Notes: generated from the sequence alone by a model not told the origin. Shown: positions 1 through 64,000, counted from the first letter of the stretch. The stretch: 64,000 nt of DNA from Candidatus Aminicenantota bacterium (GCA_011773465.1 WVXO01000007.1:1-64000), one strand, 5' to 3'. A program made the numbers and translations.

Positions 1-1
1 C

Positions 2-73
2 ATAGGTAAACTCAGGGATGAGCTGCTCAATGGGGAGATCTTTGACACATTATTGGAGGCGCTGGCGGGATAG
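2..73 (+). mobile_element. Remnant of IS3-family transposase (OrfB, C-terminal region)
   Basis: Reading from base 2 gives an open frame to the TAG at 71-73. It translates as (I)GKLRDELLNGEIFDTLLEA followed by LAG-stop. The segment LRDELLNGEIF-TL-EA is a well-known stretch of IS3-group OrfB transposases, just before the 'WR..YN..RPH' C-terminal segment, which is missing here. The match ends near base 60, so the transposase is cut off and only a scar remains. It abuts the truncated creatininase that follows, in another frame. The left part lies outside the window. The family call rests on motif memory; the element subgroup cannot be named. Confidence 0.6.
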
Positions 74-102
74 CCCGGCAATTCGATCATATTGGTGACT
101 TT

Positions 103-789
103 ATGGTCAGATTTGAAACTTTACGAAATCTAGCAATCGATCTCGGAGTGACTATAGCGCGCAAAGGATTCAAGAATATATTCATCATTCATTCTCATGG
201 AGGTCCCTTGCATAATGTCGCTTTTAATGATGCGGCTGCTTTCGTCAGCGAGACATACAACACAAGGATGATACACATAACCGGTCTAGTCTTCGGCGAA
301 GGTTTTTACACCGAGGAGGTAATAAAGAAGTACCTAGGAGAGGATTGGTTGGAAAGATATGGGATGGCAGGCCACGCTTGTGCAGCGGAAACTTCTGCGA
401 ATCTCTACCTATGTGGCAACCTGGTCAAACCAGTATACAAGGACTTACCGCCTTTTGTAACAAAGGATTTCGGTGAGTTTCTTCGAGCATACGAAAGAGC
501 CGACTGGCAAGGCTATTGGAATGCGCCCGCACAAGCATCAAAAGAAATGGGAAAAGAGTTAGTGAATGAATTTGTAGAGCGAAGTTTTCGAATCGCGGAA
601 AAAGCTCTTGCAGGGGAAGATCTATCAACACTACCTGTGTATCCTACCAATTTGCCTTCGATGCCTGAAGCGATCGACTTGATAAAAAAAGAACAGGAAA
701 TCTATGAGAACCAAAAAGCCCAAATTGAAAAATGGCTGAAAAAAAGGGAAGACATTAATACTCCTTCAAAACATCAAGATTTTAACTAA
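103..789 (+). pseudogene. Creatininase-family protein, N-terminally truncated
   Basis: The 228-residue product contains the creatininase-family core: a segment like 'SFETLRN...DI...GFKNIFIINGHGG' appears as FETLRNLAIDLGVTIARKGF...FIIHSHGG at residues 4-34. It is followed by the NVAFNDAAAF helix and a GMAGHACAAETS metal/substrate region near residues 87-98. Family members are about 250 residues with HGG near residue 115-120; here HGG is near residue 32. The first 80-90 residues, which carry the metal-binding E/H/D residues, are therefore absent. The frame stays open upstream only to a stop at 43-45, where the sequence becomes IS3 transposase. I infer a gene beheaded by an insertion; a shortened product could still be made from the ATG at 103. 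Confidence 0.6.
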
Positions 790-821
790 AATAGAAAGAA
801 ATAATCAGTGGGAAGGGCAAC

Positions 822-1369
822 ATGAAAAAACTTATCATTATTCTATCCATGGCTCTGATTTTATGCTTTATGGTCGGCTGCCAGGACAAAGAAGCGATGG
901 CAGAGCTTGAAGAATTCAAAGCCCAGGCAGCAGTTGAGGAAGCGAATAAGGCTTTTGCTACACGGTACAATGAAGCATGGGAAAGTGGCGATTTAGAAGC
1001 AATAAAGGAAATCTTTTTCCTGACTTTGTATGGCATGCATCGGACGGAGGCGATTATTCCTCAGAAGAAATAATAGAGATTAATAGAAAGGCTATTGAGC
1101 AGCATAAGACAGCATTTCCTGATATGACTTTTATTAACGAAGATGTAATCGTAAAAGGAGACAAGGTAATAACGAGGTATGCCCTCAGGGGTACTCATAC
1201 AGGGGACGTTGAAGGAATCCCTGCTACAGGCAATAAGATTGAATTTAGTGGCATTGAAATAATACGAATTGAAAATCGAAAAATTGCTGAAAGTTGGGAA
1301 GAAAATAACCTTTTAAGGTTTTATCAGCAACTCGGCATGGAGCTTAAGCCGAAGGAGGGGGAGAAATAG
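822..1369 (+). pseudogene. SnoaL-like lipoprotein broken by a frameshift
   Basis: Two overlapping frames form one protein. The first (from ATG 822) has a lipoprotein signal ending in the lipobox MVGC, then an NTF2-like start (NKAFATRYNEAWESGDLEAIKEIF). The second frame continues with PDFVWHASDGGDYSSEEI...AFPDMTF...GDKVITRYALRGTHTGDVEGIPATG...IEFSGIEIIRIENRKIAESW, a classic SnoaL/ester-cyclase pattern. The switch falls at the T5 run at 1014-1018; one extra T would give EIFFPDFVWHA and restore a protein of about 182 residues. This is either a true frameshift mutation or a homopolymer sequencing error. The predicted product is an outer-leaflet lipoprotein with an NTF2 fold; its substrate is unknown. 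Confidence 0.65.
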
Positions 1370-1772
1370 ATAATCACCCTCTGAGCAGAACTTGATTTGA
1401 CACCTGCTGCCAATTCAAGTGTTGGTCAATCCAACTTTTCAATCCATTTTTACCCGCACAGCAATATCTATCTTGATGGACAAATCGGGCAAGCACAGAA
1501 CCAAAAGAGAAGACAGGCAACTTTTTAAATCGGGGCATCTTTAGACCTCTATATAGACACTAAATGAACTCTCTCCATTATGCTAAAAATATTTTGTATC
1601 ATAAAACTGACTATCTTCTATAGGCTTCATTGTGTTGTATATTAGATATGGGCATCAAACTAAAATATAAGAGCCTCTATCTATCTTTATCAACTGGCAG
1701 AATACTATTGACAGGATTTCTCAAGAGTGTTATGTGTTTGCTATTTGCAAATAAACTAACAAGGAGGTTAAG
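1370..1772. other. Intergenic region with a promoter near its right end
   Basis: No convincing coding sequence is seen on either strand. The stretch is AT-rich. Only the right end carries recognisable signals: a sigma70-like promoter (1709-1736) and the AAGGAGGT ribosome binding site at 1761-1768 of the NHL lipoprotein gene. Confidence 0.5.
1709..1736 (+). promoter_or_regulatory. Putative sigma70-type promoter for the NHL lipoprotein
   Basis: TTGACA at 1709-1714 and TATGTG at 1731-1736 are separated by 16 bases, about 35 bases before a strong AAGGAGGT Shine-Dalgarno site. The -35 box is perfect and the -10 box is moderate. Confidence 0.45.
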
Positions 1773-2996
1773 ATGAAAAAAGTGATATATTTAAGCATTT
1801 TCTTTGCTCTGTTGCTGGTTTTTAATACGGCGTGTAAAGGGCCAACAGGACCAGCAGGGTCTCAAGGGGACCAAGGGAATCCAGCGAATCCGAGTGCTGT
1901 GGTTCTGTCAACACCGCGGTTCAACAGTACCACAGCATCAGCGGAAATTGTATGGACAATCAATGTGGATGGTAACTTCTCTGAATACAGGTTATATCGT
2001 TCAGACACTCCAGGAGTGACAGAGAGTTCCACATTGGTCACAACCGTTACCAACAGGTATTCCTCTTTTTACGTGGATGTGTTTGGCTCAAAGCCCACGA
2101 ATTATTTCTACTATAAGGTTTATGCCTACAACATTCCAGGAGCATCTACTCCGAGCAATGAGGTAATTCTTACAGGGCTGTATATTTTCAAACTTTCATT
2201 CGGAAGTTCCGGGACTGGAGATGGAGAGTTAGACTATCCCACAGATGTTGCTGTAGATGATAGTGGAAATATTTATGTTGCTGATGGTTTTAACTACCGA
2301 ATACAAAAATTTGATTCTGATGGAAATTACCTAGATCAGTGGGGTTCCTTAGGTACTGGAGACGGCCAATTTGATCGCCCCAGTTCTATTGAATATGCAC
2401 CTGATGGATATCTTTATGTAGGGGACTTCGGGAATAACAGGATACAGATATTTGATACTGATGGAAATTATATTGACAAATTTTCCACCACGGGTAGTCC
2501 AGGGGACAGTTTTATTGCTGAGAACGGAGATATCTATGTACCTGACCGAACCAACCATGTGGTAAGATGGTTTGATTACACATTTGCCCCAGTGCTTACA
2601 TGGGGTATCCTTGGTTCTGGAAATGGTCAGTTCAATGGACCAATTGACATTGGGGCAAGCCTAGACGGCGGAAGATTGTATGTTCTCGATAGCGGCAACG
2701 GTCGTGTTCAGGCATTCACAAATAATGGTGTATACCTAAGCCAGTTTAGTGGTCCTGGAACAGCCCCAGGCCAATGTGATAATTGTGGGGGACTTGCTGT
2801 GGACAACTACGGGCTTGTGTATGTAACAGACTGGTTTGAAGGGATGATTCAGATATACGATGAGTACGGAGGATTCATTGAGGAGTTTGTTGTTCCTGGG
2901 ATTAGCCCTGGAATCTGGGGAGTTTGTTTTGATATAGATAATAATCTATATGTTGTGGATTCATGGAATAATGTGGTCCATGTCTTTGGACCATAG
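1773..2996 (+). CDS. Lipoprotein with collagen-like stub, Fn3-like domain and NHL repeats
   Basis: The 407-residue product has a lipoprotein signal peptide with lipobox NTAC (Cys21). A short run of Gly-X-Y triplets follows (GPTGPAGSQGDQGNP, residues 23-37). Residues about 40-135 look like a fibronectin type III sandwich. Residues about 140-407 carry five to six NHL blades (DYPTDVAVDDSGNIYVADGFNYRIQKFD; FDRPSSIEYAPDGYLYVGDFGNNRIQIFD; and so on), predicting a beta-propeller. The ATG follows a strong AAGGAGGT. The likely role is surface-anchored binding or adhesion; no catalytic residues are evident. It is monocistronic. The NHL assignment is firm and the function is not. Confidence 0.85.
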   Translation: MKKVIYLSIFFALLLVFNTACKGPTGPAGSQGDQGNPANPSAVVLSTPRFNSTTASAEIVWTINVDGNFSEYRLYRSDTPGVTESSTLVTTVTNRYSSFYVDVFGSKPTNYFYYKVYAYNIPGASTPSNEVILTGLYIFKLSFGSSGTGDGELDYPTDVAVDDSGNIYVADGFNYRIQKFDSDGNYLDQWGSLGTGDGQFDRPSSIEYAPDGYLYVGDFGNNRIQIFDTDGNYIDKFSTTGSPGDSFIAENGDIYVPDRTNHVVRWFDYTFAPVLTWGILGSGNGQFNGPIDIGASLDGGRLYVLDSGNGRVQAFTNNGVYLSQFSGPGTAPGQCDNCGGLAVDNYGLVYVTDWFEGMIQIYDEYGGFIEEFVVPGISPGIWGVCFDIDNNLYVVDSWNNVVHVFGP

Positions 2997-3826
2997 GAAT
3001 TAAAATAAGGAGCATATCAGGCTGAAATACAGTACTTCTTAATCCTGCCAATGTTTTAAAAATTTTTTATATTATTACGCAGTTTTCTAGGAACTTTTCA
3101 ATCCATTCTTACTTACATAGATACAAGCAATCACTCAATCCTCTTATCTCAATCAAGAGTTTCGGGGCAAAGACTATAACAAACCCACTTTTATCATCTT
3201 AAGTAGTATATATACTCCTTAAGACAGACTCCCCATATGCTAAAAAATATCCCATATTTTATAGCCCTGATTCCATATCAATAATCTCCTACCAGACCGC
3301 AAATGCTTTGAAACTATCTCTGTGTTCAAGCCGTGATTATCATTAAAGAATTAATACCATGGGGGGTAACGGGTGGTCATTTGGGCTTTCCCTTGATACT
3401 GGGCATCCTGGCATGATAGCACAGAGAAGCCATAGCCTTATACTCAGCTATAGGCAGAGGATAGAGGGAGGGGTCTAAATCTTACTTGGTATTTATAGGC
3501 ATGGTGAGGGCTTGGGACTTGGGGGAATCAGATATTTAGACGGAGACAATGAGGATTATCATGGTTTCTAATATCCCATTTTGTAATTTAAATACCCCAT
3601 TATTGACTTTTGCTATTCCAAATTAAGGTAAATTCTAAGGGCTTTATCCCGCAAGTTAAGAAATAATACGGGAAAGACTCAAAAAGGGACTTCTCTTGGG
3701 GTAGTTAGTTGACATAATCGATAAACTGCGACGCAGATCGCCCTGTCGTTTTTGGGAGTATTGACTTGAGCGGCGAAGGTCACGCTAGCACGGGATAAAG
3801 TGTTTAAGTGTGGATGATTGATGTTT
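2997..3826. other. 830-base gene-free stretch
   Basis: No ORF with protein-like composition is seen on either strand. The sequence is AT-rich with short G-rich runs (for example around 3360-3375 and 3500-3530). It lies between the NHL lipoprotein and the end of the minus-strand HNH/HEPN pair. It may be decayed accessory DNA; nothing specific could be recognised. Confidence 0.4.
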
Positions 3827-4378
3827 CTACTCAGTTATGAATCCTTTGCTGACTCCGTCCTTGACTACTTTTTCAAGCTCCTGAATGTAGCTCTCGCATA
3901 AAGTCAGGACATCCTGATCTCCAGTCCAGTCACGAAATTTGTATTTGACTTCTACCTTTGCTGGAACATCATGCTTCTTTTGTTTTACTGGTCGGGGTGT
4001 AGGTTTCTTCGGTGAGCCTCGTGCAATCACCTTTCCGCTCTTGTCTCTTACTTCGTCCTCCAATGAACCAGAAAAACCTATAACTTCATGGACTTCTACA
4101 TGATAATGTGCTTGAGGTTTGACTGGGTCTATGTGAATGTTGTTGTCTCGCTTGTCTTTTAAAAATCCTGTTATCTCACTTCCTGACACAGAATTCTCGT
4201 ACCACCTCATCTCTCTTGTCCTCGCCCTCTTCACTTCCTCGTATGCGTACTGGAGTACTGAACGCGCGGCTGAAAGGAAGGCACTAAGGTTAAACTCAAA
4301 ATTCTCTCTATTGTCCTGCTCCTCTTTCATCCGGGCTAGGAAGTATTCCGCTTCTTTGATTTTGGCTTTTTTTCTCAT
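3827..4378 (-). CDS. HEPN-like protein, second gene of HNH pair
   Basis: This 183-residue protein belongs to no family I can name with certainty. The N-terminal half is helical (EAEYFLARMKEEQ...FEFNLSAFLSAARSVLQYAYEE). It is followed by W59-Y60 and then FLKDKRDNNIH, giving an R77-x4-H82 motif. That layout resembles HEPN domains, whose Rx4-6H motif is the RNase or nucleotide-transfer site in many toxins and defence proteins. The C-terminal half (about 85-183) is a basic, proline-rich linker (SPKKPTPRPVKQKKH) followed by KVEVKYKFRDW and a helix. It lies 14 bases downstream of the HNH gene on the same strand, so the two are probably co-transcribed. The HEPN reading is inference from motif and helix pattern. 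Confidence 0.6.
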   Translation of the reverse strand: MRKKAKIKEAEYFLARMKEEQDNRENFEFNLSAFLSAARSVLQYAYEEVKRARTREMRWYENSVSGSEITGFLKDKRDNNIHIDPVKPQAHYHVEVHEVIGFSGSLEDEVRDKSGKVIARGSPKKPTPRPVKQKKHDVPAKVEVKYKFRDWTGDQDVLTLCESYIQELEKVVKDGVSKGFITE

Positions 4379-4392
4379 TCTTTGACCTCCCT

Positions 4393-4692
4393 TTATCTGA
4401 CACGAACATTATCTCCACCAGATGAAGTGACCACACAGTCGAAACTGCCGGGTTGTCTGGCGGCGTTATTCTGCCATTGGAGAGGACGGAGATTTCTAAG
4501 ATCATCTGTACCACCTTCTGATTCTAATTTTATGTGGTCAATCTCCCACCCGTACTGAGAGTCTCTATTTCCATAATGGTCTCGGCGAATCCAAGCCTTA
4601 CAGACATCCCATCGGAACAGATTTGGGTCATTGTTTGATACAACCGTACCTTTTTCCCATACTTGCTGAATAGTCTCATCAGTAAAAGGCAT
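4393..4692 (-). CDS. Small HNH endonuclease domain protein
   Basis: The 99-residue protein is essentially one HNH domain. YGWEIDHI (W49, E50, D52, H53) supplies the first His. SEGGTDDLRNLRPLQWQNNAARQ supplies N67 and the terminal N75/N76 metal and structural positions. It matches the short stand-alone HNH family that starts 'FTxETIQxVWEKG' and ends in 'LRPLQWxNN'. No flanking CxxC zinc knuckles are present. A good Shine-Dalgarno (AAGGAGGT on the minus strand) precedes the ATG. It is the first gene of a two-gene unit with the HEPN-like protein. A nuclease role is expected from the family; the biological target is unknown. Confidence 0.8.
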   Translation of the reverse strand: MPFTDETIQQVWEKGTVVSNNDPNLFRWDVCKAWIRRDHYGNRDSQYGWEIDHIKLESEGGTDDLRNLRPLQWQNNAARQPGSFDCVVTSSGGDNVRVR

Positions 4693-4855
4693 ACCAACCT
4701 CCTTAATTAAAATTTTGATGCTGACAAATTCTAAGTGATTTTACTCTCAGGCTCTCGTAAAGTCAAATGAGAAGGGAGAGACCTCTCTCCGCATGATAGA
4801 CTGATGGCGGAGTATAAGAATTTGGCATGAATTTTGCAACGATTCGCAACCATCC

Positions 4856-4884
4856 TTGACAATAACTCGATAAAGAAGTACTTT
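4856..4884 (+). promoter_or_regulatory. Putative promoter of a non-coding transcript
   Basis: TTGACA (4856-4861) and TACTTT (4879-4884) are separated by exactly 17 bases. No ORF follows within 600 bases, but an intrinsic terminator lies at 5106-5132. A transcript of about 240 nt would therefore be delimited, carrying the tRNA-Ala-like fold. Confidence 0.45.
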
Positions 4885-4927
4885 AATAATTGTAAAGAAG
4901 CTCACGCTGCAGCTGAGTAGAGTTCGT

Positions 4928-4998
4928 GGGGCCGGTTATTAGAAACAGCTCATGATTTGCACTTGAGTATGCCGGTGCGATGCCGGTCGGCTCCACAA
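4928..4998 (+). ncRNA. tRNA-Ala-like (UGC) structure, degenerate
   Basis: GGGGCCG (4928-4934) pairs with CGGCTCC (4988-4994) as a 7-bp acceptor-like stem, extended by two more pairs (4926-4927 with 4995-4996). The third pair is G-U, the classical alanine identity element G3:U70. Before the 3' strand lies a T-arm-like hairpin, GCCGG-TGCGATG-CCGGT (4971-4987). The middle contains TTTGCAC, which reads as an anticodon loop with UGC. There is no proper D-arm, the anticodon stem is poor, and the 3' end reads A-CAA rather than CCA. I infer a decayed or highly divergent tRNA-Ala, or a tRNA-like RNA domain. Confidence 0.35.
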
Positions 4999-5083
4999 AA
5001 CATCACCCCCTACGATTAAAAAATCACCCTTGACATTTTTCTCAAAGTATGACAACAATAATTTGCTCAAGTGCAAATCATGA
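4950..5083. repeat. 18-nt perfect inverted repeat
   Basis: TCATGATTTGCACTTGAG at 4950-4967 recurs as its exact reverse complement at 5066-5083. The left arm is the anticodon-arm region of the tRNA-like element. A transcript could therefore form either the cloverleaf or a long-range 18-bp helix. Confidence 0.8.
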
Positions 5084-5105
5084 TGTGTTTCTTGCACATC
5101 GGCGC

Positions 5106-5132
5106 GGCCAGGCTTTCGGGCTTGGCCTTTTT
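5106..5132 (+). terminator. Rho-independent terminator
   Basis: GGCCAGGC (5106-5113) pairs with GCTTGGCC (5120-5127) around a TTTCGG loop, with one G-U pair, followed by five T residues. It would end the transcript starting near 4890. Confidence 0.65.
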
Positions 5133-5241
5133 ATTATAGACCCCTCCGCGCGTCACATCTCACGTCACAGATTTTGCCTAAACTTGCCTAACTATGAGTA
5201 CGGTTGACCACGCCAAAATGAGGACTTAACAGAGGAAAGGC

Positions 5242-5317
5242 TGGTACGCCCGGCAGGATTCGAACCTACGACCTTCTGATTCGTAGTCAGACGCTCTATA
5301 TATATAGACTATCCCCA
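5242..5317 (-). pseudogene. Degenerate tRNA-Arg(ACG), intact 3' part only
   Basis: On the minus strand the 3' two thirds are excellent: D-stem 3' strand GAGC, anticodon arm TCTGA-CTACGAA-TCAGA (anticodon ACG, complementary to 5282-5284), T-arm GTAGG-TTCGAAT-CCTGC, acceptor 3' strand CGGGCGT, A73 and encoded CCA (complement of 5242-5244). The 5' side fails. No ACGCCCG/GCGCCCG strand exists to pair with the 3' acceptor, the D-loop is a run of TA repeats, and the D-stem 5' strand (GTCT) mispairs. This is either a tRNA decayed at its 5' end or the 3' tRNA fragment left at an attachment site by an integrated element. Confidence 0.6.
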
Positions 5318-5340
5318 CGTCACACACGCGTAACAAAAAG

Positions 5341-5370
5341 TGCTTAATAATGCTTAATGGTGCTTAAACC
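5341..5370 (+). repeat. Three tandem 10-bp TGCTTAA repeats
   Basis: TGCTTAATAA, TGCTTAATGG and TGCTTAAACC follow each other without gap; a further TGCTTA lies near 5389. They sit on the truncated side of the tRNA-Arg fragment, where arm-type integrase sites would be expected in an att site. Confidence 0.6.
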
Positions 5371-5417
5371 TATCCCACAAGAATCTAATGCTTATTGGGT
5401 CTTTTTACTCATAAACC

Positions 5418-5446
5418 TTGCTTTTTAAGGGGAAAATCTCTATAGT
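5418..5446 (+). promoter_or_regulatory. Putative promoter of the pyr operon
   Basis: TTGCTT (5418-5423), a 17-base spacer and TATAGT (5441-5446) precede pyrR by about 90 bases. Just after it, AAAAAACTA/TAGTTTTTT (5450-5469) forms a small hairpin near the expected transcript start. No clear PyrR-binding attenuator could be recognised. Confidence 0.4.
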
Positions 5447-5533
5447 ATAAAAAAACTAGATAGTTTTTTAGGGAAAGAATGAATTTTTTTTCAAAAAAGG
5501 AACAAAGTTTCCCCCCAATTCAGGAGTCATTTT

Positions 5534-6088
5534 ATGTTAGAAAAAATTAAAGCCAGGATAATGGATTCCCGTAAGATAAAAAGAGCCATCCAACGAATGA
5601 CCACTGAAATCATTGAACGCAACCGCAACCTGAAGAATTTGGTTATCGTCGGGATAAGGACAAGAGGCATTTATCTGGGAAAGAGAATATCGAAATTAAT
5701 CAAGGAGCTAGAAAAGAGGGATATTCCAGTAGGGGTTTTGGACATAACGCTCTATCGAGATGATTTCTCTGAATCAGAAGCTCAGCATATGGTTAAGAAG
5801 ACAGATATAAATTTTTCTGTAGCTAAAAAAGATGTCCTTCTTGTGGATGACGTTCTCTTTACTGGAAGAACAATCCGGGCTGCCATGGACAGCTTGATCG
5901 ACTTGGGGCGGCCCAAGACAATTCAGCTTCTTGTCCTCATCGACCGCGGTCATCGTGAGCTGCCTATCAGAGCTGATTACGTAGGGAAATTTCTTCCGAC
6001 CTCAAAGCGAGAGGTTGTCCAAGTCCAGCTCAAAGAAATCGACAAAATCGATGAGGTCCTTATCACAGAGCCTCCTGGAGTGAAATAG
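5534..6088 (+). CDS. pyrR: PyrR bifunctional pyrimidine regulator / uracil phosphoribosyltransferase
   Basis: This 184-residue phosphoribosyltransferase-fold protein has the PRPP-binding motif [19 protein letters not shown] near residues 101-119. It also shows the family-typical [17 protein letters not shown] (residues 37-53), [10 protein letters not shown] (69-78) and the C-terminal [18 protein letters not shown]. In other bacteria PyrR binds pyr mRNA in response to UMP/UTP and also makes UMP from uracil and PRPP. It is the first gene of a tight pyrR-pyrB-pyrC operon, a classic arrangement. The ATG follows AGGAG at 5522. I did not find a canonical PyrR-binding loop in the short leader. Confidence 0.95.
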
Positions 6089-6098
6089 GAAAAGGAAA

Positions 6099-7037
6099 TT
6101 GGACTTCAAACATAAACATCTTCTCGGTATCCAGGGCCTAACTCCTTCAGAAATTATTACCGTGCTGGATACAGCAGAATCCTTTTATGAAATTTCTACC
6201 CGAGAGGTAAAGAAAGTCCCAACTTTAAGAGGGAAAACCATAATCAACCTCTTCTTTGAACCCAGCACCCGGACTAGGAGTTCTTTCGAGCTGGCAGCAA
6301 AAAGATTGAGCGCAGATATTGTTAATTTTAATCAGGACGCAAGCAGCACAGTTAAGGGAGAAAGTTTGAAAGACACCATTTTAAACCTCGAAGCCATGAA
6401 TCCCGATGCTATAATAATCAGACATTCTTGCTCAGGAGTTCCCCACTTTGCCACTACCTTCTGTCAGTCCCACATCATAAACGCGGGCGATGGATCTCAC
6501 GAGCATCCCACCCAGGCACTTCTTGACGCCTTCACGATAAGACAGGAAAAAAAGAATTTTAAAGACCTGAAAGTTACAATTGTTGGAGACATCCTTCACA
6601 GTCGAGTCGCACGATCCAACATCTTTCTCCTCCGAAAACTTGGAGTAAGAGTCGTTCTTATTGGCCCCCCTCCTCTAGTTCCCCTGGAATTAAAGAAATT
6701 TGGAGTTGACATAGACTTCAACATCGATAGAGCTCTGGAAGGAGCAGATGTGATCATGATGCTCAGAATCCAGCTGGAAAGGCAGCAAAAAAACTACTTC
6801 CCATCTATTCGGGAATACAGAAATCTTTACAGTCTGACTGAAAAAAGATTCCGGCGCGCAAAAAAGAGCGCAATTATAATGCATCCTGGTCCTATAAATA
6901 GGGGTGTCGAAATCTCAGCAGATATGGCTGATTCGGCGAAATCCGTCATACTCAAGCAGGTAGAAAACGGGATTGCGGTCAGGATGGCGGTTCTCTACCT
7001 TTTGCTGGGAGGAAAAGATCGTGAAGCTTTTGATTAA
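6099..7037 (+). CDS. pyrB: Aspartate carbamoyltransferase catalytic subunit
   Basis: The 312-residue enzyme condenses carbamoyl phosphate and aspartate in de novo pyrimidine synthesis. It shows the carbamoyl-phosphate loop [10 protein letters not shown] (residues 53-62), [19 protein letters not shown] near residue 135 and [11 protein letters not shown] near the C terminus. The start is a TTG at 6099 after GGAAAAGGA, 10 bases beyond pyrR. It overlaps pyrC by 17 bases, indicating translational coupling. No pyrI regulatory subunit is seen nearby. Confidence 0.96.
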
Positions 7038-8304
7038 GAACGGAAGAGTCATTGATCCCTCTTCGGGAAAAGACGCTAAGTTAGATCTCTTAATAGAAAA
7101 GGGGAAAATTGCTGAGATAAAAGCAAAAATCGCGACTAAGGGAGCAAAAATCATCGATGCCTCAAGGTTAGTAGTCGCTCCAGGCTTTATAGACATGCAT
7201 GCCCATCTTCGAGAGCCAGGCCAGGAGGATAAAGAAACCATTGAGACCGGGGCTCTTGCTGCAGCCAAAGGAGGTTTCACTTCTGTCGCCTGCATGCCTA
7301 ACACTGATCCTATTAATGATAATCGTGGGTTGACAGAGTATATTCTCTCTGAGGCAAAGAAAAGAGCTGTTGTCAATATCTTTCCCATAGCATCCATAAC
7401 AAAAGGACAAAGAGGCGAAGAACTAACAGATATGGCTGACTTAGTGGATGCAGGAGCTGTTGCTTTTTCTGACGACGGTCAATCTGTAAAAGACAGTCAG
7501 CTCATGCGTCGTGCTCTGGAATATTCAAAACCTCTAAACACTCTTATCATTGAGCACTGCGAGGATAAGAACCTAAGCAGTGAAGGTGTAATGCACGAGG
7601 GTTATTATTCTTATCTCTTTGGTCTAGAAGGCATCCCAGCTTCATCTGAGGAGATAATAGTTGCTCGAGACACAATTCTTGCCCAAGAGGCTGAGGCAAA
7701 TATTCATATTGCACATTTGAGTACCAAAGGAGCTGTGGACATTGTCAGAAATGCAAAGAAAAAAAAGATAAAAGTCACAACAGAAGTTGCTCCCCATCAT
7801 CTTATTTTGACCGATTCCTATCTTGAAGGTTATGACACGAGCCTGAAAGTAAATCCTCCCCTTAGAAGCAAAGAAGATATCCAAGCTTTAATTCAAGCAG
7901 TTAAGGAAGGAATTGTGGATGTCTTTGCTACTGACCATGCTCCTCATACGCCGGATGAAAAGGACGTTGAATTTGATAAAGCCCCCTGTGGCATAAACGG
8001 TCTAGAAACAGCCGTTTCTCTACTTCTGGATAGGCTTGTGAGCAAAAATATCATTTCACTCAATAAATTCATTAAAATGATATCCACTACTCCCTCTCTA
8101 TTTCTTGGACTCGAAAACAAGGGGAAAATATGTGTGGGAGCCGACGCTGATTTGACCATCTTGGATCTTCACAAAGAAATTGTTGTTGATGTCAATACCT
8201 TTAAATCAAAAAGCAGGAATAATCCTTTTCAAGGCTGGAAATTGAAAGGAACTCCGGCAATGACAATCGTTGGAGGAAAAATCGTATATCCTTTCTCTTC
8301 TTAA
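7021..8304 (+). CDS. pyrC: Dihydroorotase, type I
   Basis: The enzyme cyclises carbamoyl aspartate to dihydroorotate. I place the start at GTG 7021, after GGAGG, giving about 427 residues, the usual length for this class; the frame is open further upstream but lies inside pyrB. Metal-site motifs are visible: [16 protein letters not shown] near residue 58, [29 protein letters not shown] and [13 protein letters not shown]-terminal strands of the amidohydrolase fold ([11 protein letters not shown]) are present. It is the third gene of the pyr operon. Confidence 0.95.
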
Positions 8305-8355
8305 AAAAGCTTATATAAGATAGGAATCGAACCAGGAGGAAAAATAAGTTTCTTC

Positions 8356-9102
8356 ATGAAAATAAATATCCCCCTCTTCGAAAAAAAGCTAGGCTATCGT
8401 TTCAAAGACAAGTCTCTTCTAATCCAAGCCCTGACCCACAGTTCTTACGCTTACGAAAATCCACAAAGTGTGGAATCGGACAATGAAACTTTAGAATTCT
8501 TAGGAGATTCTGTTCTTGGCCTCGTCATTGCTGACTACCTCCTTACCACCTATCCTCATACATCCGAAGGTGAGCTCTCCAAGCTCAAATCCTCTGCAGC
8601 AAAAACGTCTTCGCTTTCTTCCTTCAGCAAGAAAATAAAGCTTGACAAAAATATACTCTTGGGCAAGGGGGAGGAAAAAAGCGGAGGGAGGAAAAAAAAG
8701 ACTATTTTAGCCGGAGCCTTCGAAGCAGTAGTAGCAGCTATCTATATAGACGGTGGACTTGATGCCGCCAGAAATTTTCTGCATACTCTCCTTGATTCTC
8801 TTTTCAAAAAAATAAGGGCCCATAGTCACTTAATCAACAACTATAAATCAGCTCTGCAAGAATATCTCCAGAGGGAAAATCTCCCTGCTCCTGTTTATAA
8901 GACCATCACAACAATGGGACCCGACCATAAGAAAAACTTTGTGGTTGAAGTTTTCTTCGAAAAGGAATCTCTGGCAAAGGCAAAAGGCAATTCCAAAAAG
9001 AAAGCTGAACAAAAAGCTGCTCAAAAAGCCCTAAAGAATTTTTTTGGGAAAAAAATGAAGGCATTCACCTCTGATACATTCATCATGAAGAAAAGAAGAT
9101 GA
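8356..9102 (+). CDS. rnc: Ribonuclease III
   Basis: This 248-residue double-strand-specific endoribonuclease processes rRNA and other structured RNA. The signature NETLEFLGDSVLGLVIADYL (residues 43-62) carries the catalytic acidic residues. A second acidic stretch lies at AGAFEAVVAAIYIDGG. A C-terminal double-stranded RNA binding domain spans about 160-230 (NYKSALQEYLQ... to KKKAEQKAAQKAL). It begins about 50 bases after pyrC with AGGAGG upstream and overlaps the next gene by 4 bases. A basic C-terminal tail extends beyond the usual length. Confidence 0.95.
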   Translation: MKINIPLFEKKLGYRFKDKSLLIQALTHSSYAYENPQSVESDNETLEFLGDSVLGLVIADYLLTTYPHTSEGELSKLKSSAAKTSSLSSFSKKIKLDKNILLGKGEEKSGGRKKKTILAGAFEAVVAAIYIDGGLDAARNFLHTLLDSLFKKIRAHSHLINNYKSALQEYLQRENLPAPVYKTITTMGPDHKKNFVVEVFFEKESLAKAKGNSKKKAEQKAAQKALKNFFGKKMKAFTSDTFIMKKRR

Positions 9103-9437
9103 TTGAATCTTACGATTTTGGCCGAATGAATGTGGATGGTCGCACATACACCTCTGACCTTATCATTTTTCCAGACAGAATAAATGAGTCCTGGTGGCGA
9201 AAATCTGGTCATAACCTTTGCCTCGAAGACATTGAAGATGTCCTCAAGGAGAAGCCTGAAGTCTTCGTAGTCGGCACCGGTTTCTACGGTATAGTGAGCG
9301 TGGAAGAAGAAGTGAAAAGTCAAGCTCAATCTCAGGGGATAGAGCTTATCATCGAAAATACAAAAAAGGCTGTTCAAAGTTTCAACAAATTCGCTTCCAA
9401 AAAAAAGACGATCGGTGCCTTCCACTTGACCTGTTAA
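9099..9437 (+). CDS. Mth938-like domain protein (DUF498/NDUFAF3 family)
   Basis: This 112-residue single-domain protein has the family pattern YTSDLIIFPDRINESWWRKSGHNL, EDIEDVLKEKPEVFVVGTGFYG and GIELIIENTKKAVQSFNKF. Eukaryotic relatives (NDUFAF3) assist complex I assembly; the bacterial role is unknown. It overlaps the end of rnc (ATGA) and is translationally coupled to it. Length and motifs are typical. Confidence 0.85.
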   Translation: MIESYDFGRMNVDGRTYTSDLIIFPDRINESWWRKSGHNLCLEDIEDVLKEKPEVFVVGTGFYGIVSVEEEVKSQAQSQGIELIIENTKKAVQSFNKFASKKKTIGAFHLTC

Positions 9438-9490
9438 GTGCCTGATTATTTCTTTATAATTTTAAAAGCGCACTCTTTAACCTGTCTCAA

Positions 9491-10141
9491 ATGGCTAAAT
9501 GCTCTAAATGTAAAAAAAGAAAGGGAAAAAGGCAATGCGTTGCCCTAGGAGATTACCTGTGCAGCCTTTGCTGCGGTCTCCTCAGGGAAAAAGAAATACA
9601 CTGCCCTCAAAGCTGTACCTTTCTCGAGAAACACAAACCCTACCAGGAGCAGCGAATTATTGAAAAGAAGCCAGCAACCTTCCCAAGAGCTCTTTCCCCA
9701 GAAGAAGACATTTTGAATGATGAGAGGATGGCCTGGCTTGCTGTCCATATAGAAGCACCTTTGAAAGAATACGCAGAAAAAAAAGAGGATTTTACTGATA
9801 AGGAAGCCCTTTTATCTCTGCAGTATGCCAGAGAAAAGATTGAAAAAGAAAAAGGACTTCTCATCACTCAAGAAGAAAAAATCAAGCCAAAAAACGAAAT
9901 CGGAGAGGCGATCTTTCAGAATATAGAAAGATGCCGATACGAACGAAAGATCATCCTCCCGGGAGAAGTGGCGACCTATAAGAGAGAAGAAAAAATCCAG
10001 TGCCTGGAGCGGATCATATTTGGAGTCAAATTCTGGGCAAGGGGAGACTTCGACGGCAGAAATTATATCGAACAGGTCCTAAGGCGCTTCGCCAGAATAA
10101 AGGATCTATCCCGCCAGAAAAAAATCATCACTACTTCTTGA
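9491..10141 (+). CDS. Cysteine-rich zinc-binding conserved protein
   Basis: The 216-residue protein opens with a dense Cys module: CSKCKKRKGKRQCVALGDYLCSLCCGLLREKEIHCPQSCTFLEKH (residues 4-48). It has nine cysteines arranged CxxC...C...CxxCC...CxxxC, suggesting two zinc sites. The rest is charged and helical (EYAEKKEDF...YAREKIEKEKG). The N-terminal module recurs in uncharacterised bacterial proteins, but I cannot assign a function. It follows the Mth938 gene by 53 bases and may be the last gene of the rnc group. Confidence 0.65.
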   Translation: MAKCSKCKKRKGKRQCVALGDYLCSLCCGLLREKEIHCPQSCTFLEKHKPYQEQRIIEKKPATFPRALSPEEDILNDERMAWLAVHIEAPLKEYAEKKEDFTDKEALLSLQYAREKIEKEKGLLITQEEKIKPKNEIGEAIFQNIERCRYERKIILPGEVATYKREEKIQCLERIIFGVKFWARGDFDGRNYIEQVLRRFARIKDLSRQKKIITTS

Positions 10142-10333
10142 TTTAAATTCCTATATTCCATTTTATGATTATAGATATCAAGCTTTAATGACAAATAAGC
10201 CAAGGTGAACTACTAAAATGGAAGGTGCAAACCTTTTCCTGAAGATGTGGGGAAAAATTGGGGTTTGGTTCTCTTATTTAAGAATCTACTTGCTTTTTCA
10301 AATTGACTGCTAGGTTAATTTTTCAGGATATTA

Positions 10334-10825
10334 TCAATCTATTTCACACATTACTCTATGTCTTTGGGCCGATTCTGTCCTACCGCCATTTGTATCATCA
10401 CCGTTAGATCCAATTGTGAAGGAGAACATGGAAATTTCAAAAATTACAAAATCTGTTTCTTCAGGATGAGGTTTTTCGCGTAACATTAATTCCCATCCAG
10501 TAAAAAACTTCAATTTGAAATGTAAATCGGTTCCTCCCAACTTGGCCACTTTTCTCCAATAATCTGCGCTCTCTCTTGCTAGAATTTCTTTATCTTCATG
10601 CGTCACAATCTTTGAATAACGTGAGAATATTTCAGCCATCTTGTCATATTTTTCTTCTTTAAAAAGACTTACCAAATTTTCATTTCGTTCCTGAATGCTA
10701 GTATAAACCATTTCTTTAAATTCTTTGAATGTCATTCTTTTTTCCATTCTTTCTTGAGCAAGAGGAATCGTGCTAGCTGATAACACAAAAACTAAGCAAA
10801 TTGAAATAGCAATAATTCTTTTCAT
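10334..10825 (-). CDS. Secreted protein of unknown function
   Basis: The 163-residue protein has a Sec signal peptide (MKRIIAISICLVFVLSASTIPLAQE). The body is helical at first (FKEFKEMVYTSIQERNENLVSLFKEEKYDKMAEIFSRY), then ADYWRKVAKLGGTDLHFKLKFFTGWELM...DFVIFEISMFSF. This alternation recalls NTF2/SnoaL-like (DUF4440) proteins, but the match is too weak to assert. A Shine-Dalgarno (AGGAGGT) precedes the ATG on the minus strand. The tail is hydrophilic (GSNGDDTNGGRTESAQRHR) and may be disordered. Confidence 0.6.
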   Translation of the reverse strand: MKRIIAISICLVFVLSASTIPLAQERMEKRMTFKEFKEMVYTSIQERNENLVSLFKEEKYDKMAEIFSRYSKIVTHEDKEILARESADYWRKVAKLGGTDLHFKLKFFTGWELMLREKPHPEETDFVIFEISMFSFTIGSNGDDTNGGRTESAQRHRVMCEID

Positions 10826-11058
10826 TTAGAACCTCCTTTTCAGATCAATTAATTAGATATATTTTATCTATCATTTCCGTTTATGAAAAAAATCAGGGAA
10901 TGATAGTTGATTTTTCCGAGCAAATAAAATTAAACATTCCCCTCCTTGCTTTGCCCGTGTATTTCTTAACCTCCTCTTCTAAGTTTTATTAGAGATAATC
11001 TAGCTGCCCTCCAGAATCATTTATAAAAAAGGTGAGGAGTACTCATATTCTCCATTCA

Positions 11059-13638
11059 TCAGAATTGACCATACCGCTCTAGCCTTTCGTCATACTTTTT
11101 CTTTTCTCTGTCCACTATTTCCTTGAAACGAGGATCATCATGCAGGCTTTCATAAAAAGGATTATTTATTAAAACTTGATACGTGTAACGATATTCTTTT
11201 AGCTCTCGAAATCCTGTATCTATCCCTATTTTAATGTTCTCAATGGCCTTATCTTTCATTCCTAAAACAGAATAAATGCTTGTAATATCATAGCGATACT
11301 TATCTCTTCCTTCAATTCCTTCAATCAGGGTCAGAGCTTTCTTTTTTTCTCCCTTTATTGCCAATATTAAAGCACGACAATTCCTGATTTTAGGACTTTT
11401 GGGATTGAGTTTTTCTGCTCGGCCGATTTTTTCTCCTGCATCATCGTATTTTTTCATCATAATAAGTGCTTCAGCATACGCAAGATAAAACCAGTAATTA
11501 TCTTCTTCTATATCTAATGCTTTATTTACACAATCTGCGACTTCATCAAATTCTCCGATGCGGACATAGCAATCAGATAGCATCACATAAGGTAATATAG
11601 ATAAAGGATCAAGCTCAATGGACCTAGAATAATAATTAATAGCCTGTGAATACAATCCGATGCTCCTGAGGAAAGATCCAAAGTTAAAACTAACAAGTGG
11701 ATTATGAGCATCTAACTCGAAGGCTTTCTTAAAAAAATAATAAGATCTGTCCAAATCTTCTTTAAAAAAGTAAGCCCATCCAAGACCGAGGTTTGCCTCT
11801 GCTAAATTTGGGTTTATCTGGTAAGCCGATTCATAACTTTTATTCATCAAGTCATAACTTTTCCAGTTTTCGTAGTGAGAGAAGGCAAAATGCAATTGGT
11901 AAATATCGCCAAGACTCCAATAGGCTAAGGCATAATTCGGATCGATCTTGAGAGCTTCTGTATAATTTTTCACTCCCTCCTCAAAATCTTTTTCCTGGCG
12001 AGAATTAGCGTATTTCTCTTCAAAATGATTTCCCCAAACATAATATTCTCTTGCTTTAATATTTTTTGGTTCTCTTGTTTTTATCACCGGGATTTGTTCT
12101 TCTTGGAGATGAACCTTCAATTCCGAAGCAATAGCTTGGAATATCTCATCCTGAATTTTAAAAAGCCCTTCAGACTTCTCCTTGAAAGTGTATGACCAGA
12201 TGACAGAACCATCCTTTACATTAATCAACCTTACGTTCATTTGGATATTTTCACCTGCTTTTCGGAGACTTGATTCAAGAATTGTTTCGACATTCAATTC
12301 CTTGCCAATTTCTGTGGAACTTTTATCCTTATTTGTATACCTCATGACTGCAAGCTTTGACATGACTCTCAAATCGGGGATTAGTATGCGGAGTTTTGTA
12401 ATTATATCGTCATGCATCGCTTCACAAAGTGATTCTTGATCTTTTTGCGGACTTAAATCTTCGACAGGGAGCATGGCGATAGAGCTTTTCCATTTCATCT
12501 CGCCGATTGATTTAGTGCTAATCTCCCCATTTTTTCGAAGTTGACCAAAGAAAAAATACCCAGCAACAATGATTACGGCAACAAAAAGAACAATTCCTGG
12601 GATTAAAAAACTTTGAAAACGCTTTCTTTTAGTTTCTAACCCAAGCCTTTTCTCTGAGATAATCATCTTCTCTGTCGGAAATCTTTTCTCTATGCTGCTT
12701 AATTCTGAAAGGACCTCCTCTGCACTCTGATACCTTTTCTGTTTATCTTTCTCCAGGCACTTAAGTATCACTTGGCTTAAATCCTCAGGAATCTGGGCAT
12801 TAAATTCCCTCGGTTCTGGAGGAGCTTGCGTCTTGTGCTTCAAAGCTATGCTCAACGCGGTATCGCCATCAAAAGGTGTCTTCTCGGTTACCATCTCATA
12901 AATGATTATTCCCAAAGAATAGATATCAGAACGCTGGTCTACCTCCTCTCCTTCAACCTGCTCGGGAGACATGTACTTCGGCGTTCCAATAATAGCTTTT
13001 GCATCTGTTATCCCCTCTGCTTCAAGGGATCTTGCAATGCCAAAATCCATAATCCTGGCATTCCCCTCTTTATCTATCATAATATTGTGGGGTTTTAAAT
13101 CTCGATGGACGACCCCCAGCTTGTGAGCCTCTGCCAATCCCTCACACACTTGTTTAGCTATGGATATAGATTTTCCTATTGTTAGTTGACCTGTTTGTCT
13201 GATTAATCCCTTTAAATCTTGACCTGATACATATTCCATAGTGATGAAGTATCTACCTTCATCTTCCATGAGTTCATACATACGTCCTACATTCTTATGG
13301 ACAATCTTACGGGCAAATTTCAATTCTTTGCTAAATCGCTCGATTGTTTTCCTATCAAAGGCTATTTCAGGTTTTATGAGTTTTAAGGCCACTTCTTCAT
13401 CTAACTTCTTATCAACTACTCTATAAACTTTGCCCATTCCGCCTTTACCCAGTTCTTCTATAATCTGATATCTTCCAGCAAAGGTAGAGCCTGAGGTTAA
13501 TTCTTCTTTGTGCGGTTCGACAGTTTCTGTAGGAGAGGCAGAGACCTCCTCAGAGGACTTAAGCTGAGTGGCACACTTACCACAATAGATAGTATCCTCA
13601 GGGTTTTCAAAGTGACACTGAGGACATTTTATACCCAT
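11059..13638 (-). CDS. Zinc-ribbon Ser/Thr protein kinase with TolB-like domain and TPRs
   Basis: I chose the start at 13638 (MGIKCPQCHF, preceded by a GA-rich Shine-Dalgarno), giving 859 residues; the frame extends 18 codons further upstream. Order: zinc ribbon CPQC...CGKC (residues 5-23); PknB-type kinase about 53-310 with GKGGMGKVY, VALKLIKPE, HRDLKPHNIM and DFGIAR; a membrane helix near 350-370; a TolB/FlgO-like domain (SIAMLPVEDLSPQKDQ...MSKLAVMRYTN...VETILESSLRKAGENIQMNVRLINVKDGSVIWS); and TPR repeats from about 530 to the end. This architecture is common in Acidobacteria and Aminicenantes. It is probably a membrane-anchored signalling kinase with an extracytoplasmic sensor part; its partners are unknown. 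Confidence 0.9.
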   Translation of the reverse strand: MGIKCPQCHFENPEDTIYCGKCATQLKSSEEVSASPTETVEPHKEELTSGSTFAGRYQIIEELGKGGMGKVYRVVDKKLDEEVALKLIKPEIAFDRKTIERFSKELKFARKIVHKNVGRMYELMEDEGRYFITMEYVSGQDLKGLIRQTGQLTIGKSISIAKQVCEGLAEAHKLGVVHRDLKPHNIMIDKEGNARIMDFGIARSLEAEGITDAKAIIGTPKYMSPEQVEGEEVDQRSDIYSLGIIIYEMVTEKTPFDGDTALSIALKHKTQAPPEPREFNAQIPEDLSQVILKCLEKDKQKRYQSAEEVLSELSSIEKRFPTEKMIISEKRLGLETKRKRFQSFLIPGIVLFVAVIIVAGYFFFGQLRKNGEISTKSIGEMKWKSSIAMLPVEDLSPQKDQESLCEAMHDDIITKLRILIPDLRVMSKLAVMRYTNKDKSSTEIGKELNVETILESSLRKAGENIQMNVRLINVKDGSVIWSYTFKEKSEGLFKIQDEIFQAIASELKVHLQEEQIPVIKTREPKNIKAREYYVWGNHFEEKYANSRQEKDFEEGVKNYTEALKIDPNYALAYWSLGDIYQLHFAFSHYENWKSYDLMNKSYESAYQINPNLAEANLGLGWAYFFKEDLDRSYYFFKKAFELDAHNPLVSFNFGSFLRSIGLYSQAINYYSRSIELDPLSILPYVMLSDCYVRIGEFDEVADCVNKALDIEEDNYWFYLAYAEALIMMKKYDDAGEKIGRAEKLNPKSPKIRNCRALILAIKGEKKKALTLIEGIEGRDKYRYDITSIYSVLGMKDKAIENIKIGIDTGFRELKEYRYTYQVLINNPFYESLHDDPRFKEIVDREKKKYDERLERYGQF

Positions 13639-13886
13639 TTTTCCCTCTTCCCTGGGTGGCAAAAGAATAACAATTTTTGAAGAAGGAGTCAAATCAAAAA
13701 ATAGGAATCCGTCTTTAGCTTTTTCATAAATTGACCGCCTCTTCTAATTTTGATATAAACGAAAACAAGATCGAGAATGGTGAATAAGGCAAGACACATT
13801 GAAAATTATAGCAACTTGAAAAAGCAAATTCCTATATTTCTATCCCGCCAGAAAAAAATCATCATCCCTTAATTTTAGGGAGAATA

Positions 13887-14708
13887 ATGATGGAGAAGAT
13901 AAAAAGAAAACCAATAGTGGCAGCGATTTTATCCTCGCTGGCTCCCGGCCTGGGTCAGCTGTATAACGGTCAGATTATAAAAGGAATTATCCTCCTTTTA
14001 TCTCTAATTTTACTACCAATTATAATGTTCCGAATAGGACTCCATCATAGCTTTTACGGATTGGCTATTATTCTCCTAATCTTTATGTGTTTCCTGTTAT
14101 TTATTATCGGCGAAGCATTCTTTACGGCCATCAAGAAAAAAGAGTTCGTCCTCAAGCCATACAATAAGTGGTATATCTATCTCCTCATTATTCTCTTAGT
14201 CAACAGTATTGTCCTGCTCCCTCCAAATTTTTTGATGAATAAAGTATTGGGATTCAGTGCATACAAAATGCCCACAGGAAGCATGGAACCAACTCTACGC
14301 GTCGGTGATTATTTAGTCGCCGATTTAAAATATTTCCAGAAAAACAAACTACAAAGAGGGGATTTAGTCGTTCTCCAGTCTCCCAGAGATCCCGCTAAAA
14401 TTTTTATCAAAAGGATTATCGCCCTGGAAGGGGAGAAAATAGAGATAAAGAGCAAACAGGTTTACTTAAACGATGTCCCCCTCCCGGAAGGCTATAAAGC
14501 TCATCATGATAACAAGGTTTACCCAGGAAGAGATAATTTTGGCCCTGTTATTGTGCCTTTTGATCACTGTTTTGTTTTAGGGGATAACCGTGATAAAAGC
14601 ATGGACAGTCGACATTGGGATTCTTTACTCCTCAAGAATATAAAAGGAAAACCTCTTTATATCTACTGGGCACGGGATATAACCCGAATCAGCATGAAGA
14701 TAAAATAG
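13887..14708 (+). CDS. lepB: Signal peptidase I with extra N-terminal membrane region
   Basis: The 273-residue protein cleaves Sec signal peptides. The catalytic Ser motif YKMPTGSMEPTLRVGDYL lies near residues 127-144. The Lys region is GDLVVLQSPRDPAKIFIKRIIALEGE, and box E is VLGDNRDKSMDSRHW. The N-terminal 110 residues are unusual: KPIVAAILSSLAPGLGQLYNGQIIKGI followed by hydrophobic segments. The 'PGLGQLYNGQ' pattern is typical of TM2/DUF5683-like membrane proteins, so this looks like a fusion. Start choice between 13887 and 13890 is open. It is convergent with the AI-2E transporter gene. Confidence 0.92.
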   Translation: MMEKIKRKPIVAAILSSLAPGLGQLYNGQIIKGIILLLSLILLPIIMFRIGLHHSFYGLAIILLIFMCFLLFIIGEAFFTAIKKKEFVLKPYNKWYIYLLIILLVNSIVLLPPNFLMNKVLGFSAYKMPTGSMEPTLRVGDYLVADLKYFQKNKLQRGDLVVLQSPRDPAKIFIKRIIALEGEKIEIKSKQVYLNDVPLPEGYKAHHDNKVYPGRDNFGPVIVPFDHCFVLGDNRDKSMDSRHWDSLLLKNIKGKPLYIYWARDITRISMKIK

Positions 14709-14727
14709 AAGAGATGCTATAGAATTT

Positions 14728-15750
14728 TTATCCCTTGCTCATAAGTTCCCCGACAAAATGAAGCTGAGGGATATTGTCGCAGACAATTTTTATAGTCGCA
14801 GCAGTGGGAACAGCTAAAATCATGCCCGCAATCCCCCACAGCCAGCCCCAGAAAAAGAGGAAAAAAAGAACAACAAGAGTACTCAATCCCAATCCCTGTC
14901 CCATCACCCTCGGCTCAATAAAGTTTCCTATAGTCATCTGAATCGAGCCCAGAATGATCAAAATCCAAAAAGCTGGCCAGAGAGTTTCGAATTGAAAAAC
15001 TGCGACGGTTAAAGGCAGAGCAGTGGCTATTATGGATCCGATGTTAGGAATATAATTCAGGATAAATGTGAAAAAGCCAAAAACTATGGCAAAATCGACA
15101 CCAAAAATCATCAGGACAATGGTTGCCAGAACACCCGTGAAAAAGCTAATTATTGTTTTTATAGCCAAGTACCTCTGGATTTGTTTATCGATCTTCTGAA
15201 TAACATCGATAATCTGTAAGGCTCTCTCTTTACTAAAAGATTTTTCAATTTTTGTTTTTACATTTCCTCTGCCCGCTAAAATAAAAATAAGAAAGATGAA
15301 AACCAGAAAAAGAAGAACAATAAAAGAGAAAAAGGGACCGAGAGAGGCAAGGAGAAAACCTCCTATTTTGTTAATATCAAGTTGTCCGACCCAATCCACA
15401 GTTTCCCACTTAGGAAAGGTGAGCTTGAGTTGCTCTTGGATCGAAGCTAAAATCGAGCTTATCTTCTGACCGTATTTTGGAAACTCAGAGGCAAAAGTTT
15501 TGCCGCTCGAATAAAAAAGAAGCCCTAAGAGGTAGATAATAAAAAAACTGATTAATAGAATAAATAAGATAGAAACAGCTCGAGGAATTTTCTTGCGAGT
15601 CAAGAAATCCAGGATTGGAGAGAGGATAAAGGAAAGAAAGATTGCCAAAAAAAAGGGAAAAAGAACAGGCTTTGCCTGTTTTAGAAAAACCCCCACGACA
15701 AAAATAACAAGAATTATAAGAGCGGCAGCAATAACTTTATTCCCTTGCAT
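14728..15750 (-). CDS. AI-2E family transporter (PerM/TqsA type)
   Basis: This 340-residue polytopic membrane protein has about eight hydrophobic segments. It carries the family's conserved C-terminal region (IPNIGSIIATALPLTVAVFQ near residue 235, then PRVMGQGLGLSTLVVLFFLFFWGWLWGIAGMILAVPTAATIKI). The central amphipathic stretch (KTKIEKSFSKERALQIIDVIQKIDKQIQRYLAIK) is also typical. Members export AI-2 or act as Na+/H+ antiporters; the substrate cannot be told from sequence. It is a stand-alone gene. Confidence 0.9.
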   Translation of the reverse strand: MQGNKVIAAALIILVIFVVGVFLKQAKPVLFPFFLAIFLSFILSPILDFLTRKKIPRAVSILFILLISFFIIYLLGLLFYSSGKTFASEFPKYGQKISSILASIQEQLKLTFPKWETVDWVGQLDINKIGGFLLASLGPFFSFIVLLFLVFIFLIFILAGRGNVKTKIEKSFSKERALQIIDVIQKIDKQIQRYLAIKTIISFFTGVLATIVLMIFGVDFAIVFGFFTFILNYIPNIGSIIATALPLTVAVFQFETLWPAFWILIILGSIQMTIGNFIEPRVMGQGLGLSTLVVLFFLFFWGWLWGIAGMILAVPTAATIKIVCDNIPQLHFVGELMSKG

Positions 15751-15808
15751 CGGCTCTTCTTAAATTCTTTGCTCATTATAATCTATTTAGGATTAAAATC
15801 AAAATTAA

Positions 15809-15954
15809 AAAAAGGGGACAGGCTACTTTTTCTGAAAAGAGAAAAACAATTAAATAAAGCCAGAAAAAATGTAAGCAGGCCACTTTTCTACCTGAACTGT
15901 CCTCTAGCATAGATAATCCTCCTTCTTCTAGAAAAAGTAGCCTGTCCCCTTTTT
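15809..15954. repeat. REPIN-like element: 25-nt perfect inverted repeats
   Basis: The 25-base arm at 15809-15833 (core GGGGACAGGCTACTTTTT) is repeated exactly in reverse complement at 15930-15954, with 96 bases between. A degenerate related copy (CAGGCCACTTTTCTA) lies inside near 15880. It sits between two minus-strand genes. Such pairs are typical of REP/REPIN sequences mobilised in trans by Y1 (RAYT) transposases; no such transposase is in the window. It may also terminate transcription. Confidence 0.75.
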
Positions 15955-15963
15955 AGAGTATAA

Positions 15964-16881
15964 TTATTTTTTTAAAGATTCGATCAACATTCCAAAGTAC
16001 TTATCCCCTACTTCTAAAAACTCGTCCTTTATTTTCATTACCCCGCAGAGGTAATTCTTAACTCTGCCTAGATAAATGTTGTGGTAGTAACGGTCTTTGA
16101 TGCGATAACCTGCAGAAATTTCCTCTACGCTCTGCTTGTTCCTTCTCTCCAGATATTGCTTTAGCATGTTCTGGGCATCGTCAGGGTTTTCTCCCTCAAT
16201 CAAAAAACAATCAAACTCAAGGTCCCCAAGTTTATAGTTAGCCAGGTATCCGTTGTGGAGAAAACTATAGCCCATAAAATTGCGCAAGATAAACTTCTCG
16301 CTGTTTCGTACGAGCCCTTGATCAGGGAAAAAGGCAAGGGCAGGCGGGAGATCTCCTCTATCTTTGACTCTTTTCACAACTTCCTTCGAAAAAATCTTCA
16401 GAAAGTTCGCAGATTCCTCCCCGCTGTCAAAACAGAGAAGCTTAACATAGTATTTCCCGACGATAAAATTCAGAGTTTCTTCTTCTAGATATCCCTGGTT
16501 GCCTAAAGAGATAGATTGACTATCAGGAAATCGCTCTGCACTGTAAATCCCGAATGAGTTTTTTTCATTTCCCATATCATAAATTTCTAAGATAAGAGAG
16601 GCATTGCTATCTCCTTTTTCATACTGCCCTACGGTCAATTCTCTAAAATCATAAGAAAGGTAAATCTCAGCAGCACCATTGATATACTCAAAAAGTGTTT
16701 CCGGAAAATAATCCTGGGGAGCTTCAGTAATCTTCCAGGTAACAACATCAGGCAAAAGGTGATGGAGCGAAGAAACACCCTCCTCTTCTAGTGGAGCTCC
16801 TCTCACGTTTAAAAAAGAAAATAACAGCATAAAAGCAAGGAAGAGTTTTGATAATTTTTTAGCTTTCGAAGTTCTCATCAT
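15964..16881 (-). CDS. Secreted DUF6599-family protein
   Basis: The 305-residue protein has an N-terminal signal segment (KKLSKLFLAFMLLFSFLNVRGA). The mature domain shows the DUF6599 hallmark region WKITEAPQDYFPETLFEYINGAAEIYLSYDFREL (about 49-82), then ILEIYDMGNEKNSFGIYSAERFP and VGKYYVKLLCFDSGEE. The family is found in Acidobacteria, Aminicenantes and delta-proteobacterial anaerobes and has no known activity. It is a single gene. The family call comes from the YINGAAE motif and overall layout. Confidence 0.75.
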   Translation of the reverse strand: MMRTSKAKKLSKLFLAFMLLFSFLNVRGAPLEEEGVSSLHHLLPDVVTWKITEAPQDYFPETLFEYINGAAEIYLSYDFRELTVGQYEKGDSNASLILEIYDMGNEKNSFGIYSAERFPDSQSISLGNQGYLEEETLNFIVGKYYVKLLCFDSGEESANFLKIFSKEVVKRVKDRGDLPPALAFFPDQGLVRNSEKFILRNFMGYSFLHNGYLANYKLGDLEFDCFLIEGENPDDAQNMLKQYLERRNKQSVEEISAGYRIKDRYYHNIYLGRVKNYLCGVMKIKDEFLEVGDKYFGMLIESLKK

Positions 16882-17117
16882 TAATACTCCAAACTTTAAA
16901 CTAGGCTTTTTTCACTATAAGCTCAAATTCCTTTTTTGACAAGCCTAAATAAAGTAGACCGAATCTTTGGCTGTAACAAATAATTAGTTTGTTTAAAATG
17001 TGGATTTGATCAACCCTCTACAAATAAATCAAGCCCTTACAAAAGATATAATAAAGACTTGACCTATTGACAGGTCCCATTGACATCACATGGAAAGAGG
17101 AGTACTTTTTAATTGTA

Positions 17118-18011
17118 ATGGCATCAAAAGTCGTTCTTATCAGAGGAAAGGGAGTACTGACTGGAGGGGGAGATATAGATCAAAAGAAGCTCCTGAGTAT
17201 GTATAACCGGGGAATTCAAATCTTGATGGATAACCAAAATCCAAAGGATAGCCTTCGTCTAATCTTCAAAAACTCAGACAGGCTGGGGATAAAAATCAAC
17301 ACCATTGCCGGAAGAAAGCTATCTTCCCGGCCTGAAGTTTCCTATTCCTTAGCCAGTTTGCTTCAAGATGGCGGAATCCAGCCGAAAAACATAATCATCT
17401 GGGACCGAACCAACAGGGAATTGAGGGAAGCAGGTTACCGTCTGAACCTCAACCGCGGAGGCATCAAGGTTATTGGGACAGATACAAAAGGATTTGGCTA
17501 TGACTCTCAGCTCACCTCATATCTCAATATCGGGAGTCTTTTCTCCTCGATTCAATCGAATAAGATCACAGCTTCCATAAGCCTTGCCATCTTAAAAGAC
17601 CACGGCATGGCTGGAGTCACGGCAGGAATGAAAAATTATTTCGGGGCTGTCCATAATCCCAATAAATACCATGATTTTAACTGCAATCCCTTTGTAGCTG
17701 AGCTTTTTGAGACAAAATTTATAAAGCAAAAGCACAAACTCAGCATCCTGGACAGCCTGATCGTTCAATATCATCGTGGACCTTCTTACCATGCCCGGTG
17801 GGCCGAAAAATACGAGGCTCTTATTTTCAGCCTAGACCCTGTGGCAGCAGACTACGTAGGCTGGCAGGTCATTGAAAAGCTCAGAGCCAAGAAGGGACTT
17901 GCCTCTTTAAAGGAAGAAAAAAGAGCCCCTGTTTATCTTAAAACTGCTGAAAAAATGGGATTAGGAAAGGCGAGTCCGGAAGAGATAAAGATTATAGAAG
18001 AGGACGTATAA
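17118..18011 (+). CDS. DUF362 domain protein
   Basis: About 297 residues. I prefer ATG 17118 (MASKVVLIRGKGV, the usual DUF362 opening) over an in-frame TTG at 17067, though the Shine-Dalgarno GAGGAG lies about 15 bases upstream. Motifs: IKINTIAGRKLSSRPEV, IIWDRTNRELREAGY, NKITASISLAILKDHGMAGVTAGMKNYFG and SLDPVAADYVGWQVIEKLR. DUF362 proteins are often encoded beside redox or radical enzymes; some carry Fe-S clusters, but this one has no CxxCxxC. It lies 137 bases before the AmmeMemoRadiSam gene on the same strand and probably belongs with it. Confidence 0.8.
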   Translation: MASKVVLIRGKGVLTGGGDIDQKKLLSMYNRGIQILMDNQNPKDSLRLIFKNSDRLGIKINTIAGRKLSSRPEVSYSLASLLQDGGIQPKNIIIWDRTNRELREAGYRLNLNRGGIKVIGTDTKGFGYDSQLTSYLNIGSLFSSIQSNKITASISLAILKDHGMAGVTAGMKNYFGAVHNPNKYHDFNCNPFVAELFETKFIKQKHKLSILDSLIVQYHRGPSYHARWAEKYEALIFSLDPVAADYVGWQVIEKLRAKKGLASLKEEKRAPVYLKTAEKMGLGKASPEEIKIIEEDV

Positions 18012-18148
18012 AAAAAGGTGAAAATTTGTAATTTAAAATTGGTGAAATTAAAATAATTTATGTCAAAGCTAATGAACATAGAAATGAAAAGTTATACCAA
18101 TCAATCTTACTGCCTGAATCCGGATAGCTGCTTATTGGATTTACTAGA

Positions 18149-19291
18149 ATGAAAAGAAGACAATTCTTCAAAACAGCTGGAGGAGCCACTTTTCTGGCAA
18201 GCGCGGGTTTGATGAATCAAACCTCTACATTTCCGGCATTCCTTATGGATCTCTATGCCCTTGGAGAGGAGGCAAACCTTTCAAAAGTTGAAGCGCGTTA
18301 TTATAAGAAACACCCTGACAGGGAAATAGAGTGTACTCTTTGCCCTCGGTTCTGTAAATTGGGGGATAAGGAAAGAGGCTACTGTGGAGTTAGAGAAAAT
18401 ATCGGGGGTACCTACTACACCTTAGTTTACGGCAAGGCTTGCTCTATCGCACTTGATCCTATCGAAAAAAAACCTCTTTTTCACTATCTGCCAAAAAGCA
18501 GCGCTCTGTCCATCGCCACTGCAGGCTGCAATGTAAACTGCAAATTCTGCCAGAATTGGGAGATATCCCAGGTTAGACCGGAACAGATCCAGAACTATGA
18601 TTTTCCTCCCGGGGCAGTGGTGAAGACTGCAAAGAAGTACCGCTGTGCAGTAATCGCCTATACCTACACAGAGCCTGTCGTCTTCTATGAATACATGTAC
18701 GACACGTCTTTAGAAGCCCGAAAAAAAGGGGTCAGGACCGCTGTCATCACTGGAGGGCACATCAATCCCGAACCTATGGAAGACCTAACAAAAGTTGTGG
18801 ATGCGATAAAGATTGATCTTAAAGCTTTCTCCCAGGACTTTTACACAAAATATGTGAGAGGAGAGCTCCAGCCAGTCCTTGATGCTATAAAAATCGTTCA
18901 TAAAAGCTCTGCCTGGCTTGAACTGGTCTATCTTGTCATCCCTAACCTAAACGATAGCTCGGATGAAATCCGCAAGATGTGCCAATGGATTGTGAAAGAA
19001 ATCGGACCCGATGTGCCAGTCCATTTTTCGAAGTTTGTTCCTATGTACCTTGTGAAAAACCTTCCTCCAACTCCTGTATCCACCTTAGAAAAAGTTCATA
19101 AAATTGCTCTCGAAGAGGGGATTCGTTATGTTTACATCGGAAACGTCCCCGGTCATTCAGCAGAAAGCACGTATTGTCCCAATTGTAAAAAAATTGTTAT
19201 TGAGCGGAGAGGCTATAGCATAGGTAAAATTGCTCTCAAAGGAGGAAAGTGCAAATATTGTGATAATCCCATTCCAGGGATCTGGATTTGA
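18149..19291 (+). CDS. amrS: AmmeMemoRadiSam-system radical SAM protein with Tat-like signal
   Basis: The 380-residue protein begins MKRRQFFKTAGGATFLASAGL, a twin-arginine signal. The core has ECTLCPRFCKLGDKERGYCGVRENIGG (residues 53-79), the radical SAM cluster motif CNVNCKFC (about 126-133), YTYTEPVVFYEYMYDT, VDAIKIDLKAF and IPNLNDSSDEI. The C-terminal zinc-knuckle YCPNCKKIVIERRGY...GGKCKYCDNPIPG completes the family pattern. The system's usual partners AMMECR1 and MEMO are not in the window. Neighbours are DUF362 and a membrane spermidine-synthase-like protein, overlapped by 4 bases. The in vivo reaction is unknown. Confidence 0.9.
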   Translation: MKRRQFFKTAGGATFLASAGLMNQTSTFPAFLMDLYALGEEANLSKVEARYYKKHPDREIECTLCPRFCKLGDKERGYCGVRENIGGTYYTLVYGKACSIALDPIEKKPLFHYLPKSSALSIATAGCNVNCKFCQNWEISQVRPEQIQNYDFPPGAVVKTAKKYRCAVIAYTYTEPVVFYEYMYDTSLEARKKGVRTAVITGGHINPEPMEDLTKVVDAIKIDLKAFSQDFYTKYVRGELQPVLDAIKIVHKSSAWLELVYLVIPNLNDSSDEIRKMCQWIVKEIGPDVPVHFSKFVPMYLVKNLPPTPVSTLEKVHKIALEEGIRYVYIGNVPGHSAESTYCPNCKKIVIERRGYSIGKIALKGGKCKYCDNPIPGIWI

Positions 19292-21423
19292 TCACTTTTC
19301 TCCCGCCTTTTCTTCTGGGTTTCCTTGCTCTTTCCTTCCAAATTTTTTTGTTGAGGGAATTCTCCGTTCATTTCTACGGAAACGAAATCACTTTTGGTTT
19401 TATCCTTGCTTCCTGGCTATTGTGGGGAGGGCTAGGAAGCATTTATGCCTCCAAATTAAAATTTCATCCCCTAAGATTTCCTCAAGCCTATTATGCTGTT
19501 ATACTCTTTCTCCCCCTCTGTCTCGTAGTCCTCAGGTTTTCCCGCTTCTTTCTGAGAGTGCTTCCTGGGGAGATAACGGGAATTATCCCGATGTTGTTCT
19601 CTTCTCTTGTACTTGCTTTTTTTATAAGCTTCCCCCTGGGAATTCTTTTTGTCTTCAACGCCCATTTCCAGAAGGGTGATCTTTATCGCGTTTACTTTTT
19701 AGAGTCTTTGGGGTCTTCCGCAGCAGGATTGATAGTCTATCTTTTTCTCATCCCGGTTTTCTCTAACTGGCAGGGAGCAGCGATTGTCGGAGGATCTGCT
19801 TCTCTCTTGATTTTCTTTTCCTTCGGCAAAAAAAAGCAAATTATTTTGCCCCTTTCTATCCTCATTTTCCTGGCGGCCTTCATCGCCTTTGACTTCCCCA
19901 GCCAGAAAATCTACTGGAAGCCCTTTTCTCTTATAAAAAGCAAAGATACACCGTACGGCAAACTACAGATTCTCAAAACCGAGGAGCAGATATCCCTTTA
20001 TAACAACAGCCTTCATGATTATTCCTCCCCTAATCTGGCTGCTTCTGAGGAATCTGTCCATTTTGCTCTTCTCCAGAATCCTAGGGCAAGAAATGTCCTG
20101 TTGGTGGGAGGAGGAGCAGGTGGAGGATTGAGCCAGATTCTTAAATATTCTCAAGTCGAGGTTGACTACGTCGAACTCGACCCTGAAATTATTCGCCTCT
20201 CCCTCCAATTTCTGCCCGAAAAAGAAAAGAGTGCCTTGAAAAATGAAAGAATCCATACATTTTATCAAGATGGAAGAGCTTTCCTCAAAGAAACTCGGAA
20301 AAAATACGATATGATAATCCTCAGCCTGCCTGAACCGGCCACAGCCCAAATCAATCGGTTTTATACCAAAGAATTCTTCCTTGAAGCGAGAGAAAAACTG
20401 ACTGAGAAAGGTGTGTTTTCCTTTCGCGTTCCCTCTGCAGAAAATTATATCAGTCTTGAGCTCCAAGACTTCCTCTCCTCTCTTTATTTCACCATCAAAG
20501 AGGTGTTCCCTTTCGTAGAAGTAGTACCTGGGGATACGAACATATTCCTAGGCTCGCCTCAGCCCCTCTCTATAGGATTCGAGGAACTCAGCCAGAAAAT
20601 CGAGGATTTAAACCTCAAGAATTCCTATGTAAGTCCCCCGCTCCTCTTTTCTCGTCTTAGTTCGCTCAGGATAGAATTTATAAAAGAGAAAGTATCTTCG
20701 GGCAAAAAAACAATAAACCAGGACTTCTCTCCCATAAGCTATTTCTATAATTCTGTGCTGTGGAGTACTCAGTTCAAAGGATTAGAAAGGAAAATATTTT
20801 CTTTCTTCTCCAAGGTTCCTTTCTTCTGGCTATTGGATCTTCCTCTAATTCTTTTTATATCTCTTCTCATCATTCTCTGGTGGAGACGAAAGAAATCACC
20901 TTTTTTCCTTGTTCCTCTGGCTGTCATGGGCTTCACCACTATAGTCGTTGAGATCATTGTTATCATCTCCTTCCAAACTCTGTATGGATATGTTTATCGC
21001 AGGATCGCGCTGCTTCTCACCTGCTTTATGATAGGCCTTTTCTTAGGCTCTTATCGAGGGAAGAAAAGAAAAAAAATATATTTCGCTCTGCTACCTTTCA
21101 TCCAGTTTGGCATACTACTCCTCGTCCTCTTTCTCCATCTTGCTCTGAAGATACACCCTCCTGAACTCTTCTTTTTTATTTATCTTCTTCTCCTCGGCTT
21201 TTTGGGGGGCGATTTGTTTGTCGTATCCAACAATCTCTTTTTAAGAGAGAAAAAGAACTACGGTCTGGGCTATGGCCTGGATTTGCTCGGTTCCTTCCTT
21301 GGAGCACTTGCCGTTTCTACTTTCCTTATTCCTCTGGTCGGGCTACCCCTTCTTCTCAGGTATCTCTTTCTCCTTAATTCATTCTGCATTCTTTTTCTCT
21401 TCGGAGGACTGAAAAGATCCTAA
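19288..21423 (+). CDS. Membrane-fused spermidine synthase-like protein
   Basis: The 711-residue protein starts at a TTG overlapping the stop of the radical SAM gene. Residues 1-210 hold about seven membrane segments. Residues about 225-440 form a spermidine-synthase-like Rossmann domain: NVLLVGGGAGGGLSQILKYSQVEVDYVELDPEII, then IHTFYQDGRAFLKETRKKYDMIILSLPEPATAQINRFYTKEFF. Residues about 515-711 contain further membrane segments. The AdoMet/dcSAM loop is present. In known SpeE the conserved Asp after the 'DG.' strand is catalytic; here it reads LSLPEPATAQ rather than DxxDP, so aminopropyl transfer is doubtful. It is translationally coupled to the radical SAM gene. Confidence 0.82.
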   Translation: MITFLPPFLLGFLALSFQIFLLREFSVHFYGNEITFGFILASWLLWGGLGSIYASKLKFHPLRFPQAYYAVILFLPLCLVVLRFSRFFLRVLPGEITGIIPMLFSSLVLAFFISFPLGILFVFNAHFQKGDLYRVYFLESLGSSAAGLIVYLFLIPVFSNWQGAAIVGGSASLLIFFSFGKKKQIILPLSILIFLAAFIAFDFPSQKIYWKPFSLIKSKDTPYGKLQILKTEEQISLYNNSLHDYSSPNLAASEESVHFALLQNPRARNVLLVGGGAGGGLSQILKYSQVEVDYVELDPEIIRLSLQFLPEKEKSALKNERIHTFYQDGRAFLKETRKKYDMIILSLPEPATAQINRFYTKEFFLEAREKLTEKGVFSFRVPSAENYISLELQDFLSSLYFTIKEVFPFVEVVPGDTNIFLGSPQPLSIGFEELSQKIEDLNLKNSYVSPPLLFSRLSSLRIEFIKEKVSSGKKTINQDFSPISYFYNSVLWSTQFKGLERKIFSFFSKVPFFWLLDLPLILFISLLIILWWRRKKSPFFLVPLAVMGFTTIVVEIIVIISFQTLYGYVYRRIALLLTCFMIGLFLGSYRGKKRKKIYFALLPFIQFGILLLVLFLHLALKIHPPELFFFIYLLLLGFLGGDLFVVSNNLFLREKKNYGLGYGLDLLGSFLGALAVSTFLIPLVGLPLLLRYLFLLNSFCILFLFGGLKRS

Positions 21424-21511
21424 TTTTTAATATAATTTTCTCTGCTATAACTAAAAATGGGATAAAAAAAGTCGAGACGTGACTCGATGTTTTATAAAAA
21501 AAAGTCTTCAC

Positions 21512-21534
21512 AAAATGGGGCCAGGCCCCATTTT
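21512..21534. repeat. GGGGCC palindrome (REP-like)
   Basis: AAAATGGGGCC-A-GGCCCCATTTT is a perfect 11-bp-arm palindrome. A degenerate copy (AAAAATGGGGCTTGCGCGCATTTTT-type) follows at 21561-21586. The same core occurs at 26043-26093, so it is an interspersed family. Located after the stop of the spermidine-synthase-like gene and followed by T-rich sequence, it could also act as a terminator. The remaining 21424-21831 interval holds only this and the hdr promoter. Confidence 0.75.
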
Positions 21535-21724
21535 CTTTAATTTTTTATTATACTTTTTATAAAAATGGGGCTTGCGCGCATTTTTTCATTTTTTTCCGTC
21601 CCTTTTTTTCGTCCTGCTTATTGAAAAGATGCCAACTTTTTATCAAACTGTTGCCTTTATAACCAAAATTTGGCTGAAAAGAGAAAAAAAGTGGCAGGTT
21701 TCTTGCCAAAATAACATAAATTTC

Positions 21725-21753
21725 TTGACAGAATCCGCTAATTATGTTGTACT
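21725..21753 (+). promoter_or_regulatory. Promoter of the hdr-kor-flx-frd cluster
   Basis: A perfect TTGACA (21725-21730), a 17-base spacer and TGTACT (21748-21753) lie about 80 bases before hdrC. No other promoter-like sequence of similar quality was seen up to 33.8 kb, and most genes in between overlap or nearly touch. Confidence 0.5.
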
Positions 21754-21831
21754 GAAAAGTAATTCATTTCTTTACCTATCCTATATTACCTATAGGAAAT
21801 TGTGCTCTTTTATTTAAGTGAGTAAGCCCTA

Positions 21832-22239
21832 ATGAGAATCAACATCTCCAAAAGAAAAATCAAAGATCCCTTTGTTGCCAAGGTAGAAGAAATAAGCGGC
21901 CAGAATCTTCTTGCCTGTTATCAATGCGGCAAGTGTTCCGCAGGCTGTCCAGCTGTCTCTGAAATGGATATCCTTCCCAATCAAATAATCCGCTATGCTC
22001 AACTTGGCTTCAAGGATGAGCTTTTGCAGTCGAAATCCATCTGGATATGCGCTTCCTGCTTTACCTGCAACGCCCGCTGTCCTAAAGGAATAAACATTGC
22101 TGAAGTCATAGAAGCCATAAGGGAAATATTGCTGCGTAAGAGAGAAGACCACCTCAAGATTAAAAAACTTTCAGATGCAGAAAAGGGAGATGTTCCTCCT
22201 ATTGCAATCATAAGCAGTTTGAGGAAATTTACATCATAA
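21832..22239 (+). CDS. hdrC: Heterodisulfide reductase subunit C (HdrC-like)
   Basis: The 135-residue electron-transfer subunit has two [4Fe-4S] motifs: CYQCGKCSAGCP (Cys 31-41) and CASCFTCNARCP (about 70-80). The intervening helix (LPNQIIRYAQLGFKDELLQSKSIW) is the standard HdrC fold. HdrC passes electrons between HdrA and HdrB. It is the first gene of the thirteen-gene cluster, with hdrB 53 bases downstream. In bacteria without coenzymes M and B the partner disulfide is unknown. Confidence 0.9.
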   Translation: MRINISKRKIKDPFVAKVEEISGQNLLACYQCGKCSAGCPAVSEMDILPNQIIRYAQLGFKDELLQSKSIWICASCFTCNARCPKGINIAEVIEAIREILLRKREDHLKIKKLSDAEKGDVPPIAIISSLRKFTS

Positions 22240-22292
22240 ATTTTTAACAATGGTTTATACTTTTTATAATCAAAATAGCATAAGGATTCATA

Positions 22293-23171
22293 ATGAAAAT
22301 AAGTTATTACCCTGGTTGCACTCTGAAAAACAATGCGAAAAATTTTGAAGATTCAACCTTATGTTCTTTAAAGCGCCTCGAAGTAGAAGCTGAAGAACTT
22401 GATCGATGGAACTGCTGCGGGACTGTCTTCTCGCTGGCCACTGATGACTTGATTCATCACGTGGCTCCTATCCGAAACCTCATCCGAGTCAAGGAAACCA
22501 ACACAAACAAAGTCATGACTCTCTGTGCCATGTGTTTCAATACCTTAAAAAGAGCAAATGAAAGAGTAAAATCCGACCCAGAGAGCCTTGATAAGATAAA
22601 TAAATTTATGTATCGCGAGGAAGTCGAATACGAAGGAGACGTTAAGATCCTTCACCTCTTGGAGCTGCTGAGAGATGAGATAAAATTCGAAAATATCGCT
22701 AAAAAAGTAGTAAAGCCTTTGAAAAATCTAAGGATAGCCAACTACTATGGCTGTCTCCTAGTCCGTCCTAAAGAGATTGGACTTGACGATATTGAAAATC
22801 CGACTGTCTTAGAAAATCTCATAACTACGCTAGGTGCAGACGCCATAGATTTCCCTTATAAGACTGAATGCTGCGCTTCTTACCAAACTGTCGATAAACC
22901 CGAAAACGTAGCTGATAGAACATACCACATCCTTACCTCGGCTCAATCTCAAGGCGCTGAGCTTGTATCTGTAAGCTGTCCGCTCTGTGCTTTTAATCTA
23001 GACCACCGTCAGAAAGAAACTGTCAAAAAATATCCAGAGTTCAAGAATATCCCGGTCCTTTATTTCACCCAGATCATGGCTCTTGCTTTGGGTTGTCCTG
23101 AGAAGGATTTAAGGTTTGATCTCCATTATATTAATCCCAAGCCAGTATTGAGAGAGAAAGGATTACTCTGA
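22293..23171 (+). CDS. hdrB: Heterodisulfide reductase subunit B (HdrB-like)
   Basis: The 292-residue protein carries two complete CCG domains. The first is YYPGC...WNCCGTVF...TLCAMC (residues about 5-80). The second is NYYGC...TECCASY...SCPLC (about 149-237). In methanogen HdrB these bind two non-cubane [4Fe-4S] clusters that split the heterodisulfide; all the required cysteines are visible here. It is therefore expected to be an active thiol/disulfide or electron-delivery site rather than a degenerate subunit. It is followed 7 bases later by the ferredoxin-like korD. Confidence 0.92.
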
Positions 23172-23178
23172 GGATCAA

Positions 23179-23454
23179 ATGGTTTATTTTGGCGATTTAA
23201 AAGCAAAAAAGGGCAAAATCCATATTGATAAGGATAGGTGCAAAGGATGTCAATTCTGTGCAGAATACTGCCCCAAAGATGTGCTAGAGATGTCTGAAGA
23301 ATTCAATGTAAAGGGCTATCATCCCCCTTATGTCAAGAATGAGGATGATTGCCTTTACTGCCAACTCTGCGAGACAATTTGTCCTGAATTTGCCATATTT
23401 GTCACTCTTAAAAAAGAGGAGGAAGAAGGTGAAAAAGGTGAAAGCAGACCCTAA
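23179..23454 (+). CDS. korD: Ferredoxin-type delta subunit of 2-oxoacid:ferredoxin oxidoreductase
   Basis: The 91-residue 2x[4Fe-4S] protein has [12 protein letters not shown] (residues 15-26) and [12 protein letters not shown] (about 57-68), spaced as in KorD/PorD. The C terminus is a charged tail ([14 protein letters not shown]) whose DNA contains the Shine-Dalgarno for korA; the two genes overlap by 26 bases. It should transfer electrons from the KorAB thiamine site to free ferredoxin or, given the context, to the Hdr complex. Confidence 0.88.
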
Positions 23455-24595
23455 AGGAGTCTTAACCGGAGCTCATTATTTAGACGGAGACCATGCTCTT
23501 GCCGAGGGAGCTCTGGCGGCTGGATGCCGATTTTTTGCTGGCTATCCCATAACTCCCTCCACAGAAACAGCTGAAAGATTTGCCGAAAGAATTCCCAAGG
23601 TAGGAGGAGTCTTCATCCAGATGGAAGACGAGCTTGCCTCTATTGCAGCCTTGATAGGAGCTGCCTGGGGAGGGAAGAAAGTTATGACTGTCACTTCTGG
23701 CCCTGGTTTTTCGTTGATGATGGAAAATATAGGCCTGGCCTGCATGCTGGAAACCCCCCTGGTGATCGCCAATGTCCAAAGAGGAGGACCCTCAACAGGG
23801 CTCCCTACTTTAACCGGTCAGCAGGACATGATGCAGGTTAAATGGGGCTCCCACGGTGATTACGAGATAATCGCCCTTTCTCCTGATTCTCCTCAGGAGT
23901 GTTTCGACCTCTGCATCGAGGCTTTCAATCTATCCGAAATTTACAGAGTTCCCAGCTTTGTCATGACAGACGAATGTGTAGGACATATGCACGAGAAAGT
24001 AGTGATCCCTCCTGCTGAAGAAATCGAACTTGTCGAGCGGAAATGGTACAAGGGTCCAAAGGATAAATACCTGCCTTTCAAGCCTGATGAAGACATGATT
24101 CCCTTTATGGTCAAAGTTGGGGACGGATACCACTTCCACGTCACTGGATTAACTCATGACGAACGCGGCTACCCTGTTATCAACGCTGAATGCCAAAATG
24201 TCTGTGTTCCTCATCTGGTGGATAAAATTAACATGAATGCAGATAAAATCATTAAACTCGAGGAAGATGAAACAGATAACGCTGAAATCATAGTTATTTC
24301 TTACGGAATAACCTCAAGGGTTACTACAAGAGCAGTTCGTAAGGCGAGAAAAGCCGGTATAAAAGTGGGCACGATAAGGCTTATTACAGTCTGGCCCTTT
24401 CCCGAAAAGAGAATAAAAGAGCTAGCCAAGAAAATTAAGGCGTTCGTTGTCCCCGAGATAAATTACGGCCAGGTGGTTTATGAAGTTGAACGATGCGCTT
24501 TCGGTCAAGCTCCGGCCATTCGTGTTCCTCACTGCGGCGGCTGGGTCCATGATCCAGAAGATATTTTTAAAGCCATCAAGGAGGCTTCAAAATGA
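23429..24595 (+). CDS. korA: 2-oxoacid (probably 2-oxoglutarate):ferredoxin oxidoreductase alpha subunit
   Basis: I place the start at GTG 23429, 7 bases after GAGGAGG, giving 388 residues; an in-frame ATG at 23330 lies deep in korD and lacks family similarity. The product shows [97 protein letters not shown] and a transketolase C-like end. The [15 protein letters not shown] pattern is typical of KorA rather than PorA. The enzyme interconverts 2-oxoglutarate + CoA with succinyl-CoA + CO2 using ferredoxin. It overlaps korB by 4 bases. Confidence 0.9.
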
Positions 24596-25464
24596 AGGAA
24601 GAAGATCGTCGCGAAGGAAAAAACCCGATCGAAAATTTACTGAGAATGGACAGGATTCCCCATATCTGGTGTCCGGGCTGTGGCATAGGTGTTGTAGTTA
24701 CTTCCTTCGCCGAAGCCCTGAGGAAAAGTGAAATTGACCTGGATAAAACTGCTATTATATCTGGAATCGGATGCACAGGAAGAGTTGCTGGTTATGTTAA
24801 ACTGGATTCTATTCACACAACCCATGGCCGAGCTGTGCCTGTTGCCACTGGATTAAAACTGGCTAATCCCGAATTAAAAGTCGTTGTTTTCAGCGGAGAT
24901 GGAGATATTGCAGGGATTGGGGGTAATCATTTCATCCATGCGGCAAGAAGAAATATGGATCTCGTCATTATCTGTGTTAACAATTTTAATTATGCCATGA
25001 CAGGAGGCCAAGTAGCAGCCACAACCCCTATCTCGGCTAATGCCTCCACTGCTCCTTTCGGCAATTTTGAGTATCCTTTTAACTTACCCTATCTTGCTGA
25101 AGCCAGCGGGGCAACTTATGTTGCTCGCTGGACTGCTCTTCACTTAAGGAGAGTGACTAAATCTGTGCAGGAAGCTCTCGGCAGGAGAGGCTTTTCTTTC
25201 ATCGAAGTCATCACTCCTTGCGTAACTCTCTATGCTCGCAGAAACCGACTAGGCGATGGATTGAACCTGCTGAAATATTATTACGAAAAATCTGAAATTC
25301 AGCACGGTGCTGATACGAAGACACTTGATATAAGCTACCAGGGAAAGCTCATAGTTGGCAAGTTCGTTGATAAAGATAAGCCAACTTTTCTCGATTGCAT
25401 GAATGAGCATCTCGGTAAAGTTTTAGGCGATAAATACGAGCCTTACGGAGGAAACCATGACTGA
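24592..25464 (+). CDS. korB: 2-oxoacid:ferredoxin oxidoreductase beta subunit (TPP-binding)
   Basis: The 290-residue protein has CPGCGIGVVVTSFAEAL (cluster/TPP region, residues 25-41) and GIGCTGR. The thiamine-diphosphate motif reads GDGDIAGIGGNHFIHAARRNMDLVIICVNNFNYAMTGGQ (about 102-140). ATTPISANASTAPFGNFEYPFN is the usual KorB follow-on. It is the catalytic partner of korA, overlapped by ATGA at each end with korA and korC. Confidence 0.92.
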   Translation: MKEEDRREGKNPIENLLRMDRIPHIWCPGCGIGVVVTSFAEALRKSEIDLDKTAIISGIGCTGRVAGYVKLDSIHTTHGRAVPVATGLKLANPELKVVVFSGDGDIAGIGGNHFIHAARRNMDLVIICVNNFNYAMTGGQVAATTPISANASTAPFGNFEYPFNLPYLAEASGATYVARWTALHLRRVTKSVQEALGRRGFSFIEVITPCVTLYARRNRLGDGLNLLKYYYEKSEIQHGADTKTLDISYQGKLIVGKFVDKDKPTFLDCMNEHLGKVLGDKYEPYGGNHD

Positions 25465-26038
25465 GATCAGGTTTTCTGGTTTTGGTGGTCAAGGAATCAT
25501 TCGCTGCGGCTTAATTGCTGGAAAGGCCCTTTCTCTTTTTGACAATAAGCAGGCGACAATGACCCAGAGCTTCGGTCCTGAAGCCAGAGGAAGCGCCTGC
25601 AGTTCTCAACTCGTTGTCTCAGATGATCGAGTCCTATATCCTTATATTTCAGCCCCTGAAATTCTTGTCTCCATGTCCCAGGAAGCATATGACAAGTACG
25701 AACCAGAATTACGGGAAGATGGACTTCTCCTCATAGACAAGGATTTAGTCAAGCCAAAACCTCCTCGAGGAAAAATTAAGAGCTATTCTATTCCTTCTAC
25801 AAGGTTTGCTGAAGAATTAGGGAATCGTATTATCGCCAACCTAGTTATGCTGGGATTTTTCACAGCAATAACCCGTGTCGTCTCTCCTGAGGCCATGAAA
25901 AAAGCACTCCCCGGCTTAGTCCCGGAAAGATTTCTTGAGCTTAACAAGAAAGCTTTTGATAAAGGTTATGAATACGGAAAAAAAATCCTGGCTGAAGAGA
26001 AAAAACCTAAAACCTCAAAACAAAAGGTAAAAAAATGA
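25457..26038 (+). CDS. korC: 2-oxoacid:ferredoxin oxidoreductase gamma subunit
   Basis: The 193-residue protein has the gamma-family opening IRFSGFGGQGIIRCGLIAGKAL and TMTQSFGPEARGSACSSQLVVSD, with the conserved NLVMLGFFTA helix near 135. It closes the korDABC set. Its last codons and stop (AAAGGTAAAAAAATGA) form the first copy of an 18-bp direct repeat whose second copy starts hdrA. The original korC/hdrA junction was therefore probably an ATGA overlap. Confidence 0.92.
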   Translation: MTEIRFSGFGGQGIIRCGLIAGKALSLFDNKQATMTQSFGPEARGSACSSQLVVSDDRVLYPYISAPEILVSMSQEAYDKYEPELREDGLLLIDKDLVKPKPPRGKIKSYSIPSTRFAEELGNRIIANLVMLGFFTAITRVVSPEAMKKALPGLVPERFLELNKKAFDKGYEYGKKILAEEKKPKTSKQKVKK

Positions 26039-26111
26039 AAAAAATGGGGCCTAGAAAAAATGGGGCCTGGCCCCAATTTAATGGCCCCAATTTAAAGGTA
26101 AAAAAATGAAA
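26023..26111. repeat. REP-like palindrome insert flanked by 18-bp direct repeats inside the operon
   Basis: AAAGGTAAAAAAATGAAA occurs at 26023-26040 and again at 26094-26111. Between them lies TGGGGCC...TGGGGCC-T-GGCCCCA...GGCCCCA, a double palindrome of the same family as 21512. The second direct repeat supplies the Shine-Dalgarno and ATG of hdrA. This looks like an insertion that duplicated its target, or a slippage/repair event, and it leaves both flanking genes intact. Confidence 0.75.
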
Positions 26112-28052
26112 CGAACAGGTATTTTTGTTTGCCACTGCGGCATAAATATAGCTGGAACGGTGGACGTCAAAAAGGTCGCCAAGGAGCTTTCCAAGCACAA
26201 AGGAGTCGTCCACGCAGAAGATTACGTCTACGTCTGCTCTGATCCAGGTCAGAATATTATTATCAACGCCATAAAGGAAAAGAAGCTGGATAGCGTGGTT
26301 GTCGCCTGTTGTTCCCCAACGCTCCATGAGACAACCTTCAGGAATACATCCAAGTCAGCCGGACTCAATGCGTTCCAGTGTGAAATCGCTAATATCCGCG
26401 AACAGTGCAGCTGGGTCCATAAGGATATGGAGAAAGCCACCGACAAAGCTATAAGAATTACCAAGAGCACTGTGCAAAGAGTGCGAAGGAATGAATCTCT
26501 GGAGCCGATAAGCGTCCCTGTCACCAGGAAAGCTATGGTTATTGGGGGAGGAATAGCAGGCATTCAATCCGCATTGGACTTGGCCAACACTGGCTTCGAA
26601 GTCATTCTGGTAGAAAGAGCTCCTTCCATCGGGGGCCATATGATTCAGCTCTCTGAAACCTTTCCTACTCTCGACTGTTCCCAGTGTATCCTGACTCCGA
26701 AAATGGTGGAGGTTTCCAAACACCCCAAGATAAAACTCATGACCTACAGCGAAGTTCAAGATATCTCCGGGTATGTGGGAAATTTTAAAGTTAAAATTCT
26801 CAAAAAGCCCACCTATGTTGACCCGGACAAATGTACTCTCTGTGATGAATGCACCAAGGTCTGTCCAGTGGTCGTGCCTAACGAATTTGATCTCGGTTTA
26901 ACCGGACGGCGAGCGATTTATATTCCTTTTCCTCAGGCTATTCCAGCTACCTTTACTCTGGACATAAAATCCTGTCCAGGCCTCCTGCCGATTGCCTGCG
27001 GCAAGTGTGCAGATGTTTGCGAGCCAGATGCAATCGACTATGATATGAAACCTGAAATCGTGGAGGAAGAGGTGGGGGCTATCATCGTCGCCACTGGATA
27101 CGATCTGTACGAAAAAGAATTGTTGACTGAATACGGGTATGGAAAATACCCGGATGTCCTCGATGGACTTCAATTTGAAAGATTGCTCTCTGCCTCTGGA
27201 CCAACAATGGGAAAAATTCTCAGACCGTCAGACCACAAAGTACCCAAGGAGGTTGTCTTTATCCAATGCGCTGGTTCCCGTGATCCTGAACTTCACTGTG
27301 CTTACTGCTCAAAAATCTGCTGCATGTACACGGCCAAACATGCCATGCTTTACAAGCATCACGTTCATGATGGCCAGGCCTATGTTTTTTATATCGATAT
27401 CAGGTCAGGGGGAAAAGACTACGAGGAATTCGTCCAGAGAGCCGTAGAAAATGATGGAGTCCTCTACCTCAGAGGAAAGGTTTCAAAAATATTTGAGGAT
27501 AACGGTAAAATAAAAGTCTGGGGAGTGGATACCCTGACTGGAAAAGATATCGAGATCGATGCCGATATGGTGGTTCTGGCTACAGCCACGCGACCCTCGA
27601 AGGGAGCAGATGAACTTGCCAAAAAACTCAAAATCGCCATGGACAAGGATGGCTTTCTTGCCGAAGCGCATCCAAAGCTCAGACCCGTGGAGAGTGTTAC
27701 ATCTGGAATGTTCCTTGCAGGAGCAGCTCAGGCACCTAAAGACATTCCTGAAGCTGTGGCGCAAGCAAGCGGGGCTGCTGCCAAAGCTATCTCCATCTTA
27801 TCCCAGGACAGACTTTACCATGCTCCCACAGTAGCCAAGGTCAACATCAACCTCTGCACTGGCTGCGGAATGTGTGTTCAGGTCTGTCCTTATGATGCTC
27901 TCTCCCTCAAAGACGGCAAAGCCGAGGTGAATGAAGTTCTCTGCGAAGGATGCGGGACTTGTTCAGCCACCTGCTTGAGGGCAGCTATCCAGGTTAAAAA
28001 TATGACTCCTTTGCAAGTAAATGAAATGATAAAGGCATCACTCGGAGGCTAA
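26106..28052 (+). CDS. hdrA: Heterodisulfide reductase subunit A (HdrA-like), flavin-bifurcating type
   Basis: The 648-residue protein follows the HdrA layout. The N-terminal domain has CHCG (11-14), VCSDPGQ, ACCSPTLHE and NIREQCSWVH. The FAD Rossmann motif is VIGGGIAGIQSALDLA (about 143-158). An inserted ferredoxin domain has CTLCDECTKVCP and CGKCADVCEPDAI. The cluster motif HCAYCSKICC follows. Two C-terminal [4Fe-4S] motifs are CTGCGMCVQVCP and CEGCGTCSATC. HdrA carries the bifurcating FAD in methanogens and anaerobic bacteria. Here it should take electrons from FlxA/MvhD and split them between ferredoxin and HdrBC. It is followed by mvhD/flxD after 3 bases. Confidence 0.93.
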   Translation: MKRTGIFVCHCGINIAGTVDVKKVAKELSKHKGVVHAEDYVYVCSDPGQNIIINAIKEKKLDSVVVACCSPTLHETTFRNTSKSAGLNAFQCEIANIREQCSWVHKDMEKATDKAIRITKSTVQRVRRNESLEPISVPVTRKAMVIGGGIAGIQSALDLANTGFEVILVERAPSIGGHMIQLSETFPTLDCSQCILTPKMVEVSKHPKIKLMTYSEVQDISGYVGNFKVKILKKPTYVDPDKCTLCDECTKVCPVVVPNEFDLGLTGRRAIYIPFPQAIPATFTLDIKSCPGLLPIACGKCADVCEPDAIDYDMKPEIVEEEVGAIIVATGYDLYEKELLTEYGYGKYPDVLDGLQFERLLSASGPTMGKILRPSDHKVPKEVVFIQCAGSRDPELHCAYCSKICCMYTAKHAMLYKHHVHDGQAYVFYIDIRSGGKDYEEFVQRAVENDGVLYLRGKVSKIFEDNGKIKVWGVDTLTGKDIEIDADMVVLATATRPSKGADELAKKLKIAMDKDGFLAEAHPKLRPVESVTSGMFLAGAAQAPKDIPEAVAQASGAAAKAISILSQDRLYHAPTVAKVNINLCTGCGMCVQVCPYDALSLKDGKAEVNEVLCEGCGTCSATCLRAAIQVKNMTPLQVNEMIKASLGG

Positions 28053-28055
28053 AAA

Positions 28056-28478
28056 GTGGCAGAAGAATTTGAACCAAAAATAGTTGCTTTTCTTTGTAAG
28101 TGGTGTTCCTCAGCCGGAAGCGATCTGGCTGGAGTCTCCCGCATGGAATATCCATCCAATGTTATACCCATTACTGTCATGTGCTCGGGGAGCGTCTCCC
28201 CTCTCTATATATTCTCTGCTTTTAACAAAGGGGCAGACGGAGTCCTCGTTTCAGGCTGTCATCCGGGCGATTGCCACTACATCAAGGGCAACTTCTATGC
28301 GCGTCGCAGAATTGCCTTGGTCAAGAAGCTTTTAGAGTATGTTGGCCTTGAGCCTCAACGTTTCCAGATGTCGTGGGTTTCGGCGGCAGAAGGAATAAAA
28401 TATACTCAAGTCATCAAAGATTTCGTCCAAGAACTCAAACCCCTCGGCCCTCAAAAAAAACTGAGGAGAATTCAATAA
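28056..28478 (+). CDS. mvhD: MvhD/FlxD-type electron-transfer subunit
   Basis: The 140-residue MvhD-domain protein starts at a GTG. Motifs are VAFLCKWCSSAGSDLAG (residues 9-25), PITVMCSGSVSPLYIFSAFNKGADGVLVSGCHPGDCHYIKGN and a C-terminal SAAEGIKYTQVI. The cysteines bind a [2Fe-2S] cluster that links hydrogenase, formate dehydrogenase or Flx to HdrA. Its presence indicates that an external donor module (here FlxA-C) feeds HdrA. It overlaps the next start (TAATG). Confidence 0.92.
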   Translation: MAEEFEPKIVAFLCKWCSSAGSDLAGVSRMEYPSNVIPITVMCSGSVSPLYIFSAFNKGADGVLVSGCHPGDCHYIKGNFYARRRIALVKKLLEYVGLEPQRFQMSWVSAAEGIKYTQVIKDFVQELKPLGPQKKLRRIQ

Positions 28479-29509
28479 TGGTAAACCTCGAAGAGCTCAA
28501 AAAAGAAGCAAGCCAAATCTTGAAAGAAGGAAAAGTCAAATATATCATCGGCCTCCAAAGCAGCTCAAATGGCCTGCTTCCAGTACCGGCCTTCATAAAA
28601 AATCCTGAAGACGTCGAGAAGCTGGTCTGGAATCCAGCCTGTGTATATAACCTAACACTCTTTCTCCGCGATGAAAAAAGAAGAAAAGCAAAGGAAAAGG
28701 AACCTGATGAGAAACCTGTAGGAATAATTGTGAAAGGATGTGACAGCAGAGCAATCAATGTCTTGCTTCAAGAAGAATTTATCAAAAGAGATGATGTTTA
28801 TATATTAGGAATCTCCTGCGAAAACACCGGAGTTCTCGATGAGAAAAAGCTTGCCAAAAAACTAAAAGGGAAAAAAGCTGAAAAAGTTGAGTTTGGCGAA
28901 AAGGATGATTTTGTTATCACTACAGAAGATGGAAAGATAAAAATTGCCGCGCAAGAGGTGCTTTCTGAGAGATGCCTTGAATGCAAAGCTCATTTTCCAG
29001 TCATCTATGATGTCTTAATCGGAGAAAAAACCAAACGAAATATAGAAAATCCTTTTAAGTCTCTGGAGAGAATCGAATCTTTACCTCCTGAGGAAAGATG
29101 GAAATTCTGGAAGGAGCAGATTGACAAATGCATTCGATGCTATGCCTGCCGGTCTGTTTGCCCGATGTGCTATTGTGATGAATGCGTCGTCGATACCATA
29201 AGTTTTGTTGTAACTCCAGACACTCCTGCCGAAGAAAAGGCCCAAAAAATAAAATGGCTGGAAAAATCACCCGTCTCTTCAGAGAATTTTGTCTATCACT
29301 TTGTCCGAGCCATCCATCTTACTGGACGCTGCATTGACTGTGGAGAATGCGAAAGAGTCTGCCCTCTGGATATTCCCATAAGGTTCTTGAACAAGAAATT
29401 GGAAAAAGAAGCCAAAGAGCTTTTTGACTATGAAGCGGGCTTTGATCCTGATCAACCTTCTCTTGTCTCGAGCTTTAAGGATGAAGACCCGGAAGACTTT
29501 ATAAGGTAA
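28478..29509 (+). CDS. FrhB-like iron-sulfur subunit (FlxC-type)
   Basis: I chose ATG 28478 (MVNLEELKKEAS), which overlaps the mvhD stop by one base; an in-frame ATG at 28373 lies inside mvhD. The 343-residue product has an FrhB-like N-terminal half (VGIIVKGCDSRAINVLLQEEFI...ILGISCENTGVLD) with CLECKAH. The C-terminal half has two [4Fe-4S] motifs: CIRCYACRSVCPMCYCDEC (about 217-235) and CIDCGECERVCP (about 288-299). This matches the iron-sulfur subunits accompanying HdrABC in FlxABCD-HdrABC complexes. The exact Flx letter is uncertain. Confidence 0.8.
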   Translation: MVNLEELKKEASQILKEGKVKYIIGLQSSSNGLLPVPAFIKNPEDVEKLVWNPACVYNLTLFLRDEKRRKAKEKEPDEKPVGIIVKGCDSRAINVLLQEEFIKRDDVYILGISCENTGVLDEKKLAKKLKGKKAEKVEFGEKDDFVITTEDGKIKIAAQEVLSERCLECKAHFPVIYDVLIGEKTKRNIENPFKSLERIESLPPEERWKFWKEQIDKCIRCYACRSVCPMCYCDECVVDTISFVVTPDTPAEEKAQKIKWLEKSPVSSENFVYHFVRAIHLTGRCIDCGECERVCPLDIPIRFLNKKLEKEAKELFDYEAGFDPDQPSLVSSFKDEDPEDFIR

Positions 29510-29513
29510 ATAA

Positions 29514-30554
29514 ATGGAAAAAGTGCTGTTAAAAAAAGCCTTACCCCAGTGGGTGAAGAAGCTTGAATCTTACACAATATATTCCCCACAAGAAGAAGGC
29601 GATTTCTGGAATTACGAAGTTATCAAGAATGCTGAAATCATAGACCTGGATTATCTCAACACTGTCCTCTCTCCAAAAAAAATCATTTTTCCTCAAAGAG
29701 AAGTGCTCTTTGAGTTCAGCACTTCAAACGAAGACGAGCTCAAAGTTAAAGAGATTCTTCCTGAGGAGAGGCCAGCTGTTATCTTCGGCGTGAGACCCTG
29801 CGATGGAAAAGCTCTTACTCTTACAGATAAGGTTTTTGGCGGCGATTTTAAAGATCCTTACTACTGGAAAAGAAGAAACTCAACAACCCTTGTTGGACTC
29901 ACCTGTAATACACCTCCTTCATCAAACTGCTTCTGTCTCTCGGTTGATGGCTCCCCTCATTCTAAAGAAGGCCTGGATATTTTGATGACTGACTTAGGAG
30001 ATAAATACTACGCAGAATCTTTCACAAAAAAAGGAGACGAGCTCCTGAATTCAGCCAAGGCCCTCTTCAAAAGCCCAACAGCCAAGGACAAGAAAGACTT
30101 GGAAAAAATTAAGGCCGAATCCAAGAAGAAAATCAAACGGCAGATCAAAGCAACAGAGAAAATTCCAGCCAAGCTCAAAGATATGTTCGCCTCACCATTC
30201 TGGGATGATGAGTCTTTAAGTTGCATTCGGTGCGGCATCTGCACCTATCTCTGCCCAACCTGCCACTGCTTTGATATGAATGATGAAGTCACCTCTTCTT
30301 CTCCGATCAAAGGAGAAAGGGTGAGGACTTGGGACAACTGTCAGTTCCCTGATTTTACAATGCATTCTTCAGGACACAACCCAAGGCCTGATAAGGCCTC
30401 ACGGTTGAGACAGAGAATCCTTCATAAGTTTCAGTATTTTGTCGAACTTTACAAAAATTACCAATGCATAGGCTGCGGAAGGTGCATTTCGAAATGCCCT
30501 GTCGGCATAGATATCATAGAAGTTCTCGAAAAGGCGAGAGATTATGGATCATAA
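29514..30554 (+). CDS. 4Fe-4S dicluster subunit (FlxB/AsrA/HydB-like)
   Basis: The 346-residue protein resembles the beta subunits of sulfhydrogenase and anaerobic sulfite reductase (AsrA). It has a domain with VIFGVRPCDGKALTLTDKVFGGDFKDPYYWKRR (about 88-120) and LVGLTCNTPPSSNCFCLSVDGSP. Two [4Fe-4S] motifs follow: CIRCGICTYLCPTCHC (about 238-253) and CIGCGRCISKCP (about 321-332). It pairs with the downstream FAD/NAD subunit, which it overlaps by 11 bases, and should carry electrons from FlxA towards FlxD/HdrA. Confidence 0.82.
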   Translation: MEKVLLKKALPQWVKKLESYTIYSPQEEGDFWNYEVIKNAEIIDLDYLNTVLSPKKIIFPQREVLFEFSTSNEDELKVKEILPEERPAVIFGVRPCDGKALTLTDKVFGGDFKDPYYWKRRNSTTLVGLTCNTPPSSNCFCLSVDGSPHSKEGLDILMTDLGDKYYAESFTKKGDELLNSAKALFKSPTAKDKKDLEKIKAESKKKIKRQIKATEKIPAKLKDMFASPFWDDESLSCIRCGICTYLCPTCHCFDMNDEVTSSSPIKGERVRTWDNCQFPDFTMHSSGHNPRPDKASRLRQRILHKFQYFVELYKNYQCIGCGRCISKCPVGIDIIEVLEKARDYGS

Positions 30555-31368
30555 TACCTATATTCCAAAACTGGCAAAGATAATCGAAATAAAAGAAGAA
30601 GTGGGCGGGGCAAGGCCTATCAAGACTTTCAGGACTCAGTTTCTGAACGTGAATGATTTCTCATTCCGTTCTGGACAGTGTGCCATGCTTTCTGTGTTCG
30701 GTAGAGGAGAATCAATGATCTCCATCTCCTCTTCCCCTCTTATGAAGGATTACCTCCAGTTTAGCATTTTGAAGATGGGAAGAGTAACTTCATCCCTTCA
30801 TGAAATGCAGGTCGGGGACGTCATCGGAATAAGAGGGCCTTACGGCAACAGCTTCCCCGTAGAAGACTGGAAAGGAAAAAATATCATCTTTATCGGTGGG
30901 GGGATTGGCTTGGCTCCTATCTGGTCTGTCCTCAACACGGCTCTGGGCAAAAAAGGAGACTATAGAGACCTTATGCTGATTTACGGTGCCAGAACGTCCA
31001 AAGACCTGGTGTTTAAGGAAGAGCTGGAAGAGCTTAAGAAGAAAATGCCCGTCCATCTTTCGATAGATGTCGAGGAACCAGAATGGAAGGAGTTTGTCGG
31101 ATTCGTTCCTCAGAATGTAACAGACAAAAATCCTTCCCCCAAAAATGCTATTGCAGTCACTTGTGGACCCCCGATCATGATCAAATTCGTCATCAAAGCC
31201 CTCGAGGAACTCGGGTTTAAGGACGAACAGATCTACACAACTGTCGAGAATAAAATGAAATGCGGTATCGGAAAATGCGGAAGATGCAACATCGGCTTTC
31301 ACTATGTTTGTAAAGATGGCCCTGTCTACTCATGGGCCGAGCTTAAAAAATTACCACAGGAATATTAA
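30544..31368 (+). CDS. flxA: FAD/NAD(P)-binding oxidoreductase (FlxA/AsrB/HydG-like)
   Basis: The 274-residue ferredoxin-reductase-family protein has an FAD domain (FRSGQCAMLSVFGRGESMISISSSP, with RxxS-like flavin contacts). The NAD(P) domain follows: GKNIIFIGGGIGLAPIWSVLN near 115, LIYGARTSKDLVFKEEL and AVTCGPPIMIKFVIKALEELG. A C-terminal cluster motif MKCGIGKCGRCNIGFHYVCKDGPVY binds [2Fe-2S], as in PyrK. It should oxidise NAD(P)H (or reduce NAD(P)+), which makes the whole Hdr complex nucleotide-linked rather than H2- or formate-linked. No hydrogenase or formate dehydrogenase gene is adjacent. Confidence 0.88.
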   Translation: MDHNTYIPKLAKIIEIKEEVGGARPIKTFRTQFLNVNDFSFRSGQCAMLSVFGRGESMISISSSPLMKDYLQFSILKMGRVTSSLHEMQVGDVIGIRGPYGNSFPVEDWKGKNIIFIGGGIGLAPIWSVLNTALGKKGDYRDLMLIYGARTSKDLVFKEELEELKKKMPVHLSIDVEEPEWKEFVGFVPQNVTDKNPSPKNAIAVTCGPPIMIKFVIKALEELGFKDEQIYTTVENKMKCGIGKCGRCNIGFHYVCKDGPVYSWAELKKLPQEY

Positions 31369-31395
31369 CAGGAATATTAAAGGGAGATATTGACG

Positions 31396-32139
31396 ATGGC
31401 AACAAAGAAACCAGCTAAAAAGATGCCCGTAAAAGGGGCCAAAGCTAAATCTGCAAAAAAGACTACAAATAAAGAAATGGTTACAGTATTCATCATGGGC
31501 AAGGCCCATAAAGTACCGGCTGAAGCAACAATAATGGGAGCCATCGAGTACTCAGGTTATCAGATAATAAGAGGCGCAGGATGTAGAGAGGGTTTCTGCG
31601 GTGCTTGTGCCACTGTCTACCGCCTTCCTGACGATTACAAGATTTACACAGGCCTGGCGTGCACAACTCTCGTTAAAGACGGAATGTGGCTTTCCCAGCT
31701 TCCGGCTATTCCTGCCCAAAGGCCTGTTTATGATATCAACAAGATAGAGGCGAATGTCGCAACTTTTCAAAAGCTCTACCCTGAAGTTTTTCGCTGTGTG
31801 GCCTGTAACACCTGTACAAAAGCCTGTCCCCAGGACCTGGAAGTCATGGATTATATCCAGGCCGCTATCCGTGGTGATATAGAAAAAGTCATGGACCTTT
31901 CCTTTGACTGTCTCTCCTGCGGCATGTGCGCTATTAGGTGCCCGGCGGAAATAGTCCAGTACAACGTGGGACTGCTGGCAAGGAGGCTCTATGGAAAATA
32001 CCTCACCAAGGAGAGCAAACAGCTTAAGAAAAGAATAAAAGAAGTCAAAGAACATAAATACGATAAAGAGTACCAAGAATTCATGAAGATGAAAAAAGAA
32101 AACCTGAAAAAGAAATACTATGAAAGAGACATCGAATAA
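31396..32139 (+). CDS. Fumarate reductase/succinate dehydrogenase-type iron-sulfur subunit
   Basis: I prefer ATG 31396 (8 bases after AGGGAG) to a TTG six bases upstream, giving 247 residues. After a Lys/Ala-rich leader (about 1-28) comes a [2Fe-2S] domain with CREGFCGAC (about 61-69) and a later Cys at GLACTT. Two [4Fe-4S] motifs follow, CVACNTCTKACP and CLSCGMCAIRCP, and a charged helical tail (about 205-247). It resembles SdhB/FrdB and the N-terminal half of archaeal TfrB, but it lacks the CCG domains fused in TfrB; those are supplied here by HdrB. It sits next to the flavoprotein gene. Confidence 0.82.
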   Translation: MATKKPAKKMPVKGAKAKSAKKTTNKEMVTVFIMGKAHKVPAEATIMGAIEYSGYQIIRGAGCREGFCGACATVYRLPDDYKIYTGLACTTLVKDGMWLSQLPAIPAQRPVYDINKIEANVATFQKLYPEVFRCVACNTCTKACPQDLEVMDYIQAAIRGDIEKVMDLSFDCLSCGMCAIRCPAEIVQYNVGLLARRLYGKYLTKESKQLKKRIKEVKEHKYDKEYQEFMKMKKENLKKKYYERDIE

Positions 32140-32151
32140 AAGGAGCATCAG

Positions 32152-33819
32152 ATGTATCCAGAATACATGAATGAATCACTGGAAAAAGTCGCTAAGTCCC
32201 GCAACAAAAGGTTTGAGCTTGAAAAATCAGGAGAACCTGTTTTTCCTCCCATGAATGCTGAAGAAAGGGAGCAAGTCCTCAATAAGTTTCATCCTGACTA
32301 TAAAGCTGAAGCAAGACGCAAAATCCATATAGGCCAGAATAAAGGGGAGAAACTTACTACCGAAGTGGCTGATATGCTGGAATCTCATTCCAGGATCAAG
32401 CCCGAGCTTTTCGACTTGACCCAGCCTGAGTATGAAACAGACATCTTGATCATTGGTGGAGGCGGCGCAGGCTGTGCAGCTGCCATAATTGGCATGGAAA
32501 ACGGAGCTAAATCAATCATTTCTACCAAACTCCGCCTAGGGGATTCAAACTCCATGATGTCGCAGGGAGGCATGCAGGCAGCCGTTACTTCTCAAGACTC
32601 CCCGACCACGCACTATCTGGACGCTATTGGCGGGGGCCATTTTGATAACAAGCCTGATCTCGTTCGAGCCCTCACTGAGGATGGACCTGAGGTGGTCAAG
32701 TGGCTTGAAAATTTAGGAGTTGTCTGGGATAAAAATGAAGACGGCTCGTTACAGGTATTACATGGAGGAGGAACGTCCAGAAAAAGGATGCATTCCTGTC
32801 GCGATTATACAGGCGCAATTATCATGAGGACATTGATGGATGTAGTAAGAAATCATCCCGATAAAATCACATTCCTCGAATTTATGCCCACAGTCGAGCT
32901 CATTCTGGATAATAAGGGACGATGTGCGGGCGGAATTCTGTACAACCTCGAAACAGAAGAATATTTTACAGTCAAAGCCAAGGCGACGATCATCACCACA
33001 GGAGGCTACGGGCGACTTCATATAAGAGGATATGACACGACCAATCATTACGGAGCTACCGGTGATGGCCTTGTCATCGCTTACCGGGCAGGAGCCAAGC
33101 TCCTCTACATGGACTCTGTTCAGTATCATCCCACTGGCTCAGTCTTTCCTGAACAGATTGCTGGCTTCTTGATCACTGAAAAGATCAGAGGAGCTGGCGG
33201 GCAGCCTCTCAATAAACACGGCGAACTATTTGTATTTCCACGGGAGCCCAGGGATGTTGAGAGTTCAGCCTTCATCAGAGAATGCCTTGAAAGAAATAAC
33301 GGCGTCGAAACTCCGAGCGGCCGGCTCGGTGTCTGGCTCGACTCCCCTCTTATCGAGATGCTCCAAGGTGAAGGATATATAAATAAGAATTTCCCGGCTA
33401 TGCACCGTCAGTTTATCCGTTACGGAATTGACATTACCAAAGAACCTATGCTCGTCTATCCCTCCCTTCATTACCAAAATGGTGGAATCGAGATAAACGA
33501 AAGATGTGAAACAAACATTCCTGGCCTTTATGTGGCTGGGGAGACCTCGGGCGGAGTTCATGGAAGGAATCGGCTTATGGGAAATTCAGTTCTGGATTAT
33601 AATGTTTTTGGACGCCGCGCCGGGAAATACGCCGCTAAATATGTTAAATCTGTGAAGCTTGGTCCGCTAACATTAGAGCATATCTCGAATTATGAGAATG
33701 AACTGAAAAAGGCGAAAATCAAAACAGACCGCATTGCGCCAGTTCTTCTGCCATCTTATACCCCCGAAGATGTACGGAAGCGCCAGCTAACCGCCCACTA
33801 CCAAGGAACTCTAAGATAA
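32152..33819 (+). CDS. Fumarate reductase/succinate dehydrogenase-type flavoprotein
   Basis: The 555-residue protein has the FAD motif DILIIGGGGAGCAAAIIGMENG (about 98-119), GDSNSMMSQGGMQAA, HGGGTSRKRMH, TTNHYGATGDGLVIAYRAGAKL and QYHPTG. The capping/active region YPSLHYQNGGIEI leads to GLYVAGETSGGVHGRNRLMGNSVLDYNVFGRRAG. The substrate His/Arg positions of FrdA/SdhA seem preserved. It has a 95-residue N-terminal extension and a short C-terminal domain. No SdhC/D-type membrane anchor is encoded nearby and neither subunit has a signal peptide, so a soluble cytoplasmic fumarate reductase (TfrA-like) is likely. It is the last gene of the cluster. Confidence 0.87.
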   Translation: MYPEYMNESLEKVAKSRNKRFELEKSGEPVFPPMNAEEREQVLNKFHPDYKAEARRKIHIGQNKGEKLTTEVADMLESHSRIKPELFDLTQPEYETDILIIGGGGAGCAAAIIGMENGAKSIISTKLRLGDSNSMMSQGGMQAAVTSQDSPTTHYLDAIGGGHFDNKPDLVRALTEDGPEVVKWLENLGVVWDKNEDGSLQVLHGGGTSRKRMHSCRDYTGAIIMRTLMDVVRNHPDKITFLEFMPTVELILDNKGRCAGGILYNLETEEYFTVKAKATIITTGGYGRLHIRGYDTTNHYGATGDGLVIAYRAGAKLLYMDSVQYHPTGSVFPEQIAGFLITEKIRGAGGQPLNKHGELFVFPREPRDVESSAFIRECLERNNGVETPSGRLGVWLDSPLIEMLQGEGYINKNFPAMHRQFIRYGIDITKEPMLVYPSLHYQNGGIEINERCETNIPGLYVAGETSGGVHGRNRLMGNSVLDYNVFGRRAGKYAAKYVKSVKLGPLTLEHISNYENELKKAKIKTDRIAPVLLPSYTPEDVRKRQLTAHYQGTLR

Positions 33820-34086
33820 GAACCGTCCCGCAATAATCCCTTTCCATTAGCAGCCTGGATAGGGACCTTCCCTAAGGAATATCCTTTAATTCATCAACTC
33901 AATAACCATTATTAATAGGCGTTATCATTCTTGTCAAGATAGGCACATTCCTAAAAGTTCCGCTGCTTAACATCAACAGCACCAAGACCTTATCAATGGG
34001 CTTATCTGTATATAAATATTCGAAGGATGGTACTTTAGATGATAATGTCCCCCTTTTACAGCAGAGAAAGCAAATTTCCCAAAAAA

Positions 34087-34620
34087 TTAAGTGCCGCTGC
34101 TGGAGCCAATCCTTGGATACCGTATCCAGTTGCCATTCCACATGATCAAATCTTTATCGAAATCCGAAATGGAGAAGACCTGAAAGATTCCAGCTCCATA
34201 TGAACTCTCATCGAAAGTAAAACTTTCTTGTCTTTTATCACGTTCAAAAGAAGCCACTAAAAAATCATCGGCTAGAGCGCCAGAAATTCCATATTCTGAC
34301 GCAGCCGTACCGCACCACACTCGGTAACCAGTTCCCCACTTGTCATTGATGGGGAGAGTTTTGATATAAAAAGGCGAGAGTGCATTAGAGAAAGCTGAAC
34401 TGCCATCATAAGTGCCATCTTGAGTAGAGGTGCTTCCATTATCAGCAACATAGTCTGTAATAGCCACAGATATGGTTCTAATGTCTCTCATAGTGGCTTT
34501 CTGTTTGCTTTTATGGATTGCTGTAAGGGCATTAGGAATAAACATAGCAACAAGAATGCCAAGAACAGCAACTGCGATAAGTAGCTCAATGAGAGTAAAG
34601 CCTCTTATCTTTTTTTTCAT
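34087..34620 (-). CDS. Type IV pilin / GspG-like pseudopilin
   Basis: The start is set at 34620 (MKKKIRGFTLIELL) behind a GA-rich Shine-Dalgarno, giving 177 residues. The prepilin cleavage motif is RG-FTLIELLIAVAVLGILVAMFIPNALT, with Glu at position +5. The globular part contains a GspG-like core (IRTISVAITDYVADNG, LPINDKWGTGYRVW). No other pilus or secretion genes flank it, so it is an orphan that must use an assembly machine encoded elsewhere. Two PilZ genes lie nearby on the other strand. Confidence 0.88.
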   Translation of the reverse strand: MKKKIRGFTLIELLIAVAVLGILVAMFIPNALTAIHKSKQKATMRDIRTISVAITDYVADNGSTSTQDGTYDGSSAFSNALSPFYIKTLPINDKWGTGYRVWCGTAASEYGISGALADDFLVASFERDKRQESFTFDESSYGAGIFQVFSISDFDKDLIMWNGNWIRYPRIGSSSGT

Positions 34621-35066
34621 GAAAGCTTCCTTTCCTCTCTTCACTTTTTTAGTCGATAAAAATACTAGGAAATTGAATACGACATTACATTGTTCATATA
34701 TCTAGATAGACAAAAAAAAATGAAACAAAAGTCACAGGACTTCATGAAGCCGAAAATGCTACAGATGCAGTATGTTGCCGCAGTCGGCTCAGGGAAAACT
34801 CAGCTCCAGATTATAATGCATTTTAGAGTTCTTATCCTTTCATGGCCTTTGTGTCTCATCTACATTTTTTTTGACTTTTAGAAGGAATTTGATATAGTGT
34901 ATACGTTTTTCAAGGAGAGGAAGCTTTTATTTTAAGTTCAGTGCAGATAAGATAAGTTTTCTGAAGCATATTTGGAAAAAATAAAAAATTAAGGCCAAAC
35001 GCTTTCTGAAATCGCTGTTTGTGACATGAATCCTTAGCTAAAACACGCAAGTGAAGGATATCAGTC
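34621..35066. other. Intergenic region with a divergent promoter
   Basis: No credible gene is seen. On the plus strand TTGACT (34871-34876), a 16-base spacer and TATAGT (34893-34898) make a good promoter for the first PilZ gene, leaving an untranslated leader of about 160 bases. I could not match that leader to a known riboswitch. Confidence 0.5.
34871..34898 (+). promoter_or_regulatory. Promoter upstream of the PilZ pair
   Basis: TTGACT and TATAGT are separated by 16 bases, each matching the sigma70 consensus in five of six positions. The start would fall near 34905. Confidence 0.5.
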
Positions 35067-35471
35067 ATGGAAAATAAGGAAGCAGGAAAAAGGACATGCA
35101 AACGGTTTGAAATTCCAGGGGCTACAATCAGTTATGAGTTAAATGAATACTCAGAGGAATTTTCCCCTCTTGGAGATATGAGCCGGGGAGGAGCTAAGTT
35201 TCTGGGTAAATACCCTCTTGATATTAATGCTGACATAACCTTGAAAATCAGCGTTCCAGGTGAAAGAATTCCCTTAACCCTCCATGGAAAGATACGATGG
35301 ATTTCCTTTATGGAAAGCAAAGATCAGTATCAGGTTGGAGTTCAATTTAATCCTTATGGAGAAAAGGAAGGGCATAATTACCCCGGGAATCTGGTTAAAA
35401 TCATTTCACTTGAACAAAAATTTGCCACTAAAAAAGAAACTAAAGTCGAGAAATATGAAATTGATAGTTGA
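35067..35471 (+). CDS. PilZ domain protein (copy 1)
   Basis: The 134-residue single PilZ domain has the cyclic-di-GMP motifs RTCKR (RxxxR, residues 9-13) and DMSRGG (DxSxxG, about 43-48), followed by beta strands (ITLKISVPGERIPLTLHGKIRWI) and GVQFNPYGEKEGHNYPGNLVK. It is expected to be a cytoplasmic c-di-GMP receptor. It is about 65% identical by eye to the next gene, so the two are a tandem duplication. Confidence 0.88.
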   Translation: MENKEAGKRTCKRFEIPGATISYELNEYSEEFSPLGDMSRGGAKFLGKYPLDINADITLKISVPGERIPLTLHGKIRWISFMESKDQYQVGVQFNPYGEKEGHNYPGNLVKIISLEQKFATKKETKVEKYEIDS

Positions 35472-35629
35472 TAAATATTTAATAAATCAGCATAATATCT
35501 AAAAATAAATTTTACTGATAGAATTTAGGCATTAAGAATTTTTTTGTTTCCTTTGAATTGAATGACGGCTTCGGGTGCTGCTACTCAGAGATCAACTGAA
35601 ATCCACCAGGGCAAAAGAGGAGAGCATAG

Positions 35630-36031
35630 TTGGAAGAGCACGGAATAGAAAAAAGGACATGCATCCGGTTCCAAATTCCTGGAGCTACTGTCAGCTACCA
35701 GTTCAAAGAACATGTAGAGGAATTTTCCCCTCTTATTGATATAAGCCGCAGAGGACTCAAGTTCTTGGGAAAGAAACCTCCCCAGATGAACGCTGAAGTA
35801 ACGTTGAATATTTCTGTCCCTGGTGAAAGAGTTCCTTTAACTCTCTATGGAAAAGTGCGGTGGATCTCTTATTTTGAGGCTAAAGATCAATACTTTATCG
35901 GGGTTCAGTTTAATCCGTATGGAGAAAAACAAGGGGAAAATTATCCTGGAAACATGGTGAAAATAATCGCCCTTGAGCAAAAATACACAATTAAAGAAAA
36001 AGCTAAAACTGAAAAATTTGAAATAGACTAG
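35630..36031 (+). CDS. PilZ domain protein (copy 2)
   Basis: The 133-residue paralogue of the preceding gene starts at a TTG (35630) shortly after GGAGAG. It has RTCIR (residues 9-13) and DISRRG (about 43-48), so both c-di-GMP binding motifs are kept. Differences are concentrated in surface positions and in the linker EHGIE. The 158-base gap between the copies holds no gene. Retention of both motifs suggests both copies bind the ligand, perhaps with different partners. Confidence 0.87.
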   Translation: MEEHGIEKRTCIRFQIPGATVSYQFKEHVEEFSPLIDISRRGLKFLGKKPPQMNAEVTLNISVPGERVPLTLYGKVRWISYFEAKDQYFIGVQFNPYGEKQGENYPGNMVKIIALEQKYTIKEKAKTEKFEID

Positions 36032-36081
36032 TTAATATCCAGCCAATAGGTCAGCCTGAAATCCTGAAATAATAAATCCCA

Positions 36082-38160
36082 TTATTTAGAGGAATTTTGT
36101 CCCTCGATGACTATTTGAGAGTAATCCGCAACCTGGATCAATAGTTTGCTTATAGCTTGGAGAAGAGCCAGGCGATTTCGCCTCATTCTTATCTCATCGG
36201 TCATTACCAGAACATTATCAAAAAACTTATTTATTGAAGATCTTATCCTGAAAATAATTCTCTGCGCCTGGGAAAAATCTCCTTTTGAAATTAACGGAAG
36301 GATATTATTCTTTATTATGGAAAAAGTGGTATAAAGCTCCCTCTCTTCCTTTTCAGCCAGCAGTGCTTGATTGATCTTAAACAGAGGTTGGTCTTTCAGA
36401 ATATTGTTTACCCTTTTGGCGATGATGATCAAAGGTTCAAAACTGGGACTTTCCTTAAGACTATCCAGCGCCTTAAGCCTGAGATAAGAGTGATAGATAT
36501 TATCAATACCTACAGAAACGGTAGCATTGATCAAGTCATACCTATATCCTTGCCTCTCAAATATGTAGCGCAACCTGTTTGAAAAGAAGTCCAGGCAGTA
36601 GCTCTTGACTTTCTCTTTAGGCTCTTGAAGCTTCTCTCCGTAAACAGCAATCACTTTGTCCATAAGCCGCAAGAAAGATAAGCAAAGTTTTCTCTCGATG
36701 ATTACCTTGCAAATACCTTGAGCATTTCTTCGTAAACCAAATGGATCGCTGGACCCTGTCACTGTTATCCCGGTTCCAACCGCTCCCACGATAGAGTCCA
36801 ATTTATCGGCTATGGACAGTATGGCTCCAGTCAAGGAAGCGGGGGATTCATCATCCAGGCTTACAGGCTGATAGTGTTCATAAACCGCTTTCCAAACCAG
36901 AACAGGATATTTCTCTTCTCTGGCATAGAGCCCGCCTACATTTCCCTGGAGTGAGGGGAATTCTCTCACTATCTCTGTGAGAAGATCTACCTTGGAAAGC
37001 TCAGCCGCCTGAATAACTTGCTGCTTTTCCTTTTTGGCCTCGATCTTATCAGCCAGGTAAGAAACTGTTTTCTTTAATCTCTGAGTTTTATCCTCATAGC
37101 TCCCCAATTTCTCCTGCAAGACAATCTTATCTAAGCCTTTTGCTTTGTCTTTTAAAGTTATCTTTCTGTCTTGTTCCCAGAAAAACTTAGCATCATCCAA
37201 TCGAGCCTTGAGCACTCTCTCATTTCCCTTTCGAATAAGAGACTTTGAATCCTGGTAAGCATCGGCCACACCTAAAAAGAAAGGCAGTTGTTTCTTATCC
37301 TTGACAATAGAGAACAATTTTTGCCCTTCTCTCATGGCAGTGCTTAAGACTTCCAGAGGTAAATCTAAATATTCTTCCGGAAACGAACCCAGGATTACAT
37401 GAGGATATTCTACATCATAGACAAGGCCTTCAAGGAGGTCTTCATCCGGATGAAGAGTAGCTTTGAGAGAGGCTAACTTTCTCCCTACCTGATTCACAAT
37501 CATCTTTCTTCTTTCTTCCTGATCGATCACAACCTTCATCTTTCTTAGAGTCTCTTTATATTCTCTGAAGGATTTTACTTTAGTTTTATTGGGAAAATAT
37601 ATCTTGTGACCGACTGTTGAGTTTCCTGCGTGTATTCCTCCAACCGAAAAAGAAAGCTTCTTCCGGTCAAAAAGACAGAGAATATTTTTTATCGGGCGAG
37701 AAAATCTAAAAGAACTTTCCCCCCATCTCATCATTTTAGGGAAGGAAAGGGAAGAAACAATTTGAGGCAGAATCTCGGAGAGAACATCTGCTGAAGGCTT
37801 TCCTTTTTCCATCTTTCTTAAACCCAGATATTCTCCTTTTGCAGTCTTTATAACCTTAAGTTCACTGACTCTCACTCCTTGAGACTTGGCAAATCCCTGG
37901 GCTGCTGAAGAAAAAGTTCCGTCCTCCCTAATCCCGACATCTTTAGGAGGACCGATAATTTCTTTTTCTCTATCTTTTTGGGACAGAGCAAAATCACCGA
38001 CAACAACCAAACGACGGCAGGTTCCGTATGTTTCAATTTGTCCCCTATCGATATTCTGCGAAGAGAGTTCTTCTTTGAATTTCTCCTCCAGTTGTACAAG
38101 AGCAGTTTTCACGTGTGCCGGAGGCATTTCTTCGGTATTTATCTCTAAGATAAATTCCAT
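36082..38160 (-). CDS. glyS: Glycyl-tRNA synthetase beta subunit
   Basis: The 692-residue protein has the beta-subunit opening FILEINTEEMPPAHV, GPPKDVGIREDGTFSSAAQGFAKSQG and MRWGESSFRFSRPIKNILCLFD. The HD-like region is EYPHVILGSFPEEYLDLPLEVLSTAMREGQKLF, and KLDSIVGAVGTGITVTGSSDPFGLRRNAQGI lies near 450. It partners GlyQ to charge tRNA-Gly. Its ATG overlaps the glyQ stop. It closes a minus-strand operon that also encodes the glycine cleavage system. Confidence 0.96.
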   Translation of the reverse strand: MEFILEINTEEMPPAHVKTALVQLEEKFKEELSSQNIDRGQIETYGTCRRLVVVGDFALSQKDREKEIIGPPKDVGIREDGTFSSAAQGFAKSQGVRVSELKVIKTAKGEYLGLRKMEKGKPSADVLSEILPQIVSSLSFPKMMRWGESSFRFSRPIKNILCLFDRKKLSFSVGGIHAGNSTVGHKIYFPNKTKVKSFREYKETLRKMKVVIDQEERRKMIVNQVGRKLASLKATLHPDEDLLEGLVYDVEYPHVILGSFPEEYLDLPLEVLSTAMREGQKLFSIVKDKKQLPFFLGVADAYQDSKSLIRKGNERVLKARLDDAKFFWEQDRKITLKDKAKGLDKIVLQEKLGSYEDKTQRLKKTVSYLADKIEAKKEKQQVIQAAELSKVDLLTEIVREFPSLQGNVGGLYAREEKYPVLVWKAVYEHYQPVSLDDESPASLTGAILSIADKLDSIVGAVGTGITVTGSSDPFGLRRNAQGICKVIIERKLCLSFLRLMDKVIAVYGEKLQEPKEKVKSYCLDFFSNRLRYIFERQGYRYDLINATVSVGIDNIYHSYLRLKALDSLKESPSFEPLIIIAKRVNNILKDQPLFKINQALLAEKEERELYTTFSIIKNNILPLISKGDFSQAQRIIFRIRSSINKFFDNVLVMTDEIRMRRNRLALLQAISKLLIQVADYSQIVIEGQNSSK

Positions 38161-39008
38161 CAGGGCGAACTCTCCCTAGCTATGTATTTTTCAGCAATCT
38201 GGCTGGCCAGATTTCTTATCTGAGCAATCATTTTAACTCTTTCTGTAACACTTATTGCTCCTCTAGAGTCCAGAAGGTTGAAAAAATGAGAACATTTAAG
38301 ACACATATCATATGCGGGAAGGAGCAGATCTTTATCGATGAGCAGCCTGGCCTCTTTCTCATTCAAAAGGAAAGAGTCCTTAAGCCTCCTTACGTTTGCC
38401 AGGCTAAAATTGTATTCTGAAAACTCTCTCTCCTCGATGAACCGCAAATCCTGGTAGCTCACATCTTCAGACCAGTTCAGGTCAAATATATTATCCTTTC
38501 CCTCAAGAAACATTTCTAGCCTTTCCAGGCCGTAAGTGATTTCAACGGGCACTGGAAAAAGGTCAATCCCGCCTGCTTGCTGGAAGTAAGTAAACTGAGT
38601 GATCTCCAGGCCATCCAGCAAAACCTGCCATCCCACCCCCCAGGCACCGATGGAGGGAGCTTCCCAGTCATCTTCATCGAAACGAATATCATGATCCTGG
38701 AGATTGATGCCCAGAGCAGCTAAACTTTTAATGTAGATTTGCTGAATGTCCGAAGGAGCAGGCTTCATGATAACCTGGTATTGGAAGTGCTTCTGGACCC
38801 GGTGAGGATTTTCTCCGTAGCGGCCATCAGTGGGCCGGCGCGACGGCTGAACGTAGGCAACTTTCCACGGTCTTTTATCAAGAACTCTGAAAAACGTATC
38901 AGGAGTCATGGTTCCTGCTCCAACTTCAAGGTCATAAGATTGAGCAAGATAGCATCCTCGCTCAGCCCAGAATTTCTGAAGATCCATAATAAGATTTTGA
39001 ATGCTCAT
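38160..39008 (-). CDS. glyQ: Glycyl-tRNA synthetase alpha subunit
   Basis: The 282-residue class II catalytic subunit has FWAERGCYLAQSYDLEVGAGTMTPDTFFRVL, PSRRPTDGRYGENPHRVQKHFQYQVIMKP, FDEDDWEAPSIGAWGVGWQVLLDGLEITQFTYFQQAGG and TYGLERLEMFL. These are the nearly invariant GlyQ blocks. It starts one base after the gcvPB stop, so glycine cleavage and glycine charging genes are co-transcribed. Confidence 0.97.
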   Translation of the reverse strand: MSIQNLIMDLQKFWAERGCYLAQSYDLEVGAGTMTPDTFFRVLDKRPWKVAYVQPSRRPTDGRYGENPHRVQKHFQYQVIMKPAPSDIQQIYIKSLAALGINLQDHDIRFDEDDWEAPSIGAWGVGWQVLLDGLEITQFTYFQQAGGIDLFPVPVEITYGLERLEMFLEGKDNIFDLNWSEDVSYQDLRFIEEREFSEYNFSLANVRRLKDSFLLNEKEARLLIDKDLLLPAYDMCLKCSHFFNLLDSRGAISVTERVKMIAQIRNLASQIAEKYIARESSP

Positions 39009-39009
39009 T

Positions 39010-40476
39010 CTATTCTTTTCTTGATAACTTCTTTTTCTCCGTCCATCTTAGAATTGGATTCCGCGCAGCTGTGGTCTCGTCCAGGCGCCGCACATAGGAT
39101 ACGTGCGGAGCATACTTCACAACCTCTGGATTCTTTTTTGCCTCTTTCGAGATCTGTTTCATGGCATCTATGAAAAGATCAAGATCTCTCTTACTTTCAG
39201 TCTCTGTGGGTTCTGTCATTAAAGCACCACGAACAATCAGCGGAAAGGACATGGTCGGAGGGTGCAGGCCAAAATCGATGAGCCTTTTGGCTATATCAAT
39301 GTTTTCGACTCCATATTCTCTCTGAAACTTATCTGAAAAAACGCACTCATGAAGAGTAGGTGTCTTGTATTTCAGAAAATACTCTCTCTCCAAGCTCTTG
39401 CGGATATAGTTAGAATTCAAAACAGCAATTTCTGAGACTTCCTTTAATCCTTCACACCCTAAGGAGAGAATATAAGTCAGCGCTTTGACGATAACCAGGT
39501 AATTTCCATAAAAGCTGTGGACTTTGCCGATACTCTTCGGACTGTCAAAGTTAAGATAATATTTTTCTCTTTTCCTCTCTATGATGGGAAGAGGAAGATA
39601 AGGCTTCAATACTCGCTTCACTCCTACTGGTCCAGAACCAGGGCCGCCACCTCCATGAGGCGTGGAAAATGTCTTGTGTAAATTCAGATGGATCACATCG
39701 ACATCCATATCTCCAGGTCTGCAGACTCCTATCAGAGCGTTCATGTTAGCTCCATCCATGTAGATAAAACCACCTTTGGAATGAACAATTTCTGCTATTT
39801 TTTTTATGTCAACCTCAAAAATCCCTAATGTATTCGGGTTAGTAATCATCAAGGCAGCCACATCTTTTGTCATGTTCTGGGCGAGGCTTTGCAGATCAAT
39901 CGTTCCATTTTTATTGGATTGGATTTCTTGAACACGATAACCACAGAGATGAGCGCTTGAGGGATTTGTTCCGTGAGCTGAATCCGGAATGAGGACGATT
40001 TTTCTCGGATCACCCTTCTCACCAAGGTAGGCACGAATAAGCATCATGCCGACCAGCTCGCCCTGAGCCCCTGCTGCGGGCTGAAGACAAAAAGCATCCA
40101 TTCCTGTCAACTCGACCAGAAGCTCCTCTGTTGTTTTAAGAACCTCGAGATTTCCCTGGATTAAATCAAGCGGGGCAGCAGGATGCGAGGAGTTAAACTC
40201 CAAGAGAGATGCTATTTTTTCGTTTATTTTGGGATTGTATTTCATAGTACACGAACCCAGAGGATAAAAACCCACATCTATACAATGATTTGTCTGAGAA
40301 AGCCGGGTAAAATGCCTGATAACTTCCACTTCTGATACCTGAGGAAAACCTTCTATTTCATTTCTTACGGGAAGATTCCGAAGTATGTCCTTTTTGGAAG
40401 GGACATCAAGCTCGGGCAGAGAAAAGGCTCTTTTTCCCTTCTCGCTTATTTCAAATATTAAAGGTTCACGAATCAT
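39010..40476 (-). CDS. gcvPB: Glycine dehydrogenase (decarboxylating) subunit 2
   Basis: The 488-residue PLP subunit of the split P-protein carries HGTNPSSAHLCGYRV, NPNTLGIFEVDI, DGANMNALIGVCRPGDMDVDVIHLNLHKTFSTPHGGGGPGSGPVGV (the PLP lysine is in LHKTF) and the C-terminal HPPTMSFPLIVRGALMTEPTETESK. With gcvPA it decarboxylates glycine onto lipoyl-GcvH. It lies 3 bases after gcvPA. Confidence 0.96.
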   Translation of the reverse strand: MIREPLIFEISEKGKRAFSLPELDVPSKKDILRNLPVRNEIEGFPQVSEVEVIRHFTRLSQTNHCIDVGFYPLGSCTMKYNPKINEKIASLLEFNSSHPAAPLDLIQGNLEVLKTTEELLVELTGMDAFCLQPAAGAQGELVGMMLIRAYLGEKGDPRKIVLIPDSAHGTNPSSAHLCGYRVQEIQSNKNGTIDLQSLAQNMTKDVAALMITNPNTLGIFEVDIKKIAEIVHSKGGFIYMDGANMNALIGVCRPGDMDVDVIHLNLHKTFSTPHGGGGPGSGPVGVKRVLKPYLPLPIIERKREKYYLNFDSPKSIGKVHSFYGNYLVIVKALTYILSLGCEGLKEVSEIAVLNSNYIRKSLEREYFLKYKTPTLHECVFSDKFQREYGVENIDIAKRLIDFGLHPPTMSFPLIVRGALMTEPTETESKRDLDLFIDAMKQISKEAKKNPEVVKYAPHVSYVRRLDETTAARNPILRWTEKKKLSRKE

Positions 40477-40479
40477 TTT

Positions 40480-41832
40480 CTATTTTGCTTTTAGGCTTTC
40501 TTTTAATACTGCCCCCAATCGATCTATATCACCTCTCTTATGCATCTCGGTCACACAAACAAGGGCACATTTCTTAAGCTCTGGGTAGTATTCACCAATG
40601 TTCAGGCCTCCGATAATTCCTTTTTTCCTGAGAAAGCCGCTGATTTTCTTGAAACCTCCCGAGAACTCGAGCACAAATTCGTTGAAAGAATTTCCCTTGA
40701 ATTTTCTTTTTACGCCCTTTATCTGGCTCAGTTTTTCCAGGGCATAGCTGGCTTTCTGGATATTCTGCCAGGCAAGCTCCTTTAATCCCTCCCCGCCCAG
40801 AGTTTCCAAAAAGATCGTGGCCCTCAATGCACACCAAGCCTGGTTAGTGCAGATGTTCGAAGTGGCCCTTTCTCGTCTTATATGCTGTTCTCTCGTGGAT
40901 AAAGTCAGAACAAATCCTCTATTACCATTTACATCCTTTGTCTGGCCTGCAATCCTTCCTGGGAACTGGCGAATAAATTCTTCGCCACAGGCCATGAATC
41001 CCAGATAAGGACCGCCAAAACTCAGGGGAATGCCAAAGGACTGCCCTTCCCCTGCTACAATATCAGCACCCAGCTTCCCCGGGGCTTCAAAAATTCCAAG
41101 GGATATTGGTTCTGCTATCACAGCTACGGATAAAGCCCGGACGCTATGAGCAAGGTCTGAAATCTTTTCAAGATTTTCTGTTATCCCCATAAAATTGGGT
41201 GACTGAGTGACAAAAGCCGATATCTTATCATCCAGTTTCCCTTTTAGATCTTTGATGTCAGCCTCTCCTGTCTCTGAATATTTGATCTCTTCAATCTCAA
41301 CTCCCAAGTTTTTCACATACGTTTGGATGACTCTCCTGTAATGAGGATGGAGGGTTTTGGCAACTAAAACCTTTGGTCTCCCCTTCAAGCGGTGGGCCAT
41401 AAGAACTGCCTCAGCGGCAGCTGAAGCCCCATCATAAAGGGAAGCATTCGCAATATCCATTCCCGTCAATTGGCAGATGAGAGTCTGAAATTCAAAAATG
41501 ACCTGGAGTGTTCCCTGGCTTACTTCAGGTTGGTAGGGAGTGTAGGGGCTAATAAATTCTCCCCTCGAACTTAAGTAATCCACTATATAGGGAATCACAT
41601 GGCGGTAAGCTCCTGCTCCTAAAAATGAAATAAAATTCTGATAGTTGTTTTTCTGGGATATTCTATCAAAAAGCTGAATCAACTCGAGTTCTGTCATCGG
41701 AGGAGGAACATTGAGCTCTCTTTTCAGCTTTATGTCTTTGGGAATACTGCGAAAAAGTTCATCCAGAGAAGAGATGCCAATTTTGCCCATCATTTCTTTC
41801 TTGTCTTTATCGCTCAGTGAAATATAGCTCAT
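40480..41832 (-). CDS. gcvPA: Glycine dehydrogenase (decarboxylating) subunit 1
   Basis: The 450-residue N-terminal half of the split P-protein has FLGAGAYRHVIPYIVDYLSSRGEFISPYTPYQPEVSQGTLQVIFEFQT, NASLYDGASAAAEAVLMAHR and GEGQSFGIPLSFGGPYLGFMAC. The later block GRIAGQTKDVNGNRGFVLTLSTREQHIRRERATSNICTNQAWCALRA is also family-typical. Split PA/PB is usual in Firmicutes, Thermotogae and related anaerobes. It sits downstream of gcvH (81-base gap). Confidence 0.96.
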   Translation of the reverse strand: MSYISLSDKDKKEMMGKIGISSLDELFRSIPKDIKLKRELNVPPPMTELELIQLFDRISQKNNYQNFISFLGAGAYRHVIPYIVDYLSSRGEFISPYTPYQPEVSQGTLQVIFEFQTLICQLTGMDIANASLYDGASAAAEAVLMAHRLKGRPKVLVAKTLHPHYRRVIQTYVKNLGVEIEEIKYSETGEADIKDLKGKLDDKISAFVTQSPNFMGITENLEKISDLAHSVRALSVAVIAEPISLGIFEAPGKLGADIVAGEGQSFGIPLSFGGPYLGFMACGEEFIRQFPGRIAGQTKDVNGNRGFVLTLSTREQHIRRERATSNICTNQAWCALRATIFLETLGGEGLKELAWQNIQKASYALEKLSQIKGVKRKFKGNSFNEFVLEFSGGFKKISGFLRKKGIIGGLNIGEYYPELKKCALVCVTEMHKRGDIDRLGAVLKESLKAK

Positions 41833-41913
41833 ATGTTCAATATTCCTTGTATGTTAAATACACCCCATTTTATGCAAAATACACGCTATTTTAATTCGAT
41901 CGACTTAAATAAA

Positions 41914-42300
41914 TTACTCCTCGATCCCCTCTATAAATTTTTCGTATTCAGAGGCTGGCATCAACTTCTCGAGTTCTGTCTCATCCTTTATTTTAAGACG
42001 AATAAACCAGCCTTTACCGTGAGGATCTTGATTAACAAGTTCAGGGGAATCATTCAATCCCTTGTTTACCTCGAGCACTTCCCCCGAAACAGGGGAGTAA
42101 ACATCAGAAACCGCCTTAACGGATTCAACGACTCCCATTGATTGATGGAACTCCAGTTTCTTTCCAATTTCAGGCAATTCGACATAGACAACATCTCCGA
42201 GCTGCTTTTGAGCAAACTCCGTAATCCCTACAGTCGCCTTATCGCCTTTCACCTGAATCCACTCATGGTCCTTGGTGTAATAAAAGTCATCAGGATACAT
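41914..42300 (-). CDS. gcvH: Glycine cleavage system H protein
   Basis: The 128-residue lipoyl carrier has YYTKDHEWIQVKGDKATVGITEFAQKQLGDVVYVELP. The lipoylation region GVVESVKAVSDVYSPVSGEVLEVN has its modified Lys near residue 63. PHGKGWFIRLKIKDETELEKLMPASEYEKFI follows. It shuttles the aminomethyl group between GcvP, GcvT and the L protein, which is not in the window. It is separated from the upstream gcvT by a 285-base repeat-rich gap. Confidence 0.96.
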   Translation of the reverse strand: MYPDDFYYTKDHEWIQVKGDKATVGITEFAQKQLGDVVYVELPEIGKKLEFHQSMGVVESVKAVSDVYSPVSGEVLEVNKGLNDSPELVNQDPHGKGWFIRLKIKDETELEKLMPASEYEKFIEGIEE

Positions 42301-42585
42301 CTTTCGCCTCCTGCTTTATATTCAATCCTGTCCGGGCTTGATTCATCAAACCCACATTTTACGGGTTTGGTTTTTCAAACCTACATTATATTCAACCCTG
42401 TAGGAGTTTGATTTATCAAGCCCACATTTTATATGTCTTTGCACAAAAAATACATGATTATTTGTCATTGCAGCGACCGGAGGGAGTGTGGCAATCTCTA
42501 AGAAAAAGTTTAAGATTGTACAGCCTGCTCCGGGTAAAGCGAAGGAATCTTCTACGCTCCTCGCAATGACATCGATGCAGTCTTT
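42301..42585. repeat. Interspersed repeats between gcvT and gcvH
   Basis: Three units of a family with core TTGATTYATCAARCCCACATT lie at about 42325-42430 (for example TTGATTTATCAAGCCCACAT). At 42464-42570 there is a second family, GTCATTGCAGCGACCGG with GTGGCAATCTC, ending in an inverted partner CTCCTCGCAATGACATCG. Members of the first family recur at 45739-45808 and of the second at 61916-62090. They interrupt an otherwise compact glycine operon and may affect transcript stability. Confidence 0.7.
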
Positions 42586-43680
42586 CTAACCTTTTTCGCC
42601 TCTCTTGTAAAAAGGAGTAGGAACCACTCGTGCCTTAACTTTCTTATCTCTGATTCCAATCTCAAATTCTGTTCCCTCTTCTTTATGTTCAACGGGAAGA
42701 TAGGTTAAGCCGATACTCTTTTTAAAGTAAGGAGAAAAAGTGCCTGAATTTACTTCAGAGACTTTTTTCCCTTCTACAAAGACTGGGTAATGTGGCCGGG
42801 CTATTCCACTCTCTATTAGCTCAAAGCCAACTATCTTTCTCTTGATTCCCTCTTCCTTCTGCTTCAAGAGAGCATCTCTCCCTAAAAACTCTCCTTTTTT
42901 GTACTTCACAAGCCACCCCAACCCAGCTTCAAGTACCGTTGTAGTCTCATCTATATCATTACCATAAAGCATGAGCCTTGCTTCCAGGCGCAGAGTATCT
43001 CGAGCGCCTAATCCTACAGGAACCACACTGAAGGCTTTTCCTTTCTCTAAGATAGCGTCCCAGATTTTTTCTGGCCGGGAAGAAAGAGTGTATACTTCAA
43101 AACCATCCTCTCCAGTGTAACCAGTGCGGGAGACAAGAACTTCCTCTCTCTCTATTTCTCCCCAGCTTGTTCCGAACGTATTCATCTCTTCTATATTAAC
43201 ATCAATCAGAGGTTTAAGAATTTCCAATGCCCTTGGACCTTGAAGAGCGATCTGAGTGTAGTCATCACTTTTATTCTCAACCTCCACATCAAAACCTTCT
43301 TTATGGCTCAGAATCCATTCATAATCCTTATCAGAATTAGCACAGTTCACGACCAGCAGGTATTTTTCTGGATCCAGGCAGTAGACAAGGAGGTCATCAA
43401 CAAAAGTCCCTTGCGGAGTGGTCAAACAGGAGTACTGAGCTTTCTCGGGAGTTAGACGAGCAGCATCGTTGGGAGTCAAATACTGAACAAAATCAAGAGC
43501 CATTCTTCCTGAAATTACAATTTCTCCCATGTGGCTCACATCAAAGAGTCCTGCTTTCTGGCGGACAGCCAAATGCTCATCAATAACTCCACTAAATTCC
43601 ACAGGCATCTCCCAGCCAAAAAATTCGATCATCTTGGCGCCAAGCTTTTTATGAGAAGAATTAAGGCGAGTTTCTTTCAT
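42586..43680 (-). CDS. gcvT: Glycine cleavage system T protein (aminomethyltransferase)
   Basis: The 364-residue tetrahydrofolate-dependent aminomethyltransferase has KMIEFFGWEMPVEFSGVIDEHLAVRQKAGLFDVSHMGEI, the folate-site Asp region YLTPNDAARL, QIALQGPRALEIL, VSRTGYTGEDGFEVY and GARDTLRLEARLMLYGNDIDE. It is the first gene of the minus-strand glycine block, divergent from argS. The 110-base shared upstream region is too short for, and shows no sign of, a glycine riboswitch. Confidence 0.96.
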   Translation of the reverse strand: MKETRLNSSHKKLGAKMIEFFGWEMPVEFSGVIDEHLAVRQKAGLFDVSHMGEIVISGRMALDFVQYLTPNDAARLTPEKAQYSCLTTPQGTFVDDLLVYCLDPEKYLLVVNCANSDKDYEWILSHKEGFDVEVENKSDDYTQIALQGPRALEILKPLIDVNIEEMNTFGTSWGEIEREEVLVSRTGYTGEDGFEVYTLSSRPEKIWDAILEKGKAFSVVPVGLGARDTLRLEARLMLYGNDIDETTTVLEAGLGWLVKYKKGEFLGRDALLKQKEEGIKRKIVGFELIESGIARPHYPVFVEGKKVSEVNSGTFSPYFKKSIGLTYLPVEHKEEGTEFEIGIRDKKVKARVVPTPFYKRGEKG

Positions 43681-43790
43681 AAACCTTCCTCCATGAAATT
43701 AATTTACTAACACATAACTTTTCTTGATGCAAGAAAAATCGTCCAAAGTCTTGTCCCTAGGCTTAAATCTGATATAATTAAAAACCAATC

Positions 43791-45728
43791 ATGCTTAAAT
43801 TCAAAGCTTTCTTAAAAGAAAAAATTCACAAACTGCTGAAAGAAAAATACTCTCTTCGTCTCTCAGAGCTTGAAATAAGCTATACTCCCCAGCAAAAAAT
43901 GGGTGACTTGGCTCTGACGTTTCTTTTCCACCTGGCAAAAAAAATGAAAAAAGAGCCAAGAAAGCTCGCCCAGGAAATCATTCCCCTTATTTCTCCTCTT
44001 GAAGGAGTAGAAAAGATAGAAGCAGCAGGGCCTGGCTATATCAACCTTTTCCTGGAGCGTGAAAAGTTCTTTTCCGACCAGCTTCACTCTACCGGGAAAA
44101 CATCTCTCTCCCCAGAGGAAGAAAAAATCATAATCGAGCACACCAACATTAACCCCAATAAAGCAGCCCACATAGGCCATCTCAGGAACGCCTGTCTCGG
44201 CGATACCCTCGGGCGCTGCCTCAAATACAAAGGAGAAACAGTCGAAATCCAGAATTACATAGACGACACTGGGGTCCAGGTGGCGGATGTTGTCTTCGGC
44301 TTCATGGAGCTCGAGAAAAAGAGCCTGCCCCAAATCAAAAAAATAAAGGACAAATTTGACTATTACTGCTGGGACCTTTATGCGCGCGTCTCTTCTTATT
44401 TTGAGAGTAATCCCCAAGGAGAGACCAGAAGATCTGAAATTCTAAAAAAAATAGAGCAAGGCAAAAATCCTGAACATGAAACAGCCCACTATATCTCCCG
44501 CCGAATAATTAAAGCTCATCTCCAGACCATGGAAAGAATCGGAATCAGTTATGACTTTCTCCCCTGCGAAAGCAGCATCCTCCATCTTAAGTTCTGGGAA
44601 AAAGCTTTTTCGCTCCTGAAGGAAAAGAAGGCTATTTCCTTGGTAAAAGAAGGGGAAAATAAGGGATGTTGGGTGATGTATCCAGAGGACGAGTCTGAAA
44701 AGGAAAAGATCATAGTCCGTTCTGACGGAACAGTGACCTATGTGGGTAAGGATATTGCCTATCAGCTCTGGAAATTCGGTCTTCTGGAAGAAGATTTTTA
44801 TTATGAACCCTTTATCAAAGAGGACGACAAGATCGTCTGGATATCTATCACCACACCCGGGAAGGAATCTCCTTCATTCGGAAAAGGAAGTCAGGTCTAT
44901 AATGTTATAGATATAAGGCAGGCTTATCTCCAGAAAATTGTCGTCCAGGGCCTAAAATCTTTGAAGTATTTATCTCAAGCCAAAAAATCCATCCATTTCT
45001 CCTACGAGATGGTTGCCCTCTCTCCAAAAAGTCTGAAAGAGCTCAATCTGAGCGTTTCAGAAGAAGAAAAAGAAAAGGACTTCCTTGAAGTCTCCGGGAG
45101 AAAAGGACTGGGCGTGAAAGCCGATGATCTGCTAGACAGACTCGAAGAAAAGGCCTTAGCGGAGGTGGAGAAAAGAAATCCTGAGCTTTCAGAAAACCTG
45201 AAAAAGGAAACAGCTCACAAAATAGCCAGCGGAGCACTCCGCTACTTCATGCTCAAATTCGCCCGAAATTCTCTCATTGTTTTTGACTTTGAAGAAGCCC
45301 TCAGTTTTGAGGGAGAAACAGGCCCTTATCTCCAGTACACGCTGGTCAGAATAAACAGCATCTTTCGCAAGCTGAAGGAAAGAGAAAATTTTGAGGAGAA
45401 GGATGTTCAGACTCTTCTTTCTTCAGACCATATTCCGTTGCATAAGCTTGCTGAATCAGAGCAGGCTGATTTCTGGGATCTGGTCCTCTATGCTTCACAG
45501 CTTGAAGAAGAAGTTCTCCATTCCATCCGCTCTCTGGAATTCTCGCACTTAGCAAAATACTCTTTTAACCTCTGTCAGAAGTTTAACGCTTACTACCATC
45601 TCTATTCGATTCTTGCTGAAGAAAATAGGGAGATAAAGAAAATTCGTATCTTAACTATCTATTACATCAGAGAAATACTCAAGCACGCTCTTTCGCTCAT
45701 GGGGATCCCGCAACCAGAACTGATGTAA
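43791..45728 (+). CDS. argS: Arginyl-tRNA synthetase
   Basis: The 645-residue class I synthetase has an N-terminal Add-1 domain, then the HIGH motif in TNINPNKAAHIGHLRNACLGDTLGRCL (about 122-148). The KMSKS-equivalent loop reads SGRKGLGVKADDLLDRL (about 433-449), a known ArgRS variant. The C-terminal DALR anticodon-binding domain ends in LMGIPQPELM. It is longer than the 550-580 residues of many ArgRS because of an enlarged catalytic insertion (about 150-270). Transcription is divergent from gcvT. Confidence 0.95.
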   Translation: MLKFKAFLKEKIHKLLKEKYSLRLSELEISYTPQQKMGDLALTFLFHLAKKMKKEPRKLAQEIIPLISPLEGVEKIEAAGPGYINLFLEREKFFSDQLHSTGKTSLSPEEEKIIIEHTNINPNKAAHIGHLRNACLGDTLGRCLKYKGETVEIQNYIDDTGVQVADVVFGFMELEKKSLPQIKKIKDKFDYYCWDLYARVSSYFESNPQGETRRSEILKKIEQGKNPEHETAHYISRRIIKAHLQTMERIGISYDFLPCESSILHLKFWEKAFSLLKEKKAISLVKEGENKGCWVMYPEDESEKEKIIVRSDGTVTYVGKDIAYQLWKFGLLEEDFYYEPFIKEDDKIVWISITTPGKESPSFGKGSQVYNVIDIRQAYLQKIVVQGLKSLKYLSQAKKSIHFSYEMVALSPKSLKELNLSVSEEEKEKDFLEVSGRKGLGVKADDLLDRLEEKALAEVEKRNPELSENLKKETAHKIASGALRYFMLKFARNSLIVFDFEEALSFEGETGPYLQYTLVRINSIFRKLKERENFEEKDVQTLLSSDHIPLHKLAESEQADFWDLVLYASQLEEEVLHSIRSLEFSHLAKYSFNLCQKFNAYYHLYSILAEENREIKKIRILTIYYIREILKHALSLMGIPQPELM

Positions 45729-45738
45729 TAGAGTTAAT

Positions 45739-45808
45739 ATTGTAGGAGCTTGATTTATCAAGTCCACCTTTTGATTCTGTAGGGTTCGATTCATCAAACC
45801 CACCTTGA
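45739..45808. repeat. Two copies of the TTGATTYATCAA repeat
   Basis: TTGTAGGAGCTTGATTTATC and CTGTAGGGTTCGATTCATCA, each continuing as AA-RYCCACCTT, stand in tandem after argS. They share the core of the repeats at 42325-42430. Each contains a small palindrome (TTGATTTATCAA). Confidence 0.7.
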
Positions 45809-45874
45809 ATTAATTGAAATATGAAATATTTACAATTTATAATTTATTATCTATGAACAGGAGGGAGTGAAAAA

Positions 45875-46801
45875 ATGATTGAAGTTGAAAACTTGACCAA
45901 AAAATACGGGGATCTTGTAGCTGTTAAAAACTTAAATTTCAAAGTTGAAAAGGGAAAAATCTGGGGACTTCTCGGGCCAAATGCTGCTGGAAAAACAACA
46001 ACCATGAGAATTCTCACCGGATATTTGCCTGCTACTGACGGAAAAGCCTCTGTAGCTGACTATGATGTTTTTGAGAAACCCAACGATGTCAAAAAAATCA
46101 CAGGCTATCTCCCTGAAAATGTACCTCTTTACCCTGAAATGACGGTTCATTCCTACCTGAATTTTGTATCAGAAATCAAACAAATCCCCGCATCTCAAAG
46201 AAAAGAAGCTGTAGAGAAATCCGTAGCAATAAGCGGCTTAGAAACGGTGCGAGGGAGGCTCATCAAGAATATTTCTCGGGGTTTCAAGCAGAGAGTGGGT
46301 ATCGCTCAAGCCCTCATCCACGACCCTCAAGTGCTTGTCTTAGACGAGCCAACTATCGGCCTTGACCCAGCCCAAATCATAGAAATAAGACGGCTCATAA
46401 AGTCCCTCAAAGGAGAAAGGACTATCCTCCTTTCAACTCATATCCTCGCTGAAGTAACTCAAACTTGCGATGGAGTTGTCATCATCAACGAAGGCAATCT
46501 CATGGCATCTGGCTCCTTAGAAGAGCTCACCGCTTCTTTCAAGGAAAAGGAAGGAGTCGTAATTAAACTCAAGAAGGGAGAAAAAAGCATCCTTTCACTC
46601 CTGAAGAAAATTCATGGCGTCGACGAAGTCAGCCTTGTAGATGATGAGTTCAAGATAGAATGGACTAAAGGAAAGGACGTGCGAGATGAGATAACAAAGC
46701 TCGTCGTTGATAAAGAATTAGGGCTTATCGAGATGAGGCCTCTCGCCATGAATATCGAAGACCTCTATCTCAAGGTTATCTCAGGAGGTGTCGAGCAATG
46801 A
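45875..46801 (+). CDS. ABC transporter ATP-binding protein (GldA/NosF-like)
   Basis: The 308-residue ATPase has Walker A GPNAAGKTTT (about 34-43), the Q-loop region YLPENVPLYPEM and Walker B QVLVLDEPTIGLDP (about 152-165). The signature appears as ISRGFKQRVGIAQAL instead of LSGGQ, as in GldA-type subunits. H-loop STHILAEVTQTCD follows. A C-terminal DUF4162-like tail is present. It overlaps the permease gene (ATGA). Together with the next three genes it forms an ABC-2 export system of the gliding-type GldA/F/G family; its substrate is unknown. Confidence 0.9.
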   Translation: MIEVENLTKKYGDLVAVKNLNFKVEKGKIWGLLGPNAAGKTTTMRILTGYLPATDGKASVADYDVFEKPNDVKKITGYLPENVPLYPEMTVHSYLNFVSEIKQIPASQRKEAVEKSVAISGLETVRGRLIKNISRGFKQRVGIAQALIHDPQVLVLDEPTIGLDPAQIIEIRRLIKSLKGERTILLSTHILAEVTQTCDGVVIINEGNLMASGSLEELTASFKEKEGVVIKLKKGEKSILSLLKKIHGVDEVSLVDDEFKIEWTKGKDVRDEITKLVVDKELGLIEMRPLAMNIEDLYLKVISGGVEQ

Positions 46802-47565
46802 AAAACATATGGGCTATCTGCAAAAAAGAAGTAAAAGCTTACTTTACCTCCCCTATCGCCTACGTGGTAATCACTGTATTTCTGGTTCTGATAGGATTTT
46901 TCTTTTATAGTCTCGTCTGGTGGTTCAACTCCCAGTCTCTTCAAATGGCACAAAATCAATATTATTATCAGCAACTCAACATAAACCAGATGGTTTACTC
47001 TCCTCTCTTTCACAATATGAGTATTATTCTCCTCCTCATGATACCTCTGCTCACCATGCGTCTTTTTTCAGAAGAAAAGAAAAGGCAAACGGATGAGTTG
47101 CTCTTCACCTCACCTATTTCTGTAAACCAGATAATCCTTGGCAAATATTTTGCCTCTCTTTTTGTCCTGCTGGTGATGCTCTTTTTGACTGGAATCCTTT
47201 CCATTTTTGTTTTTGCCTACGGAAATCCAGAGCCTGCCCCCATCCTGAACGGCTATCTAGGTTTATTCCTCGTGGGAGCAGCCTTCATATCAATAGGAAT
47301 TTTCTTCTCCTCTCTTACCGAAAACCAGATTGTCTCGGCAATCCTGACTTTCGGCGCCCTTCTTCTCTTCTGGATTCTGAACTGGGCTTCTTACTCAGCA
47401 GGAGGAATGTGGAAGAGCGTCCTCAACTATCTTTCCTTTTTTCAGCATTTTGATGACATGACACGAGGAATTCTGGATACAACTGACCTCGTTTATTACC
47501 TCAGCTTCATCTTTTTGGGTCTTTTTCTGACTCATTCTGTCATTCAATCCAGAAGGTGGAGGTAA
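46798..47565 (+). CDS. ABC-2 type permease (GldF-like)
   Basis: The 255-residue membrane protein has six hydrophobic segments, starting with the typical AICKKEVKAYFTSPIAYVVITVFLVLIGFFFYSL and MRLFSEEKKRQTDELLFTSPISVNQIILGKYFA. It is the permease partner of the preceding ATPase and is 3 bases from the GldG-like gene. Confidence 0.9.
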   Translation: MKNIWAICKKEVKAYFTSPIAYVVITVFLVLIGFFFYSLVWWFNSQSLQMAQNQYYYQQLNINQMVYSPLFHNMSIILLLMIPLLTMRLFSEEKKRQTDELLFTSPISVNQIILGKYFASLFVLLVMLFLTGILSIFVFAYGNPEPAPILNGYLGLFLVGAAFISIGIFFSSLTENQIVSAILTFGALLLFWILNWASYSAGGMWKSVLNYLSFFQHFDDMTRGILDTTDLVYYLSFIFLGLFLTHSVIQSRRWR

Positions 47566-47568
47566 AAA

Positions 47569-49266
47569 ATGGAAAAAATCAAGCAATACTTGAATTACAT
47601 AGCTTTAGCCCTGATATTCTTGTCTCTTGTATCCCTTAGAATCTGGCCTTATAAAAAAACAATTGCTCTCGTCTTAGGGCTCTTAGGAGTAGCCGCCTTA
47701 GCAGCTTACATCATCCTCAATCTTTCGGTTCTCAAACAAAGCTTTAAGCGAAAATCTTTCATCTATTCCGGCAACTTGATTTTTATCGTTATCCTTGTCC
47801 TCGCTATTCTGGTTCTCATCAACTATTTCTTTTCCCGCCACCATCACAGGTTTGACTTTACCGAAGCTAAACTTCACAGCCTCTCTGACCAATCCATTAA
47901 AGTCTTGAAAAACCTGAAAGACGAGGTTAGCGCCATATGTTTCTTCCGTGAAGGAAACATCAGCCAGGCTAAAATGGAAAACCTGTTGAAAATCTACAAT
48001 TATCATTCCAAAAAAATAAAGTATGAATTTATCGATCCTGACAAAAATCCAGGCATGGTCAAAAGATACGATGTAACTCAAGACGGCACAACAATCTTTG
48101 AAAGCGGAGATAAAGAAAGCCGCATCACTTCCTCAAACGAGGAGGACATCACCAACGCCATCATCAAAGTCTCGAGAGAAAAGAAAAAAGTACTCTATTT
48201 TCTCGAAGGCCACGGTGAGGCAAGCATCGAAGAGAGTGGTGAGAGAGGGTATGCATTAGCCAAAGAAGAGTTAGAAAAACTCGCTTATGAAGTCAAAAAG
48301 CTGACTCTAGCTCTTTCAGATACTTTTCCCCAAGATTGTTCTCTTCTTGTGATTCCCGGGGCTGAGAAGGACCTCCTTCCCAACGAACTGGAGACAATCC
48401 GAAACTTCATAAACGAGGGCGGCAGAGTCTTTTTTATGGTCGACCCAGAAACTGCTCCAGGCCTTAAATCTTTCCTTGAAGAGTACGGAATTCAGCTCGA
48501 AGATGACCTAATCGTGGATACTGTATCTCGCCTCATGGGAGGAGATTATTTCATGCCCATAGTGAGCGAATACGAATACCACCAGATCACAAGCAAATTC
48601 CGTTATGCAACCTTTTTCCCTTTTGCCCGCTCCGTAAATGTAGTTGAGGAAAAGCCGGAGGGAATCTCGGCAGACATCCTGGCCAAAACAAGCCCTAATT
48701 CCTGGTCAGAAAGGCAGCTTGAAGAAACACAGGTATCATTTAACAAAGACAAAGATAAAGAAGGCCCCATCTCTATTGCAGCAGTTGTGACCGTAGAACC
48801 AAAGAAAGAAGAGAAAGAAGAACCTAAGGAAGAAAAAGAAACGGAAGAACAGAAAGGCGAAAAGAAAGAAGCTAGAGGTGAAGAAGAACTTGAAAAAGAG
48901 TCAAAAGAAGAAAAAATAAAAGCGCAGGAAAAAGATATGAAAGAAAAAGAAGCTAAAGAAGAAAAACAAACAGAAGAAGCGGAAAAGATAAAACAAGAAG
49001 GCCGCCTGGCAGTTTTTGGTGATTCAGATTTTGCCACCAATCGTTATTTCAACTTCTCTGGAAACGGAAATTTCTTCCTGAATACAGTCAGCTGGCTGAC
49101 TGAAGAGGCAGACCTAATTTCCATCCAGCCCAAAACATCCTCCCCCAGGACGATCCATATGACTGCTACCCAAGGGAGAATGCTCTTCTTCGTTTCACTC
49201 ATTATTCTACCTCTTGTTGTTCTTGTCACAGGAATTTCAATTTGGGTAAGGAGAAAGTCCCTATGA
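47569..49266 (+). CDS. GldG-family ABC accessory protein with a Lys/Glu-rich linker
   Basis: The 565-residue protein has three N-terminal membrane helices (about 10-95). A GldG/DUF7088-type region follows (RFDFTEAKLHSLSDQSIKVLKNLKDEVSAICFFREG; VLYFLEGHGEASIEE; LLVIPGAEKDLLPNELETIRNFINEGGRVFFMVDPET). Residues about 405-475 are almost entirely K and E (KKEEKEEPKEEKETEEQKGEKK-like). Then come AVFGDSDFATNRYFNFSGNGNFFLNTVSWL and a C-terminal helix. The long charged linker is unusual and probably forms a rigid single helix or flexible spacer outside the membrane. Confidence 0.85.
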   Translation: MEKIKQYLNYIALALIFLSLVSLRIWPYKKTIALVLGLLGVAALAAYIILNLSVLKQSFKRKSFIYSGNLIFIVILVLAILVLINYFFSRHHHRFDFTEAKLHSLSDQSIKVLKNLKDEVSAICFFREGNISQAKMENLLKIYNYHSKKIKYEFIDPDKNPGMVKRYDVTQDGTTIFESGDKESRITSSNEEDITNAIIKVSREKKKVLYFLEGHGEASIEESGERGYALAKEELEKLAYEVKKLTLALSDTFPQDCSLLVIPGAEKDLLPNELETIRNFINEGGRVFFMVDPETAPGLKSFLEEYGIQLEDDLIVDTVSRLMGGDYFMPIVSEYEYHQITSKFRYATFFPFARSVNVVEEKPEGISADILAKTSPNSWSERQLEETQVSFNKDKDKEGPISIAAVVTVEPKKEEKEEPKEEKETEEQKGEKKEARGEEELEKESKEEKIKAQEKDMKEKEAKEEKQTEEAEKIKQEGRLAVFGDSDFATNRYFNFSGNGNFFLNTVSWLTEEADLISIQPKTSSPRTIHMTATQGRMLFFVSLIILPLVVLVTGISIWVRRKSL

Positions 49267-50636
49267 AATTCAAAACCACGATCATTCTCTTTGCGATTTT
49301 CCTTGTTCTTCTGGCTTTTGTCTTATTCTTCGAATTCAAAGGAAAAGGTGAAAAGGATGAAGAGGAGAAACTCCTCGCCCTTTCCACAGATGATGTCCGG
49401 AAAGTAACTCTTAAAAAAGAGGATGAAACCATCACCTTCCAAAAAGACGAAAAAGGAGAATGGCTCATCACTGAGCCCCTCGAAGCAAAAGCTGATAAGT
49501 ACGAAGTCGACCGCTTCGCTGATGATTTTTCCGACCTTAAAATTGAGAGAGTGGTGGAGGAAGTGCCAAAGGAGCTTCAAAAATACGGTATTCCCCAAAA
49601 GGAAATAAACCTCTGGTTTAAAGATAAGGATGAGCCAATAAGAATCCTCGTCGGTATGGAAAATCCCCTGGACAGCACTTTTTTTGCCAAAAGAGATGAT
49701 GAAACAAGGGTCGTCCTCATCCCCAGCCATCTCAAAAGTATGATGGAGAAAAGTTTCTTTGATTTTCGCGAGAAGAATATCTTTAAGTTTGAGACAGACG
49801 ATGTGAAAAGTTTAAAACTCCGGGCAAAAAAAACTCGATGGGTGGCTTCGAAAAAAGGAGAAGAATGGTTCTTTAGAAATCCCGTCAATGCTCTCGCCCA
49901 ATCAAGCAAAATCGATAATATCCTTTCCTCTCTTTCTGGCCTGAAAGCAAAAGAGTTTGTCTCCGAAGAGAAGAAAAAGGATGATGTGAAAAAATACGGT
50001 CTTGACCGTCCTGAATATGAAATAACTCTGGGCATGCCTCTTGAAAACCGGGAAGTGACATTTTCCCTGCATAAAGAAGAGGACAAACTTTATGCCACCA
50101 CTTCCCTCTCCACCAAAATTATCGAAGCAGAAGACACCTTCCTTTCTGATTTAGAAAAAGAGGCAGAGGAATTAAGGGAAAAAGAAGTTGCCAATTTCTA
50201 CAGCTGGGAAGCAAACCGCCTTCATCTGAAGATGGGAGAGATAGACTGGGAGCTTGTAAAAGATGAGGAGGAAAACTGGAACTTTGAATCTCCCATAAAA
50301 GAAGAAGCGGATAAGAGTAAAATTCAGACATTCATCCGCAAAATAGAAAGCCTTGAGGCTGAAGAATTTATCGATCCTCCATTGAGCCTGAATCTAAAAG
50401 ATCACGGCCTAGACAATCCTCAAGCTGAAATCAAAATTTGGGTGGAAGAGGATGAAGACAAATTCAAAGAAGTCACAGTCCTTATCGGTTCTGAAGACAA
50501 AGAATCAAAAAAAGTAGTGGTGAAAAACGCAAGATTCAATTATCTTTTCCGGGTGGATTCAGCTTTTCTTGAGGAATTCCCACAATCCATAGACGATTGG
50601 AAGCCAGAGCAAGATGTAGAAGAGAAAGAGCAATAA
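49263..50636 (+). CDS. DUF4340 domain protein
   Basis: The start is set at ATG 49263, overlapping the previous stop (ATGA) with AAGGAG upstream, giving 457 residues. An N-terminal membrane anchor (TIILFAIFLVLLAFVLFFEFKGKG) is followed by repeated DUF4340 units (DDVRKVTLKKEDETITFQKDEKGEWLITEPLEAKADKYEVDRFADDFSDLKIERVV, then DDVKSLKLRAK..., then NRLHLKMGEIDWELVKDEEENWNFESP). DUF4340 proteins regularly accompany GldA/F/G-like ABC sets, as here. It is last in the operon; its role is unknown. Confidence 0.85.
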   Translation: MKFKTTIILFAIFLVLLAFVLFFEFKGKGEKDEEEKLLALSTDDVRKVTLKKEDETITFQKDEKGEWLITEPLEAKADKYEVDRFADDFSDLKIERVVEEVPKELQKYGIPQKEINLWFKDKDEPIRILVGMENPLDSTFFAKRDDETRVVLIPSHLKSMMEKSFFDFREKNIFKFETDDVKSLKLRAKKTRWVASKKGEEWFFRNPVNALAQSSKIDNILSSLSGLKAKEFVSEEKKKDDVKKYGLDRPEYEITLGMPLENREVTFSLHKEEDKLYATTSLSTKIIEAEDTFLSDLEKEAEELREKEVANFYSWEANRLHLKMGEIDWELVKDEEENWNFESPIKEEADKSKIQTFIRKIESLEAEEFIDPPLSLNLKDHGLDNPQAEIKIWVEEDEDKFKEVTVLIGSEDKESKKVVVKNARFNYLFRVDSAFLEEFPQSIDDWKPEQDVEEKEQ

Positions 50637-51212
50637 TAAAAGACCAACTTAGAATATTCCGATCTTTTTATAATAACTGCTTCATTACATAAGATCACCA
50701 TATCCTCATTTCAAATTAAATTAAGTTCCAAATTTTAAATATCGAGTTCCTTTACATCGAAATTCAATAATCGTGTCCAGTCAAATAAAATAGATGAAGA
50801 AGCAGGAAAAGAAATTTCAAATGAAGAAAGCGCGTTACATTATGCTAAAAAAAGATATTGAGACCGCCCATGGATTATTAAGCTTAGGAGATGAAACGCA
50901 AATATCAAGCGTGGAAAAATGCCCCATCCATAGGAAAATAATTTTACATTTTTTCTTGACTTTTCATTTTTATTAGGATAAAATTCTGCGCTCTCCGGGG
51001 AAAAGGAGGGAAATGACCAATAGCCAGTAAAAATCGCAAATTATCATTAAAAGAGAGCCTATTTTTCAAGTATTCAAAGACATTCTCTATTTTCAAAGCA
51101 GCTCAGACTATTTTATCCGTTTCTTCAAATTTTGGTGTCTCTCGAGGTGTTTCAATCTCTATAGGTAATCAACTCCCAGATTCTATAGAAAATATGTATT
51201 AGGAGGGTAATC
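50637..51212. other. Intergenic leader region
   Basis: No gene is supported. It carries a strong promoter (50956-50984) and a transcript leader of about 220 bases. In the leader, AAGGAGGG is followed by ATG at 51014 and a five-codon ORF (MTNSQ, stop at 51029). A second Shine-Dalgarno (AGGAGGG) serves the large gene at 51213. Confidence 0.5.
50956..50984 (+). promoter_or_regulatory. Promoter of the giant secreted protein
   Basis: TTGACT (50956-50961), a 17-base spacer and TAAAAT (50979-50984): one of the best sigma70-like promoters in the window. The transcript would start near 50991. Confidence 0.6.
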
Positions 51213-54200
51213 ATGTCTATACGTCGCTTATTTTTATTTTTAGTGGTTGCTGCTGCATTTTTGCTAGCAACCGGAATTCCTACTAAATCCCAATATCTTG
51301 GTCTGGGCTTATTCGTCGGCCGAAACGTGAATTTGGCCCCATATCCACAAACAGACCCTGATACTGATGAATTAATGCTTGATACTGGCGATCCATATCT
51401 TCAGAGGCAAAACGAACCGTCTATGGCCGTTTCTACACGCAATCCGATGCATCTTCTTGCGGCTGCTAACGACTACCGTACAGTATATGTACCTTTTTCA
51501 GAGGGACCGTTACCTGGAATCGATCTAAGAGCTTCGGCAAGCGGTGACGCATGGGTGGGAATGTTCACATCCTATAATAGCGGTCAATCCTGGACAACCC
51601 ACATTCTCCCAGGGTATCCTCAGGATATCACGCCTGAGGGAATAGCTTCCCCACTTCACGAATATAGCACTGCTTGTGATCCCACAGTACGTGCGGGTTC
51701 ATCTGGACTTTTCTTCACCAGCGGCATTGTTTTTGACAGAGTCAAGAATGGAGAAAGTGCCATTTTTGTCGCTCGGTATATTGATAATAATACTCAAGCA
51801 ATCGGCGAGACGGACTCAATAGAGTACATAGATGTAAATATTATTGACGAAGGAACTTCAGGACAGTTTGCAGACAAGCCATGGATTGCAGTAGCCGCTC
51901 CTAGTGATGAAAACGATATAGTGACAATCGACGCTCCTAGTTATACACAGACTATTCCACGGTTCGATGTCTACATGGTGTACAGCATTTTTCTAGGCAG
52001 CTCACCCTCCGGAGATCATAGCAAGATTATGTTCGCTAAATCATCAGACTGTGGAAATAGCTGGGGAAAACCAATTAAACTGAGCGAAGATGTACACATC
52101 TGTCAAGGTACGAACGTTGTCGTGAGCCCTTATGACGGTACAATCTATATTGTCTGGCGACAGTATGCACGCGAAGAGTATGGTATACCCCATGCCATCA
52201 TTATGTGCAAATCAACTGATGGGGGCCTGACATTCACCAAAGCTAACATGATTGCTGAGATTGATCCTTTTGATCAGTACACAGCTGCCGAAAGATTTCG
52301 GACCAGCGCTTTTCCTGCCATAGCCGTGGACCGCAATGGTTTAGTTTATGTGGCCTGGTCTCAGCTAGGAGTAGAAGAAGGTACTCTGGCCGACGTGCCT
52401 CGAATTGTTATCAAAACAACATTGGATGGAGAGCAATGGTCTGATCCTACACCAATTGATAGCCATCAAGGTCGCGGCCATCAGATTATGCCTTCCTTAG
52501 CCTGTGCTGGCGGCACGCTATTAGCAACGTGGTATGATACACGAAACAGTCTTTGGAATGAATTGCCCGAAATTATCGGAGAGGGTCAAACCATGGATGT
52601 ACGGGCAGCACAAGCAAATCTCTCAACTCCCAGTCTTCCTTATCCCGATAATCCAGCTTTTGGCGATTCAGTCCAAGTTTCTCGATATCTCTACACAGCA
52701 GTGACTGATCCAATAACAGGTGATTTACTAGACGCGAACGGCGATCCTATTCATATAAGTGGCTTACCCCCAGTAATAAAACAGGTCCAGTCTAGTCACC
52801 CAAATTACGCCATGTTCGAGGGAGGATATGCTTCCTTTATGGGAGATTATATTGATAGTGCACCTTCTCCTATGATCATGCGCGATTATGAAAGTGGAAC
52901 TTGGCGCTTTAATACAGGAGAAGGAGAGTTTGATCCTACCCTTTGTTATATCGTCTTTGCCTGTAACCGTGACGTGACTGTACCGGAGGACCCTGATTGG
53001 ACAATCTATCAACCTCCAAATTGGCCTCCAGGAAGTGGAAACTGTATTGACGACATTACAGCAGGAATGCGGAATCAAAACATATACACTGCCCCAGTTA
53101 CTCAGGGCATTCAGGTTGGTTGTCCTGTCAACACTAAGCCGCTTTACGGAGACAGAAGAACATTTCTTGTATTCGTAAGAAACTTAACAGATAACGAAAA
53201 ACTTATTCGACTTACGATTGATATTGATGCAACCCCTGGCATGAATGCATCATTCTGGGAATTTGAGACTCCTATAGGGGAAGAATGCCCATTTGAGTAT
53301 TGTAGCCAAAACGGAAGGATAGTGGACGTATCTGTTTTTCCTCATTCATCAATAACACTAACAGTCTTTGTCCAACCCTATACTGATCCTCTCGCGACAT
53401 TCAGAGTCACTGTTGAAGAAGCTTCAACAGGGCTTAAAAGCTCTGTCATACTAAATCCTGATCCTGTCAATACAGGCCTTATTGATCCTGAGCAGGTTCT
53501 AGAATATGATGCTCCGTTCGTAATAACTGAGGACCTTGCCCTGGCAGATTTTGGTGATGCTACTGTGTTTAGTGAAGACGTTGTTTTCACTCCTGAAGTG
53601 TTGGCTGAACTATTAGAATCCTCTAATCCAGATATCCTAACTCCTTGTAATAGGCATCCCTTAAATAGACATGACGCAATCATCAATCCTCTCAATCGCC
53701 ATTCGAGTATAGGAAGTGCACCCGATGGGCAGGTTGCAGAGGTTACTTGGTCAGTACAAAACCAGAGCGACAATACGTCTGCTTACTCCTTCGAGATTAT
53801 TGGAGATGATCCTTCAGTTGCATCTCAGCTCCTTATCTACCGCGTTACTAGCACACCTATGCCTGATGGGTGCGACCTGAGTGAAGAAGAGCACCACGAA
53901 CTTGTTCTATCATATGAAAATCCCCTTAACCGGCATCCTCTCAATCGTCATGGAGATCTCCGCAATCCTCTCAATCGCCATAACACTTTTTTCCTTGCGC
54001 CAGGAGAGACAGCCATCTGTACTTTGAGACTCATTGATCCCGAGCCCACTCAAGAAAGCGGTGGAAGTACGCAGGAAGCAGCAATTATGAGCAATGGCGG
54101 AACACAAGAGGACTTTATTCCTGAAGATTACGCTACAAGAGTAGCTGGAGTAGTCATACCCCAGGCAGCTAACGCCGATGGCATAATAGAGCTTGAGACT

Positions 54201-56318
54201 GCACTCTATATTGTCGCTGATCCACTTCCTGTAGGATCAGTAGGCGATACATACACGACCACCACCCTAGAAGCTTATGGTGGTGAGCCATTTGACATAA
54301 TTTATGGTGACCCAGACGATCCCGACGACGACGTATGGAAATATAGATATTGGACAGAAATACTGCAAAATGGAGAATCTATGCTACCTCCTGGTTTAAC
54401 ATTATCTTCCGATGGAATAATATCGGGGTCACCTGTCTATGATCCCAATGCTACGTACCCGCAGGATTATTCCTTCACCGTAGAAGTAAAGGACGAAAGC
54501 GATCCTCAACAAGTCGCTCGAAGGACATTCAATATTTCAATTGGGTGTGATGTTAACATTGAAGCCACAGCAGGTCCGGGCGGAAGCATAGATCCTGAAG
54601 GTGACGTGACGGTATTATGCGGAGATAGCCAGACATTCACCATAATCCCTGATGATTGCTTTCACATACAGGCTTTGTACATAGACGGTGTACCTTTATC
54701 ACAGGTACCGGTGCCGACAACATATAAATTCGCAAGTGTAAATCAAGACCATACGATTCACGCTACATTTGAAAGAGACACATTTATCATAAAAGCCGCT
54801 GCAGGAGTGGGCGGAAGCATAGATCCTGAAGGTGACGTGACGGTATTTTGCGGACTTGACCAGACATTTACTATAACAGTTGATGAAGGCTACATGTTAG
54901 AGGATGTCTTGGTAAATGGTACGCCTGAGGGACCAATGACCTCATATACGTTTATCAATGTCAGGTCGGATCATACCATAACTGCCATATTTAAAAGCTT
55001 AGAGAAGTGGGTTCAACGGTATAACAATGACTCTGCGAATGGTGCTGATGAAGCGAACGACATTGGCGTTGATCAATCAGGAGAAAATGTTTATGTGACT
55101 GGTTATAGTTCAAACGGAACAGACAATGACTATGCAACAATAAACTATCTCTCTAATGGTACACCAAATCCGGACTGGGGAACAACTGGAGTTCTCAGGT
55201 ATGATGGAGGAGAAGGAAATGATGAAGCTTCAGCCCTTGCCCTTGATGGCTCAGGAAATGTTTATGTGACAGGTTATAGCTTTAGCTTTAATAAAGGGGA
55301 AGATTTTTACACTATCAGTTACGATAGTTCGGGAGTTGAACGCTTGAGCGCAAGATACGATGGGCCTGCGCATAAGGGGGATAAGGGTAATGACATCGTT
55401 GTTGATGCATCTGGAGATTTCTATGTAACTGGAGACAGCTTCAGAGGAATGAAATATGAGCATTCTGATTACGCTACAGTTAAATTTGACACCTTGGGAG
55501 AGATAATTTGGGATGAGCGATATGATGCTCGCCGAAACGGCCATGATGTGGCCACTGCCGCTGCACTAGATTTAGAGGGAAATGTAATCATTACAGGAAG
55601 AAGTGAATATAGCCTAAACAAAAATATTGATGTGCTGCATTACGATTACTTTACAATAAAATACAATGCTAATAATGGAAGTGTAGCCTGGGCTGACAGG
55701 TATGACAATAGGGATGTAGCAAATGCACGGGATGAAGCTGCTGCTATTGCAGTTGATTTATATGGAAATATCTATGTAACAGGCAGGAGTCAAGGAAGCG
55801 GATTAGATTTCGACATCGTGACAATAAAGTACAGTTCTAATGGTGAAAGATTGTGGGTAAAAAGATACAATTATGGACCAGCAAATGGTAATGATGAAGC
55901 CGTGGCAATTGGAGTAGATGCATTAGGAAATGTTTATGTGACAGGTTATAGCTTCAATGGTATGAACAATGACTATGTCACAATTATGTACAGCAGTACC
56001 GGAGAGGAATTGTGGGTTGAAAGGTATGACAATAGTGGCGATGATGAAGCCGCTGACATCGCCATAGACACAGCCGGAAATATCTATGTAACTGGAAGGA
56101 GCCAAGACGGAGGAGACTTTAACTATTTTACGATTAAATATGACAGTTCTGGAAATATGGTCTGGCGAGTAAGGTATGACAGTACTTTTGGCGATGATGA
56201 AGCAAGAGCCCTGGTTATTGATGCATTAGGAAATGTTTATGTAACAGGCAGAAGTAAAGGAATGATTGGAGGAGTCGCAACAGGTTTTGATTTCGCCACA
56301 GTCAAGTACGGGCAATAA
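51213..56318 (+). CDS. Giant secreted protein: sialidase-like propeller, PLNRH repeats, Ig, InlB-type and SBBP repeats
   Basis: The 1701-residue protein has a Sec signal (MSIRRLFLFLVVAAAFLLATG). Residues about 60-480 contain Asp-box-like motifs (SYNSGQSW; SSDCGNSWG; STDGGLTF), indicating a sialidase-type beta-propeller without clear catalytic residues. A beta-sandwich region follows, flanked by clusters of NPLNRH/PLNRH repeats (about 810-830 and 903-922). Then come a putative Ig domain (LPPGLTLSSDGIISGSP), two InlB-B/divergent repeats (AGPGGSIDPEGDVTV...CG; AGVGGSIDPEGDVTV...CG) and eight SBBP beta-propeller repeats (VYVTGYS, IYVTGRS; about 1265-1701). No sortase or PEP-CTERM tail is evident. 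Probably a cell-surface or released adhesion/binding protein. Confidence 0.88.
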   Translation: MSIRRLFLFLVVAAAFLLATGIPTKSQYLGLGLFVGRNVNLAPYPQTDPDTDELMLDTGDPYLQRQNEPSMAVSTRNPMHLLAAANDYRTVYVPFSEGPLPGIDLRASASGDAWVGMFTSYNSGQSWTTHILPGYPQDITPEGIASPLHEYSTACDPTVRAGSSGLFFTSGIVFDRVKNGESAIFVARYIDNNTQAIGETDSIEYIDVNIIDEGTSGQFADKPWIAVAAPSDENDIVTIDAPSYTQTIPRFDVYMVYSIFLGSSPSGDHSKIMFAKSSDCGNSWGKPIKLSEDVHICQGTNVVVSPYDGTIYIVWRQYAREEYGIPHAIIMCKSTDGGLTFTKANMIAEIDPFDQYTAAERFRTSAFPAIAVDRNGLVYVAWSQLGVEEGTLADVPRIVIKTTLDGEQWSDPTPIDSHQGRGHQIMPSLACAGGTLLATWYDTRNSLWNELPEIIGEGQTMDVRAAQANLSTPSLPYPDNPAFGDSVQVSRYLYTAVTDPITGDLLDANGDPIHISGLPPVIKQVQSSHPNYAMFEGGYASFMGDYIDSAPSPMIMRDYESGTWRFNTGEGEFDPTLCYIVFACNRDVTVPEDPDWTIYQPPNWPPGSGNCIDDITAGMRNQNIYTAPVTQGIQVGCPVNTKPLYGDRRTFLVFVRNLTDNEKLIRLTIDIDATPGMNASFWEFETPIGEECPFEYCSQNGRIVDVSVFPHSSITLTVFVQPYTDPLATFRVTVEEASTGLKSSVILNPDPVNTGLIDPEQVLEYDAPFVITEDLALADFGDATVFSEDVVFTPEVLAELLESSNPDILTPCNRHPLNRHDAIINPLNRHSSIGSAPDGQVAEVTWSVQNQSDNTSAYSFEIIGDDPSVASQLLIYRVTSTPMPDGCDLSEEEHHELVLSYENPLNRHPLNRHGDLRNPLNRHNTFFLAPGETAICTLRLIDPEPTQESGGSTQEAAIMSNGGTQEDFIPEDYATRVAGVVIPQAANADGIIELETALYIVADPLPVGSVGDTYTTTTLEAYGGEPFDIIYGDPDDPDDDVWKYRYWTEILQNGESMLPPGLTLSSDGIISGSPVYDPNATYPQDYSFTVEVKDESDPQQVARRTFNISIGCDVNIEATAGPGGSIDPEGDVTVLCGDSQTFTIIPDDCFHIQALYIDGVPLSQVPVPTTYKFASVNQDHTIHATFERDTFIIKAAAGVGGSIDPEGDVTVFCGLDQTFTITVDEGYMLEDVLVNGTPEGPMTSYTFINVRSDHTITAIFKSLEKWVQRYNNDSANGADEANDIGVDQSGENVYVTGYSSNGTDNDYATINYLSNGTPNPDWGTTGVLRYDGGEGNDEASALALDGSGNVYVTGYSFSFNKGEDFYTISYDSSGVERLSARYDGPAHKGDKGNDIVVDASGDFYVTGDSFRGMKYEHSDYATVKFDTLGEIIWDERYDARRNGHDVATAAALDLEGNVIITGRSEYSLNKNIDVLHYDYFTIKYNANNGSVAWADRYDNRDVANARDEAAAIAVDLYGNIYVTGRSQGSGLDFDIVTIKYSSNGERLWVKRYNYGPANGNDEAVAIGVDALGNVYVTGYSFNGMNNDYVTIMYSSTGEELWVERYDNSGDDEAADIAIDTAGNIYVTGRSQDGGDFNYFTIKYDSSGNMVWRVRYDSTFGDDEARALVIDALGNVYVTGRSKGMIGGVATGFDFATVKYGQ

Positions 56319-56378
56319 TTCACGTTGAAAGCTGAAGTGTAAACTGTATGACTTAAGGATATCTTATCTTCAAATAAA

Positions 56379-59171
56379 TCATAGAGAATCTAGACGGCGG
56401 CGGGCATCTTTGACCATCGGGTCACTTCCATCATCCTTTTCCTTGATTTTCAGGAATTTATTGTATGATTCAGAAGCAGCACCACTTCCTAGACCTTCCT
56501 GAGCCCGTCCAAGGTAGTAGTAAACAGGAGACAGATATCGATGCGTGGGAGTATCGTTAAAAAAAACTGAAGCAGCTTCCCCTCCGCGTTTAAGGCATGT
56601 CTCAAACTCTGAATAGGCCGCTGTGTAGTCCTCAGCATCCATGTAAGCCAACCCAAGGAAATAATGGCCAATCCACATATCAATTGAGTCCTTTGCTTCA
56701 TGAAAAAGATTCACAGCATTGCCGATGTCGCCCCTTGCTCTGCTCATTTCACCTCCGATTAATTTGGCATACACACGAGGTTCTGGTTGAGTCCTTTTAA
56801 ACAATTCTGCTTGCAGGCTGCGAGCCTTATCATCCTGGCCAGAATTCAAATAAACTAGAGCAGCAGAAAACACTATTTCTGCATCATCTCTGATTCCTAC
56901 TGCGCGGTCTGCAGCTTTAGACGCAAGCTCTTCTTTCTCTTGAAGGAGATAGGCGTGAGCAAGCACGATACATTTTTCAGCAGCGTCGAATACCTGCTTG
57001 TTCTCAAGATCAAAGGCGATTCCTTCCTCGAGAATTTCTATAGCTTCCGCCAGCCGACCTTCATAGACGGCAAGGTCAGCCAAACCTGTAGCTGACAATG
57101 TCTTCCCATAGGAGCTCACGTCCTTAAGTTGATGGTATGTCTCAGCAGCTTGCTCAAGTTCGTCTTTTGCCAGTTGCGTCAATGCCAGAGTAATATAGGC
57201 TTTCACGTAACCAGGCTCAAGTTCCATGGCTTTCCGTGATTCTTTCTCAGCTGTCTCTAAATCTCCGGCTCCCAAGGCATACCAACTAAGGTTATTATGG
57301 GCATGGACGCCCTGAGGATTATATTTTACGTCGAGGCGTCCTTCTTCAAGGGCTTTGGGCAAATTGCGAGCATAAAAATAAGATATGGCAAGCTGAGCAT
57401 GGACAACATAATCACCCGGGTATTTCTCCAACAAGGCACTATATTCATCTATTGCTTTTTTAAAATCTCTTTTAATCGAAGCATATAGACCCAGGTCTCT
57501 GTGTTTTTCCCGATCGGTCATCTGGTCAATTCTTTTCAAAGCCTCTTGAAAATAAGGCTCGGCTTCTTCATAGCGGCCGCTGTTAGCATAAATAAGTGCC
57601 ACTCCTGAGTAGGCACGGCCGAAATTCGGGTCATGATCGATAGCCCTTAGATATTCTTTGAGGGCCTCTTCCGACTTTCCTTGATCATCGAGTTTCTGAG
57701 CAAGAGCATAGGCTTTCATCGCCTCTAGAGATGTCGTAGTGAAAGTCTCTTTAGTCAGAGCTTCCACAGAATCAGCTGAGATATCACCGAGGTTCGACCT
57801 CAGCTTAGCTGAAACTCTATCAGCCGCTTTTAATACTTCGCCTTTTGTTCCGATGTTTATCGAGTCCTCATAAACGTTCTCTGATTTGACCGTGTCTAGA
57901 GCCCAAACTTTAACCGTATACCCTTTATCGCTTTCTTCAATTGATCCTCCAACAACCACATTAACGCCTGCCCTCCGACTCACTAACTGAGCCAGCTCTC
58001 TATTCAGGGTTTCACCTGCAAGAGGGTCAAGTTCGGTTGCTAGTCTAAGCGCGTCTTGACGGTTGTGAATATGGATGAATGAGGCATCTGCTAAACTGAT
58101 ATCCAAAGCTTTCTCAAGAACCCCATCAAGAATTTCGTCACCTGTTTGATTCTGAAAGTTGGCAACCAGCACGGAGATAGTCTCTGTGCCGGGTTCCTGA
58201 GAACTCACCGGGCCCCGAAGGAATAAAAACCAGGCGCCAGTTGCTAACATGGCGATGACTAAGAAAGCCGCAGCTGCTAATTGCCATCCGCGGAAAAGAA
58301 GACGAGGCCCTCCAACAGTATCTCTCAGCAACTTTCGAATATCGACCGCGAATTCTGCCACCTTTTGATACCTGTCCGCAGGATCCTTGGCCAAAGCTCT
58401 TCGCAGCATGGGGCTGAGCACCGGATTCACTATTTTTGGCTTGACACTAACAGCAGGCGTGGGGTCCCTAAGGATGGAGCTTAGAGTTTCTATAGCACTG
58501 GGTTTTGAAAAAGGATGATTTCCCGATGCCATTTCGTAAAGGAGGATTCCTAAAGAAAAAATGTCACTTCTCTCATCTATCTCATCGCCTCGGGCCTGTT
58601 CAGGAGACATATAGGCTAAAGTCCCTACTATGGCGCCCTGTTCTGTTAGCGAGGCCTGCGTTAGGGTTTTTGTAATAGCCTCCTCCCCTTTGGGAAGTAT
58701 TTGTTTAGCCAAGCCAAAATCCATGACTTTGACATGGCCCTGAGGTGTGAGCATGATGTTAGCGGGTTTTAGGTCGCGATGGGCAATTCCTTTTCCATGA
58801 GCCTCTTCTAAAGCCTCCGCGATCTCTAAAGCCATTTGAAGAGAATCTCTCAAGGGAAGAAGCCCTTCATCCAATTTATCCCTCAAATCCTTACCCTCGA
58901 CGTACTCCATCACGATATAAGATTTGTTGTCGATCTCCCCTGTCTCGTAAATCTTGCATATAAAGGGATGATCCAAGGAGGCAGCGGCTTTGGCCTCCCG
59001 GAGTAATCGCATTTTGGCTGTGCTATCTTTTTGCATTTTTTCTGGCAGGAATTTGATGGCAACCTTTCGATCGAGGGCTGTGTCCTGGGCAAGGTAGACT
59101 TCGCCCATCCCTCCTTTCCCGAGTTGTTCGAGAACTTCGTATTGTTTTATTTTATCGCCTGGTTTAGCCAT
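56379..59171 (-). CDS. Ser/Thr protein kinase with TolB-like and TPR regions
   Basis: The 930-residue protein has a PknB-like kinase domain (about 10-270: GKGGMGEVYLA, VAIKFLPEK, HRDLKPANIML, DFGLAK, GTLAYMSPEQARGDEIDERSDIFSLGILLYEM). A membrane helix (LAAAAFLVIAMLATGAWFLFL) lies near 300-320. A TolB-like domain follows (ISVLVANFQNQTGDEILDGVLEKALDISLADASFI...GVNVVVGGSIEES), then about ten TPR repeats to the C terminus. It has the same architecture as the kinase at 11059 but no zinc ribbon. It is convergent with the giant secreted protein. Signalling partner unknown. Confidence 0.92.
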   Translation of the reverse strand: MAKPGDKIKQYEVLEQLGKGGMGEVYLAQDTALDRKVAIKFLPEKMQKDSTAKMRLLREAKAAASLDHPFICKIYETGEIDNKSYIVMEYVEGKDLRDKLDEGLLPLRDSLQMALEIAEALEEAHGKGIAHRDLKPANIMLTPQGHVKVMDFGLAKQILPKGEEAITKTLTQASLTEQGAIVGTLAYMSPEQARGDEIDERSDIFSLGILLYEMASGNHPFSKPSAIETLSSILRDPTPAVSVKPKIVNPVLSPMLRRALAKDPADRYQKVAEFAVDIRKLLRDTVGGPRLLFRGWQLAAAAFLVIAMLATGAWFLFLRGPVSSQEPGTETISVLVANFQNQTGDEILDGVLEKALDISLADASFIHIHNRQDALRLATELDPLAGETLNRELAQLVSRRAGVNVVVGGSIEESDKGYTVKVWALDTVKSENVYEDSINIGTKGEVLKAADRVSAKLRSNLGDISADSVEALTKETFTTTSLEAMKAYALAQKLDDQGKSEEALKEYLRAIDHDPNFGRAYSGVALIYANSGRYEEAEPYFQEALKRIDQMTDREKHRDLGLYASIKRDFKKAIDEYSALLEKYPGDYVVHAQLAISYFYARNLPKALEEGRLDVKYNPQGVHAHNNLSWYALGAGDLETAEKESRKAMELEPGYVKAYITLALTQLAKDELEQAAETYHQLKDVSSYGKTLSATGLADLAVYEGRLAEAIEILEEGIAFDLENKQVFDAAEKCIVLAHAYLLQEKEELASKAADRAVGIRDDAEIVFSAALVYLNSGQDDKARSLQAELFKRTQPEPRVYAKLIGGEMSRARGDIGNAVNLFHEAKDSIDMWIGHYFLGLAYMDAEDYTAAYSEFETCLKRGGEAASVFFNDTPTHRYLSPVYYYLGRAQEGLGSGAASESYNKFLKIKEKDDGSDPMVKDARRRLDSL

Positions 59172-59513
59172 TTGTTTTAACCAAGGGAATAGGTCTTGAG
59201 GGGATAAAGTTCGTTACAACAGACCCAGAGCCCAATAATGGGTAAGAATCTGGTTTTTTTGCCTATTTTCAATTCTCCCCGGCCTTTGATCATTCCAGCT
59301 TGAAATCGGGCAAGCTCGGTATGTCCACAGCCCGTAAATAAATCTCTCTCCTCCTATGCTTAAAAATTTATAGCACAGGGAAAATTTGATGTCAAATAGA
59401 TAGTTCTGCTTTTTTTTCAATAATTTCCCTGCATTTCCATTGCAATTTTTATTAGAGAGCAAAAGTAGAATTGACGAGGCTTGCTTTTTTGTATATTACT
59501 TTACTAATCACTG
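59172..59513. other. Divergent intergenic region
   Basis: No gene is seen. For the plus-strand permease, TTGACG (59471-59476) and TATTAC (59494-59499) with a 17-base spacer would place the transcript start only about 8 bases before the ATG at 59514, implying a very short leader. No Shine-Dalgarno is visible, consistent with near-leaderless translation. Confidence 0.4.
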
Positions 59514-60833
59514 ATGAATAAAAGCAGGGAAGCTTCCCAGGTCTTGGAAGACTTTTCTTTAGAGTCTGTGCCTTTAACTCAAAGAAAAACCTGGCTAAAC
59601 CTGGCAGTTATCTGGATTGGGATAGCTGTGGTTATGTCAGCTATATTTCGGGGGATGATGATTGGTTTGGGCTTGGGAAAAATTTCAAGTGTGATAATCT
59701 CTTATATTCTAGGAGAAATTATCCTCGTTGTTATGATGGGCCTCACAGGGTATATCGGGGCAAAAACAGGGTTTTCCACACCCTTAATAGCCAATTTTTC
59801 CTTCGGTCGGATAGGAGCAATCATAATCTCTCTCTCCATAGCTTTATCGCTTATCGGCTGGTTTGGGGTTCAAGCGGCTTTTTTTGCTCGAACCATCCAA
59901 TTCTATTTTAAAACGGATTTCTCGCTACCTATCTTCTCCTTTTTATGCGGGATTGTAATGATGATTCCTGCTATTTTTGGCATTCGAGGCTTAAGTGCTC
60001 TTAGCTGGATGGCTTCTCCGTTTATGATCGCAATCTTTTTATGGGGAATCATAAAAATGGGTTTTCATTTCCTGCCTTCTGAAAATCTGGTTTCATTAGC
60101 CCTTAGCCATAAGCCTGACCCCTACCCTTTAACTTTAGGAGCTGCGGCCTCGATAGTAGCAGGAGGATTTATCGTGGGAGCAATAACAAGCGCAGATATA
60201 TTTCGTTATGCCCGTCCTCGAATGAAAGATATCTTTCTGGCAGCAATCATAGCCATGCTGGTCAGTGCTTTCCTTCATCTTGTTGGCTCTGTTTTATCCA
60301 TGAATACAGGAATATATCACGAAAGACTTCCAGAGCTAGTAATCGATAACCAATATCTTGGATTGGGATTCATCGGATTTCTCGTTCTCCTTTTAGCCCA
60401 ATGGACGACAAATGACAGCAACATCTACTCATCTGTTCTGGCTTTGAATAATATTTTTCAGACAAAAAGGTGGATAGTCACTATCGGAGTAGGTGTATTC
60501 GCCTCTCTATTTGCTGCTTTTGGCATCTTGGAAAGATTGGAACTTTTCTTAAAAATTTTGGCTGTGAGCATCGGACCCATTGGAGGTATTTTTATCTGCG
60601 ATTATTATATTTTGAGAAGATTAAAAGTGCGTGATTTTAGGGAAAAAACTTTTTCCAAAGTAAACTATAAGGCCTTAGGTGTTTATCTTGTCTCTTTTCT
60701 AATAGGCTGGACTAGCTCCGGACATCCGTTCACGATTAAAATTTTTCCCTTTTCCGTCTTTGCATTTAATGGAATAATATCTTCAATTATTCTCTATTTT
60801 ACGGTGATGAAAATTTTCCCTGAAAAGGAGTAA
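59514..60833 (+). CDS. NCS1/cytosine-permease-like transporter
   Basis: The 439-residue protein has about twelve membrane segments. NCS1 features are the N-terminal SLESVPLTQRKTWLNLAVIWIGIAVVMSAIFRGMMIGLGL, TGYIGAKTGFSTPLIANFSFGRIGAIIISLSIALSLIGWFGVQ (conserved GWFG region) and LAQWTTNDSNIYSSVLALNNIF. CodB-like members carry cytosine, purines, allantoin or hydantoins by Na+ or H+ symport; the substrate is not decided by sequence. It is followed 3 bases later by DUF1177 and then AroM, suggesting uptake plus catabolism of one compound. Confidence 0.87.
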   Translation: MNKSREASQVLEDFSLESVPLTQRKTWLNLAVIWIGIAVVMSAIFRGMMIGLGLGKISSVIISYILGEIILVVMMGLTGYIGAKTGFSTPLIANFSFGRIGAIIISLSIALSLIGWFGVQAAFFARTIQFYFKTDFSLPIFSFLCGIVMMIPAIFGIRGLSALSWMASPFMIAIFLWGIIKMGFHFLPSENLVSLALSHKPDPYPLTLGAAASIVAGGFIVGAITSADIFRYARPRMKDIFLAAIIAMLVSAFLHLVGSVLSMNTGIYHERLPELVIDNQYLGLGFIGFLVLLLAQWTTNDSNIYSSVLALNNIFQTKRWIVTIGVGVFASLFAAFGILERLELFLKILAVSIGPIGGIFICDYYILRRLKVRDFREKTFSKVNYKALGVYLVSFLIGWTSSGHPFTIKIFPFSVFAFNGIISSIILYFTVMKIFPEKE

Positions 60834-60836
60834 GCC

Positions 60837-61913
60837 ATGTCATTTAAACAGGTAATCGAAGTTTGCGAATTACTGGATACTCCGGTAATTAAGGGAGATG
60901 AGATAAAAGAATTCTTTCTGAAGCATGGGATAGACGAATCAGAAATTGAAACTCGAAAAATTAAAGAAGATAAAGGAGAGACTGAATTTGTGAAGATAAC
61001 CATCAGAGGCAAAGAAGGAATATCAGAGGGAAGAAAAGAAGGGCTGCCAAAGGGAGAGAAGGAAGAAAAAATAAGAGGAGAAAAAGAAGGAATAATAACG
61101 GGTAAGAAAGAGGGAAAGTCAAAAGGAGAAAAAGAGAGTAAATCAAATGCGGGAAGCTCGAATGCGGATAATGCGCCCACTCTAGGCATAATAGGTCGCC
61201 TGGGGGGAATAGGCGCCAGGCCTCATAAGATTGGCCTTGTATCTGATGCTGACGGAGCCATAACCGCCTTGGCTGCTGCAGCGAAAATCGCAGGAATGAG
61301 AAAAAAAGGAGATGTACTCAAAGGCGACGTCATCATCGCCACGCATCTCTGTCCCTGCTCCCCTATCATTCCCCATGAGCCTGTTCCTTTTATGGATTCA
61401 CCTGTTTCTCTAGAGACGATGAACAAATACGAGGTAGATGAGCGAATGGAAGCAATCCTCTCTATTGATACGACCAAAGGGAACCGAGTGATCAACAGTA
61501 AAGGTTTTGCCATCTCTCCTACCTTAAAAGACGGTTACATACTGAGAGTGAGCGAAGATTTGCTGGATATCATGCAGATAGTTACAGGTAAATTACCTGT
61601 CGTTTTTCCTATAACGACACAGGATATTACTCCCTATGGGAATGAAATCTACCATCTCAACAGTATCATGCAGCCAGGAACCGCGACAAGTGCTCCGGTG
61701 GTTGGAGTAGCCATAACGACCGAGGTTCCTGTCCCAGGATGCGCTACTGGCGCCAATCAAGCGATAGATATAGAAATGGCGACGAGATTTGTGGTGGAAG
61801 TGGCAAAAGCCTACGGAGAGGGAGAATGCTCCTTTTACGATAAGAAGGAATTCCAGAGATTAATTTCTCTCTACGGCTCTTTTGAACATTTAAAAACACT
61901 GGGAAGAAAATAA
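60837..61913 (+). CDS. DUF1177 protein with low-complexity Gly/Lys/Glu insertion
   Basis: The 358-residue protein matches DUF1177 (FKQVIEVCELLDTPVIKGDEIKEFF at the start; GIIGRLGGIGARPHKIGLVSDADGAITALAAAAKIAGM; GDVIIATHLCPCSPIIPHEPVPFMDSPV; PGTATSAPVVGVAITTEVPVPGCATGANQAIDIEMATRFVVEVAKAYGEGECSFYD). Residues about 60-115 are an insertion of repeated EG-x-x-x-G-K/E units (EGRKEGLPKGEKEEK-type) that I do not expect in the family. It is the middle gene of permease-DUF1177-AroM. DUF1177 is unassigned but is usually found beside transporters and AroM-like proteins. Confidence 0.85.
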   Translation: MSFKQVIEVCELLDTPVIKGDEIKEFFLKHGIDESEIETRKIKEDKGETEFVKITIRGKEGISEGRKEGLPKGEKEEKIRGEKEGIITGKKEGKSKGEKESKSNAGSSNADNAPTLGIIGRLGGIGARPHKIGLVSDADGAITALAAAAKIAGMRKKGDVLKGDVIIATHLCPCSPIIPHEPVPFMDSPVSLETMNKYEVDERMEAILSIDTTKGNRVINSKGFAISPTLKDGYILRVSEDLLDIMQIVTGKLPVVFPITTQDITPYGNEIYHLNSIMQPGTATSAPVVGVAITTEVPVPGCATGANQAIDIEMATRFVVEVAKAYGEGECSFYDKKEFQRLISLYGSFEHLKTLGRK

Positions 61914-61915
61914 AT

Positions 61916-62090
61916 TGTCATTGCGAGCGACCGAAGGGAGCGTGGCAATCTCATAAAAATAAAGAATAAAGGGTGTGATACTTCAACTTGAAAAATGTAA
62001 AGCCATAATGCGGGCAAGCACTGAAAGAAGCAAAACAATCTCCTAATAATATATCACTGCGAGTGAAGCGAAGCAATCTCATTAAAATAT
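61916..62090. repeat. GTCATTGCGAGCGA-type REP copies
   Basis: A clear copy (GTCATTGCGAGCGACCGAAG, continuing to GTGGCAATCTC) lies at 61917-61952. Degenerate copies follow at about 62008-62043 (GCACTGAAAGAAGCAAAACA) and 62066-62090 (ACTGCGAGTGAAGCGAAGCA, then ATCTC). The same family occurs at 42464. The rest of 61914-62229 is AT-rich with no gene. Confidence 0.7.
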
Positions 62091-62229
62091 ATAATTTCGA
62101 GAGAAATAAGGAAATAAGGCCATTTTCTACCATCATTTATGGTGAATATTTTTTGACAATTCCTGATAATTATTAGATAAAGGATAATAATCGCACAAAA
62201 AAGATGGCTTTATTTCTAATAGGTGAAGA

Positions 62230-62898
62230 ATGGCTTTAGTCAAGGTAGGACTTCTCACCATCGGTCAGTCTCCCAGAGAAGACGTAGTGCCTGAAATGAA
62301 ACCTTTTTTTCTTCCTCACATAAAAATTCTGGAAAAAGGCTTACTGGATAATCTCACCCCTAAGGAAATTAGACGCTTAAAGCCCAAAAGAGGGGAAACA
62401 CCGTTGGTCACTCGTTTAAGGAAAGGCAGCTCGGTTCAACTTAGCGAGAAAGAAATAAGCTCTCTCCTACCTGAGGCTATTGATTCAATGAAAACGAAAA
62501 TGAAGGTGAAGGCAGTGGGAGTACTCTGTACTCATGATTTTCAAAAGACAGAATTTCCCCCATCAGTCATTTTCCCGTTTAATTCTCTAAGGTTTTTGAT
62601 TAATCGCATAATTCAAGTAAAGTGCCTTGGAGTAGTGGTTCCCTTGGAAAGTCAAATTAATAATGCTAAGAAAAAATGGAAAAAAGATAAAGTTGTTGTG
62701 GAGGCTAAATCTCCTTATGCCAAGGGAAAAAGCTGGAAAGAAATAGCCCAAAATTTTTCTCAAGAAAAAGTAGATGTGGTAATCCTTGATTGTATTGGAT
62801 ACAAAATAAAAGATAAACGGGCAATACAAAAATTATTGCCTGTTCCTGTCCTCTTGCCCCGAGTTGTTCTTGCTTTTGCCATCGATCAACACATTTAA
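62230..62898 (+). CDS. aroM: AroM family protein
   Basis: The 222-residue protein has the AroM opening VKVGLLTIGQSPREDVVPEMKPFF (residues 4-27), GETPLVTRLRKGSSVQLSE, VGVLCTHDF and a C-terminal VDVVILDCIGYKIKDKRAIQKLLPVPVLLPRVVLAF. The fold resembles Asp/Glu racemases, but no activity is established. It is preceded by GGTGAAGA and separated from DUF1177 by a repeat-containing gap. Context suggests a role with the NCS1 permease and DUF1177. Confidence 0.85.
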   Translation: MALVKVGLLTIGQSPREDVVPEMKPFFLPHIKILEKGLLDNLTPKEIRRLKPKRGETPLVTRLRKGSSVQLSEKEISSLLPEAIDSMKTKMKVKAVGVLCTHDFQKTEFPPSVIFPFNSLRFLINRIIQVKCLGVVVPLESQINNAKKKWKKDKVVVEAKSPYAKGKSWKEIAQNFSQEKVDVVILDCIGYKIKDKRAIQKLLPVPVLLPRVVLAFAIDQHI

Positions 62899-63009
62899 TT
62901 TTCGCTTTGATAGGAAAAGTATGGTATATTACGCTTATCTCCATAAGGGAAAACACTAACAAATAAATTAATCGGATTGAGTAAGCGTACCAAAAGGTCA
63001 GAATAAAAA

Positions 63010-64000
63010 ATGATCGGCCAAACCATCTCCCACTACAAAATCATTGAAAAACTCGGCGAAGGAGGCATGGGTATAGTCTATAAGGCCGAGGATACAAAAC
63101 TCAAACGTACTGTCACCCTAAAATTCATAAGAACCCAGGCCATGGAAGTAGCGGAGGAAAAAACACGTTTTGTGCGTGAAGCGCAAGCTGCCGCTGCACT
63201 GGATCACCCCAACATCTGTACCATCTATGAAATTGATGAAGCCAAAGGAAAAACCTTCATAGCCATGGCTTATATCAAAGGTCAAAGTTTGAACGACAAG
63301 ATCAAATCAGCTCCTCTGAAACTGGAAGAGGTCCTGGATATTGGCATACAGGTTGCTCAAGGATTGCAGGAGGCTCACGAGAAAAAAGTCTTTCATCGAG
63401 ATATCAAAAGCTCCAATATAATGGTGACTGACAAAGGCCAGGCTAAGATAATGGATTTTGGCATAGCCAAATTAGCTGGGGGGACAGAGATCACCAGGCC
63501 GGCCGCCTTCATGGGGACAGTGGCCTATATGTCTCCTGAACAGGCTAGCGCAGAACCTCTTGATCATAGGACAGATATCTGGTCTCTTGGCGTTGTTTTG
63601 TATGAGATGCTTACCGGGCAAGTTCCGTTCAAAGGGGAACACGAGCAGGTAATTTTGCATTCTATCCTTAATAAAAATCCCCAACCCATTACGAGCTTAC
63701 ACAGTGGCGTTCCTCTGGAGCTTGAGGCAATCGTGAACAAATGCCTGGAGAAAGAGCCCAGCGAGCGATATCAGACTTCGGCTGACCTGATTGCAGACCT
63801 GAACCGTTTGAAGCGAGATATGACTACAGGAAAAACTGCTATGGCCGCAGCAACAGCTACCTATCCCACCCCAACAGCTACCCTAGCCCGTCCTTTCCCG
63901 CGGCTTATGCGCAAGATGGCCCTCCCTATCGGTGCAGTTATATTAATCCTGGTATTTTTGCTGGTTTTACCTCCAACCCGTAGGATTGTGCAGAACTGGT
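63010..64000 (+). CDS. Ser/Thr protein kinase, truncated by the window edge
   Basis: From ATG 63010 the frame is open to the end of the window. The PknB-type kinase domain opens MIGQTISHYKIIEKLGEGGMGIVYKAED and has LKFIR (the motif VTLKF holds the Lys), FHRDIKSSNIMV, DFGIAKLAGG, GTVAYMSPEQAS and DIWSLGVVLYEMLTGQVPF. A linker (TAMAAATATYPTPTATLARP) leads to a membrane helix (ALPIGAVILILVFLLVL) around residue 305-322. A periplasmic TolB, PD40 or TPR domain probably follows, as in the other two kinases. The HRDI and DFG motifs are intact, so it is likely active. Confidence 0.9.
   Translation, partial: MIGQTISHYKIIEKLGEGGMGIVYKAEDTKLKRTVTLKFIRTQAMEVAEEKTRFVREAQAAAALDHPNICTIYEIDEAKGKTFIAMAYIKGQSLNDKIKSAPLKLEEVLDIGIQVAQGLQEAHEKKVFHRDIKSSNIMVTDKGQAKIMDFGIAKLAGGTEITRPAAFMGTVAYMSPEQASAEPLDHRTDIWSLGVVLYEMLTGQVPFKGEHEQVILHSILNKNPQPITSLHSGVPLELEAIVNKCLEKEPSERYQTSADLIADLNRLKRDMTTGKTAMAAATATYPTPTATLARPFPRLMRKMALPIGAVILILVFLLVLPPTRRIVQNW

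Follow-up and report, generated by a model that had tools for sequence, protein, structure and literature searches.

The DUF362-rSAM-SPD gene cluster described here is very probably part of an extracytoplasmic AmmeMemoRadiSam pathway, whose MEMO and AMMECR1 domains are encoded elsewhere in the same genome behind a secretion signal of their own. The window, i.e., the whole 64-kb stretch of DNA analyzed, corresponds to contig C3 of an Aminicenantes genome assembled from a metagenome (2.59 Mb, 81% complete). Profile matches agreed with the coordinates and identities that the initial annotation had given to three plus-strand genes: a DUF362 protein (17118 to 18011; PF04015, E = 9e-18); a radical SAM enzyme of the AmmeMemoRadiSam family, predicted to be exported and here called rSAM (18149 to 19291, 380 amino acids [aa]; TIGR04337, 388 bits); and SPD, a membrane protein built around a spermidine-synthase-fold domain (19288 to 21423, 711 aa; PF01564, E = 1e-26). 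Their divergent neighbor on the minus strand encodes a DUF6599 protein with a Sec-like signal (15964 to 16881; PF20244, E = 8e-47). The gene order, whose conservation the initial annotation had named as a point to check, is indeed kept: rSAM and SPD are neighbors on the same strand in all 46 loci of the order (Aminicenantales) where the contig permits the comparison, and nearly all order loci have DUF362 upstream of rSAM and DUF6599 divergent.

SPD starts with TTG and overlaps the rSAM stop codon by 4 bp (TTGA, 19288 to 19291). The suggested coupling by overlap depends on the lineage: some relatives have gaps of 40 to 160 nucleotides instead. The SPD start codons are unusual and under translational coupling to rSAM: in many genomes SPD opens with TTG or apparently CTG, rarely ATG, inside a (T/C)TGA that also ends rSAM. 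Apparent rSAM-SPD fusions of 930 to 1148 aa were rejected, their extra N-terminal portions being out-of-frame readings of GC-rich DNA, as was a −1 frameshift fusing rSAM to SPD at the (T/C)TGA overlap, where no slippery sequence was seen; several relatives are cleanly gapped. After the cluster, the window carries genes named by eye as HdrC/HdrB-like, ferredoxin, 2-oxoacid oxidoreductase (Kor-like), and HdrA-like (21832 to 28052); these are retained in the window's family and absent from this position in family f6 of the order.

The rSAM protein begins with the leader MKRRQFFKTAGG, and residues 1 to 44 (MKRRQFFKTAGGATFLASAGL; 18149 to 18280, plus strand) make up a Tat signal peptide region. Its MxRRxF motif is found at the rSAM start in 48 of 48 distinct order genomes in which the 5′ end is intact. 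Among the first 44 columns of an alignment of 29 orthologues, only M1, R3, R4, and F6 are invariant, and length and sequence otherwise vary there; the RR pair, whose conservation had been put forward as a check on export, stays fixed in a leader that elsewhere drifts. Judged against the general Tat pattern, (S/T/K)RRxF(L/F/I)K followed by a hydrophobic stretch and shared by orthologues, the window rSAM reads as a Tat substrate on this 48-of-48 conservation, and the window's genome has a TatC gene. Orthologues from the order are 62 to 92% identical to the window rSAM. Nearly every sampled genome of the order also encodes a second TIGR04337 protein, ∼40 to 47% identical, whose frame opens just before the core (e.g., MIKEAMLY) and carries no leader; in a maximum-likelihood tree these cytosolic paralogues form one clade (support, 100/100), with the exported type on the other side. 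The window rSAM is, in all likelihood, exported as a predicted Tat substrate, a degree of confidence that we attach to the exported system as a whole.

Outside the order, rSAMs of Omnitrophota, Elusimicrobia, Auribacterota, and other lineages carry either a Sec-like signal or an anchor at the N terminus in place of Tat (for example MKKSLLLLILLLSVLFPAIGA in locus L243). Across lineages export itself is apparently conserved, judging from these leaders, and the route is not. Two observations count against an exported enzyme: a few partner-linked rSAMs (e.g., L247) have no clear signal, and the Sec-type leaders would require Fe-S assembly outside the cytoplasm. A further rSAM of the family, on a long branch in genome G016 (L093, 7403 to 8350), has a KR-type Tat-like leader (TKREFLKTCG), and no partner genes were recognized near it.

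As for the catalytic core, the window rSAM scores 388 bits against a TIGR04337 cutoff of 220 bits and thus belongs to the AmmeMemoRadiSam family; it also matches PF04055 and has the CxxxCxxC motif and partial TIM barrel of the radical SAM superfamily. Three sets of cysteines were distinguished on the plus strand, with conservation counted over 88 sequences (71 exported and 17 cytosolic): the radical SAM motif C127-x3-C131-x2-C134 (18527 to 18550; 100% conserved); an N-terminal four-Cys motif, C62-x2-C65-x3-C69-x9-C79, which is a candidate auxiliary Fe-S site (18332 to 18385; 100%); and a C-terminal four-Cys site of zinc-ribbon or rubredoxin type, C343/C346/C368/C371 (19175 to 19261; 99 to 100%). 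Within the 71 exported sequences, the first two sets, together with H112 and H292, are 100% conserved and the third set 99%. One clade (support, 100/100) has, in addition, a c-heme-type CxxCH motif between the Tat signal and the rSAM core; c-heme attachment takes place only outside the cytoplasmic membrane. No CxxCH is present in the window rSAM, and none was found in L227 and L230, relatives of the CxxCH clade; both points count against the exported pathway proposed below.

The AMMECR1 and MEMO partners that the cluster had been thought to do without are both encoded in the same genome, two of each and unlinked to the window cluster. One of each is a stand-alone gene without a signal; the remaining pair is a single 476-aa MEMO-AMMECR1 fusion on contig C33, which starts with the Sec signal peptide MRKISLIIFLSLCLFVSCAWA|QG. 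The signal-less stand-alone genes, taken with the signal-bearing fusion, point to two sets in this genome, one cytosolic (rSAM on C28, MEMO on C72, and AMMECR1 on C49) and one exported (Tat-rSAM on C3 and Sec-signal MEMO-AMMECR1 on C33); we infer that the exported set is a duplicate of the cytosolic one. The fusion is present in nearly all order genomes, with a Sec-type signal on all ∼45 complete 5′ ends among order loci. When fusions from inside and outside the order are pooled, 102 of 111 score as exported, and a contig end truncates most of the exceptions. Many of the proteins are lipoprotein-like, a Cys following their hydrophobic stretch. Residues H69, H101, H150, D204, H207, and C245 and the LRGCIG motif are 97 to 100% conserved in 95 exported fusions. 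Of these, H69/H101/C245 fit H49/H81/C244, the iron ligands of human MEMO1 (PMC11081632), with C245 paired to C244 by position and pattern, as the pairwise alignment ended before C245.

The fusion is unlinked from rSAM in the window's order and linked to it in L130, L180-L182, L187-L191, L221, L225, L300, and others; on this distribution, the fusion in the window's order appears merely to have become unlinked from rSAM-SPD. Of 17 order loci, 14 have a gene for a family 9 heptosyltransferase adjoining the fusion (L134, 7773 to 9824, and 13 more); the other neighbors encode a LolB-like lipoprotein, a HAD phosphatase resembling GmhB, and a small protein of zinc-ribbon type. The heptosyltransferase, GmhB, and LolB neighbors give a weak hint of a lipopolysaccharide or envelope context for the substrate, and could reflect chance linkage.

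An AlphaFold2 model of SPD (pLDDT, 92.5) consists of seven transmembrane (TM) helices, a soluble domain, and seven further TM helices. The soluble domain, a Rossmann domain (residues 215 to 497; 19930 to 20778, plus strand), matches SpeE/spermidine synthase structures in Foldseek searches (TMt, ∼0.75) and is predicted to be periplasmic by positive-inside bias: Lys plus Arg density is 0.27 per residue in the loops of one side and 0.08 in those of the other, and the bias runs the same way in every sequence compared (30 of 30 from the order and 25 of 25 diverse homologues, 55 of 55 altogether), which places both termini inside and the Rossmann domain outside. Because the loops were assigned from the model and within the same family, this is a consistency test, though a strong one. 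The catalytic Asp motif had been described as altered, and alignments bear this out: SLPEPAT (residues 346 to 352; 20323 to 20343, plus strand), with S346 and E349, replaces DxxDPxGP. Homologues have S/N and E/D/G in place of the Asp pair of aminopropyl transfer, whereas the nucleotide-binding residues are largely retained; conserved residues include GGG..G, E296/D298, and D328. SPD scores 130 bits against an aminopropyltransferase cutoff of 472 and so falls outside the polyamine aminopropyltransferases; an ordinary spermidine synthase was ruled out by the SLPEPAT motif and the low model scores.

SPD homologues vary in their attachments. In L186 the gene is fused to a NapH-like Fer4_5 polyferredoxin. 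The SPD of genome G056 (L130, 5128 to 7638) has additional N-terminal TM helices that contain several His residues and look, on inspection, like cytochrome b, without a Pfam match, and in genome G094 (L219, 6676 to 9900) an SPD homologue lies beside DUF6599, with no rSAM recognized nearby.

The DUF362 model (pLDDT, 88.9) has a LarA-clan fold. Six PDB structures match it at E < 0.001, nearly all of them Ni-pincer malate/lactate racemases, and the LarA likeness is clear in Foldseek (E = 7.5e-6; probability, 1.0; TMq, 0.51); DUF362 has already been placed in the same Pfam clan as LarA (PMC11770544). Invariant His and Lys residues are present. LarC, which is needed for the nickel-pincer cofactor, is encoded in the window's genome, where it may serve another protein. 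No export signal was found on the window DUF362, a point against the exported reading; the protein would have to remain in the cytoplasm or accompany rSAM. The DUF362 proteins of L187, L191, and L205 have a Tat leader of their own, and in a wider set 15 of 28 DUF362 proteins beside an rSAM match RR/KR-x-hydrophobic, a simple motif test in which two of the 15 are doubtful. DUF6599, kept beside the cluster across the order and divergent from DUF362-rSAM, may be a fifth component of the exported system; weak DUF6599 matches were also seen near the cluster in L269, L280, L287, L296, and L300.

Beyond the order, the components occur together. The genes for a Sec-signal MEMO-AMMECR1, SPD, and a Tat-rSAM are consecutive in G056, with a 4-bp overlap between SPD and rSAM, and at least 17 loci in the phylum sample have an SPD homologue (25 to 36% identity) beside a Tat-rSAM and a signal-bearing MEMO-AMMECR1; L187, L191, and L205 add DUF362. 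The collection was scanned with the rSAM alignment, the diverse SPD alignment being too varied for scanning. Among species genomes, the same arrangement was found in Syntrophales, KSB1, Calditrichota, Latescibacterota, Zixibacteria, Chloroflexi, Acidobacteria, Altiarchaeota, and others, while a Scalindua genome has rSAM with SPD alone. A single stretch in Sulfotelmatobacter (L300, 4374 to 11209) encodes DUF6599, Tat-DUF362, Tat-rSAM, MEMO-AMMECR1, and SPD. The operon is also present in a metagenome-assembled genome labeled Thermoanaerobaculum aquaticum (L233). By gene order and predicted signals, the exported set is one system, which many bacterial phyla, along with some archaea, carry as a single operon.

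How might such a system work? rSAM would fold and acquire its Fe-S clusters in the cytoplasm and then cross the membrane, already folded, by Tat, which exports folded proteins (PMC10924467). Once outside, rSAM would cleave SAM reductively, with SAM brought or presented to it by SPD and electrons drawn from the respiratory chain; candidate donors are the c-type heme beside the core in one clade and the NapH-like polyferredoxin fused to SPD in another. AMMECR1 and MEMO, the latter binding iron, would take part in the radical chemistry, whose target would be some component of the envelope, conceivably a glycan or a lipid. As a whole, an exported pathway of this kind is the explanation we consider likely. 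A role for SPD itself as the supplier of SAM outside the cytoplasm is a tentative proposal, one that we would sooner doubt than accept. The same caution applies to the broadest version, in which many anaerobic bacteria and some archaea would have a complete extracytoplasmic radical SAM pathway, with a 14-TM SPD delivering SAM and a c-heme or polyferredoxin delivering low-potential electrons for MEMO/AMMECR1-assisted envelope modification. We know of no periplasmic SAM pool or SAM exporter, which counts against an exported pathway. The envelope-associated modification pathway suggested in the initial annotation survives in its location, which the invariant RR, TatC, the periplasmic topology predicted for SPD, and the CxxCH of one clade all favor, but not in its missing partners.

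The exported rSAM might not be a radical SAM catalyst outside the cytoplasm at all but an Fe-S electron carrier or a metal-handling or sensing protein, working with the iron-binding MEMO in envelope iron homeostasis, with SPD as sensor or transporter. No SAM source or strong reductant is known in the periplasm, c-heme or polyferredoxin modules adjoin the Fe-S protein in some lineages, and MEMO binds iron (PMC11081632), all of which would suit such a role. However, conservation of the radical SAM motif, of H112 and H292, and of both other Cys sets is as complete as in the cytosolic paralogue, whereas residues of this kind usually drift once catalysis is lost, and SPD retains a spermidine-synthase-type binding fold; we therefore regard a noncatalytic rSAM as improbable. 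Still less probable, and in our judgment very unlikely, is an RR leader that serves only as a membrane tether or relic, leaving rSAM to act on the cytoplasmic face beside DUF362. That arrangement would fit the signal-less DUF362 of the window and the general experience that every known radical SAM enzyme is cytoplasmic or organellar (we know of none working elsewhere), but it leaves unexplained an RR pair that is invariant amid leader drift, a MEMO-AMMECR1 partner with cleavable Sec or lipoprotein signals, an SPD Rossmann domain predicted to lie outside, a clade with CxxCH, and the Tat-tagged DUF362 of other phyla.

A different question concerns the SPD step alone and leaves the exported system untouched: instead of supplying SAM, SPD could be an active transferase of this pathway, moving an aminopropyl-like or other SAM-derived group onto a molecule of the envelope. 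Its spermidine-synthase fold and conserved GGG..G, E296/D298, and D328 are what such an enzyme would need, but the catalytic Asp pair is replaced by S/N and E/D/G, and the protein lies far under all aminopropyltransferase models (130 versus 472 bits); we hold this to be a serious possibility that nonetheless falls short of an even chance. As to mere coincidence, an ordinary AmmeMemoRadiSam gene next to unrelated genes, the unlinked MEMO-AMMECR1 of the window's order is the one point in its favor. It is already refuted, and its probability practically nil, because many phyla have operons containing these partners and rSAM adjoins SPD in 46 of 46 loci.

The exported pathway that we favor matters because AMMECR1 and MEMO, both medically named, are families found almost universally yet lacking a known biochemical function. 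To our knowledge, the AmmeMemoRadiSam system is itself uncharacterized. An exported duplicate narrows its function, in that tRNA and other strictly cytosolic substrates become unlikely for the exported branch, and its additional partners give a hint of how SAM and electrons are supplied; if confirmed, it would raise the questions of SAM export, of periplasmic low-potential electron transfer, and of the chemistry of the entire family. AMMECR1 has been listed as archaeal dark matter (PMC6393860) and was the top anaerobe-predicting Pfam family in one study (PMC13386939). Our literature search, outside which most subscription papers fell, turned up neither an exported AmmeMemoRadiSam set nor a periplasmic radical SAM enzyme.

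Each component has known relatives. The structures nearest to the rSAM core are those of pyruvate formate-lyase activating enzyme and its relatives, from which rSAM differs by its extra N- and C-terminal Cys4 sites and its export signal; with these activases in mind we considered activation of a glycyl radical enzyme, and saw no gene for such an enzyme in the clusters. Like the membrane-linked polyamine aminopropyltransferases (NF002956/PRK03612) and the fused MFS/SpdSyn proteins (NF037959), SPD places a spermidine synthase domain after a TM bundle, but it adds a second 7-TM half, has its Asp motif replaced, and scores below every cutoff. DUF362 shares Pfam clan CL0471 with the LarA/DUF2088 nickel-pincer racemases (PMC11770544), whose folds its model matches; the comparison is one of fold, not cofactor, and DUF362 is shorter, of low sequence identity, and Tat-exported in several lineages. 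The CxxxCP Fer4_5 domain of the L186 fusion recurs in membrane polyferredoxins of NapH/NosR type, whereas the Fer4_5-SPD fusion was seen in one lineage only and is absent from the window. Closest of all is AmmeMemoRadiSam itself (TIGR04337 with PF01875 Memo and PF01871 AMMECR1), with the same three families and with the cluster cysteines and MEMO metal residues kept; here, in contrast, all members are predicted to be exported, MEMO and AMMECR1 are fused, a cytosolic set coexists in the same genome, and a membrane SPD partner is added, often with DUF362 and DUF6599. The parts belong to known families; their combination with SPD as an exported assembly is, within the reach of our checks, a new variant.
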